From Bacteroidales bacterium (GTDB lineage Bacteria > Bacteroidota > Bacteroidia > Bacteroidales > UBA932), in NCBI GenBank assembly GCA_024398105.1, contig JAKSJP010000024.1, forward strand, positions 1 to 39,016: a stretch of 39,016 nt of DNA, read 5' to 3'. A model generated the notes under the pieces. That model was not told where the DNA came from and searched no databases. It was given only the letters and a program-made list of their open reading frames with translations. The position numbers and the translations under genes are program-made. Shown piece by piece: positions 1 through 39,016 of the stretch; the first letter of the stretch is position 1, and each line of letters opens with the position of its first letter.

Positions 1-12
1 GCCGTTCTTCGA

Positions 13-53
13 GGACCCGATCATCACACGATGGTCGGGTCCTTTTGTTTTTG
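13..53 (+). terminator. Rho-independent terminator of a gene left of the window
   Basis: A 12-bp stem (13-24 paired with 31-42, one G-T wobble) with a 6-nt loop is followed by TTTTGTTTTTG. It fits termination of a plus-strand transcript entering from the left; that gene is outside the window. Confidence 0.85.
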
Positions 54-98
54 TACGTGTCGTCCTATGCAAGTGCCTGACGTTCAGCGTGATGGCAG

Positions 99-127
99 AA
101 AACCCTTCGGGTGATTGACCGAAGGGT
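99..127 (-). terminator. Probable terminator of the glycosyltransferase operon
   Basis: ACCCTTCGG (102-110) pairs with CCGAAGGGT (119-127). Read on the minus strand, the 9-bp hairpin is followed by a short T run. It lies about 120 nt beyond the stop of the minus-strand glycosyltransferase gene, so it probably ends that transcript. Confidence 0.55.
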
Positions 128-151
128 AAAGTGCTAAATCTCTGACACACA

Positions 152-195
152 GTGCGATACAAGAAATCCTGTAGGGCAAATCGCACTACAGGATT
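152..195. repeat. Nested inverted repeats in intergenic DNA
   Basis: AATCCTGTAG (165-174) pairs with CTACAGGATT (186-195), and GTGCGAT (152-158) pairs with ATCGCAC (180-186). The two pairings share a few bases at 186 and interleave, so they are alternatives. There is no T run on either side, so this is not an ordinary terminator. Function unknown. Confidence 0.4.
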
Positions 196-245
196 ATATG
201 TAAGTCGCTGGAAGTCAGCGATATCGATGCTGAAATGCAGGCGTG

Positions 246-1211
246 CTACCTGATTGTATGTCTGATGTTGTAGCTGTTGCGCTCTGTTGAATTGCGGGAG
301 ATCATCTCGCAGATGAAGCCGGCGAGGAAGAGCATGCAGCCGACGAGGACGGCGACGAGGGCGAGGTAGAAGAGCGGCTGGTCGGTTACAGCGCGGAACT
401 TCATGCCGTTCGCCTGATGGATGAGCTTGGCGACGATGATCCAGACGGCCATTATACCGCCGGCGAGGAACATCAGGATGCCGGTGAAGCCGAAGAAGTG
501 CATCGGTTTCTTGCCGAATGTGCTGAGGAACCACAGTGAGAGGAGGTCAAGGAAACCGTTGACGAATCTCTCCATTCCGAACTTGCTCGTTCCGTACTTT
601 CTTTTCTGATGGTGTACAGGCTTCTCGCCGATCTTCTCGTAACCGGCGTTCTTGGCAAGGTATGGGATGTAGCGATGCATCTCTCCATAGACCTCGATGC
701 TCTTGATGACTTCGTTCTTATAGGCCTTGAGGCCGCAGTTCATGTCATGCAGCTTGATTCCGGTGATTCTGCGGGCTGTCGCATTGTATAGCTTCGATGG
801 AAGATTCTTGGTCAGCTTGTTGTCCTGGCGGTGCTGCTTCCATCCTGAGACGACATCGTAGTCTTCCTCAGTAATCATCCTGTACATCTCAGGGATCTCC
901 TCAGGAGAATCCTGAAGATCAGCGTCCATGGTCACGACAACCTTGCCCTCAGCGGCCTTGAAGCCACAGAACAGGGCTGCAGACTTGCCATAGTTGCGTC
1001 TGAATGATATGCCTCTGATAGCCGGATTTTCCTGGGAAAGCGCTGATATCTGCTTCCATGATCCGTCCTTGCTGCCGTCGTCGATCATCAGGATCTCGTG
1101 GCTCCAGCCTTCGCGCTGTACGACTTCCTCGATCCATCTGACAAGCTCGGGAAGCGACTCTTCCTCGTTGTAGAGAGGAATTATAATGCTCAGGTCCTTA
1201 GAATATTCCAT
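246..1211 (-). CDS. Family 2 glycosyltransferase, DPM/GtrB-like
   Basis: This 321-aa protein is a membrane-attached glycosyltransferase that probably loads a sugar from a nucleotide donor onto a polyprenyl phosphate at the inner membrane. The N-terminal GT-A domain shows IIPLYNEEESL (10-20), DDGSKDGS (44-51) and the metal-binding D-A-D of MDADLQD (95-101). Two hydrophobic segments near residues 240-260 and 283-303 match the C-terminal membrane hairpin of the GtrB/DPM1 group. It is followed by 2 nt upstream spacing from the DUF4199 gene, which is transcribed first in the same minus-strand unit; this pairing is frequent in Bacteroidota. The exact sugar and acceptor cannot be read from the sequence. 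Confidence 0.9.
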   Translation of the reverse strand: MEYSKDLSIIIPLYNEEESLPELVRWIEEVVQREGWSHEILMIDDGSKDGSWKQISALSQENPAIRGISFRRNYGKSAALFCGFKAAEGKVVVTMDADLQDSPEEIPEMYRMITEEDYDVVSGWKQHRQDNKLTKNLPSKLYNATARRITGIKLHDMNCGLKAYKNEVIKSIEVYGEMHRYIPYLAKNAGYEKIGEKPVHHQKRKYGTSKFGMERFVNGFLDLLSLWFLSTFGKKPMHFFGFTGILMFLAGGIMAVWIIVAKLIHQANGMKFRAVTDQPLFYLALVAVLVGCMLFLAGFICEMISRNSTERNSYNIRHTIR

Positions 1212-1213
1212 GT

Positions 1214-1762
1214 CTATTTTGCGAATGGGTTGCTAGATGGTATGTTTCTCGAAAGGATGAACGAAAGGATCCATCCGTAAATGAAACAGTAGAGGAGATT
1301 CGAGACGAACATGATGACTGGAAGATTGTCAATCAATGAGTCGAAGACTTCCTGGCTGTTCGAGTCAAGCATAGGTACGGACTGAGCCATCGCTGCCTGG
1401 AAGGTCTCGAGATAGGTCTCGGGAGTGATGAACATCACTGATGCCAATGTGAATCCTGCAACGATGAGAGCCGAAAGGAGGGCCGAAGCGACTCCCAGGC
1501 GATAGGTATCATGGTTGGTGACCTCCTCATAGTCGGCAGCGAGCTTCTTCATGAAGAAGGACATCAACCAGATGCATCCTCCGAACTTGGCGGCCCAGAT
1601 AAGGAATCCGAAGACCGAGATGAAGAACTTGACCATGGTACCTCCGTCTATCTGTCCGACAAGCGATGAGATAAGGGAACATCCGATCACGGTTCCTCCC
1701 AATGCGATTCCGGCCTTGCCGGCCTCGTTCCAGATTGCCTTGCTGGTGAGAATTTCTGCCAT
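1214..1762 (-). CDS. DUF4199 family integral membrane protein
   Basis: A 182-aa protein with four hydrophobic stretches, near residues 18-38, 44-70, 88-112 and 148-170, separated by a charged loop (KKLAADYEEVTNHDTYRLG, about 72-90). The arrangement and the downstream family 2 glycosyltransferase match DUF4199 proteins of Bacteroidota. The family has no settled biochemical role; a function with the glycosyltransferase in envelope glycan or lipid metabolism is inference from gene order. The start ATG lies 25 nt downstream of a good minus-strand -7 element. Confidence 0.8.
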   Translation of the reverse strand: MAEILTSKAIWNEAGKAGIALGGTVIGCSLISSLVGQIDGGTMVKFFISVFGFLIWAAKFGGCIWLMSFFMKKLAADYEEVTNHDTYRLGVASALLSALIVAGFTLASVMFITPETYLETFQAAMAQSVPMLDSNSQEVFDSLIDNLPVIMFVSNLLYCFIYGWILSFILSRNIPSSNPFAK

Positions 1763-1786
1763 ATGCTTCTACTGTTACTGAATATA

Positions 1787-1794
1787 CAAATATA
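1787..1794 (-). promoter_or_regulatory. Promoter -7 element of the DUF4199-glycosyltransferase operon
   Basis: On the minus strand the sequence is TATATTTG, an exact match to the Bacteroidota TAnnTTTG -7 element, 25 nt upstream of the DUF4199 start. No clear -33 TTTG is visible. It is divergent from and nearly abuts the thrS promoter. Confidence 0.65.
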
Positions 1795-1806
1795 GGTTTT
1801 TTTTCG

Positions 1807-1814
1807 TACATTTG
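1807..1814 (+). promoter_or_regulatory. Promoter -7 element of the thrS operon
   Basis: TACATTTG matches TAnnTTTG. Transcription would begin near 1820, giving an untranslated leader of about 80 nt before thrS. The upstream half contains a run of eight T. Confidence 0.65.
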
Positions 1815-1830
1815 CAGTTCGACTATAACT

Positions 1831-1878
1831 ATGGCTGACCAAGTTCAAGTACTTGGTGAGTAAATACTGGTCAGACCA
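1831..1878 (+). promoter_or_regulatory. thrS leader: 10-codon reading frame and alternative hairpins
   Basis: Between the promoter and thrS there is an ATG (1831) opening a 10-codon frame, [10 protein letters not shown], that stops at 1861-1863. The same DNA can form ACCAAGT/ACTTGGT (1838-1844 with 1851-1857) or CTGACCA/TGGTCAG (1835-1841 with 1868-1874). These share 1838-1841 and exclude each other. TGGTC-A-GACCA (1868-1878) is also an 11-nt palindrome. The frame has no threonine codons, so classical threonine attenuation is not supported; a regulatory role is inference. Confidence 0.4.
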
Positions 1879-1898
1879 ATTTAATTTTAGTGTATTTT

Positions 1899-3860
1899 AT
1901 GACAATCAACATCACTTTTCCTGACGGTAACGTAAAGGCCTTCGAACAGGGAGTTACCGGTTATGACATCGCAATGAGCATCAGCCCAAGGCTGGCTGCA
2001 GAAGTTATCGCTGTAGCAGTGAAGCCAGAGGGTGACACATCAGCAGACAAGGGCGTAACATACGACCTCAAGCGTCCTATCGAGGCAAGTTCTTCAATCC
2101 GACTCCTCAAGTGGGAGGACGAAGAGGCCAAGAGAGTATTCTGGCACTCATCATCCCACCTTATGGCAGAGGCACTCGAGGCTCTCTACCCAGGCGTGAA
2201 GTTCGGTATCGGACCTGCAGTCGAGAATGGATTCTACTATGACGTAGACCTCAATGGACAGTCAATCTCTGACTCTGATCTTCCTAAGATCGAGAAGAAG
2301 ATGCTCGAGCTTGCCCGTCAGAAGCAGGATTTCGTCCGCATCGACGTGTCAAAGGCAGACGCCCTCAAGCACTTCGAGGAAAAGGGCGACCCATATAAGT
2401 GCGAACTTATCAGCGAACTTGAGGACGGCACCATCACATACTACCAGAACGGTGACTTCACCGATCTCTGCCGTGGTCCGCACCTCGTGAATACAGAACT
2501 CATCAAGGCTGTCAAGCTCACAAGCATCGCCGGTGCATACTGGAGAGGCGACGAGAAGCGTCAGCAGCTTACCCGTATCTACGGTATCACCTTCCCTAAG
2601 AAGTCTCTTCTCGACGAGTACCTCGTAGTCCTCGAGGAGGCTAAGAAGAGAGACCACCGTAAGCTCGGCAAGGAGATGGAGCTCTTCACCTTCTCTTCGA
2701 GGGTAGGTATGGGTCTTCCTCTCTGGCTCCCTAGAGGTTCAGTCTTGAGATTCGAGCTCGAGAAGTTCCTTCGCAAGAAGCTCAACGAGTCAGGCTACCT
2801 TACAGTCGTGACCCCACATATCGGAAGCAAGCAGCTCTATGTGACCTCAGGCCACTATGCAAAGTACGGCAAGGATTCATTCCAGCCTATCCATACCCCA
2901 CAGGAGGGAGAGGAGTACATGCTCAAGCCGATGAACTGCCCTCACCACTGTGAGATCTTCCGTTCATCACCAAGGTCTTACCGTGACCTCCCACTCCGTC
3001 TCGCAGAGTTCGGTACTGTCTACAGATACGAGCAGAGCGGCGAGCTCCATGGACTTACACGTGTCCGCAGCTTCACCCAGGACGATGCCCATATGTATGT
3101 ACGTCCGGACCAGATCAAGGACGAGTTCAAGAAGGTGATAGACCTTATCCTCTATGTGTTCAAGGTATTCAACTTCACGAACTACACTGCTCAGGTGTCA
3201 CTCCGTGACAAGGTCAACAGGGAGAAGTACATCGGAAGCGAGGAGAACTGGGACAAGGCAGAGGCAGCTATCATCGAGTCAGCACAGGAGAAAGGCCTCA
3301 AGACAGTCGTAGAGTACGGCGAGGCTGCTTTCTATGGTCCTAAGCTCGACTTCATGGTCAAGGATGCAATCGGAAGGAAGTGGCAGCTCGGTACTATCCA
3401 GGTCGACTACAACCTCCCTGAGCGTTTCCAGCTTGAGTATACAGATGCAGACGGAAGCAAGAAGCGTCCGGTGATGATCCACAGAGCTCCGTTCGGATCT
3501 CTTGAGCGTTTCACCGCCGTTCTTCTTGAGCACACAGGTGGACATTTCCCTCTCTGGCTTGCTCCAGACCAGGTTAAAGTGCTTCCTGTCAGCGAAAAAT
3601 ACTCTGATTATGCAAAAAAAGTTTGTGAATTGCTGAATAATTCCGAAATTCGCAGTTCCGTTGACGATAGAAGCGAGACTCTTGGAAAGAGAATCCGTGA
3701 GAACTCTCTCCTCAGAATCCCGATCCGTATCATCGTCGGAGAAAAAGAGGCTGCAGACGGCACAGTGGCTGTAACGCTCAGAGGCCAGGATGCAGGCACA
3801 ATGACAGCAGAAGAATTCGTGACTTGGTTCAAGGATGCCGTAAAGGCAGAACTGGCCTAG
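1899..3860 (+). CDS. thrS: Threonine--tRNA ligase
   Basis: Charges tRNA-Thr with threonine in the cytoplasm. From the ATG at 1899 the protein is 653 aa, normal for the family. A TGS domain (about 1-60) begins [10 protein letters not shown]. The editing domain follows, with the HSSSH zinc/editing motif at 83-87 and later LCRGPHL. The class II catalytic core shows motif 2 at [18 protein letters not shown], the zinc cysteine in MNCPHH, and a C-terminal anticodon-binding domain starting near [14 protein letters not shown] nine bases upstream is in frame but adds three residues not typical of the family. It heads thrS-infC-rpmI-rplT, a classical translation operon. Confidence 0.97.
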
Positions 3861-3898
3861 TCAGTTTTCTCTGGTTTATTATTAACAAATTAATTATT

Positions 3899-3905
3899 AG
3901 GAGGG
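3899..3905 (+). promoter_or_regulatory. Strong Shine-Dalgarno of infC
   Basis: AGGAGGG sits 7 nt before the AUC start of infC. Such a strong site is unusual in this phylum, where anti-Shine-Dalgarno use is generally weak. It supports the choice of the non-AUG codon at 3913 as the start. Confidence 0.7.
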
Positions 3906-3912
3906 CTTTTTT

Positions 3913-4521
3913 ATCGCAACGCCTTACAAACCTCACTTCAGTGGTCCTAAGCCAGGTGGCGCAAGACCAAAGGGTGCAAGAAATTTCCAGGGACAGCAGT
4001 CCAAGGGTGAAAACGAACTGAACATAAATGGTGAGATCACCGCACCTCAGGTTCGTCTTGTCGGCGACAACATCGCTGAGCAGGGAGTATATTCTCTTGC
4101 TGCAGCATTGAAGATGGCTGACGACCTTGAACTCGATCTTGTTGAGATAAGCGCAAAAGCAGATCCTCCGGTATGCCGAATCCTCGACTACCAGAAGTAC
4201 CTCTACCAGCAGAAGAAGAAGGCTAAGGAAATGAAGCAGAATTCTTCCAAGGTAGTCATCAAGGAGATCAGGTTCGGTCCTAATACCGATGAGCACGACT
4301 TCCAGTTCAAGCTCAAGCATGCTCAGGAGTTCCTCGGAGAGGGCGACAAGGTGAAGGCTTCAGTCTTCTTCAGAGGCCGCTCGATCCAGTTCGCTGACCA
4401 GGGCGAGAAGCTTCTTCTCCGCTTCGCAGTCGAGCTCGAGGAGTTCGGAAGAGCCGAGAACATGCCTACACTTGAAGGCAAGAGAATGATCATGATGATC
4501 GCTCCTATTAAGAAGAAATAA
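3913..4521 (+). CDS. infC: Translation initiation factor IF-3, AUC start
   Basis: IF-3 binds the 30S subunit and checks start-codon pairing. The first in-frame ATG (4108) would remove the conserved N-terminal domain, whose residues NINGEITAPQVRLVGDN and GVYSLAAALKMADDLE are plainly encoded upstream. The frame opens after a TAG at 3898-3900; the only plausible initiator behind the AGGAGGG site is ATC at 3913, giving 202 aa. E. coli infC starts at AUU and is autoregulated through IF-3 rejection of that codon; the same logic is likely here. The C-terminal domain includes KEIRFGPNTDEHDFQFKLKH. Lies between thrS and rpmI. Confidence 0.9.
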   Translation: MATPYKPHFSGPKPGGARPKGARNFQGQQSKGENELNINGEITAPQVRLVGDNIAEQGVYSLAAALKMADDLELDLVEISAKADPPVCRILDYQKYLYQQKKKAKEMKQNSSKVVIKEIRFGPNTDEHDFQFKLKHAQEFLGEGDKVKASVFFRGRSIQFADQGEKLLLRFAVELEEFGRAENMPTLEGKRMIMMIAPIKKK

Positions 4522-4566
4522 TCCGTAAAGGGTTTATATATTATTAACAATTAACAAATTAAAGAG

Positions 4567-4761
4567 ATGGCAAAGCTTAAGACCAACTCCGGTGCCAAAA
4601 AGCGTTTCACACTTACCGGAACGGGAAAAATCAAGAGAAAGCACGCTTATCACAGCCACATTCTCACAAAGAAGACCAAGAAGCAGAAGAGAAATCTTGA
4701 CCACTTCGCAATCCTCAGCAAGGTTGACGAGGGTCGTGTAAAGGAGCTCCTTGTCCTCTAA
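4567..4761 (+). CDS. rpmI: 50S ribosomal protein L35
   Basis: A 64-aa, strongly basic protein starting [20 protein letters not shown] and containing [12 protein letters not shown], the L35 signature. It is a component of the large ribosomal subunit. The gene follows infC by 45 nt and precedes rplT, the conserved infC-rpmI-rplT order. An AAAGAG stretch lies just before the ATG. Confidence 0.97.
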
Positions 4762-4789
4762 TCATCAATTTTTAAGTTTAACTTGGAAA

Positions 4790-4821
4790 GCAGTAGCAAA
4801 GTACCGAATGAAGGTCACTGC
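4790..4821 (+). promoter_or_regulatory. Hairpin in the rpmI-rplT spacer
   Basis: The 80-nt gap before rplT can fold as GCAGT (4790-4794) with ACTGC (4817-4821), enclosing a second short pairing ACC (4803-4805) with GGT (4813-4815). L20 autoregulates its operon through RNA structures in other bacteria, so this could be a repressor site. That role is inference; the stem is short. Confidence 0.3.
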
Positions 4822-4841
4822 CTCCGGAAAAAATCAAAATT

Positions 4842-5186
4842 ATGCCAAGATCAGTAAACTCAGTAGCCTCTAGGGCTCGCCGCAAAAAGATTCTTAAGAG
4901 AACCCGCGGTAACTTCCTTTCTAGGAAGAATGTCTGGACGGTAGCAAAGAACACCTATGAGAAGGGTCTCACCTATGCATACCGTGACCGTAAAGCTAAA
5001 AAGCGCGAGTTCCGCGCCCTCTGGATCCAGAGAATCAATGCTGCCGCACGTTCATACGGCATGTCATATTCTCAGTTCATGGGTAAGCTCGCTAAGCAGA
5101 ACGTAGGTCTCAACCGTAAGGTTCTCGCAGACCTCGCCATGAATAACCCACAGGCATTCGAGGCTATCGTAAACTCTGTAAAGTAG
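4842..5186 (+). CDS. rplT: 50S ribosomal protein L20
   Basis: A 114-aa basic protein, start [19 protein letters not shown], with the family block [20 protein letters not shown] near residues 57-76. L20 binds 23S rRNA early in large-subunit assembly and in several bacteria represses its own operon. The stop is followed within 8 nt by lepB, so the two are probably co-transcribed. Confidence 0.97.
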
Positions 5187-5193
5187 TTTGACG

Positions 5194-6537
5194 ATGGGCT
5201 GGAGGGATATGGTCGATAACAAGTGGGTGAAGCTAGGTTTCTGGTCTCTCCTCTACGTGTTATGGGTCATATGGCTCGGAAATTTCTGGTGGCTCTTCGG
5301 ACTTGTAGTCATCTTCGACCTCTACATCACCAAGAAGGTGAAGTGGCTGTTCTGGAAGAAAGAATACAAGGAAGGGGAAAAGAGGAATGAGCTGCTCGAC
5401 TGGATCGATGCTCTCATCTTCGCACTGGTATTTGTCACTTTTGTGAACATCTTCTTTTTCCAGGCCTTCAAGATCCCTTCATCTTCGATGGAAAGCACCT
5501 TGTACACAGGAGACCATCTCTTTGTAAGCAAGCTTGCTTTCGGACCTAAGCTTCCCGAGACTCCTCTTACCATCCCTTTCACACATAATGTGATCGGAAG
5601 TAAGGAATCCTACTCGACAGCTGTCCAGAAGCCTTACAAGAGGCTCAAGGGCTTCAGAAGGGTTGAAACAGGAGACTGCATCGTGTTCAACTTCCCTAAC
5701 GGGGATACCGTACTGACAAAATATCCGGCTGCTGACTACTATGCCATGTGCAGGACTTCAGGCAAGGACTACACAATCAAGGCCTATGGACCTGTGAAGG
5801 TCCGCCCGTCAGACAAGAAGGACCATTATGTGAAAAGATGCGTCGCTGTCGCAGGTGACACTCTTTCAGTCAGGGACGGTCTGGTATACATCAACTCTCA
5901 GGCTCAGACATTGTGGCCAGGAGTACAGTACACCTACACGGTCGTAACGAACGGGACGCCGATAAATGTGAAGACGCTCGAGACTATCGGGTTGAACGCA
6001 TCGGAGCTCAGATACTCCAACGAACTTCCGGGCTATCCGGAAATGGCTCTCACCGAGGAGATGATTTCCAAGGTACGCCAGTGCAGCAATGTAGTTTCAG
6101 TGGAGAAGAACCTCGATGTATATCCTCCGGATTATCCGGACTCATATCTGCTCATCTTCCCATTCACCGAGGAATATGAATGGACCCGCGACAACTTCGG
6201 TCCGCTCTGGATTCCAAAGAAGGGAGTGACGGTAGCTCTGGGACTTGATAATCTACCTCTCTACGAGAGAGTGATCCGCGACTATGAACACCACGACCTG
6301 AAGGTTTCCGACGGAGTGATCTACATAGATTCAAAGGAGGCTTCGACCTACACATTCGAGCAGGACTATTACTTTATGATGGGCGACAACAGGCACAATT
6401 CGCTTGACTCAAGATATTGGGGATTTGTTCCTGAAGACCACATAGTTGGAAGACCGGCACTGATATGGCTCTCGACAGACATCAACAAGAGCTTCCCAAA
6501 CAATATCAGGTGGCGCAGATTCTTCAAATTTGTGTAG
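5194..6537 (+). CDS. lepB: Signal peptidase I, long Bacteroidota form
   Basis: Inner-membrane serine protease that removes signal peptides from exported proteins. From the ATG at 5194 it is 447 aa. Two hydrophobic segments near residues 12-45 and a third around 65-85 anchor it. The nucleophile serine is in FKIPSSSMESTL; the general-base lysine is in HYVKRCVAVAGD; the conserved MGDNRHNSLDSRYWGFV lies near the C-terminus. An insert of roughly 150 residues between the lysine box and the MGDNR box explains the length and is usual in this phylum. A TTG at 5188 is in frame but less likely as start. Located directly after rplT. Confidence 0.93.
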   Translation: MGWRDMVDNKWVKLGFWSLLYVLWVIWLGNFWWLFGLVVIFDLYITKKVKWLFWKKEYKEGEKRNELLDWIDALIFALVFVTFVNIFFFQAFKIPSSSMESTLYTGDHLFVSKLAFGPKLPETPLTIPFTHNVIGSKESYSTAVQKPYKRLKGFRRVETGDCIVFNFPNGDTVLTKYPAADYYAMCRTSGKDYTIKAYGPVKVRPSDKKDHYVKRCVAVAGDTLSVRDGLVYINSQAQTLWPGVQYTYTVVTNGTPINVKTLETIGLNASELRYSNELPGYPEMALTEEMISKVRQCSNVVSVEKNLDVYPPDYPDSYLLIFPFTEEYEWTRDNFGPLWIPKKGVTVALGLDNLPLYERVIRDYEHHDLKVSDGVIYIDSKEASTYTFEQDYYFMMGDNRHNSLDSRYWGFVPEDHIVGRPALIWLSTDINKSFPNNIRWRRFFKFV

Positions 6538-6541
6538 TTTT

Positions 6542-6573
6542 TTTGGATAAGCGGAAATAAATACCGATATTTG
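6542..6573 (+). promoter_or_regulatory. Probable promoter of rpmB-rpmG
   Basis: TTTG at 6542-6545 is followed after 20 nt by GATATTTG (6566-6573), one mismatch from TAnnTTTG. It lies about 48 nt before rpmB and just after the lepB stop. Confidence 0.55.
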
Positions 6574-6620
6574 CAGCCCGCATAAATTGTTCAGAATAAT
6601 AATAAAAAGTAAATAATATC

Positions 6621-6863
6621 ATGGCAAAGGTTTGTCAAATCACAGGAAGAAAGAGAATGATCGGCAACAACGTCTCTCATTCAAAGCTTCGTACAAAGCG
6701 TACTTTCGCCCTCAATCTTAAGACCAAGAAGTTCTGGTCAGAGGAGGAGCAGAGATTCGTAACCCTCAAAGTATCCTGCAAGGGTATGAGAACCATCAAG
6801 AAGAATGGTCTCGATGCAACCGTGAAGGCTGCACAGAAGAACGGATATATCAACCTTGTTTAA
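6621..6863 (+). CDS. rpmB: 50S ribosomal protein L28
   Basis: An 80-aa basic protein beginning MAKVCQITGRKRMIGNNVSH and continuing KLRTKRTFALNLKTKKFW, the L28 signature. Structural component of the large subunit. It heads the rpmB-rpmG-DUF4295 cluster, with 12 nt to rpmG. Confidence 0.97.
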   Translation: MAKVCQITGRKRMIGNNVSHSKLRTKRTFALNLKTKKFWSEEEQRFVTLKVSCKGMRTIKKNGLDATVKAAQKNGYINLV

Positions 6864-6875
6864 TTCGTATAGACT

Positions 6876-7064
6876 ATGGCAAAGAAAGCTAAAGGAAACA
6901 GGGTGCAGGTCATCCTCGAGTGCACTGAGCAGAAGGAAAGCGGTGTACCTGGAATGTCAAGATACATCACAACCAAGAATAAGAAGAACACCCCAGAGCG
7001 TTTGGAGCGTATGAAGTACAACCCATACCTCAAGAAGGTAACTCTTCATCGTGAAATCAAGTAA
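6876..7064 (+). CDS. rpmG: 50S ribosomal protein L33
   Basis: A 62-aa protein, [20 protein letters not shown], with the conserved ending [14 protein letters not shown]. The paired cysteines of zinc-binding L33 forms are absent (single C at residue 16), so this is the zinc-independent type. Second gene of the cluster. Confidence 0.96.
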
Positions 7065-7080
7065 TTAAGGAGAACGGAAT

Positions 7081-7239
7081 ATGGCAAAGAAAGCAGTCGC
7101 TACATTCGCAGCTAAGGCTGGTTCAAGGAGCATGGTAAAGTGCATCCGTATGGACAAGTCTCCTAAGACTGGAGCTTACGTCTTCACAGAGTTGCTCGTT
7201 GAGTCTGGTAAGGAGAAGGAATTCTTCAACAAGAAGTAA
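7081..7239 (+). CDS. DUF4295 small basic protein
   Basis: A 52-aa lysine-rich protein starting MAKKAVATFAAKAGSRSMVK and ending EKEFFNKK. Size, composition and position immediately after rpmB-rpmG match the DUF4295 family of Bacteroidota, which is almost always found here and is suspected to be ribosome associated. AAGGAGA sits 7 nt before the ATG. The role in the ribosome is inferred from gene order, not shown. Confidence 0.85.
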   Translation: MAKKAVATFAAKAGSRSMVKCIRMDKSPKTGAYVFTELLVESGKEKEFFNKK

Positions 7240-7256
7240 TTCTTGGTAAGATAGAC

Positions 7257-7291
7257 AGAGCGGTCGGGAATTTCCCGGCCGCTCTTTTTTT
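7257..7291 (+). terminator. Rho-independent terminator of the rpmB cluster
   Basis: A 14-bp stem (7257-7270 with 7272-7285, one wobble) is followed directly by TTTTTT. Strong terminator separating the ribosomal cluster from ftsY. Confidence 0.93.
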
Positions 7292-7327
7292 ATCCCCTAT
7301 GGGGTTTCGTATCCGTAGGGAAATGAT

Positions 7328-7335
7328 TATATTTG
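7328..7335 (+). promoter_or_regulatory. Promoter -7 element of ftsY
   Basis: TATATTTG, an exact TAnnTTTG match, 20 nt before the chosen ftsY start. Because of it, the in-frame ATG at 7299 would lie upstream of the likely transcript start and was rejected. Confidence 0.65.
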
Positions 7336-7355
7336 TAAGTTATATTCAACGTACT

Positions 7356-8288
7356 ATGGGATTATTTGACAAAGGTTTCAAAAAGACCAATCTGAACTTC
7401 TTCCAGAAGGTCTCAAGGGCTATCGTCGGCAAGTCAAGAGTCGACGAGGATGTGCTTGACGCCATCGAGGAAGCACTGATCGCATCGGACATGGGAGTAG
7501 ACACTACTCTCCGTATCATCGACAACCTTGAAGACAGGGTCGAGAAGGATAAGTATGTGTCCATGGAAGAGCTCGCGGACATCCTCAGGGACGAGATCGC
7601 GAAGCTTCTCAATGTCAAGGAAGACGACGGTCCTGTCGTTCCGTTCGACTTCTCGAAGAAGCCTTATGTCATTATGGTCGTAGGTGTCAATGGAGTAGGC
7701 AAGACAACAACCATAGGCAAGATCGCGGCAAGCCTCAAGGCACAGGGCAAGAAGGTCGTCATCGGTGCAGCCGATACCTTCAGGGCCGCTGCGGTCGACC
7801 AGCTCGTAGTATGGGCGGAGAGAGCCGGTGTGGACATCGTCCGTCAGGACATGGGTTCAGACCCTGCTTCAGTTGCGTATGACACAGTGAAGTCTGCTGT
7901 GGCAAAGGACGCAGACGTGGTTCTCATCGACACCGCAGGCCGTCTCCACAACAGGATTGACCTGATGAACGAGCTTACCAAGATCAGGAACGTGATGCGC
8001 AAGGTGATTCCTGACGCACCTCACGACGTCCTCCTCGTGCTCGACTCGACAACAGGCCAGAACGCCTTCCAGCAGGCGAAGGAATTCTCCAAGGCGACAG
8101 ACGTCACCTCGCTTGCAGTCACTAAGCTCGACGGCTCAGCCAAGGGTGGCGTGGTGGTCGGAATCGTAGACCAGTTCAAGATTCCTATCAAGTTCATCGG
8201 AATCGGCGAAGGCATCGACGATCTCAAGGTGTTCGACAAGAAGGAGTTCGTATCATCCCTCTTTTCAACAAAAGACATAGAAAAATAA
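7356..8288 (+). CDS. ftsY: Signal recognition particle receptor FtsY
   Basis: GTPase that docks the SRP-ribosome complex at the membrane. From ATG 7356 it is 310 aa, the short NG form without an acidic A domain. The helical N domain spans about 1-95. The G domain has the P-loop GVNGVGKTT (110-118), ADTFRAAAVDQL (139-150), DTAGRLHN (192-199), TKLDGSAKGG and the closing GIGEGIDDLKVFD. It stands between its own promoter and pheT, 16 nt downstream. Confidence 0.96.
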   Translation: MGLFDKGFKKTNLNFFQKVSRAIVGKSRVDEDVLDAIEEALIASDMGVDTTLRIIDNLEDRVEKDKYVSMEELADILRDEIAKLLNVKEDDGPVVPFDFSKKPYVIMVVGVNGVGKTTTIGKIAASLKAQGKKVVIGAADTFRAAAVDQLVVWAERAGVDIVRQDMGSDPASVAYDTVKSAVAKDADVVLIDTAGRLHNRIDLMNELTKIRNVMRKVIPDAPHDVLLVLDSTTGQNAFQQAKEFSKATDVTSLAVTKLDGSAKGGVVVGIVDQFKIPIKFIGIGEGIDDLKVFDKKEFVSSLFSTKDIEK

Positions 8289-8304
8289 AAACAAATAACA
8301 TATC

Positions 8305-10746
8305 ATGAAACTTTCATACAGTTGGCTCAAGGAATATATTGAGTGCGATCTTACCCCTCAGCAGATAGCAGATGCCATCACATCGATCGGTATCGAGGTA
8401 GATTCAGTGGAAGAGCAGGAAGAGATTCCTGGAGGACTTGCAAACGTAGTCGTTGCAGAGGTCCTCGAGTGCGAGTCACATCCTGATTCTGACCATCTTC
8501 ACGTAACTAAGGTCAATGACGGTACAGGCGAGCCTATCCAGGTAGTATGCGGCGCTCCTAACGTCGCTGCAGGCCAGAAGGTGCTTTTCGCACAGATCGG
8601 TGCTGTCCTTCCAGGAGACTTCAAGATCAAGAAGTCAAAGATCAGAGGCGTAGAGTCATTCGGTATGATCTGCGCAGAGGACGAGCTCGGCATCGGCTCA
8701 AGCCATGACGGTATCATGGTACTTCCAGCCGAGGCAGTCGTCGGAACTCCAGCCAAGGAGTACCTCAACCTCAAGACCGAGGCTGTCATCGAGTATGAAA
8801 TCACAGCAAACAGAGTAGATGCTGCTTCCCACATCGGTGTGGCAAGGGACCTCTATGCATACCTCAAGGCAAACAACCTCCCATGCGAGTTCCACTATCC
8901 TGACGTATCGACATACCAGGACGGCGAGGGCGAGGCTATCCCTGTGGAGGTCATGGATACCACAGCAGCTCCAAGATACATCGGTATCACAATCAAGGAC
9001 GTCAAGGTAGGCCCATCTCCAGAGTGGCTCCAGAAGAAGCTCCTCGCTATCGGACTCCGTCCTATCAACAATATCGTCGACATCTCGAACTTCGCTCTCT
9101 TTGAGCTCGGCCAGCCGTTCCATACATTCGATGCTGCAAAGATCGGTGGCGGCAAGGTGATCGTCCGCAGGGCTGAGGAAGGCGAGAAGATCGTCACTCT
9201 CGACGGCACAGAGCGTACACTCAAGGCAAATGACATCGTCATCGCTGACAATGCAAGGCCTATGTGCATCGCAGGTGTATTCGGCGGAGAGGACACAGGC
9301 GTTACTGAGAGCACTACAGACGTGTTCCTCGAGTGCGCATACTTCGATCCAAGCTCAATCAGGAAGACTGCAAAGGGACATACCCTTTCTACTGACGCCT
9401 CATTCCGCTATGAGAGAGGCTGTGACCCGCTCATCAACGAGTACGCCGCAAAGAGAGCCGCTCTCCTCATCATGGAGGTCGCAGGCGGCCACATCTGCGG
9501 CAAGATGCAGGAAGTATGTCCTGAGCCTATCGAGAAGGCAGTCATCGACCTTGACTACAACAGGATCGAGAACCTTATCGGCAAGAAGATCGGACATGAG
9601 ACAATCGAGAACATCCTTGATTCACTCGCATACGAATTCATCGAGACAAGAGAGGACGGCGCGCTTGTAGCAGTCCCTTCATACATGATCGACGTGACAA
9701 GAGAGTGCGACGTGGTGGAGGAGATCCTCCGTATCTACGGCTACAACAACATCGAGCTCCCTTCAAACATGCGCATGTCAGTCTCTCCTACACCGTCACC
9801 GGACCCTGAGGCTGTCAGGAACTACATCTCGAACTTCCTCGCAGCAAACGGTTTCGTGGAGACAATGAACAACTCCCTCACAAAGGCTGAGTACTATTCA
9901 AAGCTCACCACCTACCCTGAGGAGAGATGCGCACGTATCGTGAACCCGCTCAGCTCAGACCTCAATGTGATGAGACAGACTCTCATCCTCAACGGTCTTG
10001 AGGTGATCTCATACAACATCAACCGCCAGGTCAACACAATCAAGAGCTTCGAGTACGGCTCTGTATATCAGAGAATACCAGAAGGTGACGGCACGACCCT
10101 CGCTTCATACGAGGAGCACCAGTGCTTCGCACTCTTCATGACCGGCCCAGTGGAGAAATCATGGCGCTCTGACGCCCAGAAGGGAAGCTACTTCCAGCTC
10201 AAGGGCTATCTCGAGCTTCTCCTTGCCCGTTATGGTGTCGACATCTACACTCTCGAGGCTTCAGCAGCTCCTGAGGACATCTTCTCAGAGGGTCTTTCAT
10301 ACTGCCTCCCAGGAAGCAGGAAGGTACTTGCAGTGATGGGTACAGTCAACCCTGTCCTCGCCAAGAGATTCGACGTGAAGCAGCCTGTATTCGCAGCTGA
10401 GATCAACTGGCAGGCTCTCCTCGAGGTAGTAAGGAGAGTGAAGGTGAAGTTCTCTGAGCTTCCTAAGTTCCCAGGCGTAAGACGTGACCTTGCAATCCTC
10501 GTAGACGAGGGCGTGAACTACTCGGATCTCCGCAGATCTGCAGTCAAGGCTGGCAAGAAGCTTCTCAAGCAGGTCAACCTCTTCGACGTATACCGCGGAG
10601 ACAAGATTCCTGCAGGCAAGAAGCAGTATGCAATGTCATTCTTCTTCCAGGACCCTGAGAAGACTCTCACTGATGCAGAGATCGAGAAGACAATGAGCAA
10701 GCTCCTCTCTACATTCCAGAACGAATTCGGAGCAGCCCTCAGATAG
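8305..10746 (+). CDS. pheT: Phenylalanine--tRNA ligase beta subunit
   Basis: Large subunit of the alpha2-beta2 PheRS that charges tRNA-Phe. The 813-aa length is standard. The N-terminal EMAP/OB-type tRNA-binding domain (about 40-150) contains SHPDSDHLHVTKV and VVCGAPNVAAGQKV; B3/B4 editing and B5 domains follow; the C-terminal FDX-ACB anticodon domain starts near FPGVRRDLAILVD. pheS is not adjacent, as is usual in Bacteroidales. Codon use is strongly biased (CTC, AAG, ATC), consistent with high expression. Confidence 0.97.
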   Translation: MKLSYSWLKEYIECDLTPQQIADAITSIGIEVDSVEEQEEIPGGLANVVVAEVLECESHPDSDHLHVTKVNDGTGEPIQVVCGAPNVAAGQKVLFAQIGAVLPGDFKIKKSKIRGVESFGMICAEDELGIGSSHDGIMVLPAEAVVGTPAKEYLNLKTEAVIEYEITANRVDAASHIGVARDLYAYLKANNLPCEFHYPDVSTYQDGEGEAIPVEVMDTTAAPRYIGITIKDVKVGPSPEWLQKKLLAIGLRPINNIVDISNFALFELGQPFHTFDAAKIGGGKVIVRRAEEGEKIVTLDGTERTLKANDIVIADNARPMCIAGVFGGEDTGVTESTTDVFLECAYFDPSSIRKTAKGHTLSTDASFRYERGCDPLINEYAAKRAALLIMEVAGGHICGKMQEVCPEPIEKAVIDLDYNRIENLIGKKIGHETIENILDSLAYEFIETREDGALVAVPSYMIDVTRECDVVEEILRIYGYNNIELPSNMRMSVSPTPSPDPEAVRNYISNFLAANGFVETMNNSLTKAEYYSKLTTYPEERCARIVNPLSSDLNVMRQTLILNGLEVISYNINRQVNTIKSFEYGSVYQRIPEGDGTTLASYEEHQCFALFMTGPVEKSWRSDAQKGSYFQLKGYLELLLARYGVDIYTLEASAAPEDIFSEGLSYCLPGSRKVLAVMGTVNPVLAKRFDVKQPVFAAEINWQALLEVVRRVKVKFSELPKFPGVRRDLAILVDEGVNYSDLRRSAVKAGKKLLKQVNLFDVYRGDKIPAGKKQYAMSFFFQDPEKTLTDAEIEKTMSKLLSTFQNEFGAALR

Positions 10747-10770
10747 CAGAAACTGTTTCAGGACAGCGGT

Positions 10771-11535
10771 ATGAGGAAATTTTTCGGCTACATAGCAGTC
10801 GTGACGGTTATCTTCGCCATGACCCTTTCCTGCAGAAGGGCAAGGGTCATTCCGAAGGATACCCTGACTGACATCTATGTCGAGATGCTCCTCGCAGACC
10901 AGTGGATAGTCCTCACGGGTATCTCCATGATGTCGGACACTCATTTCGTCTACCGTCCCATATTCGAGAAATATGGCTACACGGCCGACGATTACAGGCT
11001 CTCGGTCCAGACCTACCTCAGGGATCCTGAGGACTATGCAAAGCTCTTTGCCGGTGTCGAGAAGAAACTCAGCGACAGGGTCGAGGTCCTGGATGGCCTT
11101 GAGAATGTCAGAAGAAGGCAGGACAGCATAAAGTATGCGAATAACATGCGCTGGAGAAACATCCCGAAGCCTGTCCTGTACAAAGATGTCCTGAAGGGCC
11201 AGTTTCCGTCCGATACCGTGTGCTTCGGCCCGGATTCTGCCAGATATACTATCAATATCCCTGTCCTCGACACGATGTTCTCCGGACCTAGGCTCGTAAT
11301 AAGGAACGAAGGTACCATGGACATGGAGGAGGTCGACGCGGCTGAGGAAACGGTCGCCGAGGAAGAAAGGGATATCGTTGAAAAAGAAATGAAGCCCCTG
11401 CCGCTTGACAGGGAGAAGTCAGCACCTCTGCCGCTTGGAAAGCCAGAGACAAAAAAGGAATTGAGCAATGATGCGAGAAGACCTGGTCTTCGGACCGATA
11501 TTCAGCAGGAGATTGGGCGCCTCTCTAGGGATTAA
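10771..11535 (+). CDS. DUF4296 lipoprotein
   Basis: A 254-aa protein with a signal peptide and lipobox ending in C21 (IFAMTLSC), so probably anchored in the envelope. The segment VIPKDTLTDIYVEMLLAD (27-44) and HFVYRPIFEKYGYTADDY are typical of DUF4296. The C-terminal third is acidic and low-complexity, rich in E, K and P. The last 68 nt overlap the following radical SAM gene in another frame. The family has no known function. Confidence 0.85.
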   Translation: MRKFFGYIAVVTVIFAMTLSCRRARVIPKDTLTDIYVEMLLADQWIVLTGISMMSDTHFVYRPIFEKYGYTADDYRLSVQTYLRDPEDYAKLFAGVEKKLSDRVEVLDGLENVRRRQDSIKYANNMRWRNIPKPVLYKDVLKGQFPSDTVCFGPDSARYTINIPVLDTMFSGPRLVIRNEGTMDMEEVDAAEETVAEEERDIVEKEMKPLPLDREKSAPLPLGKPETKKELSNDARRPGLRTDIQQEIGRLSRD

Positions 11536-12223
11536 CCTGCTGCCACAGAAAGGAAAGCTCTGTAATTTCGACTGTATCTACTGCGAGTGCGGATGGAACC
11601 GTGACGGCAGGGGAGACAGGTCGATCGCTACAGCAGAGGACCTTCGCAGGACACTTGAGGAAAAACTCATCAAGTGCCAGGAAGAAGGTGTCAGGATCGA
11701 TTCCATTACTTTCTCGGGTGACGGAGAGCCGACCCTCAATCCTGATTTCCCACAGATCATCGACATAACCCTCGCCCTCAGGGACAGGTACTATCCCCAG
11801 GCTAAGGTGTCAGTCCTCTCGAACTCTACCAGAGTGTGCAGGGACGAGGTCTTCCAGGCGCTCAGGAAGGTCGACAACCCTATCATGAAGCTGGATGCAC
11901 CTACCGCTGAGCTTGCGGCAAGGATCAACCAGCCGGCCTGCGAATACAGTGTCCCTTCGATCGTGGCGGACCTGAAGAAATTCGAAGGAGACTTCGTGCT
12001 TCAGACCATGTTCCTCAAAGGCAACGGCTTCGACTCCTCATCGCCGGAAGTCCTCGAAGGATGGATGGAGATCGTCAGAGAACTCAGGCCAAGGGAGATC
12101 ATGGTATATACCCTCGACCGTGAGACTCCGATGAAGGACCTTCAGAAGTTTACTCCGGAGCAGATGGCCCAGATGGTCAGACCGCTTGTCGAGGAAGGCT
12201 TCAAGATACAGATAAAAGGATAA
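11468..12223 (+). CDS. Radical SAM protein, COG0731 group
   Basis: A 251-aa iron-sulfur enzyme that cleaves S-adenosylmethionine. The family block FGPIFSRRLGASLGINLLP (8-26) precedes the cluster-binding CNFDCIYC (C-x3-C-x2-C, 32-39). SGDGEPTL follows near residues 80-87 as the SAM-contact region. COG0731 contains archaeal wyosine-synthesis enzymes; bacterial members like this one are of unknown substrate. Two ATG codons (11468, 11471) are adjacent; both lie inside the DUF4296 gene, so translation may be coupled. Confidence 0.88.
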   Translation: MMREDLVFGPIFSRRLGASLGINLLPQKGKLCNFDCIYCECGWNRDGRGDRSIATAEDLRRTLEEKLIKCQEEGVRIDSITFSGDGEPTLNPDFPQIIDITLALRDRYYPQAKVSVLSNSTRVCRDEVFQALRKVDNPIMKLDAPTAELAARINQPACEYSVPSIVADLKKFEGDFVLQTMFLKGNGFDSSSPEVLEGWMEIVRELRPREIMVYTLDRETPMKDLQKFTPEQMAQMVRPLVEEGFKIQIKG

Positions 12224-12242
12224 CAGATAACCACATATATAA

Positions 12243-13136
12243 ATGGAAAACCTATACGAAAAGTACAACTACGTCCCTGATAAGGACGCTATTGACAGGA
12301 CACTTGGCGTACTTGCGTCAAATCTTGACTCATCCTCTTGCCCTGAGGTACTCAAGACCTGTTTCTCTGTAATGGACCTCACCACACTCAAGAGCAATGA
12401 CACAATTCCGTCAGTGGCGAAGTTCACTCAGAAAGTCAAGACATATAAGGAGCAGTATCCGGACTATCCGCTTCCTGCATCTATCTGCGTCTATTCGAAT
12501 TTCGCGGCGACAGTCAAGGAGAACAGGTGCAGCCCTGACGTCCATGTGACAGTCGTGTCTGCATGCTTCCCTACATCGCAGAGCTTCCTCGAGGTGAAGC
12601 TCAAGGAGTGTGAGATGGCTATCGAGGCTGGCGCCGAGGAGGTCGACATCGTGCTCGCTCTCAACTCATTCCTTGCCGGAGACTTCGAGGCCGCAAGGGA
12701 AGAGATCGTACGCGTGCGTGAGTGTATCGACGCTGCAGCGGCAAAGGAAGGTCGCAAGGTCGTCCTAAAGGTCATCATCGAGACCGGACTTCTCGTGACA
12801 CCTGAGAATATCGCAAACGCCTCATTCCTTGCAATGGAAGCTGGCGCAGACTTCATCAAGACCTCTACAGGAAAGGTCGACGTCAACGCTACACCTATGG
12901 CTGCCTATGTGATGTGCGAGTGCATCAAGGCGTTCGAGAAGAGAACCGGCAGAAAGGTCGGCTTCAAGGCTGCCGGCGGCATTTCGTCTTCAATGGATGC
13001 TGTCTGCTACTACACTATCGTGAAGACAATCCTTGGCAAGGAATGGCTCGGCAAGGACCTCTTCCGTCTCGGAGTGAGCCGCCTCGCGAACAACCTCCTC
13101 TCTTCTATCGAGCAGAAGACAGTCTCAATCTTCTAG
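12243..13136 (+). CDS. deoC: Deoxyribose-phosphate aldolase
   Basis: Splits 2-deoxyribose-5-phosphate into glyceraldehyde-3-phosphate and acetaldehyde in deoxynucleoside salvage. The 297-aa TIM-barrel shows LKVIIETGLL (catalytic lysine), DFIKTSTGKV (Schiff-base lysine) and GFKAAGGISS (C-terminal phosphate/lysine motif). Longer than E. coli DeoC (about 259 aa) by an N-terminal extension common in Bacteroidota. Starts 19 nt after the radical SAM gene and is followed by a bidirectional terminator. Confidence 0.95.
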   Translation: MENLYEKYNYVPDKDAIDRTLGVLASNLDSSSCPEVLKTCFSVMDLTTLKSNDTIPSVAKFTQKVKTYKEQYPDYPLPASICVYSNFAATVKENRCSPDVHVTVVSACFPTSQSFLEVKLKECEMAIEAGAEEVDIVLALNSFLAGDFEAAREEIVRVRECIDAAAAKEGRKVVLKVIIETGLLVTPENIANASFLAMEAGADFIKTSTGKVDVNATPMAAYVMCECIKAFEKRTGRKVGFKAAGGISSSMDAVCYYTIVKTILGKEWLGKDLFRLGVSRLANNLLSSIEQKTVSIF

Positions 13137-13172
13137 ACAGACCGCCCCGCAAGGGTGAAACGGATAATTTTT

Positions 13173-13307
13173 ACAGGGATCGCTGAAAATGCGGTCCCTG
13201 TCGCGTTGTATGTGGGTTTCCCGTCTGTCCATGGCTCCTGGAAAGCCTTCGGATCTGACGAAATCCGGAACACGGCTACGCCGTCGGGATTCGGTACCAT
13301 GGTACCG
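13173..13307. other. Non-coding stretch with a long hairpin and a 16-bp palindrome
   Basis: In the 336-nt gap between deoC and the next gene, ACAGGGATCGC (13173-13183) pairs with GCGGTCCCTGT (13191-13201), one wobble, with no T run. CGGTACCATGGTACCG (13292-13307) is a perfect 16-nt palindrome. A minus-strand frame of 106 codons crosses the area but lacks recognisable similarity and has no promoter. No gene is supported. Confidence 0.4.
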
Positions 13308-13369
13308 TCAGGGCCGTATCCACCCTGCCCGAGCCTTTCCGGTTTTAGTAATTTTAGTTTTTGAAAAAT

Positions 13370-13399
13370 GGCCTTTGAAGTGCCTGGAAGGCCGTTTTT
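13370..13399 (+). terminator. Bidirectional terminator after deoC
   Basis: GGCCTT (13370-13375) pairs with AAGGCC (13388-13393), flanked by an A run on the left and TTTTT on the right that extend the stem. It can act on both strands and closes the plus-strand pheT-deoC unit. Confidence 0.7.
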
Positions 13400-13418
13400 G
13401 GAAAGTAAACGTTTATAA

Positions 13419-13450
13419 TTTGGCAGGGTTTCCATCCGATTATATTTTTG
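13419..13450 (+). promoter_or_regulatory. Promoter of the surface-protein operon
   Basis: TTTG (13419-13422), 20-nt spacer, TATTTTTG (13443-13450). This is a full match to the Bacteroidota consensus, with the start codon 23 nt further on. Confidence 0.75.
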
Positions 13451-13473
13451 CATCGAACCAAAGATATCCGACG

Positions 13474-15048
13474 ATGAAACGCTTTGCAGAAATACTTTTA
13501 CTGTCCGTCCTTTGCACGGCCTCGTGCGACATCTGGAACGATGATGAACGGGAGGATATGTCTGTGGGAGATGCTCTTTCGCATGAGATGATAGTGCTGG
13601 GAAAGCAGCTTGATGACCCGTATTCGGTCAGGAACATGACCAAGGCTGTCGAGAGCCTCTACCCTACAAAGGCAGGGGTCTCGCTGACCGCGACTGATAT
13701 GTATGTGCGTTTCCTGCCTGAGAGCGACGAGCAGATGACAATCCTGTTGGGGAGCGGGCTGGTGCTGATTGACCATCCTCTTGACTATCAGATCATCCGG
13801 GACGGTGACTACTACCACGATCCACTTGTCGGGGACGGGAAGATCACCTGGCAGTATGCAGTCGTACCTGCAGATTTCAAGATGCCGTCGGGTGTCAGAT
13901 GCGAGATACTTGATGAATGCTATATCCCCGACGCGATGATTACCAAGGCGGACGGTCTGGACTGGGATGCGATTGAGAAGGAGGCATTCCGCCTTACCGG
14001 GAACGAGGATATGCTGGAAGCGGTCACTAAGGCCGGAAAGACTTCGTCAAGCCCGAAGGGGCGCATTACGATCGTCGATCCTGATGCCAATGGAGGCAAG
14101 GCTTTCGGAGTCGCAGGCGTGACTGTCCTCTGCAATACTTTCGTCAAATTCGCGACGGCTTACACCGACCGTGACGGCTATTATGAGATGACGTCCAAGT
14201 TCTCCTCAGATGTCAGATACAGACTGATGTTCAGGAACCAGCTGGGTTTCGGAATCGGACTGAACCTGCTTCTGGTGCCTGCGTCGACATCTGCTCTGGG
14301 CAAGACGACCCCGGAAGGGATAGACTGCGAGATATCGGCATCTTCGGACAGGAAACTCTTCAGCCGCGCTGCTGTCAACAATGCTGTCTATGACTATTTC
14401 CAACGTTGCAATGAAGAGGACCTGGACATCGCTGCACCTCCAAAGGACGTCCGCCTGTGGCTGTTCCAGAATCTCAGGAGCAGCAGCACGCCTATGCTCA
14501 GGCACGGTACTTTGCTGGACCAGGGGCTCTTTGCCAAGTATCTTGGGAAGTATTCAGCGATCATCTCGCTCTTCCTCCCGGACATCACGGTGGGTCTGGA
14601 CGATGCGGACTCATACTCTCACATCTACAGCATCACTTGCCATGAACTTGCCCATGCAAGCCATTTCTCCCAGGTCGGGAAGGAATATTGGGACAAGTAT
14701 ATCAACTACGTCATAAAGTCGTTCGTGAAGGATTTCAGCACCGACTATGGAACCGGGGAAGGCGAAGGGGCCGGATACTGCGAGGTCGGTGAGGACTGGG
14801 GCTATTTCATGCACAATCTTCTCTATCACGACCGATATGGCGGGGAAATGCCATCGTACGGAATGAACTATTGGTTCCACCCACAGATATTCCGCTATCT
14901 CAATGAACGTGGACTCTCGACGGGGCAGCTCTTCAAGGCGCTGACATCTGAAGTCACGGATATAGATAGCCTTAAGGGAAAATTGGTGTCACTTTATCCA
15001 TCACAGGTCTCAATAATCAACCAGGTCTTTGAAAGATATGCAAATTAG
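13474..15048 (+). CDS. Lipoprotein with HEXXH zinc-metallopeptidase motif
   Basis: A 524-aa predicted envelope lipoprotein: signal peptide with lipobox LCTASC (C18). The central part (about 190-250) has the look of a small beta-sandwich with AGVTVLCNT and TDRDGYYEM, as in carboxypeptidase-regulatory-like domains. Near the C-terminus CHELAHASHF gives HELAH at 390-394, and YCEVGEDWGYF supplies candidate third-ligand glutamates at 437 and 440, a gluzincin-like spacing. Peptidase activity is inference from this motif. Start chosen at 13474 because the promoter lies between it and earlier in-frame codons. First gene of an operon with the DUF3575 and FimB/Mfa2-like genes. I do not recognise a named family. 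Confidence 0.75.
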   Translation: MKRFAEILLLSVLCTASCDIWNDDEREDMSVGDALSHEMIVLGKQLDDPYSVRNMTKAVESLYPTKAGVSLTATDMYVRFLPESDEQMTILLGSGLVLIDHPLDYQIIRDGDYYHDPLVGDGKITWQYAVVPADFKMPSGVRCEILDECYIPDAMITKADGLDWDAIEKEAFRLTGNEDMLEAVTKAGKTSSSPKGRITIVDPDANGGKAFGVAGVTVLCNTFVKFATAYTDRDGYYEMTSKFSSDVRYRLMFRNQLGFGIGLNLLLVPASTSALGKTTPEGIDCEISASSDRKLFSRAAVNNAVYDYFQRCNEEDLDIAAPPKDVRLWLFQNLRSSSTPMLRHGTLLDQGLFAKYLGKYSAIISLFLPDITVGLDDADSYSHIYSITCHELAHASHFSQVGKEYWDKYINYVIKSFVKDFSTDYGTGEGEGAGYCEVGEDWGYFMHNLLYHDRYGGEMPSYGMNYWFHPQIFRYLNERGLSTGQLFKALTSEVTDIDSLKGKLVSLYPSQVSIINQVFERYAN

Positions 15049-15598
15049 GTCGACTCTCATTTCATTAGTACTTCTATTCATACCCACATTCGTTTCAGCC
15101 CAGAAACTGGCGGTCTCTACAGACATGCTCGGCTATGCCGACATGCTGACCGTCAATGGTGAGGTGTCATACTCCGTCTCAAGGCATTGGAGCACCAATG
15201 CAGGGTTCAGGTACAACCCTTTCAGATTCCATGGCGGTCCGGATGAACACCTTGTCTCAAACCGGCAGAGGACTGTCTCTGCCGGGGCGAGATACTGGCC
15301 GTGGCATGTCTTCTCAGGCTGGTGGTTCGCGGGGAAGGTGCAGTACCAGGAGTATAACAAGGGCGGAATCAAGTCCATGCAGACCCGCGAGGGTGACCGC
15401 TATGGAGCAGGTGCTGCGGCAGGCTTCACCTATATGCTGACATCCTGGCTCAATCTTGAATTCTCATTGGGCACATGGGCAGGTATGGATGTGTATAAGG
15501 TCTATGAGTGTCCGGAGTGCGGAGCGACCCTTGACCAGGGCGAGAAGTTCTATGTGCTTCCGAATGATGTGATGCTGGCTTTAAGTTTTGTGTTCTAG
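15038..15598 (+). CDS. DUF3575 outer-membrane-type protein
   Basis: A 186-aa protein with a signal peptide (MQIRSTLISLVLLFIPTFVS-AQ). The mature part has alternating aromatic beta-strand patterns (SRHWSTNAGFRYNPF, VFSGWWFAGKVQYQEY, LNLEFSLGTWAG) and ends in a C-terminal F, suggesting a small outer-membrane beta barrel. DUF3575 proteins are commonly encoded with Mfa-type fimbrial genes in Bacteroidales, as here. The ATG at 15038 overlaps the preceding gene by 11 nt. A CPECG pair of cysteines in a loop near 155 is unusual. Confidence 0.78.
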   Translation: MQIRSTLISLVLLFIPTFVSAQKLAVSTDMLGYADMLTVNGEVSYSVSRHWSTNAGFRYNPFRFHGGPDEHLVSNRQRTVSAGARYWPWHVFSGWWFAGKVQYQEYNKGGIKSMQTREGDRYGAGAAAGFTYMLTSWLNLEFSLGTWAGMDVYKVYECPECGATLDQGEKFYVLPNDVMLALSFVF

Positions 15599-16408
15599 AT
15601 GAATGGACGATCCTCAATCCCTCGATTCCTTGCGGCAGTCTTATCCTTTGTCTCTATTCTCTGCTGCTCTGTCAAGGAGGACAGGGATTCCTGTCCATGC
15701 AACCTCCGTTTTGATCTGAGCGAGGCCTTCAAGGACTCGGACGGAAGCCTTACCATGGTCATCAAGGGACCGGATGGATTTGTCTGCTGCGATACTTTGA
15801 GGACGGGGAATGACAGTCTCTATACAGTGCTGGTTCCTCGCAGGGAACTGACAGTCGATTTCTATACGCCGTACGGAGTGCTGAGGAATCCTTTGGAAGG
15901 ATACAGGCCTGACAAGACATGTGCTCCGGTCTGGCATTGGTCCGAGGTCCTGACCGCTGAGGGGGAGATGGTGGAAAGGAAGGTCAGGCCTCATAAGGAC
16001 TATTGTCGCCTTACGGTCGAGCTGGTCGGCAGCCCCGGAGTGGCGTTCCCGTATTCGCTGCTTTTCGTCTCGAACATCAATGGGTATCTTCCCGGAGGAG
16101 GCCTGTCAGAGGGGATGTTTGTGGAAAGGGTGGCACCAGGTACCTCCGGAGGACTGTCGGCCGGAAACTGCTCTGTCAATCTTCTGCGGCAGAAAGATTC
16201 CTCCCTGATGATGGAGGTGGTACCTGAAGGGCAGACTGCCGTCTCGCTCCGAAGCTTCGCAATCGGTGAGTATCTTGCCGCTGCAGGCTATGACTGGACC
16301 GCTGCAGACCTTGAAGATGTGGAGATAACACTTGACTTCGCCGCTGCCAGCATCCTCGTTGCAACTGACAAATGGACCCGCCGCCTGGAATTCAGTGTTG
16401 TAATTTAG
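15599..16408 (+). CDS. FimB/Mfa2-like fimbrial anchor lipoprotein
   Basis: A 269-aa protein with a signal peptide and lipobox near VSILCC, followed by the SVKEDRDSCPCNLRFDLS block typical of FimB/Mfa2 proteins, which anchor and limit minor or major fimbriae on the cell surface. Two beta-sandwich halves are suggested by the strand pattern. Starts directly after the DUF3575 stop. No major or minor fimbrillin gene follows; the next feature is a tRNA gene. Assignment rests on the N-terminal block and the DUF3575 neighbour. Confidence 0.7.
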   Translation: MNGRSSIPRFLAAVLSFVSILCCSVKEDRDSCPCNLRFDLSEAFKDSDGSLTMVIKGPDGFVCCDTLRTGNDSLYTVLVPRRELTVDFYTPYGVLRNPLEGYRPDKTCAPVWHWSEVLTAEGEMVERKVRPHKDYCRLTVELVGSPGVAFPYSLLFVSNINGYLPGGGLSEGMFVERVAPGTSGGLSAGNCSVNLLRQKDSSLMMEVVPEGQTAVSLRSFAIGEYLAAAGYDWTAADLEDVEITLDFAAASILVATDKWTRRLEFSVVI

Positions 16409-16427
16409 AATATTTGCCGTATATTTG
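16398..16427 (+). promoter_or_regulatory. Promoter of tRNA-Leu
   Basis: TTG (16398-16400), 19-nt spacer, TATATTTG (16420-16427). The tRNA begins 12 nt later. The -33 element overlaps the end of the upstream coding region. Confidence 0.75.
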
Positions 16428-16439
16428 CAGTCCACTTAT

Positions 16440-16522
16440 GCGCGGGTGGCGAAATGGTAGACGCGCTAGTTTCAGGAGCTAGTGGGGTAAAACCTGTGTG
16501 AGTTCGAGTCTCATCTCGCGCA
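16440..16522 (+). tRNA. tRNA-Leu (anticodon CAG)
   Basis: The 7-bp acceptor stem GCGCGGG/CTCGCGC (one G-T), discriminator A, anticodon arm CTAGT-TTCAGGA-GCTAG with CAG in the loop, and T arm GTGAG-TTCGAGT-CTCAT all fold. The long variable arm (GTGGGGTAAAACCTGT) is that of a class II tRNA, as expected for leucine. CCA is not encoded. Confidence 0.95.
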
Positions 16523-16531
16523 CTTCAAGAC

Positions 16532-16555
16532 AAAGACAGCCAATCGGCTGTCTTT
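16532..16555 (+). terminator. Terminator after tRNA-Leu
   Basis: AAAGACAGCC (16532-16541) and GGCTGTCTTT (16546-16555) form a 10-bp stem with a 4-nt loop, followed by CTTCGTT. It ends the tRNA transcript and may also serve the minus-strand gene on the other side. Confidence 0.8.
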
Positions 16556-16580
16556 CTTCGTTCAGCTTCGGCCTTGATCG

Positions 16581-17120
16581 CTACTTGACTCTCCAGACAT
16601 CGAGGGTAATGCCACCGCCGGCGCCGCCGAAGCTAGGCTGGCAGAGGAAAAGAGAATTGTTCATCCATGCATACTTGCTGTCTGCAGGGGCTTCGAACTT
16701 AGGTGCACAGCGGAAATACATTCCTTCTCCCATGGCGATGATGCCGCAGTTGCGTACATGGATGATGACGCCGTCATCTGTCTTGATGCAGTAGATGGCT
16801 TCGATTTCGGTGCGGCCGCCGCTGCTCATCTGATAGTCGGCTCCTCCAGGTATGATTTCACCCTTGAGCTCCTTGCCAGGAAGATTTCCCTCAAAAGTTC
16901 CTCCGGTGATAGGGACGATGTTCCTCATACCCTTTGGGGTCTCTCCGACGGAGTAAGACGGCCCGAGGGCTACGTTAAGCCTCAGACAGTATTCCAACCC
17001 CGGGGCTGCAGGCTCGCCCTGACGGCCCTGCATAGATGGTCCCTGAGGCCCCTGTGCATAAGAAATGGAAAACGAAATGGCTGCGGCGAATGCGCAGAGA
17101 ACAGTGATGATCTTTTTCAT
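16581..17120 (-). CDS. Secreted DUF3237 protein
   Basis: A 179-aa protein with a signal peptide (KKIITVLCAFAAAISFSISYA) followed by GLEYCLRLNVALGPSYSVGE. The mature part contains GGTFEG, GGADYQMSSGGRTEIEAIYCIKTDDG, YFRCAPKFEAP and WMNNSLFLCQ, the pattern of DUF3237, a small beta-barrel family of unknown activity. The start ATG at 17120 was chosen over an in-frame codon 60 nt upstream because it gives a clean signal peptide. Convergent with tRNA-Leu and divergent from polA. Confidence 0.85.
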   Translation of the reverse strand: MKKIITVLCAFAAAISFSISYAQGPQGPSMQGRQGEPAAPGLEYCLRLNVALGPSYSVGETPKGMRNIVPITGGTFEGNLPGKELKGEIIPGGADYQMSSGGRTEIEAIYCIKTDDGVIIHVRNCGIIAMGEGMYFRCAPKFEAPADSKYAWMNNSLFLCQPSFGGAGGGITLDVWRVK

Positions 17121-17186
17121 GATAGTGGTACTTTTCTCAAATATCCGAATTCCGTGTTGTTTTTCAAAACATCTGCCCAAATTTCA

Positions 17187-17194
17187 TATATTTG
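17187..17194 (+). promoter_or_regulatory. Promoter -7 element of polA
   Basis: TATATTTG ends only 4 nt before the polA ATG (17199). Transcription starts several nt after this element in Bacteroidota, so the mRNA is predicted to be leaderless or nearly so. Confidence 0.65.
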
Positions 17195-17198
17195 CAGT

Positions 17199-19826
17199 AT
17201 GGACAGCAGACTATTCCTGATAGACGGACACGCATTGGTGTTCAAGATGTACTACGCCTTCGCCCGGAGACCGATGATAAACTCCAAGGGTGCGGACATG
17301 TCCATCTTGTTCGGATTCACCAAATACATCCTGGAACTCATCGAGAGGGAGAAACCGACCCATCTCGCGGTGTCTTTCGACCCGCCGGGCGGAACCTTCA
17401 GGAATGTGATGTATCCTGAGTACAAGGCCAACAGGGCTGAGACTCCGCAGCTTGTGATAGATGCGCTCGAGCCTCTGACCGAACTCTGCCATGCGCTCAA
17501 CATCCCGGTCCTGATGGAGATGGGATTCGAGGCGGACGACGTCGTCGGAACCGTAGCCAAGACCTTCGCGTCGGAGCATGTCAAGGTGTTCATGGTCACT
17601 CCTGACAAGGACTATGGTCAGTTGATCGATGCCAATATCGTCCAGCTCAAGCCGGGCAAGGCAGGGGATCCTGACATCCTTGTCGACAGCAAGGCAGTCT
17701 GTGAGAAATACGGTATCAGCGATCCTCTCCAGGTAATAGAGATGCTGACTCTCTGCGGAGATTCGGCCGACAACGTCCCTGGTGTGAAGGGAGTAGGCGA
17801 GGTAGGCGCCGGAAAGCTGATCGCGAAGTACGGCAGCGTCGAGAACATCTACCAGCATCTCGACGAACTGTCCGAACGCCAGAGAAACATGTTCGAGGAA
17901 GCGCGTGGCCATATTGCACTCAGCCATGAGCTCGTGACGATCAAGACGGACGTCCCCGTCAAGGTCACCATGGACCAGATGGCCCTTGACACGGCATATC
18001 CGCCGCTTGTGGCCGACCTGTTCGAGAAATATGAGTTCAATTCCCTAAGGAAATATATAGGCAACGTCAAGCCGACGGAGCCGCAGACCGTGGAGGTCGG
18101 GATCGCGCAGGTCTCTCCGGCCGAGCTTGTCAGGATGGCAGGGAAGACTGGACTTGCGTCGATCGTCGTCGACGCGGAGAAGGACCATGGTACCTTCTGC
18201 GCCGTCCGTGGCGTGACGGCAGCTGTCGTCGTGGCGGAGTCGTCCGTCGTAGTTGCCAAGGGCAGCGCCGAGGAGTTCCGCGTTCTGCTCGAGGATTCGG
18301 CGGTAGGGAAGTGCGGATACGACCTTAAGAGACAATACAATGTCTTGAAATATAATGGGATAGCTCTGGGAGGAAAACTGGATGACATCTCTCTGATGCA
18401 TTATCTGACGTCTCCGGAGAAGAGCCATGAGCTCGATGTCCTTGCAAAGAGCTTTCTTTCGATGGACGTCAATCCTGCCGATGAGGAAAGCGAAGTGTCT
18501 CTCTTCGAGACAGCGGAGGTGTCCCACGACAGGGAGGCTGCGGCTATGGTGCTGCTCGACTCCAGGATGAGGGACGAGATGAAGGCTACCATGGTCACGA
18601 CACTCTATGACGAGATGGAAGAACCGTTGATCAGGGTACTGGCCCGGATGGAGTACGACGGCGTCAAGGTCGACCTGCAGCAGCTCAGCTCCTTTGCCGA
18701 CCATCTTCGTCAGGAGGTCTCGGAGCGTGAGGCCCGTATCCGTGAGATGGCTGATGAGCCTGCGCTGAATATCTCTTCACCGAAACAGATCGGAGTCCTC
18801 CTCTTCGAGAAGCTCCAGCTGGATCCGAAGGCGAAGAAGAGCGCCAAAGGCAGCTGGACTACCGACGAGGAGACCCTCAACGCGCTTTCCGACAGGCATC
18901 CTATAGTCAATGAGATACTTGAGTTCAGGGCAGTCAAGAAACTGCTTTCGACATATATCGAACCGTTCCCTGGCTATGTGTCGCCGGTGAGCGGAAAGAT
19001 CCATACTACCTTCAACCAGGCACTGACCGCGACCGGTCGTCTGAGCTCGTCGAACCCTAATCTCCAGAACATCCCGATCCGAAGCGAAAGGGGCAAGGAG
19101 ATACGCAAGGCCTTCGTGCCTTCGATGGAGGACGGTCTGATCCTTTCGGCTGACTACTCTCAGATCGAGCTCAGGATCATGGCACATCTCTGCGGGGACA
19201 CCCATCTGATCGAGTCGTTCAAGGCTGGGGTCGACGTCCATGCTGCCACGGCGGCAAAGATCTTCGGGATCCCTGTCGAGGAGGTCACTTCAGACCAGCG
19301 AAGGATAGCAAAGACGGCGAACTTCGGTATCATGTACGGAATCTCGTCATTCGGCCTCTCGCAGCGCCTGGGTGTGTCAAGGACCGAGGCCAAGAAGATC
19401 ATCGACGACTACTTCGAGGCATTCCCTTCGATAAAGACCTTCATCGCCCAGACCATCGCGACTACACAGGAGAAAGGATATGTCGAGACGATCTTCGGAA
19501 GACGCAGGTATCTTCCTGAGATCAATGCAAAGAACGGAACGGTAAGGGCCCTTGCCGAGAGGAACGCTGTGAACGCTCCTATCCAGGGCACTTCTGCCGA
19601 TATTATAAAACTTGCCATGATCGGTGTCGGCCGCAGATTGGAGGAGGAGGGACTGAAGAGCCGTATGGTGCTTCAGATCCATGATGAACTTCTCTTCGAC
19701 ACCTGCGAGGCAGAGGCGGAGAGACTGAAGGCGATCGTGGTCGAGGAAATGGAAAATGTAATCAGCCTGTCAATACCTCTGACAGTGGAATGTGGATATG
19801 GAAAGAACTGGCTCGAAGCTCACTGA
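17199..19826 (+). CDS. polA: DNA polymerase I
   Basis: Repair and Okazaki-fragment-processing polymerase, 875 aa from the ATG at 17199. The 5'-3' exonuclease domain (about 1-290) opens LFLIDGHALVFKMYYAF and has GFEADDVVGT and LCGDSADNVPGVKGVG. A 3'-5' exonuclease-like domain follows (about 310-500); D-x-E is present (VVDAEK) and YDLKRQYNVL is recognisable, but the last Y-x3-D box is not, so proofreading may be weak or absent. The polymerase domain has motif A (SADYSQIELR), motif B (RRIAKTANFGIMYG) and motif C (QIHDELLFD). Earlier in-frame codons lie upstream of the promoter and were rejected. The 3' end overlaps the sigma factor gene. Confidence 0.96.
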   Translation: MDSRLFLIDGHALVFKMYYAFARRPMINSKGADMSILFGFTKYILELIEREKPTHLAVSFDPPGGTFRNVMYPEYKANRAETPQLVIDALEPLTELCHALNIPVLMEMGFEADDVVGTVAKTFASEHVKVFMVTPDKDYGQLIDANIVQLKPGKAGDPDILVDSKAVCEKYGISDPLQVIEMLTLCGDSADNVPGVKGVGEVGAGKLIAKYGSVENIYQHLDELSERQRNMFEEARGHIALSHELVTIKTDVPVKVTMDQMALDTAYPPLVADLFEKYEFNSLRKYIGNVKPTEPQTVEVGIAQVSPAELVRMAGKTGLASIVVDAEKDHGTFCAVRGVTAAVVVAESSVVVAKGSAEEFRVLLEDSAVGKCGYDLKRQYNVLKYNGIALGGKLDDISLMHYLTSPEKSHELDVLAKSFLSMDVNPADEESEVSLFETAEVSHDREAAAMVLLDSRMRDEMKATMVTTLYDEMEEPLIRVLARMEYDGVKVDLQQLSSFADHLRQEVSEREARIREMADEPALNISSPKQIGVLLFEKLQLDPKAKKSAKGSWTTDEETLNALSDRHPIVNEILEFRAVKKLLSTYIEPFPGYVSPVSGKIHTTFNQALTATGRLSSSNPNLQNIPIRSERGKEIRKAFVPSMEDGLILSADYSQIELRIMAHLCGDTHLIESFKAGVDVHAATAAKIFGIPVEEVTSDQRRIAKTANFGIMYGISSFGLSQRLGVSRTEAKKIIDDYFEAFPSIKTFIAQTIATTQEKGYVETIFGRRRYLPEINAKNGTVRALAERNAVNAPIQGTSADIIKLAMIGVGRRLEEEGLKSRMVLQIHDELLFDTCEAEAERLKAIVVEEMENVISLSIPLTVECGYGKNWLEAH

Positions 19827-20394
19827 CAGGACTGACGTCCAGCTCGTCGAAATGGCTCTGGACGGCTCTCAGGCTGCTTTCTTTACGCTGTACGCCCGTT
19901 ACCGCGTGGGAGTCTGCGCCCATATCGCGAAGATAATCCAGGACCAGGCTGAGCTTGAGGACATCTGCAACGAGACCTTCGAGAAGGCTTTCAAGCAGCT
20001 CTCGACCTTCCGTACCGACGCGAAGTTCTCGACCTGGATCCTCACCATAGCCCGCAACACCGCGCTGGACCATAAGGACAAGGAGAACACCCGCCTGAAG
20101 AGCATGGAGACAGCCTCCCTCGCCCATGACGACAGCCCTGCCGCGTCGGTTCCTGATACCAGCATCAGCCCTGAGGAGGCGATCATCAAGTCCCAGATCC
20201 ATGACAAGTTCATAGCGACCGTCGAGGGGCTTCCGGACATCTACCGGGAGATTGCGATACTCTGCTTCGTGGAGAACATGAAGTACGAGGACATCTCCGA
20301 GAAGACCGGCATCCCTGTCAATACGGTCAAGACAAGGATACGCAGGGCAAAGGACATCATAACAGAGGTAATGCAGAACGAGGAGGAAGAATAG
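19798..20394 (+). CDS. ECF-type RNA polymerase sigma factor
   Basis: A 198-aa sigma-70 family factor of the extracytoplasmic-function type. Region 2 (about 15-85) includes ARYRVGVCAHIAKIIQDQAE and STFRTDAKFSTWILTIARN, with LDHKDKENT following. Region 4 near the C-terminus is a helix-turn-helix, KYEDISEKTGIPVNTVKTRI. The start (ATG 19798, or GTG 19792) lies inside polA, so translation is probably coupled. No anti-sigma gene follows; rsmG starts 2 nt after the stop. Its regulon is unknown. Confidence 0.9.
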   Translation: MERTGSKLTDRTDVQLVEMALDGSQAAFFTLYARYRVGVCAHIAKIIQDQAELEDICNETFEKAFKQLSTFRTDAKFSTWILTIARNTALDHKDKENTRLKSMETASLAHDDSPAASVPDTSISPEEAIIKSQIHDKFIATVEGLPDIYREIAILCFVENMKYEDISEKTGIPVNTVKTRIRRAKDIITEVMQNEEEE

Positions 20395-20396
20395 AT

Positions 20397-21056
20397 ATGG
20401 AGTTTAAGGAATTCAAGGAAACAGTACTCAGGGAATTCCCTGATCTTGGTGAGGAACAACTGGCGAAGTTCGAGGCCATGGATGCGCTCTATGCGGAGTG
20501 GAACGCGAAGATCAATGTCATCTCCCGCAAGGATATAGGAGGCCTTTATTCCCACCATGTCCTGCATTCTCTCTGTATAGCTTCGTATCTCAGGAGGGAA
20601 TGCCCACAGTTCCACCAGGCACTTCTCGACGGTGCGCAGGTCCTCGACCTTGGAACCGGTGGAGGTTTCCCAGGAATCCCTCTGGCTATTATGTATCCGG
20701 CCTCGCAGTTCACCCTGTGTGACTCTGTGAACAAGAAGATCATCGTGGCGTCTGCCGTCTCGGAGGCCCTTGGGCTCTCTAACGCAAAGACAGTCAATGC
20801 AAGAGCGGAATCACTTCCGCAGAAATTCAACTTCGTCGTATCAAGGGCGGTGGCCTCGCTGGAGGACTTCTATCCTTGGGTGAAGGGCAGGTATACCGAT
20901 GCCATCTTCTATCTCAAGGGTGGAGACATCGCCGAGGAAATCGCAGGCATGATGGGCAGAAACCGCATGCAGAAAGGGGCGGTCCACACCTGGCCGGTGA
21001 CCAGATGGCTCGATGATGAGTACTATGATGGGAAATTTGTCATTCATATTGACTAA
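20397..21056 (+). CDS. rsmG: 16S rRNA (guanine527-N7)-methyltransferase
   Basis: SAM-dependent methyltransferase that makes m7G527 in 16S rRNA. 219 aa; WNAKINVISRKDI (33-45) and HHVLHSL (51-57) are GidB/RsmG signatures, and LDLGTGGGFPGIPLAI (81-96) is motif I that binds SAM. FVVSRAVASLEDFYPWV follows at about 140-156. Immediately downstream of the sigma factor gene and upstream of rpmH. Confidence 0.95.
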   Translation: MEFKEFKETVLREFPDLGEEQLAKFEAMDALYAEWNAKINVISRKDIGGLYSHHVLHSLCIASYLRRECPQFHQALLDGAQVLDLGTGGGFPGIPLAIMYPASQFTLCDSVNKKIIVASAVSEALGLSNAKTVNARAESLPQKFNFVVSRAVASLEDFYPWVKGRYTDAIFYLKGGDIAEEIAGMMGRNRMQKGAVHTWPVTRWLDDEYYDGKFVIHID

Positions 21057-21060
21057 AAAT

Positions 21061-21091
21061 TTTGCATTTCAAATCAAAAAGACTAACTTTG
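21061..21091 (+). promoter_or_regulatory. Promoter of rpmH
   Basis: TTTG (21061-21064), 19-nt spacer, TAACTTTG (21084-21091): full consensus. It leaves a leader of about 30 nt before rpmH. Confidence 0.8.
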
Positions 21092-21128
21092 CATTCCCAA
21101 ATTAGGCAAATAATAAAAATTCAACATA

Positions 21129-21281
21129 ATGAAAAGAACATACCAACCATCAAAGCGTAAACGTGTGAACAAGCACGGTTTCCGTGAGAGAATGGCTTCG
21201 GCTAACGGCCGTCGCGTTCTTGCAGCTCGTCGTCGTCATGGACGCAAGAAGCTCACCGTTTCATCTGAGGATAGATTCTAA
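21129..21281 (+). CDS. rpmH: 50S ribosomal protein L34
   Basis: A 50-aa, arginine- and lysine-rich protein, [20 protein letters not shown], continuing [20 protein letters not shown]: an unmistakable L34. Large-subunit protein. It has its own consensus promoter and a strong terminator. It is not next to rnpA or dnaA here. Confidence 0.97.
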
Positions 21282-21303
21282 TTCTCTTCGAAGATCAGAA
21301 TAG

Positions 21304-21328
21304 CCGGACCCAAGTGGTCCGGTTTTTT
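21304..21328 (+). terminator. Terminator of rpmH
   Basis: CCGGACC (21304-21310) and GGTCCGG (21316-21322) form a 7-bp stem with a 5-nt loop, followed by TTTTTT. Confidence 0.92.
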
Positions 21329-21352
21329 GTTTTTTATATGTATCTTAGTACC

Positions 21353-21787
21353 ATGGAACTGGATGAGAAATATATGCTTGAGGCCCTGAAGGAGGCCCAG
21401 GCGGCAAGAGACGAGGACGAGATTCCTATCGGAGCGGTCATCACCTGCAAGGGAAGGATAATCGCGAGGGGACATAATATGACTGAGCGCCTCCATGATC
21501 CTACTGCCCACGCCGAGATGATAGCGATAACGGCGGCGACCGAGGCGATGGGAGGAAAGTATCTCAGCGACTGTACCCTCTATGTGACGGTCGAACCTTG
21601 CCCTATGTGCGCAGGCGCACTGAACTGGGCACAGGTCGGCAGGATCGTCTATGGTGCCCTGGATCCGAAGAGGGGATTCTCCCTTTTCTCGCCTTCGCTT
21701 CTCCATCCAAGGACGGAAGTCGCTGCCGGTGTCCTCGCGGACCAGTGCAGCACTATTGTGACTGAATATTTCAAAAGCAAAAGATAA
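21353..21787 (+). CDS. tadA: tRNA-specific adenosine deaminase
   Basis: Zinc hydrolase that converts A34 to inosine in tRNA-Arg(ACG). From ATG 21353 it is 144 aa. The zinc site is HAEMIAI (H and catalytic E) and EPCPMCAGAL (two cysteines). Other TadA features are DEIPIGAVIT near the start and RIVYGALDPKRG after the cysteines. An in-frame ATG at 21338 would add five residues. Free nucleoside or cytosine deaminases share this fold, but the TadA-like spacing makes this the best call. Follows the rpmH terminator, 1 nt before the TSCPD gene. Confidence 0.88.
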   Translation: MELDEKYMLEALKEAQAARDEDEIPIGAVITCKGRIIARGHNMTERLHDPTAHAEMIAITAATEAMGGKYLSDCTLYVTVEPCPMCAGALNWAQVGRIVYGALDPKRGFSLFSPSLLHPRTEVAAGVLADQCSTIVTEYFKSKR

Positions 21788-21788
21788 T

Positions 21789-22085
21789 ATGTTGGGAGAC
21801 GATTTCAAGATTCTCAGCGACACCGTCAAAGACGGCGTACGCCACATCACAGCAGCACCTAGCGGACTTGTATGCTCTTCACAGATCGACTTCGATCTCA
21901 AGGACGGCAAGCTCCACAACGTACAGTATGTCAGGGGATGCCACGGTAACCTGCTTGCCATAGGAAGGCTTCTCGAGGGTATGGATGCAGCCAAGGCATC
22001 AGAGACTCTCCGTGGAGTCGACTGCCACGGAAGGGGTACTGCATGTGCAGACCAGCTTGCACGCATAGTCGCAAGCATCCTTTAG
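21789..22085 (+). CDS. TSCPD-domain protein (TIGR03905-like)
   Basis: A 98-aa protein resembling the C-terminal TSCPD zinc-associated tail of class II ribonucleotide reductases found as a free-standing protein. Diagnostic parts are VQYVRGCHGNLLAIGRLLEG (50-69) and GVDCHGRGTACADQLARI. The eponymous TSCPD sequence is degenerate here (TACAD), but both cysteines remain. Function of free-standing members is unknown. It starts 1 nt after the tadA stop and is convergent with the ABC genes. Confidence 0.8.
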   Translation: MLGDDFKILSDTVKDGVRHITAAPSGLVCSSQIDFDLKDGKLHNVQYVRGCHGNLLAIGRLLEGMDAAKASETLRGVDCHGRGTACADQLARIVASIL

Positions 22086-22099
22086 ACAGAGAAACTGCC

Positions 22100-22780
22100 T
22101 CAGCCTTTCCTCAGGCTGGCAAAACACTGCGAAAGAACATCTTCCTTGCCTGAAAGCGAGGAATCTACGAAGCGTCCCGTGCTGCTGATACCGATTATCC
22201 TGGTGCAGACCGAGGCGCTTTCGTGTATGTCATGAGAAGAGAACAGGACAGCGATTCCCTTCTCCGCGGCGACCTTCCTCAAAGCCTGAAGTACCATCGT
22301 CCTGCTGTCTACGTCAAGGAACGCGGTCGGCTCGTCCAGCAGAAGGACCGATGCCCTGCGGGTCAGGGCCGATGCGATGCATGCCTTCTGGAACTCTCCG
22401 TCGCTAACCTCAGATATGTCCCTGTCCTCCAGATGTCCGATGCCGAGCAGGGCTATGGCCTCGTCTATCGAGCTTTCCAGAGCCTTCGACGCCCGTCCCC
22501 AGATGTCCGTCTCGCTATAGCAGCCGGTACGTACGAATTCCCGCAGGGTAAAGCCTTTGACCTTGGGGATGCCGGTCGGGACAAGTACCATGGTACCGTC
22601 TCCGCTGACCGTGCCCCGCATCGGCTTCATCACTCCTGCGACCGTCTTCATCAAGGTCGTCTTGCCGCTTCCGTTCGCTCCGCAGACGAGAATGCATTCG
22701 CCCGGGACGACTTCGAACGAGATGCCGTCGACTATGGCCTTGTTGCTGTAACCTATTGCTATGTCATTGATTCTCAGCAT
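22100..22780 (-). CDS. ABC transporter ATPase, FecE/BtuD type
   Basis: A 226-aa nucleotide-binding subunit energising import of an iron complex, heme or cobalamin. Walker A is GANGSGKTT (34-42), the signature is VSDGEFQKA instead of LSGGQ, Walker B is VLLLDEPTAF, and the H-loop is FSSHD. It begins directly after the permease stop (adjacent bases), so they form one minus-strand operon. The substrate is not determinable; no periplasmic binding protein or TonB receptor is in the window. Confidence 0.9.
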   Translation of the reverse strand: MLRINDIAIGYSNKAIVDGISFEVVPGECILVCGANGSGKTTLMKTVAGVMKPMRGTVSGDGTMVLVPTGIPKVKGFTLREFVRTGCYSETDIWGRASKALESSIDEAIALLGIGHLEDRDISEVSDGEFQKACIASALTRRASVLLLDEPTAFLDVDSRTMVLQALRKVAAEKGIAVLFSSHDIHESASVCTRIIGISSTGRFVDSSLSGKEDVLSQCFASLRKG

Positions 22781-23758
22781 CTATTTCTTCTTTATGAGTA
22801 TGAAAAGGATGACAGGGATTCCGATGAGGGCCATTGTGCTTCCGGCAGGGAGAGGCTTACCTCCGACGACCGAAAGAATGTCGGCAAGCAGCGCGAGGAC
22901 AGCTCCGCAGAGCATGCTCGCAGGAATCACTTTCCTATGCGATGAGGTCCCCGTCAGCCACCGGGTGATGTGTGGAGCTATTATTCCGACGAACCCGATC
23001 GGACCGCAGAATGCTGTCGCCGCGCCCGTCACCAGACAGCAGCTTACCATCGAGATCAGTCTTATCTTCTTTACCGGCGCTCCTGAGAGCTCCGAGTATT
23101 CTTCGCCGAAAAGTATGATGTCCAGGCCTTTGCTGTTGACAAAGGCGGCGATCAGCCCGATGCCAAGCAGCCCCGCAAGAATCCATACCTCGACCATCCT
23201 GTTGCCTGAGAAACTGCCGGCCGACCAGGAGTAGAAAAGCTTCAGGGTCTCCTCGTTGGCCGAATACTCGATTATCGAGGTGACTGCGCTGAAGATGAAT
23301 CCAAGCATCACACCCGAGAGCAGGAGAGTGTTCCCGCTCCGCACGCTTGACGAGATCGCAACGATCAGGGCCGAAGCCACGGCTGCGCCGGCGAATGCCG
23401 CTAAGGCGATGCTGATGCTGCCAAGGACCATGGTGCCCGGCACCGCCGCAAGTACTATGGTCGCGATCGCCGCACCTGTCCCGGCACCTGCGCTGACGCC
23501 CATGATATGGGGATCCGCAAGGGGATTGCGGAAGATTGCCTGCATCTGCGATCCGGCAATCGCCAAGGCCCCGCCTGCAAGCATGGCGGTCAGGACTCTT
23601 GGGATACGTACGCCAAACAGTATGTCACGGACCATCCCGCCCTGGATGATCTCCCGCATAGGTATGTCCCCGCACGAGAGGTCCGCCGCTGCGAGAATCA
23701 GCAGCAGCGCGAAGGCTGTCAGGCAGAACAGCAAAGATTTATTTCTTCGGACAGGCAT
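22781..23758 (-). CDS. FecCD-family ABC transporter permease
   Basis: A 325-aa multi-span inner-membrane permease for siderophore, heme or B12 uptake. It begins MPVRRNKSLLFCLTAFALLL and contains the family blocks FGVRIPRVLTAMLAGGALAI, SGSQMQAIFRNPLADPHIMG-type sequence (AGSQMQAIFRNPLADPHIMG) and GFVGIIAPHITRWLTG near the C-terminus. The start at 23758 was chosen because earlier in-frame codons lie beyond the promoter. The -7 element is only 8 nt upstream, so the transcript is probably leaderless. Confidence 0.93.
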   Translation of the reverse strand: MPVRRNKSLLFCLTAFALLLILAAADLSCGDIPMREIIQGGMVRDILFGVRIPRVLTAMLAGGALAIAGSQMQAIFRNPLADPHIMGVSAGAGTGAAIATIVLAAVPGTMVLGSISIALAAFAGAAVASALIVAISSSVRSGNTLLLSGVMLGFIFSAVTSIIEYSANEETLKLFYSWSAGSFSGNRMVEVWILAGLLGIGLIAAFVNSKGLDIILFGEEYSELSGAPVKKIRLISMVSCCLVTGAATAFCGPIGFVGIIAPHITRWLTGTSSHRKVIPASMLCGAVLALLADILSVVGGKPLPAGSTMALIGIPVILFILIKKK

Positions 23759-23766
23759 ATCGGATT

Positions 23767-23774
23767 CAAATATA
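23767..23774 (-). promoter_or_regulatory. Promoter -7 element of the ABC operon
   Basis: Minus-strand TATATTTG, 8 nt before the permease ATG. Divergent from the rmuC promoter 13 nt away. Confidence 0.6.
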
Positions 23775-23787
23775 GGTAACTTTTCCG

Positions 23788-23795
23788 TATCTTTG
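23788..23795 (+). promoter_or_regulatory. Promoter -7 element of rmuC
   Basis: TATCTTTG matches TAnnTTTG and lies 18 nt before the rmuC start at 23814. No -33 element is clear. Confidence 0.55.
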
Positions 23796-23813
23796 AGGAT
23801 AGAACAACATGAT

Positions 23814-25037
23814 ATGGACTCTTTGACCCTCATGATAGTATTCGTAGCCGCCGTGGTGTTTATCGCCGCGTTGGTGGTGATACTTGTCATACAGCGCTAT
23901 GAGAGGGAAAAGGATATGTTCCTGGAGGAACAGCACAGGAGGGATATGGAGCAGATGAGGGCTGCCTTCGAGAATCTCTCGAACAAGAACAGCGAGGTCT
24001 TCAAGGCGCGCAGCGCAGAGTCCATCGCGGAGCTTCTAAAACCTGTGCAGGAAAAGTTCGCAGAATTTACCCAGAGCGTGAAGGAGTCGCAGAAGGAGAG
24101 CATAGAGAGACACTCCAAGCTGGAGCAGAAGATCGAGGACCTCGACAAGCAGTCCCGCTCGGTGGGCGATGAGGCCAGGAACCTTGCAAACGCCCTCACT
24201 GGCTACTCCAAGATACAGGGCGATTTCGGAGAGATGCTCCTGACGGATGTGCTGAAGAACGCAGGTCTTACCGAGGGAATCCATTTCGTCACCCAAGGCG
24301 TCATGACTGACGGCGCCGGAAGAGAGATCAAGACGGCGGAGGGCCGTACCATGATCCCGGACGTGATGGTCTTCTATCCTGACGACACGACGGTCATCAT
24401 CGATTCGAAGGTCAGTCTCAACGCATACAACGATTACATGGCGTCTACGACGGTCGAGGACAGGGTCCGTTCCGCAAAGGCCCATGTGGACAGCGTCAAG
24501 TCCCATGTCAATGAACTCAAGAACAAGGACTACGCATCCTATCTGACTGATGGGAAGCAGAAGGTCAGCTACAATATCATGTTCATACCTGTCGAGGGCG
24601 CATTCCGTCTGATGCTCGAGGAAGATCCTAGGCTATGGCAGGTCGCAAAGGACAACAACGTCCTGATCGTCAGCCAGATGACTCTCATAATCGTGCTGAA
24701 TATGATACAGATGAGCTGGCGTCAGCACGACCAGGAGAAGAATATCAACGCGGTCTATGCTACCGTGTCCGAGCTGATGACCCAGATCGGAGCCTGGCTT
24801 GACAGCTTCGAGGACCTGGGCGAATCGCTGGACAAGGCTTCGAAGAATTTCAGTCAGGCGAAGGCTAAGCTTGTCGAGTCCAACCAGTCTGTTGTCAAGA
24901 AGATAAAGAAGCTTGAGGCGTTGGGCGCAGCTCCCAAGAAATCGAAGGCGCAGATCAAGTCGACCTCGAGACTTGTAGCAGGCCCTGCTTCGGTAGTGCC
25001 TAAGTCGCTTGATGTCGAGGAAATTGAAAATCAGTGA
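23814..25037 (+). CDS. rmuC: DNA recombination protein RmuC
   Basis: A 407-aa membrane-anchored protein; in E. coli RmuC limits recombination at inverted repeats. One N-terminal membrane span (about 5-27), a long charged coiled coil (about 30-135), then the RmuC nuclease-like core with YSKIQGDFGEMLLTDVLKNA, PDVMVFYPDDTTVIIDSKVS and NIMFIPVEGAFRLMLEEDP. A lysine-rich C-terminal tail follows. The ATG at 23814 is chosen because the promoter sits just upstream and the anchor directly follows. The next gene starts 2 nt after the stop. Confidence 0.93.
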   Translation: MDSLTLMIVFVAAVVFIAALVVILVIQRYEREKDMFLEEQHRRDMEQMRAAFENLSNKNSEVFKARSAESIAELLKPVQEKFAEFTQSVKESQKESIERHSKLEQKIEDLDKQSRSVGDEARNLANALTGYSKIQGDFGEMLLTDVLKNAGLTEGIHFVTQGVMTDGAGREIKTAEGRTMIPDVMVFYPDDTTVIIDSKVSLNAYNDYMASTTVEDRVRSAKAHVDSVKSHVNELKNKDYASYLTDGKQKVSYNIMFIPVEGAFRLMLEEDPRLWQVAKDNNVLIVSQMTLIIVLNMIQMSWRQHDQEKNINAVYATVSELMTQIGAWLDSFEDLGESLDKASKNFSQAKAKLVESNQSVVKKIKKLEALGAAPKKSKAQIKSTSRLVAGPASVVPKSLDVEEIENQ

Positions 25038-25039
25038 AG

Positions 25040-25648
25040 ATGAAAAGAATAATGATGATCGTCGCTGCGGCACTTATGCTCTGCAGCTGTGGAGGAAAGA
25101 AGGCGGACCAGACCGCTGCCGTACCGTTCGAGAGCCTTGGCTGGACCAAGGTCGCTCCGGAGGATATTGATTTCAATCCATTCCAGACCGTCGGAAAGGA
25201 CTGGATGGCACTTGCCATGGGCAACAAGGATGCGATGAACTCCATGACGATATCGTGGGGACAGTGCGGCGTCCTGTGGAACAAGCCTGTCTTTACGGTC
25301 TATGTGTCAAGCGACAGATTCTCAAAGAAGCAGATGGACTCTAACAAGTACTTCACTGTAAGTGCCTTCCCTGATACAAGGAAGAACAAGGCCGCCCTCA
25401 CCTATATCGGTTCTCACTCCCAGAGAGATGAACCGGAGAAGACGAAGAACGCCGGCTTCACCGTCGATTTCAGCGAACTCGGAAATCCTCTCATCAACGA
25501 GGCCTCGATGGTGTTCGAATGCAAGATCATCTATAAGGAAGAGATCAAGAAGAACCTTCTTCCAGACGATGTAAGGCCTAGCTATGACGACATGGGGCTC
25601 CATACCATGTATGTCGGCGAGATCGTCAATGTGTTTCAGAAGAAGTAG
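25040..25648 (+). CDS. Lipoprotein with flavin-reductase-like fold
   Basis: A 202-aa protein: signal peptide and lipobox ending at C17 (MLCSC), then a domain resembling the FMN-binding split barrel of flavin reductases (KDWMALAMGNKDAMNSMTIS, CGVLWNKPVFTVYVSSDRFS, YFTVSAF). These families are normally cytoplasmic, so the lipid anchor is unusual. FMN binding is inferred from the fold, not shown. Two nt downstream of rmuC and probably co-transcribed. The first HipB-type operator begins 7 nt after its stop. Confidence 0.8.
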   Translation: MKRIMMIVAAALMLCSCGGKKADQTAAVPFESLGWTKVAPEDIDFNPFQTVGKDWMALAMGNKDAMNSMTISWGQCGVLWNKPVFTVYVSSDRFSKKQMDSNKYFTVSAFPDTRKNKAALTYIGSHSQRDEPEKTKNAGFTVDFSELGNPLINEASMVFECKIIYKEEIKKNLLPDDVRPSYDDMGLHTMYVGEIVNVFQKK

Positions 25649-25655
25649 GATGGAA

Positions 25656-25673
25656 TATCCCCGTTCGGGGATG
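25656..25673. promoter_or_regulatory. HipB-type operator O1
   Basis: TATCC-CCGTTCGG-GGATG, inverted repeat with the central CCCCG-TT-CGGGG arms. It differs by one base from the E. coli HipB operator TATCC-N8-GGATA. Centre 41 bp from O2. Confidence 0.75.
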
Positions 25674-25696
25674 AAATAGCGATTTTTATGAAATTT

Positions 25697-25714
25697 TGTC
25701 CCCGATAGGGGCTG
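25697..25714. promoter_or_regulatory. HipB-type operator O2
   Basis: TGTCC-CCGATAGG-GGCTG, an imperfect copy of the same inverted repeat (CCCCGATAGGGG core). Centre 40 bp from O3, so the sites fall on nearly the same face of the helix. Confidence 0.65.
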
Positions 25715-25730
25715 GTTTCTGAATTTTTGC

Positions 25731-25738
25731 TATATTTG
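25731..25738 (+). promoter_or_regulatory. Promoter -7 element of the hip operon
   Basis: TATATTTG, 19 nt before the hipB ATG. Its last two bases are the first two of operator O3, so repressor binding at O3 would block the promoter and likely start site. Confidence 0.7.
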
Positions 25739-25754
25739 TCCCCGAACGGGGATA
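25737..25754. promoter_or_regulatory. HipB-type operator O3
   Basis: TGTCC-CCGAACGG-GGATA, one base off the E. coli HipB consensus TATCC-N8-GGATA, with perfect CCCCG/CGGGG arms. It overlaps the -7 element and ends 3 nt before the hipB start codon. Confidence 0.75.
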
Positions 25755-25757
25755 AAT

Positions 25758-25955
25758 ATGAATATTGGCGATTATATAAGGCAGAAGAGGAAGCAATATA
25801 GGCTTTCCCAGGTGGAACTGGCAGAGAGAGCGTCTGTCGGTGTACGTTTCATCAAGGACATGGAGGCTGGGAAGCAGACTTTACAGCTGAATAAGGTAAA
25901 TCAGGTGCTGAATCTCTTTGGGGAGGAGCTCGCGCCTAAGAAGATAAGCGACTAG
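25758..25955 (+). CDS. hipB: HipB-type antitoxin / repressor
   Basis: A 65-aa XRE-family DNA-binding protein, MNIGDYIRQKRKQYRLSQVE, with the helix-turn-helix around residues 15-40 (LSQVELAERASVGVRFIKDM) and a short C-terminal strand for dimerisation. In hip systems HipB represses its own operon and helps hold the kinase. The three operators upstream support autoregulation. It is followed 1 nt later by the HipS-like gene. Name given by family and context; not experimentally known here. Confidence 0.85.
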   Translation: MNIGDYIRQKRKQYRLSQVELAERASVGVRFIKDMEAGKQTLQLNKVNQVLNLFGEELAPKKISD

Positions 25956-25956
25956 T

Positions 25957-26277
25957 ATGAAGAAAGCTGATATATTTATCGATGGTGTCTTCTGCGGTCT
26001 CTTGACAGAGGATAATGATGGATTTCACTTCCGGTATGATGACCATTATCTGGCTCTTGAGAATCCGTGTCCTTTGAGCCCGACCATGCCTCTGACTTCC
26101 GAGGAGTATGAAAAGGAAATCATGTTCCCGGTTTTTGATGGCCTTATACCGGAAGGGTGGCTGCTTAATATTGTTACAAAGTCTTGGAAAATAGATTCGA
26201 GAGACAGAATGTCGCTGCTTATGGAATGTTGCAGGGACAGCATTGGAAATATAAGTGTCAGACCTCATGTGCAATAA
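25957..26277 (+). CDS. HipS-like protein (HipA N-subdomain 1)
   Basis: A 106-aa protein equivalent to only the first subdomain of HipA (Couple_hipA). Family blocks are LSPTMPL (41-47), PVFDGLIPEGWL (58-69) and LMECCRDSIGNISVRP at the C-terminus. In E. coli O127:H6 the HipBST system encodes this subdomain as a separate protein, HipS, which is the antitoxin to the kinase HipT; the gene order here is the same. That HipS acts as the antitoxin here is inference. Ends 11 nt inside the next gene. Confidence 0.82.
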   Translation: MKKADIFIDGVFCGLLTEDNDGFHFRYDDHYLALENPCPLSPTMPLTSEEYEKEIMFPVFDGLIPEGWLLNIVTKSWKIDSRDRMSLLMECCRDSIGNISVRPHVQ

Positions 26278-27235
26278 GTGCCTCATATGTTATGGTGAAT
26301 TGGCTGATGGAGAGGTCGATTACCATGCCTCGTGCCTGAAAAAGTTCTACGGTAGACCGGTTGCCCCGGTCATGCCTTATTCTCGGGACAATATATCGGA
26401 ACTCGCTTTGACTGTCATCCGTAATAGCATGACAGTGACTGGCGTTCAGCCGAAGCTGTCTCTTGATATAGACCGTGGAGGACGGAACAGGCAAGACAAA
26501 CTGACGATTGTCGGATTGTGGGGTCGATACATCCTGAAACCTCAGAGTGACACATATTGTTCTATGCCGGAACTTGAGGATGTGACGATGAAGATGGCTC
26601 GGGCGTCCGGTATCAAGACTGCTGAACATGCTCTTATAAGAATGTCCGATGGAGAATTGGCGTATATCACCAGACGCATGGACAGAGGAAAAGACGGTAC
26701 AAAGTATTCGATGCTTGACCTATGTCAGCTTTCCAATAGACTCACTGAGCATAAATACCGTGGTTCATATTCTCAATTGTCGGATACGGTCCGCAGATAT
26801 TCGTCATTGAGTCTGATAGATGTGCAGAGATTCTGGAGTATTGTCCTGTTTTCATGGATGACCGGTAACTCCGATATGCATTGCAAGAACTTTTCTTTGA
26901 TTGATCTCAAGGATGGGTCCGGCTATGTTCTTTCACCGGCATATGACCTTCTTGCAGTCCTGCTGACAGGTATTGAAGATGACAATGAACTGGCGATGAC
27001 TTTGTCTGGTCCTGGTGTAGATGACGGTTCTTTTATCGGAGGATATGGCAGGGTTGCCTTTGTTGATGCGATGGTCCAGTCCGGAATCAGTGAAAAATAC
27101 GCACAGACAATCATTGACAGGATGGTTGGGGACAAGGAAAAATGGTTCCGTCTGATTGAGAATTCTTTCCTGAGCTCTCAGTTAGCTGAACGATATAAAG
27201 GACTGATTGAGGCGAGGATCGCAAGACTGATCTAA
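26267..27235 (+). CDS. HipT/HipA-like serine/threonine kinase toxin
   Basis: A 322-aa kinase that would phosphorylate a translation component, such as an aminoacyl-tRNA synthetase, to stop growth. It starts with a zinc-ribbon-like C-x2-C-x2-C (2-8) and H20-x2-C23. The Gly-rich loop is TVTGVQPKL (56-64), K91 lies in YILKPQ, the catalytic loop is NSDMHCKN (201-208; D203, N208) and the metal-binding aspartate is D227 in SPAYD. All key kinase residues are present, so it is likely active. T-V-T occupies the place of the autophosphorylated S-I-S of HipT. ATG at 26267 overlaps the HipS-like stop; a GTG at 26255 would add four residues. Confidence 0.85.
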   Translation: MCNKCLICYGELADGEVDYHASCLKKFYGRPVAPVMPYSRDNISELALTVIRNSMTVTGVQPKLSLDIDRGGRNRQDKLTIVGLWGRYILKPQSDTYCSMPELEDVTMKMARASGIKTAEHALIRMSDGELAYITRRMDRGKDGTKYSMLDLCQLSNRLTEHKYRGSYSQLSDTVRRYSSLSLIDVQRFWSIVLFSWMTGNSDMHCKNFSLIDLKDGSGYVLSPAYDLLAVLLTGIEDDNELAMTLSGPGVDDGSFIGGYGRVAFVDAMVQSGISEKYAQTIIDRMVGDKEKWFRLIENSFLSSQLAERYKGLIEARIARLI

Positions 27236-27252
27236 GGAGAGGGGGAATAGAA

Positions 27253-27298
27253 AAATGGAGCTTCAGCGTTCCGGGAAGAATTTTGAGGAGCTCCATTT
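27253..27298 (+). terminator. Probable terminator of the hip operon
   Basis: AAATGGAGCT (27253-27262) pairs with AGCTCCATTT (27289-27298), a perfect 10-bp stem with a 26-nt loop. It starts 18 nt after the kinase stop. The T run is short, so efficiency is uncertain. Confidence 0.55.
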
Positions 27299-27300
27299 AG

Positions 27301-27632
27301 GTGCCAGTATGTTTGGTATATCGCAAGGAATGAATCCTTGAAGACTGCATGGCGGTCCAAAAGTATGAATTATTGTTTGGATTTCAAAGTTATTTGAAGA
27401 ACGATTTCCACATTATTAATCGCAATAAATACAATTCCTGTTGCTGCATCGTCAAAAGATGCTTATCTTGCTGAAACTGACTATGAAGCATTTCGTTGAT
27501 GCTTCACAGGTGAAAAACACGGTAGGTGTCTATGTCTCACGTTCAATCTCTTCTCCAATCAATCTTAACGTAGTCAAAAATTTGCTTCTGCCTTTGCCAA
27601 GAATTGAAGGGAGGGCAACCTTATATTAACGT
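27301..27632 (+). other. Gene-free stretch with possible decayed coding fragments
   Basis: About 330 nt without a credible gene. One frame reads VAASSKDAYLAETDYEAFR then a stop (about 27437-27500), and another frame (27441-27629) encodes NTVGVYVSRSISSPINLNVV. Their protein-like look in different frames suggests a frameshifted remnant, perhaps of a specificity-type or toxin gene. I cannot assign it. Confidence 0.3.
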
Positions 27633-27640
27633 TATATTTG
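27633..27640 (+). promoter_or_regulatory. Promoter -7 element at the start of the toxin-immunity array
   Basis: TATATTTG, 11 nt before the next ATG; predicted leader of only a few nucleotides. Confidence 0.6.
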
Positions 27641-27651
27641 CATAGAACGAT

Positions 27652-28248
27652 ATGAAAAGATTTATTCTGTTTATTTTACTGATTCCTATCTATGCTGTGC
27701 TGTTTGCGCAGCCGTCTGCTCCATATAACAAGTATGACTCAGAAGGCCGTAGGACTGGTCCCTGGATGTGGACTGATGGAGATTTTGTTGAGTGCGTGGT
27801 TTATAAAGAAGGCAATAAGGACGGCCTTGGGTTTAGGGCCAACAAGGTAGCCAAAGAGTTAGAGACATTTTTCTATGACAATGGTTTGCTCCGTGCTACG
27901 CGGTTGTATATCAATGCTGTATTGATAGGCCAGACGTTTGACTATGAGGACGTAGAACGTTTTGTTCCATGTAAAGAGACTGGAGCTATGGTGAAGTTCG
28001 ACAGACAATGCTATTCACAGGAGTTTTATCCCAATGGGATGATTAAGGATGAAGGGTTGTGGATAGGATGGAAAAATGATTCTTATGATGATTTGTTTAC
28101 TGAAGGTTTTGGGGAAGGCGATTTTTTCGGCGAATGGCACTATTATGATGAAGAGGGAAATCTGACGGAAACAAAGGTCTATGAAACGACTATTTATCAC
28201 AGAACCCCATCAGAGGCAGCTTTATTCACAGATGAAGAAATGATGTAA
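27652..28248 (+). CDS. Secreted MORN/YwqK-like protein
   Basis: A 198-aa protein with an N-terminal signal peptide (MKRFILFILLIPIYAVLFAQ). The mature region has YNKYDSEGRRTGPWMW, QEFYPNGMIKDEGLW and FFGEWHYYDEEGNLTE, spaced like MORN or YwqK-type repeats. YwqK-family proteins are often annotated as antitoxins or immunity proteins beside polymorphic toxins, which fits this locus. Whether it neutralises one of the neighbouring toxins is inference. It is the first gene of the accessory array. Confidence 0.65.
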   Translation: MKRFILFILLIPIYAVLFAQPSAPYNKYDSEGRRTGPWMWTDGDFVECVVYKEGNKDGLGFRANKVAKELETFFYDNGLLRATRLYINAVLIGQTFDYEDVERFVPCKETGAMVKFDRQCYSQEFYPNGMIKDEGLWIGWKNDSYDDLFTEGFGEGDFFGEWHYYDEEGNLTETKVYETTIYHRTPSEAALFTDEEMM

Positions 28249-28266
28249 ACAACTGTCCGACTATAA

Positions 28267-28734
28267 AGACCGATTCTCAGCATTGAAGACGGGTATGATG
28301 AAACTGTTGAAGCGAGCGAAGGTGAATTCAGAAGACTGAACCGCATCTGGAACATGGGACTGGGGGAGTCATATGACACAAGGCGTCAGGGAATAATTGA
28401 CCGAAGAGGCTGTCTTGATGGCATGGGAAATCCTGTCCTTGCTGCATCCATCTCGTCTGTTCCAAGGTACAATATCTCGGATGGTAGGATGTACTCGTTG
28501 TTTGCCCTGGCTGTTTCAACGGACCTTGCTGTCCCGGAACCCAGTGATGGGGCCATCCTGAAGTGGGGCGGTTACGCTATTGGGGGTCACGGAAAACTCA
28601 GATCAATGAATCTTCGCATGTATAAAGATTTTTCTGGCACTCAAAAGCAAATTAAAATCGAGGAAAAACACAAGTTGTACAATTATTTCTTAACTTATGG
28701 TCACTTGCCACCTGGCAATGCGGTATTCAGATAA
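28267..28734 (+). pseudogene. Truncated GIY-YIG/URI-like toxin tip
   Basis: An open frame from 28267 (first ATG 28354) whose last 43 codons (from 28606) encode MNLRMYKDFSGTQKQIKIEE and end LPPGNAVFR. This tail is closely related to the end of the toxin at 34562-34894. The upstream part is unrelated and lacks the WKYGETT and RY catalytic boxes. It is therefore best read as a truncated or chimeric toxin tip, though the unrelated upstream section stays open and could be a different domain. Followed after 5 nt by its immunity gene. Confidence 0.6.
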
Positions 28735-28739
28735 GCATT

Positions 28740-29198
28740 ATGTACATAGGTATTTTTATAAGAACAGAAGAACCTGCTTACAAGAATTGGAAAAGTATCC
28801 AGTATGTATCGGACTTGCTGAAGGAAAACCTTAGAGAGAAAGAGTATGGCGCAATAAATCATTATCTCCTAAGTTGTATCGCCATTAAAACAGTCCCGGG
28901 GTATGAGGCATGGTCGAAGGCTCGCCGTCCTAGGTATGTCGAACATTATCGCGCAAAGGGCTGGGATGGGGTTTATTATGAGATTGAAGGTTTCTATCAA
29001 TGCGATTTCAAGATCGACGGTGAAGACTACGACCGCTTTGCATCAGCATCCGAAGAAGAAGCCCGGAGGATTGTCGCGGCCAAGGTAGTTGAATCTTTGT
29101 CCAGCCTTGACCGTCTTTCCAAGAAGGCCGCAGGCTTCGACAAGGAGCGCTTCAAGTCCGATGTGATCAACCTTTTCAAGGAGCATGACCTGCTCTGA
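28740..29198 (+). CDS. Immunity protein, copy A
   Basis: A 152-aa cytoplasmic-type protein without signal peptide. It is a clear paralogue of the protein at 34897-35355: both share KxxPGYEAWSKA-type, EHYRAKGWDG (107-116 region) and ASEEEARxIVAAKVVESLSS, and the last 56 or so residues are identical. Placement right after a toxin tip in both cases identifies it as an immunity gene by context. The N-terminal half differs considerably, which fits specificity for slightly different toxins. I do not recognise a named Imm family with certainty. Confidence 0.75.
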   Translation: MYIGIFIRTEEPAYKNWKSIQYVSDLLKENLREKEYGAINHYLLSCIAIKTVPGYEAWSKARRPRYVEHYRAKGWDGVYYEIEGFYQCDFKIDGEDYDRFASASEEEARRIVAAKVVESLSSLDRLSKKAAGFDKERFKSDVINLFKEHDLL

Positions 29199-29269
29199 TG
29201 TATGTATAGTTTCCTGCCGGAGACTCCGGCAGGAAATCCATTAATCTTAAAAGAAACAAATCAATGAAA
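29082..29269 (+). repeat. Module-boundary repeat, copy A
   Basis: Bases 29082-29221 are identical to 35239-35378 (140 nt), covering the 3' end of the immunity gene, its stop and the left hairpin arm. Bases 29127-29269 also match 38494-38636 closely, including the shared text AGAAACAAATCAATGAAA leading into the next start codon. The repeat thus joins one immunity gene to the next toxin cassette. Confidence 0.9.
29210..29236 (+). terminator. Hairpin after immunity copy A
   Basis: TTTCCTGCCGGAG (29210-29222) and CTCCGGCAGGAAA (29224-29236) form a 13-bp stem. There is no long T run after it; it may act as a terminator or mRNA-stabilising hairpin. Variants recur at 35367 and 38577, and a left half at 36556. 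Confidence 0.6.
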
Positions 29270-30256
29270 CATAAAAATATTGCGGCGGCTGCGATTTCAG
29301 CCGTCCTGGGACTGATGTCCCTTGCCTTATCGGCAAAAGAATCGTATATTGGTACCGACAGCACCATCGTCGTCCGCGACTACATCGCGAACATGGAGTA
29401 TGTGAACGGCGTGCTGGAGCGAGTGAACTTCGAAGGAGGCTACATCGACATGACGGGAGAAAGTCCGAGATACATGTACTACGTGACCGGCCATCTTGGC
29501 AACGTCAGGGCGGTTGTGGACGAGGACAATACCTTGTTCGGCAGGTTCACGACGCTTGACCCGATGGCGGAGAAGTACTATTCAGTGAGTCCGTATGCGT
29601 ACTGCGCGGGGAATCCGGTGAGATTTGTGGATCCTAGTGGGAAAGATTGGTATCGGGATTCTGAAGGACATATACAATGGACATCGTTGACATCGCAGGA
29701 TTCCATGGAGCAACAAAATCTGGAAGGTACCTACTTGGGACCGATCGTGGTATGCTTTGAAGGTAGTATGGATGAGAAACTCGGTTGGGATATGGAGAAG
29801 AATCGTATAGGCAATATCGACGGAGAAGGAGCTGTAACAGCAAAGGTTATTGTATATGGACAAAAAAGTGAAGACGATATAGCAATATATACCGGTTTTA
29901 CATTAACTTCTGATTACTTGAAATTTGGCGCCATTGCTGATGGTGGATACGATGTTACATATAGAGAGAGCGCAGGTGGAGGTGCAATACCTAAACATTA
30001 TATGGTAAATAATGGTGGTCCGGTTGATTGCATTAATAATATCAATTTGAGTCCTAAGGAATATGCTCCATATAGTGATACCCAAAAAGATTGGATTTTC
30101 ATTCATCGGACAAATTATAATGGATGGGCAGGAGATACACCATCGATGAATAAATGCGTTTCATCTGGGTGCTTATTGATTCGTGCAGGTGATTGGGACG
30201 CATTTACAAGACAAGTAGGAAAGAATGGATTTAGATTACTATTGGAAAGGAGATGA
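29264..30256 (+). CDS. Miniature Rhs protein with L,D-transpeptidase-like toxin tip
   Basis: A 330-aa protein. Residues 1-24 look like a signal peptide (IAAAAISAVLGLMSLALSA). Residues 36-128 are the end of an Rhs core: YVTGHLGNVRAVVDED then directly LFGRFTTLDPMAEKYYSVSP and YAYCAGNPVRFVDPSGK, the hallmark just before toxin tips; the usual segment between these parts is missing. The tip (about 129-330) contains IFIHRTN (H281) and CVSSGCLLI (C303), resembling the H...S-x-G-C signature of YkuD L,D-transpeptidases and the DUF5675 group, so a peptidoglycan target is plausible. Catalysis is inference. Its stop overlaps the next start (ATGA). Confidence 0.72.
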   Translation: MKHKNIAAAAISAVLGLMSLALSAKESYIGTDSTIVVRDYIANMEYVNGVLERVNFEGGYIDMTGESPRYMYYVTGHLGNVRAVVDEDNTLFGRFTTLDPMAEKYYSVSPYAYCAGNPVRFVDPSGKDWYRDSEGHIQWTSLTSQDSMEQQNLEGTYLGPIVVCFEGSMDEKLGWDMEKNRIGNIDGEGAVTAKVIVYGQKSEDDIAIYTGFTLTSDYLKFGAIADGGYDVTYRESAGGGAIPKHYMVNNGGPVDCINNINLSPKEYAPYSDTQKDWIFIHRTNYNGWAGDTPSMNKCVSSGCLLIRAGDWDAFTRQVGKNGFRLLLERR

Positions 30257-30795
30257 GACATAGTTTTATACCCATGATGTTATGCGTGATGTCGCTTAGC
30301 TGTGCTCAACTAAAATATAGCCAGCCTGTGATTCTGGATGCTCAGTATATCCCAGTATATGGTAGCAGCCTAGGGCGTGAGATAGTTCATTATGTTGATA
30401 ATACTGGCAGCCATGAGCAAAAAGATTGGTTCTATGAAGCTATAGTGCATAGAAAAAATGGTAGACGTTTTTATGTTTCAATTCAGTCAATAGGAGATTC
30501 GGATGAGTTACTTGAGTCATATGCCGGGTGGGTGGACGTAAAGAACTGTCTGTTGTTTCCTGCTTGTGATACATATGTTGATGGCCATCCTGTTCAATAT
30601 TTGTATGATAATCCATATACAATGGAGATAAAAGATAGTCTTGTGTTCAATTCATATGATGACATGAAAATGCTTGAACTGGTTGATTTTGATAGGAGGT
30701 TACATAGAGTGAAGGTGAAAATTGATTATTATGGAGAGGTATATTTAGCTTGGATTAGCAGATATTGTTCTAATGCATATAATTCATGTAATTGA
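30253..30795 (+). CDS. Secreted SH3-like putative immunity protein
   Basis: A 180-aa protein with a signal peptide and possible lipobox (CVMSLSC). Two SH3b-like repeats are suggested: YIPVYGSS...AGWVDVKNCLLF (31-100) and SLVFNSYDD...YLAWISRYC (about 125-173). The start overlaps the toxin stop by 4 nt behind AAAGGAG, so the two are translated together. Export to the envelope fits a partner acting on peptidoglycan. The ending WISRYCSNAYNSCN resembles that of the protein at 36639-37400, so they are probably one family. Confidence 0.65.
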   Translation: MRHSFIPMMLCVMSLSCAQLKYSQPVILDAQYIPVYGSSLGREIVHYVDNTGSHEQKDWFYEAIVHRKNGRRFYVSIQSIGDSDELLESYAGWVDVKNCLLFPACDTYVDGHPVQYLYDNPYTMEIKDSLVFNSYDDMKMLELVDFDRRLHRVKVKIDYYGEVYLAWISRYCSNAYNSCN

Positions 30796-30804
30796 TTGCA
30801 CTAA

Positions 30805-30897
30805 GGATTGCGAAAGGTTCATGCAGGAATAGAGACTAAGCTCGTTGAACTGGAGAAACTCCTCTCCTGTCATCTGACAGAGGAATTTTGTAAGTAG
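30805..30897 (+). pseudogene. Short coding remnant before the island
   Basis: An open stretch reads KVHAGIETKLVELEKLLSCH and ends LTEEFCK with a TAG, without a start codon. The amphipathic pattern is protein-like, so it may be the tail of a gene cut by the insertion. The family is not recognisable. The rest of 30796-31101 holds only the terminator below. Confidence 0.3.
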
Positions 30898-30941
30898 ATC
30901 ATTTGATTGAGACATAACTTATTACATATATAGTTGTGTGC

Positions 30942-30982
30942 AAAAAAATAACCGGCAGAATGTCCATTTACATTCAGCCGGT
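30942..30982 (-). terminator. Terminator of the rloB transcript
   Basis: On the minus strand, a 13-bp stem with one mismatch (30970-30982 with 30951-30963) and a 6-nt loop is followed by a T-rich run (30942-30948). Strong rho-independent terminator, about 120 nt beyond the rloB stop, marking the left end of the minus-strand island. Confidence 0.9.
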
Positions 30983-31101
30983 CGCAAATATATGTAAGGA
31001 AATTTCGGTTACGAACCTTCAGCGGATTTTAATTCGCTGAAAATCTGATTAAATGAAGAGTTGACCTTTCTGGTAGTAAATAGCCAGACACACAATGTGA
31101 T

Positions 31102-31743
31102 TCACGCCTTCTCTTCCAGCATATTAACCAGTAGATCAACTGTGGTGCACGGGTTGTGCTGTGCATAGTTCTTGTCGGTATACATCTCACGCAGTTTCTG
31201 AGCCCTACTCTTTGCATCAATCTCTTTCCCATATCTTCTCAAAATGTCGAACATCTGATCTCCTCCCTTAGTATATGTGAATTTCGAATCGAACTTTCTG
31301 ACTTCCCGCTCCAGAATTTCAATGTATTGCTTACGACTTACGGCGGCTGTCAGATCGATGAAATGTAGGCAAAACCAAAGTTCAAAAGCTTCGTTAGACC
31401 ATGCACAATGGAATCCGCTCTTTTCTGCGATCTCGATAGCCTCATTGAAGTCCGCATTTTCATCCTTGTCGAACGCTACCCATACATAGTCATACGTATC
31501 AAGGTCGCGTCTTTTCTTGGTTTCTTCCACCAACTTCTTTGTGCTTCGGTCCGCCCCAATTGTGATTACTCTTGAACGTCGGCTGGTAAAATGGCGGAAG
31601 TACTCCGGTTCTGTCTTGGTACCCTCGCAAACAATCAAGAAACTGTAAAACAATTCCTTGGTAGCCTCCCGGCGGCGTGATCTGGTGCCGGAATGTCTGG
31701 AAGTGAGTTCTTCCCTTTGCTTTTTCGTCAGATGCTTTGCCAT
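31102..31743 (-). CDS. rloB: RloB-like TOPRIM-related defence protein
   Basis: A 213-aa protein with the RloB signatures VCEGTKTEPEYFRHF (38-52), FDKDEN (90-95) and SNEAFELWFCLHF (115-127). The glutamate plus D-x-D layout matches a TOPRIM-like metal site, so a nuclease activity is likely. RloA/RloB-type pairs occur in restriction loci, and the related AbiLi/AbiLii pair in Lactococcus gives abortive infection. Encoded 12 nt after the RloA-type ATPase gene on the minus strand. Function as anti-phage defence is inference from family. Confidence 0.85.
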   Translation of the reverse strand: MAKHLTKKQREELTSRHSGTRSRRREATKELFYSFLIVCEGTKTEPEYFRHFTSRRSRVITIGADRSTKKLVEETKKRRDLDTYDYVWVAFDKDENADFNEAIEIAEKSGFHCAWSNEAFELWFCLHFIDLTAAVSRKQYIEILEREVRKFDSKFTYTKGGDQMFDILRRYGKEIDAKSRAQKLREMYTDKNYAQHNPCTTVDLLVNMLEEKA

Positions 31744-31755
31744 AGTCGGGGTCTG

Positions 31756-32922
31756 CTAAAGGTAAGGGATGGCGCCGTATTTACCGTTAATGTAGTCTTT
31801 CTCGTAGCTTCTGTCGTTTCGCACCTTTACACCGGACGCATCCTTGAACTCAACAAGGGAATACAGATCGGTTGCCGCAGTCTCATCCTTCTCGGTAAAC
31901 CATATCTGATCACGGCGGAGGAATCTGTTGTCTAGAAGATTGGTGTCATGGGTCGTGAATATCAGCTGCGATCCCATGGGGTTTGTTTCCTTGCTGTTGA
32001 ACAGAGAAATCAACATGCGTGTAATCATAGGGTGCATGCTGCTTCCGAACTCATCAATAATCAGTACACGGCGGTCAGCAAGTGCCTTGACAAATATAGG
32101 TGCCATGTCGAACAGCTTGTTGGTGCCGTTCGACTCCGAGTCCGACAAAGCCATCGAGATCTCTCCTGTGACCTCACCTGCAGCGTTATACACCTTATGA
32201 GTCGTTATCGCTTTTATTGACGGATTGTCCACCTTTCTGATGGAGTCAAAGCCCAATTTGAACTTTGCCAGGAATATGTTCAGCTCTTCATCTGAAATGG
32301 ATATCGCTTTGCTGGCCAACGTCTCTGACTTGTCACCGTCAAAGATGGCAAAACCTTTCAGCTCCCGCATGATCATGCCGGCAATCCTGTCATTGAATGC
32401 ATCGGCCACTGAAAGGAAAAGCGCATTGTCCCTTGTCCTTTCCACCATATCTTCCACTGACTTGTAATGGGTAGTGACACCTATTCCGTCTTCCGATCGG
32501 ACAAACAGGCACTTCTCGCGCCCCTTGTTGCCCGTCCTGAAGAACAGATACTCCTCGTAAACCTTCTCCTTTGTTGCCGAAAAACCATAGCGATAATAGT
32601 CACCATCAATCAACAGTTCTGTCTCAAAAGAGCTCGGCTTTGTACGGCTGTCCTCATCAAAGAGGAAGGGAAACATTGGCAACTCTTCCGATGAATTGAA
32701 ACTTGCCGAATTGTACACGGTGGTAAGAAATGCTCTGAAAGACTCTATCAGGTTACTTTTCCCACTGGAGTTGGCACCATACAGAACTGCCGATGGAAGA
32801 ATGGCGGTATCTCCCACCTTCGTCAATGAATCTTCATATTCCTTAACGTTTGCCGCAGACAAATCCAGCGTCTTCTTGTTCTTGAAAGACCTATAATTTG
32901 AAACAGTAAAACTCAATAGCAT
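31756..32922 (-). CDS. rloA: RloA-like AAA/ABC-type ATPase
   Basis: A 388-aa cytoplasmic ATPase of the OLD/RloA group. It starts LLSFTVSNYRSFKNKKTLDL, with Walker A GANSSGKSN (about 48-56), Walker B VLIIDEFGSSMHP and the H-loop FTTHDTNLLDN near the C-terminus. The start at 32922 is chosen because it matches the family's usual N-terminus; an ATG 21 nt upstream is in frame. Transcribed before rloB from a promoter at 32941-32972. Together they form a two-gene abortive-infection-like module. Confidence 0.87.
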   Translation of the reverse strand: MLLSFTVSNYRSFKNKKTLDLSAANVKEYEDSLTKVGDTAILPSAVLYGANSSGKSNLIESFRAFLTTVYNSASFNSSEELPMFPFLFDEDSRTKPSSFETELLIDGDYYRYGFSATKEKVYEEYLFFRTGNKGREKCLFVRSEDGIGVTTHYKSVEDMVERTRDNALFLSVADAFNDRIAGMIMRELKGFAIFDGDKSETLASKAISISDEELNIFLAKFKLGFDSIRKVDNPSIKAITTHKVYNAAGEVTGEISMALSDSESNGTNKLFDMAPIFVKALADRRVLIIDEFGSSMHPMITRMLISLFNSKETNPMGSQLIFTTHDTNLLDNRFLRRDQIWFTEKDETAATDLYSLVEFKDASGVKVRNDRSYEKDYINGKYGAIPYL

Positions 32923-32940
32923 GTTAATATGAATTTTATG

Positions 32941-32972
32941 CAAAGTAAAGCAAAAGTCACCATAAACTCAAA
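32941..32972 (-). promoter_or_regulatory. Probable promoter of rloA-rloB
   Basis: On the minus strand TTTG (32972-32969) is followed after 20 nt by TTACTTTG (32948-32941), one mismatch from TAnnTTTG. It lies 18 nt before the rloA start. Confidence 0.5.
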
Positions 32973-33012
32973 TATTTTGAGAGATATTCTCACAAATCGA
33001 GAGTTTGTGCCT

Positions 33013-34347
33013 CTAATCCATGAAATTCATCTTGGACATCTCGCTAGCTTTGATGGTGTCAACGATATCGATGTAAGGCTTCATGGAGTTGTAGGAGGCG
33101 TGACCTGTCCACTTCATGACGACTGAAGGGGCGATACCGCGCGAGAGGGCGTTGACAATGAAAGTGCGGCGGCCGGTATGAGTACCCACGAGCTCGTACT
33201 TTTTCTTTATTTCATCTATACGCTCATTGCCGCGGTAGGTGGTGATTCGTTCCTCCTGATCAATTCCGGCAATGCGGCACAGGACCTTGATGTCCCTGTT
33301 CATGGCTTGGTTGGTGTAGTACGGGAAGACCAGGCCGTTCTTGGAAGGGACATCTTTGTACTTATCCAGGATTGAACGCATCATATCGTTGATCTCGATG
33401 GAGATGCTGTCCGCTGTCTTGACAGTTGTGACCTCTATATGATCATCTTTGACATCGTTCCATTTGAGGCTTGAAGCATCCGAGTAGCGCAAGCTGGAGA
33501 AACAGCAGAAAAGGAAGATGTCTCGTACTGGCTCAAGGAGCACATTTTCGCCTTTGAGCTCCAGGTCACGGACTGCCTTCAGCTCTTCTTTGCTGAGATA
33601 GATAACCTTCTTCTGGGTCTGCTTAAGTGTAGGCACAAAGGTTTTGTATGCAGTGTTGGTGTTGTACCCCTTGTCCGTGGCCCAATTGAGGAACCAGCGC
33701 ATATAGCCGAGTTTCTTCTTTATGGTGGAGTTCTTCAGGCCGGTGACATCGTATTCATCGTAGTTGTCCCTTTCACCTTTTGCCTTGCGAGGTGTCCTGA
33801 GCTGCTTCTCATCCCTCAAATAGACAACAAACTGGGTCAGCGTCTTCTCCGTCAGATCCGAGAATTTAAGCTTTGGCCGGAATGACTTGTAATCCTCAAG
33901 CATGGCACGCATCTTCTCGAATGTGGCCTCTGTCCAGGCGTTCTTCTCTCCGCACTCGAACATAAACTCATCATACACCTTGAAGAAATCCGGTTCCTTC
34001 GGCTTCTGCTCCTTATCGCCTTTAGTCTCCGGCTTCTTGGGAGTAATGCCGGTCATTCTTTCTTTGAACTTCTCTGTCAGCTGATCGGCCGTAGGGTAGA
34101 TATCATTGGCTTCGAAAAACTTGACGGCTGTAGCCATCTGACTGCGAAAGTTGCGAAGATTGTTGTTTATCTCCATTCCCGTTGTCCCACTAGGTCCGAT
34201 ATAAGCATCCGCAACACTCTCGCTCTTTGGATTCCATGCCGATTTGTCCGTGAGAATACTTCCCGTCGCAAAGTCAAGCTGCTGTCCATTGAACGTTACC
34301 CGCATCCTGATCTGATGCTTATCACGGTTCTTACCGTAAGTCCTCAA
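33013..34347 (-). CDS. Tyrosine recombinase / integrase
   Basis: A 444-aa site-specific recombinase. The N-terminal arm-binding-like region (1-110) has RMRVTFNGQQLDFATG; the core-binding SAM-like domain is about 120-235; the catalytic domain shows SSLRYSD (first Arg), GTHTGRRTF (H-x2-R), WTGHASYNSM (His) and PYID with the nucleophile tyrosine. All catalytic residues are present. No ATG exists near the expected start: the frame is open upstream (NITFNLRTYG), and the best initiator is TTG at 34347. It probably mobilised the RloAB island. Confidence 0.9.
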   Translation of the reverse strand: MRTYGKNRDKHQIRMRVTFNGQQLDFATGSILTDKSAWNPKSESVADAYIGPSGTTGMEINNNLRNFRSQMATAVKFFEANDIYPTADQLTEKFKERMTGITPKKPETKGDKEQKPKEPDFFKVYDEFMFECGEKNAWTEATFEKMRAMLEDYKSFRPKLKFSDLTEKTLTQFVVYLRDEKQLRTPRKAKGERDNYDEYDVTGLKNSTIKKKLGYMRWFLNWATDKGYNTNTAYKTFVPTLKQTQKKVIYLSKEELKAVRDLELKGENVLLEPVRDIFLFCCFSSLRYSDASSLKWNDVKDDHIEVTTVKTADSISIEINDMMRSILDKYKDVPSKNGLVFPYYTNQAMNRDIKVLCRIAGIDQEERITTYRGNERIDEIKKKYELVGTHTGRRTFIVNALSRGIAPSVVMKWTGHASYNSMKPYIDIVDTIKASEMSKMNFMD

Positions 34348-34383
34348 ATTGAAGGTAATATTATCGTGCCCTAAAATTAGACA

Positions 34384-34407
34384 ATTCCATTCACATCCAA
34401 ATGGAAT
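34384..34407. repeat. Inverted repeat upstream of the integrase
   Basis: ATTCCATT (34384-34391) and AATGGAAT (34400-34407) enclose 8 nt. It sits between the integrase gene and the tRNA-like segment and could be a recombinase arm-type or regulatory site. Function is not shown. Confidence 0.35.
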
Positions 34408-34462
34408 AAACCACTACACAATGCATTGTATTAAGGTTTTCTGAAGCGCATTGGAGTTGGAT

Positions 34463-34483
34463 TTCGAATCCCACCCTCTCCGC
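34463..34483 (+). other. Candidate attachment core: tRNA-Ser 3'-end-like sequence
   Basis: TTCGAATCCCACCCTCTCCG (34463-34482) reads as a T loop, T stem 3' side, acceptor 3' strand and discriminator G of a tRNA-Ser. The bases upstream do not complete a tRNA, so it is a fragment, as left at an island end after integration into a tRNA 3' end. It lies next to the integrase. A second copy was not found in the window, so the assignment is tentative. Confidence 0.45.
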
Positions 34484-34561
34484 AGAAAGGGGGGAGTCTC
34501 TTGAGCAAGAGGCTATGCGGAATCATCGGCTGGCTTGGATGCACGGCCGTGCTGATCCAAG

Positions 34562-34894
34562 ATGAATTCGGAGATCGCAGGGATTGAGAAGCGACCGGAC
34601 GGTCCTCCTGGCGTGCAGTACTCGTTGCGTGCGACGAAGGACGGCTTCTATCCAGACATCAGAAACGGAATGGTCTTCCTGAGGGCCGGCGAGGTATGGA
34701 AATACGGTGAGACGACGATGTATCCTCCGGAGAAGAGGTATGGGGGCCAACAATGGTTTAAAGATATGAATCTTGAGATGTACAAGGATTATTATGGCAA
34801 TCAAAAGCAAATAAAAATAGCAGAGAAGCATAAATTGTACAAATATTTCTTAACTTATGGACACTTGCCACCTGGCAATGCGATATTCAGGTAG
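34562..34894 (+). CDS. GIY-YIG/URI-like nuclease toxin tip, orphan
   Basis: A 110-aa protein resembling the end of Bacteroidota polymorphic toxins: YSLRATKDGFYPDI (20-33), GEVWKYGETT (43-52), PEKRY (R59), E88 and LPPGN (102-106). This is the GIY-YIG/URI endonuclease pattern, with tyrosine/glycine strand, arginine and glutamate in order. There is no Rhs or secretion part; a TGA lies 6 nt before the ATG. It is thus a cassette lacking a delivery module, or a remnant. A short frame at 34501-34587 overlaps out of phase. The immunity gene starts 2 nt after the stop. Confidence 0.7.
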   Translation: MNSEIAGIEKRPDGPPGVQYSLRATKDGFYPDIRNGMVFLRAGEVWKYGETTMYPPEKRYGGQQWFKDMNLEMYKDYYGNQKQIKIAEKHKLYKYFLTYGHLPPGNAIFR

Positions 34895-34896
34895 AT

Positions 34897-35355
34897 ATGA
34901 AAATTATTATTTACATTAGGATTGATGCATCATTGGACAAGAAGTCTGATAGCATCTGTTATGTTTCCGACTTGTTGGAAAACAGTTTGAAAGATATAGA
35001 CTATGGTGCGATAAATTATTATCTTCTAAGTTGTGTGGCGGTTAAAACGAGGCCTGGTTTCGAAGCGTGGTCTAAGGCTAAACGTCCACGATTCGTCGAA
35101 CACTATCGTGCAAAGGGCTGGGATGGCACTTATCTTGAAGTTGATGGCTTCTATAATTGCTCTTTCAAGATCGACGGCGAAGAATACGACCGCTTTGCAT
35201 CAGCATCCGAAGAAGAAGCCCGGAAGATCGTTGCTGCAAAGGTAGTTGAATCTTTGTCCAGCCTTGACCGTCTTTCCAAGAAGGCCGCAGGCTTCGACAA
35301 GGAGCGCTTCAAGTCCGATGTGATCAACCTTTTCAAGGAGCATGACCTGCTCTGA
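34897..35355 (+). CDS. Immunity protein, copy B
   Basis: A 152-aa protein, no signal peptide, paralogous to the product of 28740-29198: same length, shared WSKAKRPRFVEHYRAKGWDG and an identical C-terminal third. It directly follows the intact GIY-YIG-like toxin and is therefore its probable cognate immunity protein, acting in the cytoplasm. The gene's last 117 nt are base-identical to copy A while the first half has diverged, suggesting recombination between them. Confidence 0.78.
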   Translation: MKIIIYIRIDASLDKKSDSICYVSDLLENSLKDIDYGAINYYLLSCVAVKTRPGFEAWSKAKRPRFVEHYRAKGWDGTYLEVDGFYNCSFKIDGEEYDRFASASEEEARKIVAAKVVESLSSLDRLSKKAAGFDKERFKSDVINLFKEHDLL

Positions 35356-35378
35356 TGTATGTATAGTTTCCTGCCGGA
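35239..35378 (+). repeat. Module-boundary repeat, copy B
   Basis: 140 nt identical to 29082-29221. After the left hairpin arm the copies diverge: the leader text AGAAACAAATCAATGAAA seen in copies A and C is reduced here to AAGAAATGATCAATGAA. Confidence 0.9.
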
Positions 35379-35393
35379 ATTTCCAGCAGGAAA
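35367..35393 (+). terminator. Hairpin after immunity copy B
   Basis: TTTCCTGC (35367-35374) pairs with GCAGGAAA (35386-35393); the inner part has one mismatch then GGAA/TTCC. A degenerated form of the hairpin at 29210. Confidence 0.5.
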
Positions 35394-35562
35394 TCCATTA
35401 AAGAAATGATCAATGAATGGTTGTAAGATTCTTATTATCATATTAGAGTATTATTCCCGTTGCTATTACAGATTGCCAGAAAAGATAAGAGATATCAGGG
35501 TCTTCTTGAATGAGTGGGGAAAGCAGGATGGTACGTTGGTGCAAGGATAAAAGTTGAAGAAG

Positions 35563-36531
35563 ATGGATTGTTTTGTAAAGGATACATTTTGTAAGCGGAT
35601 TGTTGTTTTTCTGACACTTTTCGCATCTGTTTCATGCGTTGGCCAAAAGGACTGCAAATCATTGTTCTATAGCCCGTCGTTGCAAGACAGCCTGTCCCGA
35701 TATCTTGAGTTGATATCATGTGATGACGTGGTAAGAGTGACGGATATAGATATCTTTCACAGAAATGATTCTGTTATAGTGTCATTTGACTCAAAGCCGT
35801 TTCTTGACAGGACTATCCCGTTCGATCCTGAAATAGATGATATTGACAAGATGACCCATGTTAAGTCAGGTATGTATCAGAACTCTATAATCAGGTTGTT
35901 TTCTGTTCCGGAGCTTTCTAAGAGTGTTGCCAATAAATCATCATTGACAAGGTACTCTAAAGATGTTTCGCTTTTGTTGGAGGAAATGAAGCAACTGAGA
36001 CCTGATGAGATCCCTTTTCAAGTGCCATATCATAAAGAATATAGTCTTGAGAACGATGGGACGGTGGCCCTGAAATTTGAAAGAATGATCTCACGTACTG
36101 AGACAAGTGATGCTTTTGGTGAGGCAGTCGAGGACGTGTTCTATGATACACCACTAAGGGACTCGTTGATTGACTTCAGGGCAAAGACGAAATTGGTCGC
36201 TGATTTTGCCCCAATGGTATATGAGGTCTGTTTCGGCGGATCTTCCACGCAGCCTATGGTCAGTTTTACTTGTGCATCAGGTATAAATGAAGTTGAAGAT
36301 GTCGATTATGACAGGAGCTCTTATCAAGTGCTGCACACTGTGGATATTGGCAATGAGATTCTGGTCATCAGTAGTATAGGTTTGAATACTATCGATGAGT
36401 TCATCAGACTGGATCGACTGACCTTGAACTCATGTTTATGTGACTCCTTGCGTTTACGATATAGCGAACATCCGTTTTATACATCATATCATATAAGAAA
36501 CAAGGGGATGTCTCTCTCTTATAAGAGATAG
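35563..36531 (+). CDS. Predicted lipoprotein of the immunity array, unknown family
   Basis: A 322-aa protein with an N-terminal hydrophobic segment ending at a possible lipobox (TLFASVSC). No domain is recognised. A charged, strand-rich region follows; cysteines occur at the C-terminal part (TLNSCLCDSLRL). It ends MSLSYKR at a TAG that is a TTG in a related sequence at 38446-38490, where the reading continues LLGPYVNQ; the gene thus appears shortened by six residues. Location between an immunity gene and SH3-like secreted proteins suggests an immunity or toxin-associated envelope protein. Confidence 0.55.
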   Translation: MDCFVKDTFCKRIVVFLTLFASVSCVGQKDCKSLFYSPSLQDSLSRYLELISCDDVVRVTDIDIFHRNDSVIVSFDSKPFLDRTIPFDPEIDDIDKMTHVKSGMYQNSIIRLFSVPELSKSVANKSSLTRYSKDVSLLLEEMKQLRPDEIPFQVPYHKEYSLENDGTVALKFERMISRTETSDAFGEAVEDVFYDTPLRDSLIDFRAKTKLVADFAPMVYEVCFGGSSTQPMVSFTCASGINEVEDVDYDRSSYQVLHTVDIGNEILVISSIGLNTIDEFIRLDRLTLNSCLCDSLRLRYSEHPFYTSYHIRNKGMSLSYKR

Positions 36532-36555
36532 CTCGGTCCATATGTTAAGCAATAG
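36511..36555 (+). repeat. Tail repeat, copy 1
   Basis: 45 nt that match 38446-38490 at 42 positions, covering the end of the gene at 35563 and the next bases to CAATAG. One of the three differences creates the stop codon. Confidence 0.8.
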
Positions 36556-36619
36556 TTTCCTGCCGGAGCCTACTTGCCATATCGGCAAAAGAATCGTATA
36601 TTGGTAATGACAACACCAT
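36556..36619 (+). repeat. Remnant of a toxin-cassette start
   Basis: TTTCCTGCCGGAG (36556-36568) is the left arm of the boundary hairpin. After five bases, 36573-36619 match 29321-29367 of the mini-Rhs gene (43 of 47), encoding its signal-peptide end and SAKESYIG. The right hairpin arm, leader and start codon are missing, so this is a deletion junction. Confidence 0.8.
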
Positions 36620-36638
36620 GCTAATGTCCTTTGGAACG

Positions 36639-37400
36639 ATGAAACGTATTTGTTTATTATTGTTGTTGCTATTCTTTTCTCTTCGTGTCCATGGCCAGGA
36701 TTGGCTACAGAGTACATCCGTTATTCGCGATTATATGCTGCCTTATGGATCTGATGCTGTAATTCCACTCTATGACAAGCCAGGTGGGGAGATTATATCG
36801 TATATCAATAACGATGATATGCGCTTGAAGTCAGTTGTTGTACTGGATACTGCTGAAAAGTATTGCTATGTTACCGTACATGATGCAGTGACGTCTGAGC
36901 ATAAGGGCACCGGCTGGATATCAGACAGTACCACTTTGATAGATGTGTTGGACAGAGCGTTTGTGTCGTATGAGTACCATGGCGAGGTCGCTATTTATGA
37001 TAGGCCGGATGGAACTGTTCTTTCGACTCCTGTTAATGATCAATTCAAGATGGTCGTTCTGTTCTTCATGGGTAAGAATGAGGAATACTATAAAGTATTG
37101 GCATTTGATTCTATAACAGGTGATTATTACGGGCAGGGATGGGTTTCCAGGGCAATCCCGCTTGAAGCACATACAAGAATACATTCCCGATTGTATTCAG
37201 AAGGAACATGGACGTTGTTCTCTGAGGCGAGTCTCGACTCAGAACCTGTTGTGACTTTCTATGAGTGGGTCGACCTGTTTGAGGTCTTGGACTATGAATG
37301 TGGGTGGCTCAAGGGACGGTTCCATAGTGACGACCAGACCTATGTCGGCTGGATTCCATCACTTGTATTGTGTGATAACCCTTATACCACATGCGGCTGA
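36639..37400 (+). CDS. Secreted protein with three SH3-like repeats
   Basis: A 253-aa protein with a signal peptide (MKRICLLLLLLFFSLRVHGQ). Three SH3b-like units are visible: IPLYDKPGGEIIS...GTGWISD, VAIYDRPDGTVLS...GQGWVSR and WTLFSEASLDSEP...YVGWIPS. SH3b domains often bind peptidoglycan. The ending CDNPYTTCG parallels the protein at 30253-30795. By location it is a likely envelope immunity protein, without an adjacent intact toxin. Start at 36639 gives a clean signal peptide; an ATG 21 nt upstream is in frame. Confidence 0.65.
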   Translation: MKRICLLLLLLFFSLRVHGQDWLQSTSVIRDYMLPYGSDAVIPLYDKPGGEIISYINNDDMRLKSVVVLDTAEKYCYVTVHDAVTSEHKGTGWISDSTTLIDVLDRAFVSYEYHGEVAIYDRPDGTVLSTPVNDQFKMVVLFFMGKNEEYYKVLAFDSITGDYYGQGWVSRAIPLEAHTRIHSRLYSEGTWTLFSEASLDSEPVVTFYEWVDLFEVLDYECGWLKGRFHSDDQTYVGWIPSLVLCDNPYTTCG

Positions 37401-37414
37401 CTTTGCTAGGGAAT

Positions 37415-37933
37415 ATGAGGGTAAACTTGTTAAGCCAAAGAAGCCTTTCTAAAATAGGTTTCATTCTTGTCTTTCTTTGCTTATCTCATACTTGTTGTGA
37501 TGCGCAGGAAAGGAATGTGTCTGTGCCTGAATATAGGTTTGAAGATAGGCTTTTCAAAAGCCATATACTGTCCAGAATGCGTGATGAGTCTATGAACATA
37601 TGCTTCATATCAGTTCAGGAGCGTCCTGATTCAAATAGTATCATATATGTGAATTATGTTGATTCATATGAGTTGCATGAAGGTGAGATTGAAAAGATAT
37701 ATGGCGTGGTCAGGGCTAAAAGTTGTCTGATATTCCTGGATGGGGCATCAAATGAAAAAGTGTTCCGTAAGACAAGGCAAAAAAAGAGACTGGTAATACA
37801 GTGCACGCAAACTTATCCCGAAAATGTCGATGATGGCATCCAGGAATCTTTTGTCGTCAAGGACACAGGGATAATGAGGATCAATTGGGAAGGAAACAGG
37901 CTTGAACCTATTGCCCCAAAACAAAGAGAATAA
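37415..37933 (+). CDS. Secreted putative immunity protein
   Basis: A 172-aa protein with a hydrophobic N-terminus (IGFILVFLCLSHTCCDA) and probable export or lipid anchoring. The segment IIYVNYVDSYELHEGEIEKI ending GVVRAKSCLIF resembles ...GWVDVKNCLLF of the protein at 30253, suggesting the same SH3-like family. Another in-frame ATG at 37391 overlaps the previous stop and could allow coupling. Function is inferred only from context. Confidence 0.55.
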   Translation: MRVNLLSQRSLSKIGFILVFLCLSHTCCDAQERNVSVPEYRFEDRLFKSHILSRMRDESMNICFISVQERPDSNSIIYVNYVDSYELHEGEIEKIYGVVRAKSCLIFLDGASNEKVFRKTRQKKRLVIQCTQTYPENVDDGIQESFVVKDTGIMRINWEGNRLEPIAPKQRE

Positions 37934-38162
37934 ACCAAGAGACGCTCTCGTATATGGTCAGTTGACTTTAAAACGCTGTCCAGATCAGAGTATAAGAGCG
38001 TATTCAGATAGATATGACTTTGATATGAAACCGTGGACTGATCCAAGGAATTGGGGCAGAAATGTAGAAACTATTATTGGACGGCTTGTTGCGGGTGAAG
38101 GCAAAGGCTTTGAGATTAATCTTTATGGCAGTAAAAAAATTGAATACTATTTATCAAAATAA
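37902..38162 (+). pseudogene. Orphan Rhs toxin tip fragment
   Basis: A frame without ATG (TTG at 37902) encoding DALVYGQLTLKRCPDQSIRA, YSDRYDFDMKPWTDPRNWGR and FEINLYGSKKIEYYL. This pattern resembles ends of Bacteroidota Rhs proteins: YG-x-L/I-T-L-K/R, YDFD and a closing xGxGxxFxIxxYG. The first codons overlap the preceding immunity gene in another frame, so the 5' part of this toxin has been replaced or lost. It overlaps the next gene by 35 nt. Nature of the activity unknown. Confidence 0.5.
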
Positions 38163-38490
38163 GTGTAGACTCTTGGTCTGTATATGTGTAATCACTGCAT
38201 TTGTATTATGCTGCTTGCTTGTTCCTGATGGGAAGAAGCGCTTGTTCAGAGGTTGTTACCTGTATGATTCTCCTAAATTAATAGAAGGACCAGGATGGAC
38301 GATCCCTCCGAGGGTCATCTCATTGACAAGAATTGGTGATAGCCTGTATGTCTATCAGAAGCCTGCTAAATATAAAAATGTAATGATTGATGACCCTGAT
38401 TCAATCTATAGTCGTGGGCGAGACACTGAATATTTATGGAAGATCTCTCTCTCTGATAAGAGATTGCTCGGTCCATATGTTAATCAATAG
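38128..38490 (+). CDS. Small membrane-anchored putative immunity protein
   Basis: A 120-aa protein with one hydrophobic segment (CRLLVCICVITAFVLCCLLV, about 14-33), perhaps a lipoprotein or membrane anchor, then RGCYLYDSPKLIEGPGWTIP and a soluble end KRLLGPYVNQ. Its ATG lies inside the toxin fragment at 37902-38162, an overlap typical of toxin-immunity pairs. The envelope location hints that the target compartment is the periplasm. I do not recognise a family. Confidence 0.5.
   Translation, partial: AVKKLNTIYQNKCRLLVCICVITAFVLCCLLVPDGKKRLFRGCYLYDSPKLIEGPGWTIPPRVISLTRIGDSLYVYQKPAKYKNVMIDDPDSIYSRGRDTEYLWKISLSDKRLLGPYVNQ
38446..38490 (+). repeat. Tail repeat, copy 2
   Basis: Matches 36511-36555 at 42 of 45 positions. 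Here the frame stays open to the TAG at 38488-38490. Confidence 0.8.
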
Positions 38491-38493
38491 TAT

Positions 38494-38565
38494 GCCGCAG
38501 GCTTTGACAAGGAACGCTTCAAGTCTGATGTGATCAACCTTTTCAAGGAGCATGACCTGCTCTGA
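38494..38565 (+). pseudogene. Immunity gene 3' remnant, copy C
   Basis: Encodes only AAGFDKERFKSDVINLFK and the final EHDLL of the immunity proteins at 28740 and 34897, with a few silent changes. No start or N-terminal part exists. It begins 3 nt after the stop of the preceding gene. Confidence 0.85.
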
Positions 38566-38576
38566 TGTATGTATAG

Positions 38577-38603
38577 TTTCCTGCCGGAATCTCCGGCAGG
38601 AAA
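38577..38603 (+). terminator. Hairpin after the immunity remnant
   Basis: TTTCCTGCCGGA and TCCGGCAGGAAA form a 12-bp stem with a 3-nt centre, the third copy of the boundary hairpin. No long T run. Confidence 0.6.
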
Positions 38604-38700
38604 TCCATTAATCTTTAAAGAAACAAATCAATGAAATACGTGAATTCCACAAAGTCATCGAATGGGGAAAAACCGCCATGAATGAGGTCATACCCGACAA

Positions 38701-38832
38701 TCACCTTCCACGCCAATCATGCTCTTACCGTCTTGAAAGATGGTTCATGGTGGAAGGTGAGGCAAAAATGTCTCACCTTCCACAGCAGCACGACTCTCAC
38801 ACCTCTAAAAGGTAACATCACGTGGAAGGTGA
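38701..38832. repeat. Four copies of GTGGAAGGTGA in both orientations
   Basis: Copies: 38701-38711 (minus), 38750-38760 (plus), 38773-38783 (minus), 38822-38832 (plus). The middle two extend to a 12-bp perfect inverted repeat (38750-38761 with 38772-38783) with a 10-nt loop. The spacing from start to start is 49, 23 and 49 nt, so the arrangement is symmetrical. Binding site cluster or mobile-element end are both possible. Confidence 0.75.
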
Positions 38833-39016
38833 ATTTCGGGAAAGTTTCCGAGAGTTGTTTAGCAAGACGCAATTATCAACGCCACAACAGTATTTTTTTT
38901 TGCACGACCGTCAAAATATAGTTATCTTGTTCCATCGGCCTTTACGATCGTGTATGGTCAATCAATGATTCGTTAAAATTTTAACAATTATATAATTTTC
39001 AATTACTTACGTATAC
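38833..39016. other. A/T-rich window end without a supported gene
   Basis: Contains a short palindrome GGAAAGTTTCC, a T9 run followed by GCACGACC, and an A/T-rich end. A weak promoter-like pair (T-rich TTGC then TTATCTTG) could drive a gene beyond the window. Nothing coding is supported. Confidence 0.4.

Follow-up and report, generated by a model that had tools for sequence, protein, structure and literature searches.

Operators of HipBST systems have been described for Legionella only in the literature searched. In the Legionella pneumophila hipBST operon, HipB binds three evenly spaced upstream operators with 53-bp gaps; intermediate occupancy of these sites is suggested and contrasted with cooperativity, and the motifs are reported as unlike known hipBA operators (PMC10653801). 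The Legionella motifs are reported to be absent from the HipBST system of E. coli O127:H6 (PMC10653801). In the E. coli system, HipB alone represses the promoter, and hipBT or hipBST represses at a lower level than hipB alone; the HipBST heterohexamer measures up to 135 Å across in the crystal, and in solution part of it forms oligomers whose complexes lie ~80 Å apart (PMC10627512). For the hipBA system of E. coli K-12, a 21-bp operator oligo contains TATCCCC..GGGGATA (PMC3376134).

The locus analysed here lies in a 39,016-nucleotide stretch of DNA from a Bacteroidales bacterium, referred to in its entirety as the window. With three evenly spaced 18-nt inverted-repeat sites, a tripartite operon and a proximal site on the promoter, it resembles the Legionella locus, from which it differs in its gaps of 23 and 22 bp instead of 53 bp and in site numbering: in Legionella the near-start site is named O1 (PMC10653801), whereas O1 of the window is the distal one. 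The E. coli O127:H6 system shares the split into hipS and hipT (PMC10627512), and both HipBST systems are likened to the window by layout and probable regulation rather than by operator letters. Like the window, the K-12 system has several operators, each an 18-bp dyad with TAT..C as outer bases, and it is autoregulated, as the window operon probably is; in contrast, it is a two-gene system with four operators, its O1 and O2 start 28 bp apart (from the oligo) versus 41 and 40 bp here, and its half-site is TATCC, compared with TATACCC as the usual form in relatives of the window (PMC3376134).

The hipBST operon and its upstream palindromes

The features of the locus are as follows:

25040–25648: flavin-reductase-like gene (PF01613 match)
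25656–25673, plus strand: putative operator O1 (distal), TATCCCCGTTCGGGGATG; centre 25664.5
25697–25714, plus strand: putative operator O2 (middle), TGTCCCCGATAGGGGCTG, imperfect; centre 25705.5
25731–25738, plus strand: Bacteroidota-type -7 element TATATTTG (TAnnTTTG; consensus from PMC7366714)
25737–25754, plus strand: putative operator O3 (proximal), TGTCCCCGAACGGGGATA; centre 25745.5, 3 bases 5' of the hipB ATG
25758–25955, plus strand: hipB, 65-aa HTH protein of the Y4mF family (TIGR03070, 73.9 bits, cutoff 71.65; HTH_3)
25842–25865, plus strand: codons of the HipB recognition helix, residues 29–36 (VRFIKDME; DSSP helix 29–36)
25957–26277, plus strand: hipS, 106 aa, HipA N-terminal domain (PF13657, 2.3e-24; TIGR03071, 2.6e-25)
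26270–27235, plus strand: hipT, 321 aa, HipA_C kinase (PF07804, 1.2e-42)

A HipB-type HTH gene comes first, and the HipA N-terminal and HipA_C domains are encoded by separate genes, hipS and hipT; the layout is therefore that of a tripartite hipBST toxin–antitoxin operon. The hipT ATG at 26270 overlaps the hipS stop, and an alternative GTG start at 26255 is possible. In the predicted model of HipB (pLDDT 94.1), residues 29, 30 and 33 fall inside the recognition helix (29–36) and align with Q28, Q29 and E32 of the 434 repressor, whose Q28 and Q29 make base contacts. The recognition-helix residues of E. coli HipB differ from those of the window protein. The nearest solved structure is HipB(Lp) (8ezt), followed by other HTH proteins; fold matches include HipB entries with operator DNA (4pu4, 4yg1), with PDB 4yg1 and 3dnv as E. 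coli K-12 entries.

The palindromes occupy a 109-bp gap between the stop of the flavin-reductase-like gene and the hipB ATG (25758). As described in the initial annotation, they are three inverted repeats, all matching TRTCC-N8-GGNTR, and the coordinates bear out its centre-to-centre distances of 41 bp for O1–O2 and 40 bp for O2–O3. Its statement that two of the sites are one base away from the E. coli consensus TATCC-N8-GGATA also holds, for O1 and O3; O2 has three mismatches, counted by eye, and none of the three sites is an exact match (1, 3 and 1 mismatches). The pattern CCCCGNNNGGGG has three matches on the plus strand of the window, all within the array, and only O1 and O3 again on the other strand, while TNTCCCCGNNNGGGGNTR has three matches in the 2.43-Mb genome, every one in the array, compared with one for the reversed control. 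Because the matches to both patterns are confined to the array, the core common to O1–O3 is given as CCCCG-N3-GGGG, which extends beyond the motif first described. With a relaxed operator pattern, the genome yielded 23 matches in forward and 29 in reverse orientation (control, 34 and 20); these are scattered single matches on a par with the control, and further genomic targets of the window HipB were rejected as candidates.

The proposed overlap between O3 and the promoter was confirmed: the first two bases of O3 double as the final two of the -7 box, identified with TAnnTTTG as the -7 consensus for Bacteroidota promoters (PMC7366714). By its position, O2 would lie near the expected -33 region. 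The palindromes might instead act as RNA hairpins, i.e., an attenuator or terminator in the transcript, and the stretch does fold at -57.8 kcal/mol (z -8.1), with one terminator-like match at O2. However, mutually similar palindromes always fold in this way, no Rfam match reached the gathering score, and the sites of relatives are frequently imperfect dyads. O1 and O2 moreover lie 5' of the -7 box, and the hipBST transcript is not expected to include them; on this positional ground the RNA-structure reading was rejected as scarcely credible.

Approximately 4 kb downstream of hipBST, an AbiL-like pair was found on the minus strand (31102–31743 and 31756–32943; AbiLi 7.4e-89, AbiLii 4.2e-26; Pfam RloB and AAA_21), which suggests a defence neighbourhood. 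A reading frame at 29264–30256 has an RHS-like stretch by eye; a Pfam search of this frame gave no hit.

Conservation and spacing of the array in related loci

Searches for hipB returned 267 loci, of which 248 were usable (19 rows were dropped for a missing start, a missing helix motif or an upstream region shorter than 130 bp) and 193 remained after dereplication. Of these loci, 53 derive from named genome contigs, 132 from other genomes (the window's included), 5 from viral and 3 from plasmid sequences; the viral scan had yielded 23 loci, with 14 dropped and 5 left after dereplication, and 3 of 4 plasmid hits were used. The best loci of each search were taken, together with all 34 remaining places of one search and 6 of 22 of another, while 30 listed places of a third were left aside, and distant HipBs are consequently under-sampled. 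hipS and hipT are present as separate frames in 156 loci and as a fused frame in 2; nine loci have one of the two genes and 26 neither. At least 700 bp of downstream sequence is available in 21 of these 26, so some hipB genes look like orphans.

Homologous operons without the repeats, which the initial annotation had set against its own proposal, are the exception. Promoter sites are conserved in the form of an adjacent pair at 39–43 bp in 187 of the 193 loci, scored with class motifs, and an evenly spaced run of at least three sites is found in 151. The longest even run comprises five sites in 1 locus, four in 11, three in 139, two in 36 and one in 5. Spacing is nearly invariant: 351 of 359 adjacent spacings fall within 39–43 bp, 322 of them at 40 or 41 bp. 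The pair is absent from L094, L183, L218, L242 and L248, and L292 lacks a motif class; in L242 and L248 the start appears to have been miscalled. Shuffled upstream regions contained an evenly spaced pair in a mean of 0.00 loci over 20 shuffles, and the coding control in 0 of 186 stretches, among which one lacked a motif class.

Training of the class motifs drew in part on the scored loci; two further results are independent of this training. Among 35 loci held out of motif building, 32 carry the spaced pair. In a motif-free lag test, performed on an earlier set of 159 loci (one upstream being too short), the best 16-bp self-match lag was 40, 41 or 42 bp in 120.3 of 158 upstreams, versus 7.0 in shuffles.

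The spaced pair occurs in 155 of the 156 loci where hipS and hipT form separate frames and in 22 of 26 hipB loci without recognised hipS or hipT; from the latter figure, the array goes with hipB. The array is also seen in single loci labelled Lentisphaerota, Melainabacteria, Kiritimatiellota and Chlorobiota and in two labelled Ignavibacteriota, phylum labels of metagenome bins being subject to error; in the sole Thermodesulfobacteriota locus, two sites are present at a distance of 73 bp.

Individual loci depart from the layout of the window. The region upstream of hipB in L045 contains five operators at an even 41-bp spacing, where the window has three. Eight loci (L006, L040, L128, L146, L153, L196, L199 and L289) have three or four operators with hipS and hipT unrecognised by BLAST downstream; their HipBs are possible orphan antitoxin-regulators.

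Promoter overlap recurs in the class of loci whose HipB carries Arg30. TAnnTTTG ends on operator positions 1–2 at 91 of 152 proximal sites versus 5 of 307 non-proximal ones, and position 2 is G in 96 of 152 proximal versus 38 of 286 distal sites. The G at position 2, together with the box overlap, would fit a compromise between promoter and operator.

Operator letters and HipB residue 30

The operator half-site differs with residue 30 of HipB. It is TATACCC with Arg30 (in the motif run, residue 29 was Leu in 123 of these loci and Ile in 7), TACATCC with Asn30 (7 loci), TATACTC with His30 (2 loci) and TATATG with Thr30 (15 loci); in the last class, 27 of 28 gaps measure exactly 40 bp. Position 5 is T in all 40 Asn30 half-sites versus 61 of 952 with Arg30, and position 6 is T in 8 of 12 with His30 (mixed, 4 of 6 in each locus) versus 19 of 952 with Arg30, counts that use the class motifs and are thus biased towards the class. 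HipBs with a GVALT helix (L053, L055, L198, L200, L203, L206, L210–L214, L219, L220, L222 and L223) have AT-rich TATATG-N6-CATATA operators at almost exactly 40-bp spacing.

A quick FastTree phylogeny of HipT (154 rows) requires at least six changes of residue 30 and at least nine of operator positions 5–6. It offers four independent pairs, or five including unsupported branches; in the four pairs the operator tracks residue 30 (mean 3.9 of 4) and never runs opposite, a number of pairs with which a sign test cannot reach 0.05. The two His30 loci lie in separate parts of the tree, each closest to an Arg30/ACCC relative, and show the same operator change. Leave-one-out class assignment was correct for 7 of 7 Asn30, 15 of 15 Thr30 and 146 of 163 Arg30 loci, but performed weakly, with 1 of 2 correct, in each of the two-locus classes, His30 and that of the window. 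For the window sites, the Arg30 motif gives a score of 50.7 and the motif of L082 one of 49.8; the sites of L082 itself reach 45.1 with the window motif and 13.9 with the Arg30 motif.

Since the operator covaries with residue 30, HipB is favoured as the binding protein, and this covariation supports HipB as the probable ligand of the array. Binding of the palindromes by another host-encoded regulator would be compatible with the fact that the role of HipB is deduced here from sequence. Such a regulator is nevertheless highly improbable given that the operators vary jointly with HipB, that the spaced pair persists at hipB genes lacking recognised partners, and that the strict pattern occurs nowhere else in the genome, with the relaxed one giving scattered single matches.

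Within the Arg30 class, the window has a rare variant operator. Position 4 is C in all six of its half-sites, on both sides of O1 among them, versus 45 of 940 half-sites in other Arg30-class loci, where A is found in 868. Val29 and Lys33 each occur in 2 of 193 loci, the window and L082, its closest relative found (HipB 78 percent identical), where 2 of 6 half-sites share the C. The hipS and hipT frames of L082 are out of the usual order, so this locus may be decaying. C at position 4 is also seen with ordinary residues 29 and 33, in 2 of 4 half-sites of L101 and in two half-sites each of L007, L014, L115, L146, L157 and L175. For these reasons, a connection of C at position 4 with Val29 and Lys33, based on two loci, is put forward as a suggestion.

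It is the change of position 4 to C that makes the window sites resemble those of E. coli. The initial annotation inferred from the resemblance that DNA specificity would be conserved across phyla; on this reading, E. coli-type operators would be read by a HipB whose specificity had been retained since before the phyla split. The single mismatch of O1 and O3 agrees with this, as do the 18-bp dyad and TAT..C positions common to the window and the E. coli consensus (PMC3376134). The predominance of A at position 4 in relatives argues against it, as does the 28-bp spacing in E. coli (PMC3376134). Exact TATCC-N8-GGATA was found in the 160 bp upstream of hipB in 0 of 167 Arg30 loci; 15 sites in 14 of these loci come within one mismatch, two of them the window's own, versus 294 sites that come equally close to TATAC-N8-GTATA. 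The consensus is, in addition, near chance level, with 15 matches in the window at up to two mismatches (15.8 expected) and 74 places in the genome at up to one mismatch (62 for the reversed control), and such matches were rejected as evidence. Cross-phylum conservation of E. coli-type specificity was thus not sustained, and we consider it very unlikely. Convergence is the simpler reading because relatives have A at position 4, and the likeness of the window operators to those of E. coli is probably convergent and coincidental.

A proposed model of hipB autoregulation

On the comparisons above, we consider it likely that O1–O3 are autoregulatory operators of HipB, with O3 serving to block the promoter and neighbouring complexes packing at 40–41 bp. 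Autoregulation by HipB through an even array with its proximal site on the promoter is the part of the initial proposal that stands, supported by the homologues and the residue-30 covariation; its E. coli-type specificity does not. One HipB dimer would occupy each 18-bp dyad, and residues 29, 30 and 33, where its recognition helix begins, would read approximately positions 4 to 6 of the half-site. HipB on O3 would mask the last part of the -7 element together with the site where transcription presumably starts; we propose that hipBST transcription would thereby be blocked, with RNA polymerase obstructed at O3. O2 and O1, 40 and 81 bp upstream, would lie on nearly the same DNA face as O3, and neighbouring HipB (or HipB–HipS–HipT) complexes could pack along the DNA and raise O3 occupancy, so that the 40–41 bp spacing would act as a ruler maintained by protein contacts. 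In the window, the half-site may have changed from TATACCC to TATCCCC, possibly owing to the rare Val29 and Lys33.

A spacing of roughly four turns suits side-by-side contact between complexes at least as well as looping. Forty base pairs of DNA measure ~136 Å, close to the 135 Å of the E. coli heterohexamer, whereas the 80 Å between complexes in solution does not match (PMC10627512); end-to-end packing of HipBST complexes is possible, the agreement in size being so far a coincidence. Alternatively, the three sites could act independently, setting by titration the level of HipB needed, with spacing merely inherited and no contact between neighbours, as the intermediate occupancy suggested for Legionella, in contrast to cooperativity, would allow (PMC10653801). 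The spacing, however, stays at 40–41 bp while operator letters and HipB class diverge, and is exactly 40 bp in nearly all gaps of the Thr30 class; we regard independent titration as unlikely.

The packing model may be extended to a three-site 40–41 bp lattice in front of hipB that would scaffold a HipB–HipS–HipT array across Bacteroidota as well as in individual loci from other phyla, with a DNA code in which residue 30 would specify positions 5–6 and residues 29 and 33 position 4; the window would have re-evolved an E. coli-like operator through a different helix. We advance this extension tentatively, as possible rather than probable; it is rated lower because the sole relative supporting its position-4 part has disordered hipS and hipT frames.

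Arrays of this kind are known from E. coli and Legionella; the spacing, breadth and residue–operator covariation seen here appear to be new, and no description of the array in Bacteroidota was found at title and abstract level in the literature searched. The array would provide a signature marking hipB autoregulation across much of a phylum. Its constant spacing under changing sequence makes it a testable case for contact between neighbouring repressors, and the natural replacements at residue 30, which go with corresponding changes in the operator and include one that arose twice, amount to a ready-made specificity experiment.
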